From the NCBI GenBank assembly GCA_009786735.1, contig WQRM01000001.1, positions 9,209 to 21,154 of the forward strand: a DNA stretch of 11,946 bases, read 5' to 3'. Positions within the stretch are counted from its first letter, which is position 1. Each line of letters starts with the position of its first letter. A program made the position numbers and the translations under genes. The DNA is from Oscillospiraceae bacterium (lineage in GTDB: Bacteria; Bacillota; Clostridia; Oscillospirales; Acutalibacteraceae). The notes beneath the pieces are model-generated. The model worked only from the letters and a program-made list of their open reading frames with translations, searched no databases and was not told the origin of the DNA. This document shows positions 1 through 11,946 of the stretch, one piece after another.

Positions 1-2748
1 GACCACCCGATTACGATACAAAAACCCGTTACGGTTACGCCGCGCGCGGGTGCTTTTCCGATGCCGCGTGGTTTCATGATGAATCCGCATGTGGTGCGTG
101 TGCACACTGGTAACACCGTTGTTTCCACGCTTTCCGCGCAACCTGATTTCTTGCCCCTCGTCAATTTCAACCTTCTTGATGGTAACAATGACCACTTTTA
201 TTTCAACACAAATCCGCAAGTGGCGCGCATTGTGTTAACAGATGCAGAGTTAGAATTCCAAGAAACCATCTACAGTTACAATGCGTTTGTTGAGGAGCTT
301 ATTGCTTCGCTTACCGAGATGGTCGAGAATGGTTACTTAACCGAAGAAGAAGCGCATGAAAAGTTTGAACAATTGCGTGCTGAAAAGCAAGATTATCTAT
401 CAAGAACCTTTAGTGAATTGCAAATTGAGGCACTTTCACCCGGCACCACGGTGTTGACTTTTCCGGTGATGGCAATCAATCCCTTGACTGGCGTATTTGT
501 CAACGCATTTTACTACCTTGAAGTGATTGTTAGCGATGAACTCGATGACCTTGGTCTAGCAACAAACCTCATCGTTTCGCCTGATTCGGCTGCGTTGTAT
601 GTCGGCGGAACAATTGCTTTGCAAGCGCAAGTTTTGCCTGGCGATGCGGAAAACAGTCTAATTTGGATTAGCAACAATCCAACGGTTGCGCGCGTTAGCA
701 ACGCTGGTGTTGTCACCGCCTTGCGAGCTGGCACAGCGGAGATAACTGCAAGAACGCTTGATGGCTCTAACCTCTCGGCAACATCCGTAATCACCGTAAA
801 CAATCGTCTGGTGCAGCAAATCACGCTTTCGCAAACAGAGATAACCCTCGCAGTGGGCGAAGAAACACCGCTGACTGCAATTGCATCGCCTACTTATGCT
901 ACAATTCGCGACCTTGCTGTTAGCGTGAGCAATCCTGATATCATCAGCTTTGAAAATGGCGTAGTTCGAGCACTTAGCCCTGGCACTGCGACTATCACAT
1001 TCAGCGCGCAAGATGGTAGTGGTGTGTCGGCTTCTCTAGTCGTAACTACATATATCCAACTCGTGGAAAGCATTGTGCCATCGCAAACAGAAATGACGAT
1101 ATCCGTGGGCGACTTAATCCCCCTAACCGCAGCTGCATTGCCTGCCAATGCCACGAATCCAGAGCTTTCAGTCATGGTTAGTGACCCGAACATCATCCGT
1201 CATGAAAACGGCGTGGTGCGTGCACTGACCGCTGGAACGGCTACTGTTACTTTCTTTGCGCAAGATGGGGGCGAGGTGACCTCAACGGTGACAGTTGAAT
1301 CTGTCCTTACGCCAATATATGTTGACCCCGCAGTTGCCGCTGGTGGCTTCCACTATCATGTGGCCATGTTGCGCTATGATGCTACAGTATGGACATGGAA
1401 TTACGGTGAGATTGAACCTACACAAGTCCCAGGATTGTTTAATATCACACAAGTTGCGATTGGCGCACACAACCTTGCATTGCGTAACGATGGCACTGTG
1501 TGGGTATGGGGCGAAAATCGTCTTCCAGAACAAGTACAAGGGTTGAGCCGCATTGTAGACATCTCTACTGGACTTGAACATAGCTTAGCGGTGTGTGAAG
1601 ATGGAACGGTTTGGGCTTGGGGTGGTAATCGTTATTTGCAAGTGGGTGTTGAAAGTGTTGCTTATGTCGCTGCGCCTATGCAAGTAGCTTTCCCAACGGG
1701 TGTGTTCATCACTGCCGTTGCGGCAGGCGGAAACCACAGTATTGTGCTGTGCAGAGAGGGGTATGTCCATACATGGGGACGAGTAGCCCAAGGGCACAGC
1801 ACAGCAGAACCGCACAGGGAAATTCTAACACATATAACCGGTGTGACAGCGGGGCTGTTTCACGGTGCTGCGCGAGTTGACATGCGAGCAGTGTGGTCTT
1901 GGGCGATACCGAATTATGACTCGGTTGCCATCACTCGAAGGATTCCAATGTTATATTTTGATGCTGGCGGTCTTGTTACCGCTATCGTAAGTGATAATGC
2001 GGAGATTTTGCTTTGGCATCAAGATCTCCGTGAGGCAGAACATATATGCAGCGAGCTTTGTTACATGTGTTATATTTTGCAAAAAGACTCTCTACAATCT
2101 ATATTTCCGCATAAGGTATACGGATTGCAAGATATTGTGTCTGTTTCAACAGGGATGTTGCACGTTACGGCAGTTTGTAATGATGGCTATGTATGGGTGA
2201 TTGGTGATGTTTTTGAGTGCCAAAAGACTCCCGCAACACAAAGCATTGCAACGCCCTTGCGGATTCCTAATTTCAACTTGGGAGGAAATCCTCCGAGCAT
2301 TACAACTGTTTTCGATACAGATACTGGCGTGAGTGCCGAGTTTGCTAGTGATACTTTTCCTGCGGGTACGCTTATGCAGGTAGAATTCGTGACAACGGAT
2401 GCCATGAACAGTACCAACGCTGCCCTGCAAGCATGGGACATTTCTTTCGTATATAGTGATATGAAAGTGCAACCTAATGGCTATGTTACAATTCGGTTGC
2501 CAATACCGCTAGACGCCGGTTACGCTCCCGAACAAATGATTGCGCATCACATTGATACTGACGGTAACGCTACGCCTTTGGAAACACGCGTGGAACGAAA
2601 CTATCTTGTGTTTGAAACCGATCGCTTTAGCACCTTTGCAATTTTCATTCAAGAAATATCCCATCAATGTTGGTATCAACAGTTGCCCGCTTGGATACAA
2701 TGGATATTACGATGGATATTTTTTGGCTGGATATGGATGTCGTGTTAG
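1..2748 (+). CDS. BIG2 / RCC1-propeller surface protein (5' end outside window)
   Basis: The frame is open from base 1, so the true start and any signal peptide lie upstream; the ATG at 61 is internal. From the sequence: three tandem BIG2 (bacterial Ig-like) domains at about nt 550-810, 811-1059 and 1060-1302, each with the pattern 'VGxxxxLxA...NPxIxxxxNGVVxALxxGTAxIT'. Then come seven RCC1-like blades (about nt 1341-2215), each of the type 'GxxHxxALxxDGTVWxWG', enough to close a seven-bladed beta-propeller. Blades 5 and 6 are degenerate, and a Cys-rich insert (ICSELCYMC) precedes blade 7. A beta domain of the 'VQPNGYVTIRLPIP...FSTFAIF' type (about 2300-2650) and a Trp-rich tail end the protein. 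BIG2 and RCC1 domains are common in secreted clostridial proteins, so binding at the cell surface is a reasonable inference; the ligand is unknown. It lies 25 bp upstream of a second secreted protein with the same tail. Confidence 0.9.
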   Translation, partial: DHPITIQKPVTVTPRAGAFPMPRGFMMNPHVVRVHTGNTVVSTLSAQPDFLPLVNFNLLDGNNDHFYFNTNPQVARIVLTDAELEFQETIYSYNAFVEELIASLTEMVENGYLTEEEAHEKFEQLRAEKQDYLSRTFSELQIEALSPGTTVLTFPVMAINPLTGVFVNAFYYLEVIVSDELDDLGLATNLIVSPDSAALYVGGTIALQAQVLPGDAENSLIWISNNPTVARVSNAGVVTALRAGTAEITARTLDGSNLSATSVITVNNRLVQQITLSQTEITLAVGEETPLTAIASPTYATIRDLAVSVSNPDIISFENGVVRALSPGTATITFSAQDGSGVSASLVVTTYIQLVESIVPSQTEMTISVGDLIPLTAAALPANATNPELSVMVSDPNIIRHENGVVRALTAGTATVTFFAQDGGEVTSTVTVESVLTPIYVDPAVAAGGFHYHVAMLRYDATVWTWNYGEIEPTQVPGLFNITQVAIGAHNLALRNDGTVWVWGENRLPEQVQGLSRIVDISTGLEHSLAVCEDGTVWAWGGNRYLQVGVESVAYVAAPMQVAFPTGVFITAVAAGGNHSIVLCREGYVHTWGRVAQGHSTAEPHREILTHITGVTAGLFHGAARVDMRAVWSWAIPNYDSVAITRRIPMLYFDAGGLVTAIVSDNAEILLWHQDLREAEHICSELCYMCYILQKDSLQSIFPHKVYGLQDIVSVSTGMLHVTAVCNDGYVWVIGDVFECQKTPATQSIATPLRIPNFNLGGNPPSITTVFDTDTGVSAEFASDTFPAGTLMQVEFVTTDAMNSTNAALQAWDISFVYSDMKVQPNGYVTIRLPIPLDAGYAPEQMIAHHIDTDGNATPLETRVERNYLVFETDRFSTFAIFIQEISHQCWYQQLPAWIQWILRWIFFGWIWMSC
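2668..2745 (+). other. Trp-rich C-terminal tail, copy 1
   Basis: The last 26 residues have the pattern C-W-Y-x2-L-P-x-W-I-x, then WILRWI-x-FGWIWM-S-C. The stretch is hydrophobic, contains a single Arg and runs to the stop codon with no charged residues after it. 17 of 26 positions match the tail of the next gene. No LPXTG motif is present. It is probably a sorting, anchoring or secretion signal; this is inference from position and conservation. Confidence 0.75.
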
Positions 2749-2773
2749 ATAAAATATATGAGGAGATGACATT

Positions 2774-3793
2774 ATGAAAAAACTGCTTTCAATTTTGCTA
2801 GCGATACTCCTAATGGGGATAATTGTCTTTGCGGTAACTGTTTCTGTAGTGGCGCACGGAAATGATGATAACTGGTGGATTGGCGTCGATTTCACCCCGC
2901 CAGCAAATCTTGATCAGCTAAGTGCAGAAGAACAGCTGGAATACTTCAATCTTGTGGCTCAACGTGTGCGTACGCAAATGCCTGAATTTTCAGAGCGAAG
3001 TCGATTTTGGATTGATATTCCGAATATGTTATTTTCAGGTTCTGTCGCACTAGTCCAACCCATAATTGATAGTATGATTTTGGATTTTTATCCTGGACAT
3101 TGGTTCACATGGCAAAATTTTCTTGGTGAAAGCAATAGAGGACTTTTTCTTTCATCAGGGCACTACGCATCCTCATTAGGGCTAGAAAATATCGATTCGA
3201 TTGCGGTGGAACAACAAGAAAACAATTGGGTGATTGAGGTCAATGTGCGCAATGAAACAAACCCTCTTGGAGGACTCTACAGCTCTGTAGGGCGAATCGC
3301 ACCAGTTTTTGATCGCGAGTTCATCTTTAGGGAACTAGAATTCTCTGGTGCGCCCATTGAAGCAGACATGGATAATGTTACGTTATATTACCACAGCGTC
3401 TATGCGCGGCTTGTGGTGAATCAACAAGGTCAAGTAATTTCAGGTTCAAAGGGCTATCGCATTCTCGCGGATGTTCGCAATGTGCGCATTGGCAGAGGTA
3501 TATTCAGCGTTACCACAGATGCAATTATTCCTCAAGTTTCGGAATGGCAGTACGCAAATTTCGTTTGGCCTGTTGTTGATTGCAACGGAAACATCGTGTT
3601 AAATGATTATGGCTATCCAGTCGCCGACGAAAGCGGAGAAACCGTTGACTTTCCTCCTTACACCCCAGGTGACCCATGGATTGTTGAAAATGGCCTATGT
3701 CCTTGTGTAATGCGCTGGTATAACCGTGTGCCAAACTGGCTGCACTGGATTTTGCGCTGGATAGCCTTCGGTTGGATTTGGATGTGTTGCTAA
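2774..3793 (+). CDS. Secreted protein of unknown function with Trp-rich tail
   Basis: 339 aa. The start at ATG 2774 is supported by an AGGAG at 2761-2765. The first ~28 residues are a classic signal peptide (MKK, then a long Leu/Ile/Val core, then VVAHG), so the protein is exported. The mature body begins DDNWWIGVDF and I do not recognise it. It contains 'LDQLSAEEQLEYFNLVAQRV' early on, and then beta-rich sequence with 'NNWVIEVNVRNE' and 'VYARLVVNQQGQVISGSKGYRIL', which looks like a beta-sandwich or lipocalin-like fold, without assignment. A 'CPC' lies just before the Trp-rich tail, which is shared with the upstream surface protein. The 25-bp gap and the terminator after the stop suggest one operon with the BIG2/RCC1 gene. 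The function is unknown; the shared tail suggests the same cellular destination. Confidence 0.88.
   Translation: MKKLLSILLAILLMGIIVFAVTVSVVAHGNDDNWWIGVDFTPPANLDQLSAEEQLEYFNLVAQRVRTQMPEFSERSRFWIDIPNMLFSGSVALVQPIIDSMILDFYPGHWFTWQNFLGESNRGLFLSSGHYASSLGLENIDSIAVEQQENNWVIEVNVRNETNPLGGLYSSVGRIAPVFDREFIFRELEFSGAPIEADMDNVTLYYHSVYARLVVNQQGQVISGSKGYRILADVRNVRIGRGIFSVTTDAIIPQVSEWQYANFVWPVVDCNGNIVLNDYGYPVADESGETVDFPPYTPGDPWIVENGLCPCVMRWYNRVPNWLHWILRWIAFGWIWMCC
3713..3790 (+). other. Trp-rich C-terminal tail, copy 2
   Basis: The last 26 residues have the pattern R-W-Y-x2-V-P-x-W-L-x, then WILRWI-x-FGWIWM-C-C. The protein sequence is nearly the same as in copy 1, but many codons differ at the third base (for example ATA/ATT, TTA/TTG, CGA/CGC, GGC/GGT). 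The similarity therefore reflects selection on the peptide rather than a recent DNA duplication. Confidence 0.75.
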
Positions 3794-3802
3794 TAAACGC
3801 TT

Positions 3803-3845
3803 CCCCCTAGCATCCCGCAAGAGGCTAGGGGAATTTGATTTTACA
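3803..3845 (+). terminator. Intrinsic terminator after the secreted-protein operon
   Basis: CCCCTAGC (3804-3811) pairs with GCTAGGGG (3824-3831) around a 12-nt loop and is followed by the T-rich run TTTGATTTTA. It lies 10 bp after the stop of the 339-aa gene. Confidence 0.75.
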
Positions 3846-3866
3846 GAAAGTTCGAGGACACACCCC

Positions 3867-4124
3867 ATCGCCACAACTTGGATAAAACCCCTATACGCCA
3901 ACCGCGGCAAAACCATCTCGCAAACCCTGGCTGACCGCACGAACTACGCCGCCAACCCCGACAAGACCAATGCAGGCGAGTTAATTTCCAGCTACGCCTG
4001 CACGCCCGAACTGGCCGACATGGAATTTCTGCTGGCCAAACGAGAATATGAGCACATCACCGGCCGCAAACAGGCTGGTGATGTGTTCGCTTATCATGTG
4101 CGTCAAGCGTTCAAGCCCGGTGAA
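3867..4124 (+). pseudogene. Relaxase (MobA/VirD2-type) N-terminal remnant
   Basis: The frame reads (I)ATTWIKPLYANRGKTISQ, then YAANPDKTNAGELISSYAC, EFLLAKREYEHITGR and VFAYHVRQAFKPGE. This is the N-terminal part of clostridial MobA/VirD2-like relaxases, which nick plasmid or ICE DNA at oriT; these usually start MATTW or similar. Here the start position is ATC, 9 bp after a GAGGA ribosome-site remnant at 3854-3858, so the start codon appears to be lost. Relaxase similarity stops at KPGE (about 4124), just before a leftward gene ending at 4145. Only about 86 residues of a normally 400-500-residue protein remain, and the rest of the gene is not in the window. It is a dead remnant of a mobilisable element. 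Confidence 0.8.
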
Positions 4125-4144
4125 CTCGCTTCGGATGGTCTAAG

Positions 4145-4477
4145 TTACTTTCCGCTTTGTTCCTTTTTCGCCCTACGCTGTTTGAGCGTTTTAGCATACT
4201 TCTTCACCGTGGCATCGTTAGCGCAGGCATTAACATCATCCACGCGCCTAGATAGTACCAGTGCAATTTCTTCCACCGGCATGCCCGCGGCCACCAGCCG
4301 GCACACGACTTCCTGCAACATCGCCTCTTTCCCGCTGTTGCGCAGGGTTTCGTCATAATGCTTATGCCGTCGCTCAAACTCATCTGGTGGCAAGGTCGCC
4401 AAATAGCCGCATAACATTTGCTGCAACTCTTTTGGTGTATACTGACTAAATGTGTTTACTAAGTTATTTAAGTCCAT
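4145..4477 (-). CDS. Small hypothetical protein, possibly Rpn/transposase C-terminal-like
   Basis: 110 aa on the minus strand, starting MDLNNLVNTF. It has a plausible ribosome site (AAGGTGAG) about 8 bp upstream of the ATG and a TATAAT box further upstream. The middle reads EAMLQEVVCRLVAAGMPVEEIALVLSR. This resembles the helical C-terminal segment of Rpn/YhgA-like PD-(D/E)XK putative transposases, in which a run ending in 'GMsveeIa' is common, but the nuclease domain is absent. The C-terminus is strongly basic (KKYAKTLKQRRAKK). The gene ends about 20 bp from where the relaxase remnant breaks off, so it probably arrived with the segment that truncated the relaxase. Family assignment is tentative; the function is unknown. 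Confidence 0.55.
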   Translation of the reverse strand: MDLNNLVNTFSQYTPKELQQMLCGYLATLPPDEFERRHKHYDETLRNSGKEAMLQEVVCRLVAAGMPVEEIALVLSRRVDDVNACANDATVKKYAKTLKQRRAKKEQSGK

Positions 4478-4506
4478 TTTGCTCTCACCTTTGTCGCTTT
4501 TTATCC

Positions 4507-4535
4507 ATTATAGCACATTTCACAGGAAAAAGCTA
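4507..4535 (-). promoter_or_regulatory. Putative promoter for the 110-aa leftward gene
   Basis: On the minus strand there is a perfect -10 box TATAAT (plus-strand 4512-4507), 30 bp upstream of the start codon. The -35 region about 17 bp further upstream is weak (TAGCTT-like). It is divergent from the rightward promoter at 4579. Confidence 0.45.
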
Positions 4536-4578
4536 GTCTTTTTGCAGCTTTGTGTTGGAATAACGCGAACGCTTTTTA

Positions 4579-4608
4579 TTGACAACGTTGACCGAGCTAT
4601 GCTAAAAT
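4579..4608 (+). promoter_or_regulatory. Strong sigma-A type promoter
   Basis: TTGACA (4579-4584), 18-bp spacer, TAAAAT (4603-4608), predicting transcription from about 4615. This is the best promoter I can see in the window. No protein gene of normal size starts within 300 bp. The transcript would run through the leader region and its terminator towards the HTH gene at 4946. Confidence 0.7.
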
Positions 4609-4651
4609 ATATATGGGCGTTGTCCCGAAAATAAATCACGAGGTGTGTCTT

Positions 4652-4693
4652 GTGTTAACGAACCGAAACCAAGAATCACCGCCGCAGCTGTAA
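4652..4693 (+). CDS. Possible 13-codon leader peptide
   Basis: GTG at 4652 lies 6 nt after a GAGGTG ribosome-site-like sequence and opens a short frame (M)LTNRNQESPPQL ending in TAA. The Pro-Pro codons fall in the 5' arm of the CCGCCGC/GCGGCGG hairpin and the stop falls in its loop, an arrangement typical of attenuation leaders. It could equally be chance, and nothing outside the position supports translation. Confidence 0.25.
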   Translation: MLTNRNQESPPQL

Positions 4694-4846
4694 GTGTATA
4701 CGGCGCGGCGGCAGTGAACCGACGATGGTCGTTGGAGCTACTCTCGCGCCGAATATAACGGAAAGGGCTGATATATTCCTATCGCACAGCCGTGTGCGAT
4801 GACTTTGTGGGCAAGCTTACCCCCTTTTTCACATATTCGCGTGTCC

Positions 4847-4887
4847 AAGACCAATACATAGTGCTTTGCTATGTATTGGTCTTTTTT
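4847..4887 (+). terminator. Strong intrinsic terminator before the HTH gene
   Basis: A perfect 15-bp stem: AAGACCAATACATAG (4847-4861) pairs with CTATGTATTGGTCTT (4869-4883) around a 7-nt loop, and the last bases form a six-T tract. It ends the transcript from the 4579 promoter unless antitermination occurs. Confidence 0.9.
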
Positions 4888-4945
4888 GCGTTTTGGTGGG
4901 CAAGATAGTGATGTGTGAAATTGAAAATGGAGGGAGGGCCGGCCT

Positions 4946-5368
4946 GTGGCATTGTTGACATTTGAAGAATTAAGGCAGTTGGAGCAAATTGCGGCGGCCA
5001 CCGCTCCCTTGCCGGTTTGCGAAAGGCTCATGGCTTTCATGGACTTTCGCCGGTGGAATCGGCAGCGTTTCACCCTACATACAGGCCTGGACGAGTCTAC
5101 TTACAGCAAACTCAAACATAATCAGCGCAAGCGTCTGGACATGCGCACGCTCATTGCCATTTGTGTCGGCCTGCGCCTGCCGCTGCCCATTGTGGAGGAC
5201 TTGCTGCACCACGCCGGCATGGCCTTTTCAAACAGCTTGGAAGATCAAGCTTATCGTTATGTTGTGCTGATACTCAATGGTGCAGGGCTGGATGCCTGCA
5301 ACGCTTTTCTGCGAAAACACGGCATGACCCAACTTGGCGCGTTTGCCAAAGACGAGCTCGCCGCATGA
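4946..5368 (+). CDS. Small HTH (XRE/lambda-repressor-like) DNA-binding protein
   Basis: 140 aa. The start is GTG 4946, supported by a GGAGGGAGGG ribosome site 7 nt upstream. Residues ~37-92 (FTLHTGLDESTYSKLKHNQ ... RTLIAICVGLRLPLPIVEDLLHHAG) match the compact helix-turn-helix domain seen in many Firmicutes proteins, where a 'TxSKixxN...k.tvialaiaL.L...et.dLL..AGy..S' pattern is followed by a short C-terminal region. The residues after ~95 (SLEDQAYRYVVLIL ... HGMTQLGA) correspond to that tail, which in relatives ends 'FDxPLLG'. It is probably a transcriptional regulator or the DNA-binding half of a larger system. No partner domain (macro, vWA) is present. It stands alone between two terminators, so its expression may depend on readthrough from the leader RNA. 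Confidence 0.75.
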   Translation: MALLTFEELRQLEQIAAATAPLPVCERLMAFMDFRRWNRQRFTLHTGLDESTYSKLKHNQRKRLDMRTLIAICVGLRLPLPIVEDLLHHAGMAFSNSLEDQAYRYVVLILNGAGLDACNAFLRKHGMTQLGAFAKDELAA

Positions 5369-5369
5369 T

Positions 5370-5396
5370 GCGCTCCTGAAAGGGGGCGCTTTTTTT
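5370..5396 (+). terminator. Terminator of the HTH gene
   Basis: GCGCTCC (5370-5376) pairs with GGGGCGC (5383-5389, one G-U pair), followed by seven Ts. It starts 2 bp after the HTH stop codon. Confidence 0.88.
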
Positions 5397-5409
5397 GTGC
5401 CCGAAAATA

Positions 5410-5432
5410 AAAAATGCCGCTGCGGCATTTTT
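5410..5432. terminator. Perfect palindrome, probable bidirectional terminator
   Basis: AAAAATGCCGC, a central T, then GCGGCATTTTT: a perfect 11-bp inverted repeat with an A run on one side and a T run on the other, so it can terminate transcription from both directions. Its first 16 bases recur at 5517. Confidence 0.7.
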
Positions 5433-5628
5433 GACCCTAGATATCTAAGGCTTTGCAAAAGGCTCGAATATTGCGGCGCGTGAAAGCCTTGTGTATAGCG
5501 CGTTTGCGCTTCCGTGAAAAATGCCGCTGCGGAATTGTCAACGTCGCCGAAATGGAGTATGCTTAGCGCAGAGAGCTGGCCAGCCTCAGTCTACCCGATT
5601 GGAGGAACCGCATATTGAACGACCCCTA
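5433..5628. other. Non-coding junction before the replication module
   Basis: No convincing gene. AAGGCTTT (5447-5454) and AAAGCCTT (5483-5490) form an 8-bp inverted repeat. From 5567 one frame reads RRELASLSLPDWRNRILNDP and stops at TAA 5627-5629, overlapping the helicase ATG as TAATG. This looks like the severed 3' end of an upstream gene, but no longer frame is left to identify it. GGAGGA at 5601-5606 is ideally placed for TTG 5615, not for ATG 5629. Confidence 0.4.
5517..5532 (+). repeat. Second copy of AAAAATGCCGCTGCGG
   Basis: The 16-bp sequence AAAAATGCCGCTGCGG occurs at 5410-5425 and again here, 107 bp later. The second copy lacks the CATTTTT half and so is not a terminator. The two copies directly flank a non-coding 91-bp segment. 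Confidence 0.6.
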
Positions 5629-5715
5629 ATGCCCATCCGTACCACGCCATACCAGCACCAGCGCGAGGCCTTTGCGTTTGCCATGCGGCTGTTCGGATTG
5701 GAGGGAGGTGATTGC
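5629..5715 (+). pseudogene. N-terminal fragment of the SNF2-type helicase, cut by HNH gene
   Basis: ATG 5629 opens MPIRTTPYQHQREAFAFAMR, then LFGLEGGD. This is the typical N-terminus of the phage/ICE SNF2-like helicase family, in which the TPYQHQ..AF motif is the Q-motif-like region just ahead of motif I. The frame then runs into unrelated sequence and stops at 5790. The continuation (KSTGLALLMEMG and motif I) appears in the same reading frame at 6151 onward, about 440 bp later. Between the two lies an HNH endonuclease gene whose ribosome site (GGAGGGAGG) is made from the last helicase codons. The fragment alone cannot be a functional helicase. Confidence 0.78.
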
Positions 5716-5716
5716 G

Positions 5717-6142
5717 ATGCCGAAGGTGTTAATTCCGTGCGACCTGTGCGGAGCGACATTTTTCAAGACCGAGAAAATTCGCAAGCATAATTTCTGCTGC
5801 CGCGAACACTTCTACGCTTGGAACGCAAAACGCATCGCTGAGTACAACCAAACCGCTAACCCCATGAACCAGCCCGGCGGCGTGATGGAATCGCGCTTGC
5901 GGCGTGGCGAAATCCTGCGAAATCGTGGCGAGGGCAAAACCTACCGCAAGTATCTCGGCAGGCACGAGCATCGCCACATTGCAGAACAGATGCTGGGGCG
6001 ATCATTGCGCGATGGCGAGATTGTCCATCATCGTGACGGCAACAAGCGCAACAACGACCCCGCAAATCTTGAGGTACTGCCCTCGCAAGCCGAACATGCG
6101 CGACGGCATTTCACCAAAGCAAAGGCAGGTGATGCAAAATGA
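5717..6142 (+). CDS. HNH homing-type endonuclease inserted in helicase gene
   Basis: 141 aa from ATG 5717, with GGAGGGAGG about 8 nt upstream; the frame is open further upstream, but that sequence is helicase coding DNA. The N-terminus has a zinc-finger-like cluster (C8, C11, C27, C28: CDLCGATF ... FCCREHFYAWN), as in many phage HNH nucleases. The catalytic HNH region is residues ~84-131: GRHEHRHIAEQMLG, then EIVHHRDGNKRNNDPANLEVL and HARRH, with H104/H105, D107, N109, N117 and H127 as likely catalytic or metal-site residues. It probably nicks or cuts double-stranded DNA at a site in intact helicase genes, which would promote its own spread. It fills nearly the whole interruption, leaving no room for a group I intron core, so it is an intron-less insertion. 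Its TGA overlaps an ATG (ATGA) that restarts the helicase frame. Confidence 0.88.
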   Translation: MPKVLIPCDLCGATFFKTEKIRKHNFCCREHFYAWNAKRIAEYNQTANPMNQPGGVMESRLRRGEILRNRGEGKTYRKYLGRHEHRHIAEQMLGRSLRDGEIVHHRDGNKRNNDPANLEVLPSQAEHARRHFTKAKAGDAK

Positions 6143-7484
6143 ATCTCCAAAAAAGCACAGGCCTGGCCTTGTTAATGGAGATGGGCTAGGCACCGGCAAA
6201 ACCATCACCAGCATTGCCATTGCAGGCGCATTGGCGCAGGCGGGCAAAGTCCAGCGCGTGCTTATCGTTGCCCCGCTGTCCATCTTGGGCGTGTGGCAAG
6301 ACGAGTTCGCCAAGTTTGCGGCGTTCGACTACACGCTGCAAGTGCTGACCGGCAGCAGCACCCAAAAAGCCAAAACCCTGCGCGGGCTTAATGGCTCCGG
6401 CTTGCAAGTTGCCGTGGTGAATTACGAAAGCGCATGGCGGCTGGAAAAAGAACTCGCAGCATGGCAACCCGACCTGATCATCTGCGATGAGGGGCACAAA
6501 ATCAAAAGCCATGGCACCAACGCCAGTAAAACCATGCATCGACTTGGGGCGCGGGCGAAGTATCGGCTGCTGCTGACCGGCACGCCGGTGACCAACAAGG
6601 CCGTGGACATTTTTTCGCAATACAAATTCCTGCACCCCGCCGTGTTTGGCACGTCATTCTACCGCTTTCGCAATCGCTACTTCGAGCAGGGCTACTTTCC
6701 ATCACAGCTGACAATGAAACAGCACATGGAGCCGGAATTTACGCAGCGATTGCACAGCATCGCGTTTCGAGCCACGAAGGCCGACTGCCTTGACCTGCCC
6801 GACACCTTGGACATTGTGCGCTCGGTGGAGCTTGAACCCGCTGCCCGGCGCACCTACCACGACTTGGTGCGCGACAGTTTTGCAGAGCTTGGCGTGGAAG
6901 ATACCGTCACCGCCGCCAATATCCTCACGCGGTTGATGCGCTTGTCGCAGTTGACCGGGGGCTTCATCAAGCCCGACGATGGCAAGGTGGTGCAAATCAG
7001 CCGGGCGAAGTTGGCGGCACTGGAGGACATCATCGAACAGGCCGTGGCGGAGGGCAAAAAGCTGGTGGTTATCGCCCGCTTTGTTGCCGAGATTGAAGCC
7101 ATTTGCGCCATGCTTACAAATATGGGCATCGCCCACAGCTGCATCATGGGCGGCGTAACCGACCGCGATGAACAAGTCGTAAGCTTCCAAACCGACCCCA
7201 CCGTGCAGGTGTTTGTCGGGCAGATTGCCACGGCGGGCATGGGCATCACGCTCACGGCGGCAAGCACGATGGTGTTCTATTCCCTCGACTACAGCATGTC
7301 GAATTTTGAGCAGGCCAAAGCCCGCATCCACCGCGTGGGGCAGCGTGACAAGTGCACTTATGTGTACCTCGTGGCGCGTGGCACGGTGGACGAAAAAATC
7401 CTGCAAGCCCTGCGCGACAAAGCAGACCTCGCAAAGACCCTAATCGACGATTTTAGAACTGGAGGAAATCCCTATGCAGAATGA
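6132..7484 (+). CDS. SNF2-family helicase/ATPase, C-terminal bulk (5'-disrupted)
   Basis: Superfamily 2 DNA-dependent ATPase of the phage/ICE SNF2 type, probably acting in element DNA replication or remodelling. The visible motifs are GTGKT (motif I, 6189-6203), VLIVAPLSILGVW (Ia), DEGH (II, 6486-6497), LLLTGTPVTN (III), GQIATAGMGITLTAAS (V) and RIHRVGQ (VI, 7323-7343). Both RecA lobes are present. In this frame the start I chose is ATG 6132 (MQNESPKKHRPGLVNGDGLG), with only a weak AGG upstream. It replaces the conserved ALLMEM before motif I with unrelated residues because of the 5-nt shift, and it also lacks the N-terminal TPYQHQ region. ATPase activity is therefore doubtful, yet the remaining ~425 residues have no stop, so the break is recent, a sequencing error, or bypassed by frameshifting. 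It overlaps the next gene by 11 bp. Confidence 0.8.
   Translation: MQNESPKKHRPGLVNGDGLGTGKTITSIAIAGALAQAGKVQRVLIVAPLSILGVWQDEFAKFAAFDYTLQVLTGSSTQKAKTLRGLNGSGLQVAVVNYESAWRLEKELAAWQPDLIICDEGHKIKSHGTNASKTMHRLGARAKYRLLLTGTPVTNKAVDIFSQYKFLHPAVFGTSFYRFRNRYFEQGYFPSQLTMKQHMEPEFTQRLHSIAFRATKADCLDLPDTLDIVRSVELEPAARRTYHDLVRDSFAELGVEDTVTAANILTRLMRLSQLTGGFIKPDDGKVVQISRAKLAALEDIIEQAVAEGKKLVVIARFVAEIEAICAMLTNMGIAHSCIMGGVTDRDEQVVSFQTDPTVQVFVGQIATAGMGITLTAASTMVFYSLDYSMSNFEQAKARIHRVGQRDKCTYVYLVARGTVDEKILQALRDKADLAKTLIDDFRTGGNPYAE
6139..6189 (+). pseudogene. Helicase segment up to motif I, ended by a frameshift
   Basis: ATG 6139, overlapping the HNH stop as ATGA, reads MNLQKSTGLALLMEMG and then hits TAG at 6187. 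STGLALLMEMG is the segment just before GTGKT in intact relatives (LLMEMGTGKT). Deleting five bases (GGCTA or an equivalent circular shift, within 6184-6191) restores MEMGTGKT and joins this frame to the downstream helicase frame. So the segment belongs to the same gene as the fragments on both sides. Confidence 0.7.
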
Positions 7485-7890
7485 TCTATTTGAACTGGCC
7501 GACCAAGTGCGCGAATTGCGCGATGAAAAAGACGATGCCGAGCGCACCGTGAAGGAAATTTCAGCTGAATTGGAAGCCGCCGAAACCGCTCTGGCCGAGG
7601 CGATGCTCAACAGCGAAACGCAGAATTTTACCCGCGCTGGACGCATGTTTTGCCTCACCACCAAGACCCGCGCAAGTGCCATCGCCGGGCAAAAAGAAGA
7701 GCTGTTTGCCGCACTCAAAGACAACGGTTATGGCGAGCTTGTCTACGAAACCGTCAACGCCAACACGCTGAGCAGTTTTGTTAAAGAGCAGATTGCCGAA
7801 CATGAGCAGCTGCCAAGCTGGCTCACCGGCCGCGTGAATGTGTTCGAGAAAACCGGCGTCACAGTCCGCAAATCGATGAAGAAATCTTAG
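7474..7890 (+). CDS. Phage-type coiled-coil protein of unknown function
   Basis: 138 aa. The start at ATG 7474 has GGAGG about 9 bp upstream and overlaps the helicase stop by 11 bp, implying coupled translation. Residues ~5-48 form a charged heptad-like coiled coil (LADQVRELRDEKDDAERTV, then EISAELEAAETALAEAM). A compact C-terminal region follows (NFTRAGRMFCLTTKTRASAI ... GYGELVYETVNANTLSSFVKEQ ... LPSWLTGRVNVFEK). I recall similar proteins directly after SNF2 helicases in clostridial prophages, but I know of no established function. Its position suggests a replication accessory role, perhaps as helicase partner; this is inference only. Confidence 0.75.
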   Translation: MQNDLFELADQVRELRDEKDDAERTVKEISAELEAAETALAEAMLNSETQNFTRAGRMFCLTTKTRASAIAGQKEELFAALKDNGYGELVYETVNANTLSSFVKEQIAEHEQLPSWLTGRVNVFEKTGVTVRKSMKKS

Positions 7891-7902
7891 GAGGAAATCA
7901 CT

Positions 7903-8622
7903 ATGCCAAACGAAATTACTACTACCACGCAGGGTTTCATGAGCCTTGCCAACAACGACATCGCCGCCATGATGGCCGAGGAATTAGACGGCCTCGATGC
8001 AGGCTTCGAGCGCATCAAAATCCCCGCAGGCGGCAGCACCATGTTTGAGGTGCCCGGCGAGGATGGCGAGCCCGAAAGTGTCAAAGAATTCTCGGCGGTT
8101 ATTCTGTACCATCACCCGCTGCACAGCTACTACGCGACCAAGTACACCGGCGGCAACCAGCCACCCAATTGTGCAAGCTTCGATGGCGTAACCGGCGAGG
8201 GTTCGCCCGGCGGTGCCTGCCGCAAATGTCCGCTCAACCAGTTCGGCAGCGGCGAAAACGGCGCAAAAGCCTGCAAAAACCGCCGCCGCATCTACGTGCT
8301 GCGCGAGGGCGAAATCTTCCCGCTGCTGTTGAGCCTGCCCACCGGCAGTTTGCAAGAATTCACGCGGTATATTAAGCGGCTGCTCAGCCGTGGCCGCAAA
8401 AGCAACGCCGTGGCGACGCGCTTTACGCTGCGCAAGGCGACCAATGCAGGCGGGATTGCTTACAGCCAAGCGCAATTTGCAATTGATCGCAACCTCACCA
8501 CCGAAGAACATGCGCTGGTGGAAAAGCTGGCCGAGCAAGTGAAAGCCTATGCCCGGCGTGTGGGCTTTGAGGACGATGTGCCCACCTGCGATCCCGAAAC
8601 CGGCGAGGTCGCCGAAGCCTAA
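7903..8622 (+). CDS. Conserved phage/ICE Zn-cluster protein, possible ssDNA-binding role
   Basis: 239 aa. ATG 7903 has a near-perfect ribosome site (TTAGGAGGAAATCACT) and begins 12 bp after the previous stop. Four cysteines, C90, C106, C109 and C124 (PNCASF ... GGACRKCPLNQFGSG ... KACKNRRR), look like a zinc ribbon. The following core is well formed: IYVLREGEIFPLLLSLPTGS, LQEFTRYIKRLLSRGRKSN, then FTLRKATNAGGIAYSQAQF. The C-terminus is acidic (VPTCDPETGEVAEA). An acidic tail, a basic beta-rich core and placement between helicase and primase genes recall phage single-strand binding proteins, but I see no direct homology to a named SSB family. Treat the ssDNA-binding idea as a hypothesis. Confidence 0.72.
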   Translation: MPNEITTTTQGFMSLANNDIAAMMAEELDGLDAGFERIKIPAGGSTMFEVPGEDGEPESVKEFSAVILYHHPLHSYYATKYTGGNQPPNCASFDGVTGEGSPGGACRKCPLNQFGSGENGAKACKNRRRIYVLREGEIFPLLLSLPTGSLQEFTRYIKRLLSRGRKSNAVATRFTLRKATNAGGIAYSQAQFAIDRNLTTEEHALVEKLAEQVKAYARRVGFEDDVPTCDPETGEVAEA

Positions 8623-8636
8623 CAACACGCCCTGGT

Positions 8637-8662
8637 GGGGAAGTGACGTGCGTTGCTTCCCC
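8637..8662. other. Intergenic hairpin without T tract
   Basis: GGGGAAG (8637-8643) pairs with CTTCCCC (8656-8662) around a 12-nt loop in the 61-bp gap after the Zn-cluster gene. No U run follows, so it is more likely an mRNA-processing or stability element than a terminator. Confidence 0.4.
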
Positions 8663-8683
8663 GCTGGGCAAAAGGAGCAATCA

Positions 8684-8890
8684 ATGCGAAATCACTATTA
8701 CAACGCATCGCACTGCGCCGACCCCACGGCATATGCGGCGCTGGTAAACATCGAGCGCGAAGGCCGATGCAAGCGGCACAAGCGCGCGCAAAAGTACTTT
8801 GAAAAACAGTCCCCTGCAAACATTGTGCGACCCCGAATTGCAACGGAGGAGGCCAAACCGTGCAAAGACCAAACTTCCCGCAGACCCTAA
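8684..8890 (+). CDS. Small phage protein (68 aa), 'HYYNASHCADPTA' type
   Basis: ATG 8684 is preceded by AAAGGAG at 7 nt, an unmistakable ribosome site, and fixes the start well inside a longer open frame. The N-terminus MRNHYYNASHCADPTAYAAL, followed by NIEREGR, matches a motif I associate with small proteins of clostridial prophages, where the same stretch sometimes precedes a DUF4406-type nucleoside-processing domain. That domain is absent here, and the rest is basic and low in complexity. The 3' end overlaps the primase start by 31 bp, so the two are probably translationally coupled. Function unknown. Confidence 0.6.
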   Translation: MRNHYYNASHCADPTAYAALVNIEREGRCKRHKRAQKYFEKQSPANIVRPRIATEEAKPCKDQTSRRP

Positions 8891-11433
8891 CTGCCCTTGA
8901 TCAATGGGTGTGCTGGCGATTGGAAGACGGCAAGAAAATCCCATACAACCCGCATACGCAGGGCAAGGCCAGCAGCACCAATGCGAAAACGTGGGGCGAT
9001 TACAGCTTTGTTGTCGCCGCCTGCAAGGCGTACAACTACACCGGGCTGGGTTTCGTGTTCACCAAAGAAACCGGCATCGTGGGCATCGACATTGACCATT
9101 GCATCGAGGACGGCAAACTCAACGACGTGGCTGCCGCCATATTGGCAAAAGTGCCGCCGACGTTCATGGAACTCAGCCCATCGGGCACCGGTCTGCATAT
9201 TTTCCTGCGGGGCGACATGCCCGGCACCGGCAGCCGCAATAGCAAAACCGGCGTGGAAATGTACAATCATGCGCGGTATTTTACCATGACCGGCAATGCC
9301 TACAACAACGCGCCGCTGGTGGTGGCCGACGATGATGGCGCACTGGCGTGGATTCATGAAAACTATATCGCCCTGCCCAAAAAAGAGCGCAAGCCCAAGC
9401 AAAAGAAAAAGCCCGCAGGCAAAGTGCTCAGCGACGACGACATCATAGCCAAAGCCCGCGACGCTGCCGGGGGCGATGTGTTCGCGGCATTGTGGGCCGG
9501 TGACTGGCAGCAGGAGTTCCCCAGCCAAAGCGAGGCCGACCTCGCCCTGTGTTGCAGACTGGCATTTTGGACGGCGAAGAACGCCGAGCAGATTGACCGC
9601 ATGTTTCGCACGTCGGGCCTCATGCGCGACAAATGGGATGTGCGCCACCATGCCAGCGGCGCCACTTACGGTGAAGAAACCATCAGCCGGGCGATTGAGG
9701 CCACCGAGGAAAGCTATGGCGCGCGCGGCGATGCACCTGTGTTTGCCTACGAGGACAGGTACTTCCGAGCCAAAGGCGACAACACCTACCCGCTGACTAA
9801 TTTCAGCATGCAGCCCATCGAAATGCTGGTGAGCGACGATGAAACACAAATGACCGCCGACTTGGTGACTGTCAAGGGTGAAACCTTCCAGCGCAGCTTT
9901 GCCACCACGGATTTTAGCAACCTGCAAAAATTCAAGAATCTGCTCAACAAAGACACCATTTCGCTCAGTTACACCGGCAGCGAGGGCGACCTCGAATTGC
10001 TGAAAAACTTCGTGGCGGAGCTCAACTGGCCGCGCAAGGTTGGGGTCAAGGCGCAGGGCCTCTATTTCACCCCAACGAGCAGGCTCGTCGGGGACCCCGA
10101 ACGCCGCGATGGCCGCTGGGTCTACGCCGCGCCGGACGGTGGGCTTGCCGCTCATGGCAAAAAAGTCGGCAACATCTTACAGCTGGAAAAATGGAAGGCC
10201 ATTGAAAGCGGGCTGCTAACCCAAACCTGCATCGCCAAACAGCAACTACCCATGCTGCTGGCGTGGCTGCTGGACTACAATGAGCTGGCCAAAACGGTGT
10301 CGGTGCTGGCATGGGCAGCGGGGTGTTTTATCAAGGAGCATTTGCGCCGCGCGGGCATCAAGTTCCCGCACCTGTTCTTGATTGGTGAAGCCGGGAGCGG
10401 CAAAAGCAACACCCTCGAACGTGTCATTTTGCCCATCTTTTCGCAGTCCAAAGTGACGGCGGCATCGCAAATCAGCGGGTTTACGCTGATGAAGGAATCG
10501 GCCAGCAGCAACCTTGTGCCGCAGCCGCTTGATGAATTTAAGCCCAGCAAGATGGACAAAACCAAGCTGGGCTGCCTGTACAATCATTTCCGCGATAGCT
10601 ACGACGGCCATCAAGGGCAGCGCGGGCGGGCCGACCAAAGCATCGTGTACTACGACCTGCTTGCGCCGCTGGTTGTGGCCGGTGAGGAATCGCCCGACGA
10701 GGCCGCCATTCGTGAGCGCGGGATTGAGTTGCTGTTTAGCCGCCGCGACCTCAAAGGCGAGGGCTGCCGGGAAGCGTTCAACAAACTGTGTGCCAATCAG
10801 CACCTGCTTGGAAACTTTGGCCGGGGTCTGTTGGAAGCTGCACTGAGAACAGAAAGCCGCGAAGTCAAGGCATGGTACAACGCCGCACTGACCATCTTTG
10901 ACAAAAACCTGCCCCCGCGCATTGTCAACAACCTTGCGTGTTGCGCCGCCGGGCTGCGGTTGGTTGAAAAGCTGCTGGTGCTGCAAGGGCTGTGCTGGGA
11001 TAGCGTGTTTGAGATTTCGTTCGAGGTTGCAGTGGCGCACTTGGCATTTGCGGCACGGGAGTACCTGCTGGACGGCAGTGCGGTGAACCGTGGCATTGTG
11101 GAGCAGAGCCTCGAAATTATGGCGCGCATGGGGCTGACTTTTGGGCTCGACTGGAAGCCATTGGCCGATGATACACAAGTCGCTATCAATCTCAAACGCT
11201 GCTACGACCGCTTCACCAAGTACCGCCGTGACCATGCCATCACGGGCGAGTGCCTGGAATACCGGCAGTTCACCAAGCAGCTGCGCAACAGCGACTTGTT
11301 TGTGGCGTATAAGCCGGTGAACTTCAATAATATCACCACAAAGGCGTACGTGCTCAACTATGCGCTGCTGCGGGAACGCTGCGATTTTGGCCACATTTAC
11401 GACCCTGTTTCTGACTATGAGGAAATTACCTAA
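8860..11433 (+). CDS. Primase-polymerase / helicase-type ATPase (NrS-1-like replication protein)
   Basis: 857 aa from GTG 8860, with GGAGGAGG 7 nt upstream. The N-terminal ~165 residues form an AEP-type primase-polymerase domain like that of phage NrS-1: GIVGIDIDHC gives the D77/D79 metal pair, SPSGTGLHIF (106-115) is the second motif, and GVEMYNHARYFTMTG the third. Residues ~190-290 (DDDIIAKARDA ... WAGDWQQEFPSQSEADLALC ... RMFRTSGLMRDKWD) match the NrS-1 helix-bundle domain. The C-terminal half is a DUF927-like P-loop ATPase with Walker A GEAGSGKS (509-516) and a probable Walker B around LVVAGEE (604-610). It probably primes and unwinds element DNA for self-sufficient replication. The gene is intact, unlike the helicase. 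Its last codons form one arm of the inverted repeat at 11425. Confidence 0.87.
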   Translation: MQRPNFPQTLTALDQWVCWRLEDGKKIPYNPHTQGKASSTNAKTWGDYSFVVAACKAYNYTGLGFVFTKETGIVGIDIDHCIEDGKLNDVAAAILAKVPPTFMELSPSGTGLHIFLRGDMPGTGSRNSKTGVEMYNHARYFTMTGNAYNNAPLVVADDDGALAWIHENYIALPKKERKPKQKKKPAGKVLSDDDIIAKARDAAGGDVFAALWAGDWQQEFPSQSEADLALCCRLAFWTAKNAEQIDRMFRTSGLMRDKWDVRHHASGATYGEETISRAIEATEESYGARGDAPVFAYEDRYFRAKGDNTYPLTNFSMQPIEMLVSDDETQMTADLVTVKGETFQRSFATTDFSNLQKFKNLLNKDTISLSYTGSEGDLELLKNFVAELNWPRKVGVKAQGLYFTPTSRLVGDPERRDGRWVYAAPDGGLAAHGKKVGNILQLEKWKAIESGLLTQTCIAKQQLPMLLAWLLDYNELAKTVSVLAWAAGCFIKEHLRRAGIKFPHLFLIGEAGSGKSNTLERVILPIFSQSKVTAASQISGFTLMKESASSNLVPQPLDEFKPSKMDKTKLGCLYNHFRDSYDGHQGQRGRADQSIVYYDLLAPLVVAGEESPDEAAIRERGIELLFSRRDLKGEGCREAFNKLCANQHLLGNFGRGLLEAALRTESREVKAWYNAALTIFDKNLPPRIVNNLACCAAGLRLVEKLLVLQGLCWDSVFEISFEVAVAHLAFAAREYLLDGSAVNRGIVEQSLEIMARMGLTFGLDWKPLADDTQVAINLKRCYDRFTKYRRDHAITGECLEYRQFTKQLRNSDLFVAYKPVNFNNITTKAYVLNYALLRERCDFGHIYDPVSDYEEIT

Positions 11434-11569
11434 TTACCATAATTACTATCATTTTTATAGGTCGATGGAAACGGCCTCGCGCATGGGTACGCACACGCGC
11501 GTATACGCGCACGCGAGAGGTTTTTCCCCGCCTATCTGAAAAACAGGGTAATTACGGTAATATGGTAAC
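11425..11569. repeat. Nested inverted repeat with iteron-like units, candidate origin/operator
   Basis: The outer arms 11425-11446 and 11548-11569 are complementary at 18 of 22 positions. Each arm is built of three 8-bp units of the TAATTACC type. Inside, TTTTTATAGG (11452-11461) can pair with CCTAT and AAAAA (11531-11543, 3-nt bulge). Further in, CTCGCG/CGCGAG arms enclose a perfect palindrome. The left arm covers the end of the primase gene; the right arm ends 3 bp before the VRR-NUC ribosome site. It could be a replication origin, an operator or an mRNA structure. Confidence 0.6.
11475..11525 (+). terminator. G/C-rich hairpin followed by T run
   Basis: CCTCGCG (11475-11481) pairs with CGCGAGAGG (11512-11520, one bulged base), followed by TTTTT (11521-11525). 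The 30-nt loop contains the 14-bp palindrome GCGCGTATACGCGC (11497-11510). It could be a terminator or attenuator between primase and nuclease genes, or the core of the larger inverted repeat. Confidence 0.45.
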
Positions 11570-11579
11570 GGGAGGACAC

Positions 11580-11915
11580 ATGCTCGAACGCGACATCACC
11601 ACCGCCATCCTGCGGTACCTCAAGACTGTGCCGCAGTGCTTTGCGTGGAAGACCCACGGCGGGGCATATGGCACAGCCGGGTTGCCGGACATCATTTGCT
11701 GCTATCGCGGGCGATTCGTCGCCTTTGAGGTGAAAACAGCCACCGGCAAGCCGACAAAGCTGCAAAACCACACCATTGCAAAGATCAAAGCCGCAAAGGG
11801 CGAAGCCTTCATTGTGCGAAGCGTTCAAGAGGTTCAGGCCATTCTTGAAACTTTGGAGGCTAAATATGACCAAAAAGGAATTATCCCAGCTATATTGGCT
11901 CAACCGCGAGATTGA
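11580..11915 (+). CDS. VRR-NUC domain nuclease
   Basis: 111 aa, starting at ATG 11580 with GGGAGG 5-6 nt upstream. The compact single-domain sequence matches phage VRR-NUC (PD-(D/E)XK superfamily) proteins: an N-terminal helix (MLERDITTAILRYL), GxAYGTAGLPDIICC with D37, then FVAFEVKT with E50 and K52 as the D-ExK catalytic triad, followed by KPTKLQ. Stand-alone VRR-NUC proteins of this size are frequent in Firmicutes prophages next to primase genes and act as structure-specific nucleases, plausibly resolving replication or recombination intermediates. Expression may be affected by the inverted repeat immediately upstream. The last 50 bp overlap the start of the next gene. Confidence 0.9.
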   Translation: MLERDITTAILRYLKTVPQCFAWKTHGGAYGTAGLPDIICCYRGRFVAFEVKTATGKPTKLQNHTIAKIKAAKGEAFIVRSVQEVQAILETLEAKYDQKGIIPAILAQPRD

Positions 11916-11946
11916 GGAACAACAGCGGCGGCTGGCCGAGCTTGAA
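11866..11946 (+). CDS. DUF1492-like phage regulator, N-terminal fragment (runs off window)
   Basis: ATG 11866 is preceded by TTGGAGG at about 8 nt, inside the VRR-NUC gene and in another frame. The 27 visible residues, MTKKELSQLYWLNREIEEQQ then RRLAELE, match the start of DUF1492/ArpU-like phage proteins, which usually follow VRR-NUC and are thought to be sigma-region-4-like regulators of late genes. The charged helix is the usual N-terminal coiled coil. The frame is open at the window edge. Confidence 0.7.
   Translation, partial: MTKKELSQLYWLNREIEEQQRRLAELE

What the first reader, a model, noticed from the sequence alone, without database searches (positions are those of the whole stretch)
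2668..3790. Shared Trp-rich C-terminal tail on two otherwise unrelated secreted proteins
Adjacent genes encode proteins with unrelated bodies (BIG2/RCC1 versus unknown) but matching final 26 residues, 17 identical, around WILRWI-x-FGWIWM and ending in Cys. Synonymous sites differ, so the peptide itself is conserved. No LPXTG or other sorting motif I know of is present. A hydrophobic, Trp-dense segment that ends the protein with no basic tail suggests an undescribed sorting or tail-anchoring tag, possibly recognised by a dedicated protease or transferase. The flanking cysteines (C before WY in copy 1, CPC before the tail in copy 2, terminal SC/CC) may matter for lipidation or disulfides.
Basis: partly seen in the sequence, partly recalled or inferred. 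Interest (0 to 1): 0.78.

Follow-up and report, generated by a model that had tools for sequence, protein, structure and literature searches.

The report
Shared tryptophan-rich tail on exported proteins
Some gut bacteria of one family end many otherwise unrelated exported proteins with the same short tryptophan-rich tail (…FGWIWM or …FGWIWY), which looks like an undescribed tag that holds proteins on the cell surface.

Summary
Two adjacent genes encode unrelated proteins whose last 26 residues match at 17 positions, 8 of 10 degenerate residues with different codons. The tail recurs: 9 profile matches in the window's genome; FGWIWM in 13 of 14 genomes of the genus; a sister form, WWQWIIVIVLFGWIWY, in other genera of the family. 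Of 156 collected tails, 141 lie within 7 residues of the stop; 105 bodies match 38 Pfam families; 111 of 132 start like signal peptides. In a phylum sample only 3 of 298 other genomes match, weakly and partially. Sortase, CPBP, rhomboid and exosortase do not track it; recurring neighbours include no plausible sorting enzyme. Some homologues carry other anchors instead, and in three genes the tail follows the signal peptide. Best reading: a portable membrane-anchoring tag, probably retained. Anchoring is inferred; topology and partner are unknown. Terminal cysteines are not general.

The parts
1..2748 (+). protein 1: Big_2 (3 stretches) plus RCC1-like repeats; full ORF starts upstream of the window (G000:C1:8636-11956, 1106 aa) with a signal-peptide-like start
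2668..2745 (+). C-terminal Trp-rich tail of protein 1 (CWYQQLPAWIQWILRWIFFGWIWMSC)
   Evidence: profile hit (E 1.9e-13; the profile contains this tail)
2722..2739 (+). FGWIWM core of tail 1
2774..3793 (+). protein 2: 339 aa, no Pfam family; nine homologues at 35-47% identity, all ending in the tail
2774..2860 (+). signal-peptide-like N-terminus of protein 2 (MKKLLSILLAILLMGIIVFAVTVSVVAHG)
   Evidence: sequence; by eye
3713..3790 (+). C-terminal Trp-rich tail of protein 2 (RWYNRVPNWLHWILRWIAFGWIWMCC)
   Evidence: profile hit (E 3.0e-13; the profile contains this tail)
3767..3784 (+). FGWIWM core of tail 2
3804..3831 (+). hairpin after protein 2 (CCCCTAGC/GCTAGGGG, 12-base loop, then a T-rich stretch), possible transcription end; read by eye, not reported by the terminator scan
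   Evidence: sequence; not listed

Best explanation
The tail is a portable, Trp-rich membrane-anchoring tag. The protein is exported through its N-terminal signal peptide. The last ~16-18 residues ([QN]W-[IL]-[IL]-x-I-[FLV]-x-F-G-W-[IL]-W-[MY]) then lodge in the outer face of the cytoplasmic membrane, by a short helix or a re-entrant or in-plane insertion with the aromatic residues at the interface, and keep the body on the cell surface. It does the job that an LPXTG-type signal or a helix-plus-basic anchor does on some homologous proteins, without the basic stop-transfer end and probably without cleavage. Shown: recurrence, position near the C-terminus, diverse bodies with export signals, conservation of the peptide over synonymous changes, homologues with other C-terminal anchors. 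Inferred: membrane insertion, topology, retention, lack of processing. Unexplained: why FGWIW is so strict, which suggests a specific binding partner or special packing in the membrane.
For:: 156 tails distinct by their last 45 residues, 141 within 7 residues of a stop, 10 in the 8-40 class (one of them because its frame runs off the locus; L209 and L218 look like partial or chance matches), 5 further in; no match in the reversed proteins of 26,407 frames; signal-peptide-like start in 111 of 132 with closed 5' end (heuristic, no control of its own), ATG starts only: 67 of 86 against 188 of 733 other ORFs (a rough control, some tail ORFs with variant cores left in); 38 Pfam families among 105 tail proteins (25 shown: Big_2, LRR, List_Bact repeats, subtilase, lipase, CHAP, M23, lysozyme, transglutaminase and others); 145 of 156 fit a core pattern that demands Gly; in these the second Trp is invariant though Phe was allowed; 73 are FGWIWM, spelled 15 of 24 possible ways; 38 rows of tail-free or variant homologues; clear ones end PPPTG plus helix plus RKRKDDE (L355), helix plus VRRKKA (L254), helix plus KRKKNK or RLRKRKK (L248, L251), or amphipathic ends (L245, L275); in the window's own genome L157 shares 13 of 19 residues of the tail's head with L231 (pair picked by eye; 0 of 200,000 shuffles reach it) but runs on into an ordinary helix ending RLRRT. 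L032, L238 and L334 carry the tail right after the signal peptide, before a protein-2-like, a Big_2 and a GH31 body; mean interfacial free energy of the last 18 residues -10.6 (M form) and -12.3 kcal/mol (Y form), scale recalled.
Against: A plain anchor need not conserve FGWIW so strictly; this points to specific recognition. In 59 of 145 tails a charged residue, mostly R or K, stands in the ten residues before FG, odd for a spanning helix. The helical hydrophobic moment is low (0.15-0.19), so the tail is no classic amphipathic in-plane helix either. The three N-terminal placements are few and come from draft genomes. Of the 38 rows, 12 come from one query, one row is a truncated copy that itself bears the tail, one has a variant core, and several are repeat or frame artefacts. 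The collected tails come from loci fetched because they held tails, and the profile was rebuilt from its own hits.
Confidence: 0.55

Rival explanations
1. The tail is a processed sorting signal: an unknown membrane enzyme recognises FGWIW[MY], removes the tail and joins the body to a lipid, glycan or wall component, as sortase-like systems do.
For: Many copies per genome in several genera (up to 15), patchy distribution within one family and near-absence outside my family samples; strict core; one clear homologue with a sortase-type signal (L355). Sortase genes lie within about 3 kb of tail genes at five places (G183 twice, G271, G335, G005; places); three of these are one conserved locus PQTG protein, sortase, LCP family, tail protein. 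The number expected by chance was not computed.
Against: No constant motif upstream of the hydrophobic stretch and no basic end (K/R after the core in 20 of 133). Exosortase superfamily at E 0.001 in 2 of 52 genomes, over the cut-off in 1 (both tail-bearing); rhomboid in 8 of 26 tail-bearing and 6 of 26 others; sortase in 25 and 26, CPBP in 24 and 25. No plausible enzyme among recurring neighbours. N-terminal placements would leave almost nothing to sort.
Confidence: 0.25
2. The tail is a docking helix: it binds one conserved integral-membrane partner, in or at the membrane, which would explain the strict core and the indifference to position.
For: Strict core; polar Q/N at -8 and frequent R/K at -4, on one helical face; both N- and C-terminal placements.
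Against: No partner identified; neighbourhoods do not show one. Exchange with ordinary helix anchors does not need a partner.
Confidence: 0.15
3. The matching tails are chance or a recent DNA duplication of the 3' end, with no function.
For: A few tails are nearly identical on different bodies (protein 2, P0002, P0094), so modules do seem to move.
Against: Shuffle test and codon differences; FGWIWM in 13 of 14 genomes of the genus with no match of the reversed pattern; nine homologues of protein 2 at 35-47% identity all keep the tail.
Confidence: 0.02
4. The aromatic C-terminus is an outer-membrane beta-barrel signal.
For: Aromatic end of the protein.
Against: Omp85 in 0 of 26 tail-bearing genomes (the control rings in 7 of 14 well-known genomes); none of the 25 Pfam families shown for the bodies is a barrel.
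Confidence: 0.01

Closest known systems
LPXTG/sortase sorting signal
   Same: C-terminal, on many unrelated exported proteins, hydrophobic; in one clear case a homologue has such a signal instead (L355)
   Different: no LPXTG-like motif in general, no basic end, core motif at the end of the hydrophobic stretch; sortase also present in genomes without the tail
PEP-CTERM/exosortase and PGF-CTERM/archaeosortase
   Same: lineage-limited C-terminal tag shared by otherwise unrelated proteins
   Different: tripartite layout absent; enzyme superfamily over the cut-off in 1 of 52 genomes
GlyGly-CTERM/rhombosortase and MYXO-CTERM/myxosortase
   Same: many copies per genome, homologous only in the tail, patchy distribution (passages read)
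   Different: no Gly-rich or Cys motif before the helix and no basic cluster; rhomboid and CPBP families do not track the tail
Ordinary C-terminal transmembrane anchor with basic stop-transfer end
   Same: position, hydrophobicity, presence on homologues; L157 in the window's genome has the tail's head on such an anchor
   Different: short hydrophobic stretch, about 40% aromatic residues, strict FGWIW core, mostly no basic end
Trp-rich interfacial or in-plane (monotopic) membrane anchors
   Same: aromatic-rich, high predicted interfacial affinity
   Different: low hydrophobic moment; I know of none with this core (PMC1564421 seen only in a search listing with the start of its abstract)

Membership tests
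LPXTG/sortase signal | LPXTG-like motif before the helix | tested here: not met
   a regular expression finds IPGTN-like words before 2 of 156 tails only
LPXTG/sortase signal | basic cluster at the C-terminus | tested here: not met
   any K or R after the core in 20 of 133; 67 of 133 end at the last core residue
LPXTG/sortase signal | cognate sortase co-distributed | tested here: inconclusive
   sortase in 25 of 26 tail-bearing and 26 of 26 other genomes, so presence is uninformative; a special subfamily was not tested
PEP-CTERM/PGF-CTERM | exosortase/archaeosortase present | tested here: not met
   over cut-off in 1 of 52 genomes (G005), a second weak match in G315; 24 of 26 tail-bearing genomes have none
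GlyGly-CTERM | rhomboid-family sorting protease present | tested here: not met
   match in 8 of 26 tail-bearing and 6 of 26 other genomes
MYXO-CTERM and Cys-type signals | invariant Cys before the helix | tested here: not met
   among the five commonest residues listed per position, Cys never exceeds 21% in the 14 residues before FG
MYXO-CTERM and Cys-type signals | CPBP-family protease co-distributed | tested here: inconclusive
   CPBP in 24 of 26 tail-bearing and 25 of 26 other genomes; none found in tail-bearing G011 (95% complete)
Conventional C-terminal transmembrane anchor | basic stop-transfer end after the helix | tested here: not met
   K/R after the core in 20 of 133
Conventional C-terminal transmembrane anchor | spans and anchors an exported body at the membrane | not testable with these tools
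   homologues with other anchors are indirect support only
Outer-membrane beta-signal | Omp85/BAM machinery | tested here: not met
   0 of 26 tail-bearing genomes
Any described Pfam/NCBIfam tail family | profile match over the tail | tested here: not met
   on 105 proteins: none of the families shown (25 of 38 and 25 of 57) is a tail model by name, the rest were not displayed; PF26918, a label and absent from the held library, varies with the Ig-like stretch between proteins with the same tail, so it seems not to be the tail

The most novel reading that the evidence does not exclude
A new class of surface-targeting tag in Oscillospirales that lacks the motif, helix, basic-cluster layout of the described C-terminal sorting signals, works from either end of the mature protein, and is read by an as yet unknown membrane partner specific for FGW[IL]W[MY].
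Probability: 0.35. Interest if true: 0.8.

Novelty: new variant of a known kind. Interest (0 to 1): 0.64.

Why it matters
It would suggest, in one stroke, the location of many unannotated exported proteins in gut Oscillospirales (enzymes, adhesin-like repeats), and it gives a defined list of genomes with and without the tag with which a partner, if there is one, could be found by phylogenetic profiling. If the tag anchors by itself, it would also be a short peptide for displaying proteins on Gram-positive cells without sortase.

Tried and rejected
Chance or recent duplication: rejected (codons and shuffles).

Lipidation or disulfide role of the terminal cysteines: rejected as a general feature.

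Dedicated known sorting enzyme: sortase, exosortase, CPBP and rhomboid tested on 26 tail-bearing genomes and 26 genomes of the family without a listed match; none tracks the tail.

Enzyme encoded nearby: comparison of 934 ORFs (simple longest-ORF calls) in 60 loci of nine genomes. Some families do recur, the most frequent in 7 of 60 loci (a metallophosphoesterase-like family in 6 genomes, a membrane transporter-like family in 4); the rest are housekeeping-like. Names are by eye, not scanned; none looks like a sorting enzyme. A PQTG protein, sortase, LCP-family, tail-protein run is conserved in three genomes of one genus.

Outer-membrane signal: rejected. RNA element: no Rfam match in the window. 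PDB relatives of the tail profile: none at E up to 10.

Literature: no paper in the held library contains FGWIWY or FGWIWM; two broader searches found nothing on point. The library holds only open-licence PMC papers. Papers: PMC11980579 and PMC3237569, passages; all others in search listings only.

NCBIfam names such as internalins or effector ligases are read as cross-matches of leucine-rich repeats, not as identities.
Full report
What is in the window. Protein 1 (window 1-2748, continuing upstream to G000:C1:8636; 1106 aa, with one undetermined residue just before the window) has three Big_2 stretches and RCC1-like repeats. Protein 2 (2774-3793, 339 aa) starts like a signal peptide and matches no Pfam family. 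The genes are 25 bases apart on one strand. Their last 26 residues agree at 17 positions; 100,000 shuffles reach at most 11. Of 10 matching residues with more than one possible codon, 8 use different codons. The bodies show no credible similarity (best E 0.41).

It is a family of tails. The DNA pattern for FGWIWM occurs 7 times in the window's genome, with none in the reversed-pattern control. In 98 genomes it occurs in 13 of 14 of the same genus, in 1 of 46 of other genera of the family (G052, where it sits 42 residues inside an 84-codon frame and looks like chance), and in 0 of 38 of other families of the order. That such isolate codes are termite-gut samples is recalled, not tested; the order name Oscillospirales is recalled too.

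A profile reaches a sister form. Other genera of the family end Ig-like proteins with KYxWWQWIIVIVLFGWIWY. With a mixed profile, 25 of 300 genomes of the family match at E 0.01 or better, from 12 of 135 genera. Copies per matching genome: window's genus 4-15, g15 10-11, g119 7-11, g165 6-9, g95 2-7, g154 3, g19 2-3, g16 1-3; G179, G215, G252 and G269 have one weak match each. G028 (g16) and G031 (g19) have none although their genera are positive. In the phylum sample 4 of 299 genomes match, the window's own and three with a single partial match at E 0.004-0.006; in the order sample 1 of 295, the window's own. A search of about 5.8 billion proteins scoring the last 40 residues of one Y-form protein gave 82 proteins, all of which end in the tail; the query includes part of the Ig-like domain. 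The same with protein 2 gave itself and one relative.

Anatomy. From 245 loci (fetched because they held tails) an iterated profile gives 156 tails distinct by their last 45 residues: 141 within 7 residues of a stop, 10 in the 8-40 class (one because its frame runs off the locus; L209 and L218 look partial or chance), 5 further in; the reversed proteins give none. Of the 156, 145 fit a core pattern that demands the Gly; among these the second Trp is invariant although Phe was allowed, 73 are FGWIWM and 32 FGWIWY. Eight residues before the core stands mostly Q or N, then mostly W. Sixty-seven of 133 end at the last core residue; 20 of 133 have a K or R after it; 59 of 145 have a charged residue, mostly R or K, in the ten residues before FG. 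FGWIWM is spelled 15 ways of 24. I see no constant motif upstream. CC or SC ends occur in this set only in the window's two proteins, and outside it in P0002 and P0094.

Bodies. Of 132 tail proteins with a closed 5' end, 111 have a signal-peptide-like start by my heuristic (no control of its own); with ATG starts only, 67 of 86 against 188 of 733 other ORFs (the control is rough). Several of the 19 misses start with another codon or look like fragments. Among 105 tail proteins, 38 Pfam families match at 1e-5 (25 shown): Big_2, leucine-rich and Listeria-Bacteroides repeats, subtilase, class 3 lipase, CHAP, M23, lysozyme, transglutaminase and others. None of the 25 of 57 NCBIfam families shown is a tail model by its name. 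Nine homologues of protein 2 (35-47% identity) all keep the tail, joined by linkers of different length.

Two observations bear on mechanism. First, other anchors on homologues: a search of tail-bearing bodies against other ORFs gave 38 rows. Twelve come from one query, one is a truncated copy that bears the tail, one has a variant core, several are artefacts. Clear ones end in PPPTG plus helix plus basic residues (L355), helix plus basic residues (L248, L251, L254), or amphipathic ends (L245, L275). In the window's own genome L157 (metallophosphoesterase-like by its relatives) shares 13 of 19 residues of the tail's head with L231, a pair picked by eye (0 of 200,000 shuffles), and then runs into an ordinary helix ending RLRRT. 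[quoted passage not shown] Second, three genes carry the tail directly after the signal peptide: L032 (body related to protein 2), L238 (Big_2) and L334 (GH31 with PA14). A single spanning helix there would put the body inside the cell, and a C-terminal cleavage signal would have almost nothing to sort; both speak for an in-plane or partner-bound anchor. Sorting tags inside a protein are reported to work (PMC11980579, passages), so this is not proof. A further sub-form has 28-49 residues after the core (L206, L339, L348, L350).

Search for an enzyme. On 26 tail-bearing genomes and 26 without a listed match: sortase 25 and 26; exosortase superfamily over the cut-off in one and weakly in a second, both tail-bearing; CPBP 24 and 25; rhomboid 8 and 6 at E 0.001. 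Omp85: 0 of 26 tail-bearing. Neighbour comparison in 60 loci of nine genomes found recurring families, the most frequent in 7 loci, but none that looks like a sorting enzyme. Sortase genes lie within about 3 kb of tail genes at five places; in three genomes of g165 this is one conserved run of PQTG protein, sortase, LCP-family gene and tail gene. So ordinary sortase-type signals coexist with the tail in the same genomes.

Verdict. The tag is real, found in part of one bacterial family in my samples, and I found no description of it (open-licence papers only). That it holds exported proteins at the membrane is the best-supported reading but rests on position, composition and the anchors of homologues, not on localisation data. 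The strict FGWIW core is not explained by a plain hydrophobic anchor and keeps a specific partner or enzyme in play.

Noticed in passing
window 4946-11912 (+): Phage-type replication module downstream of the tail genes: HNH endonuclease, DNA helicase, DNA primase and an endonuclease/Holliday-junction-resolvase-type protein by PHROGs matches, with some genes of unknown function.
   Followed up: partly
L260 9928-13556 (-), L302 9776-13332 (-), L303 6218-9841 (+): In one genus a PQTG protein, a sortase, an LCP-family gene and a Y-tail protein lie in a row in three genomes.
   Followed up: partly
L334 4306-7089 (+); L238 9398-10156 (-); L032 772-1719 (-): The tail sits just after the signal peptide, before a GH31, a Big_2 and a protein-2-like body.
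   Followed up: partly
L206, L339, L348, L350: Sub-form with a GGWxWM-type core followed by 28-49 further residues that look alike.
   Followed up: no
L156 (G000:C38): Degenerate tail WYDRLPGWLDFILRFYTLGFFWF with about 20 residues after it, in the window's own genome.
   Followed up: no
P0036, P0037, P0038, P0040, P0082; P0010: Some Y-tail proteins carry precomputed labels PF00963 and PF00404, recalled as cohesin and dockerin, which would suit surface display.
   Followed up: no
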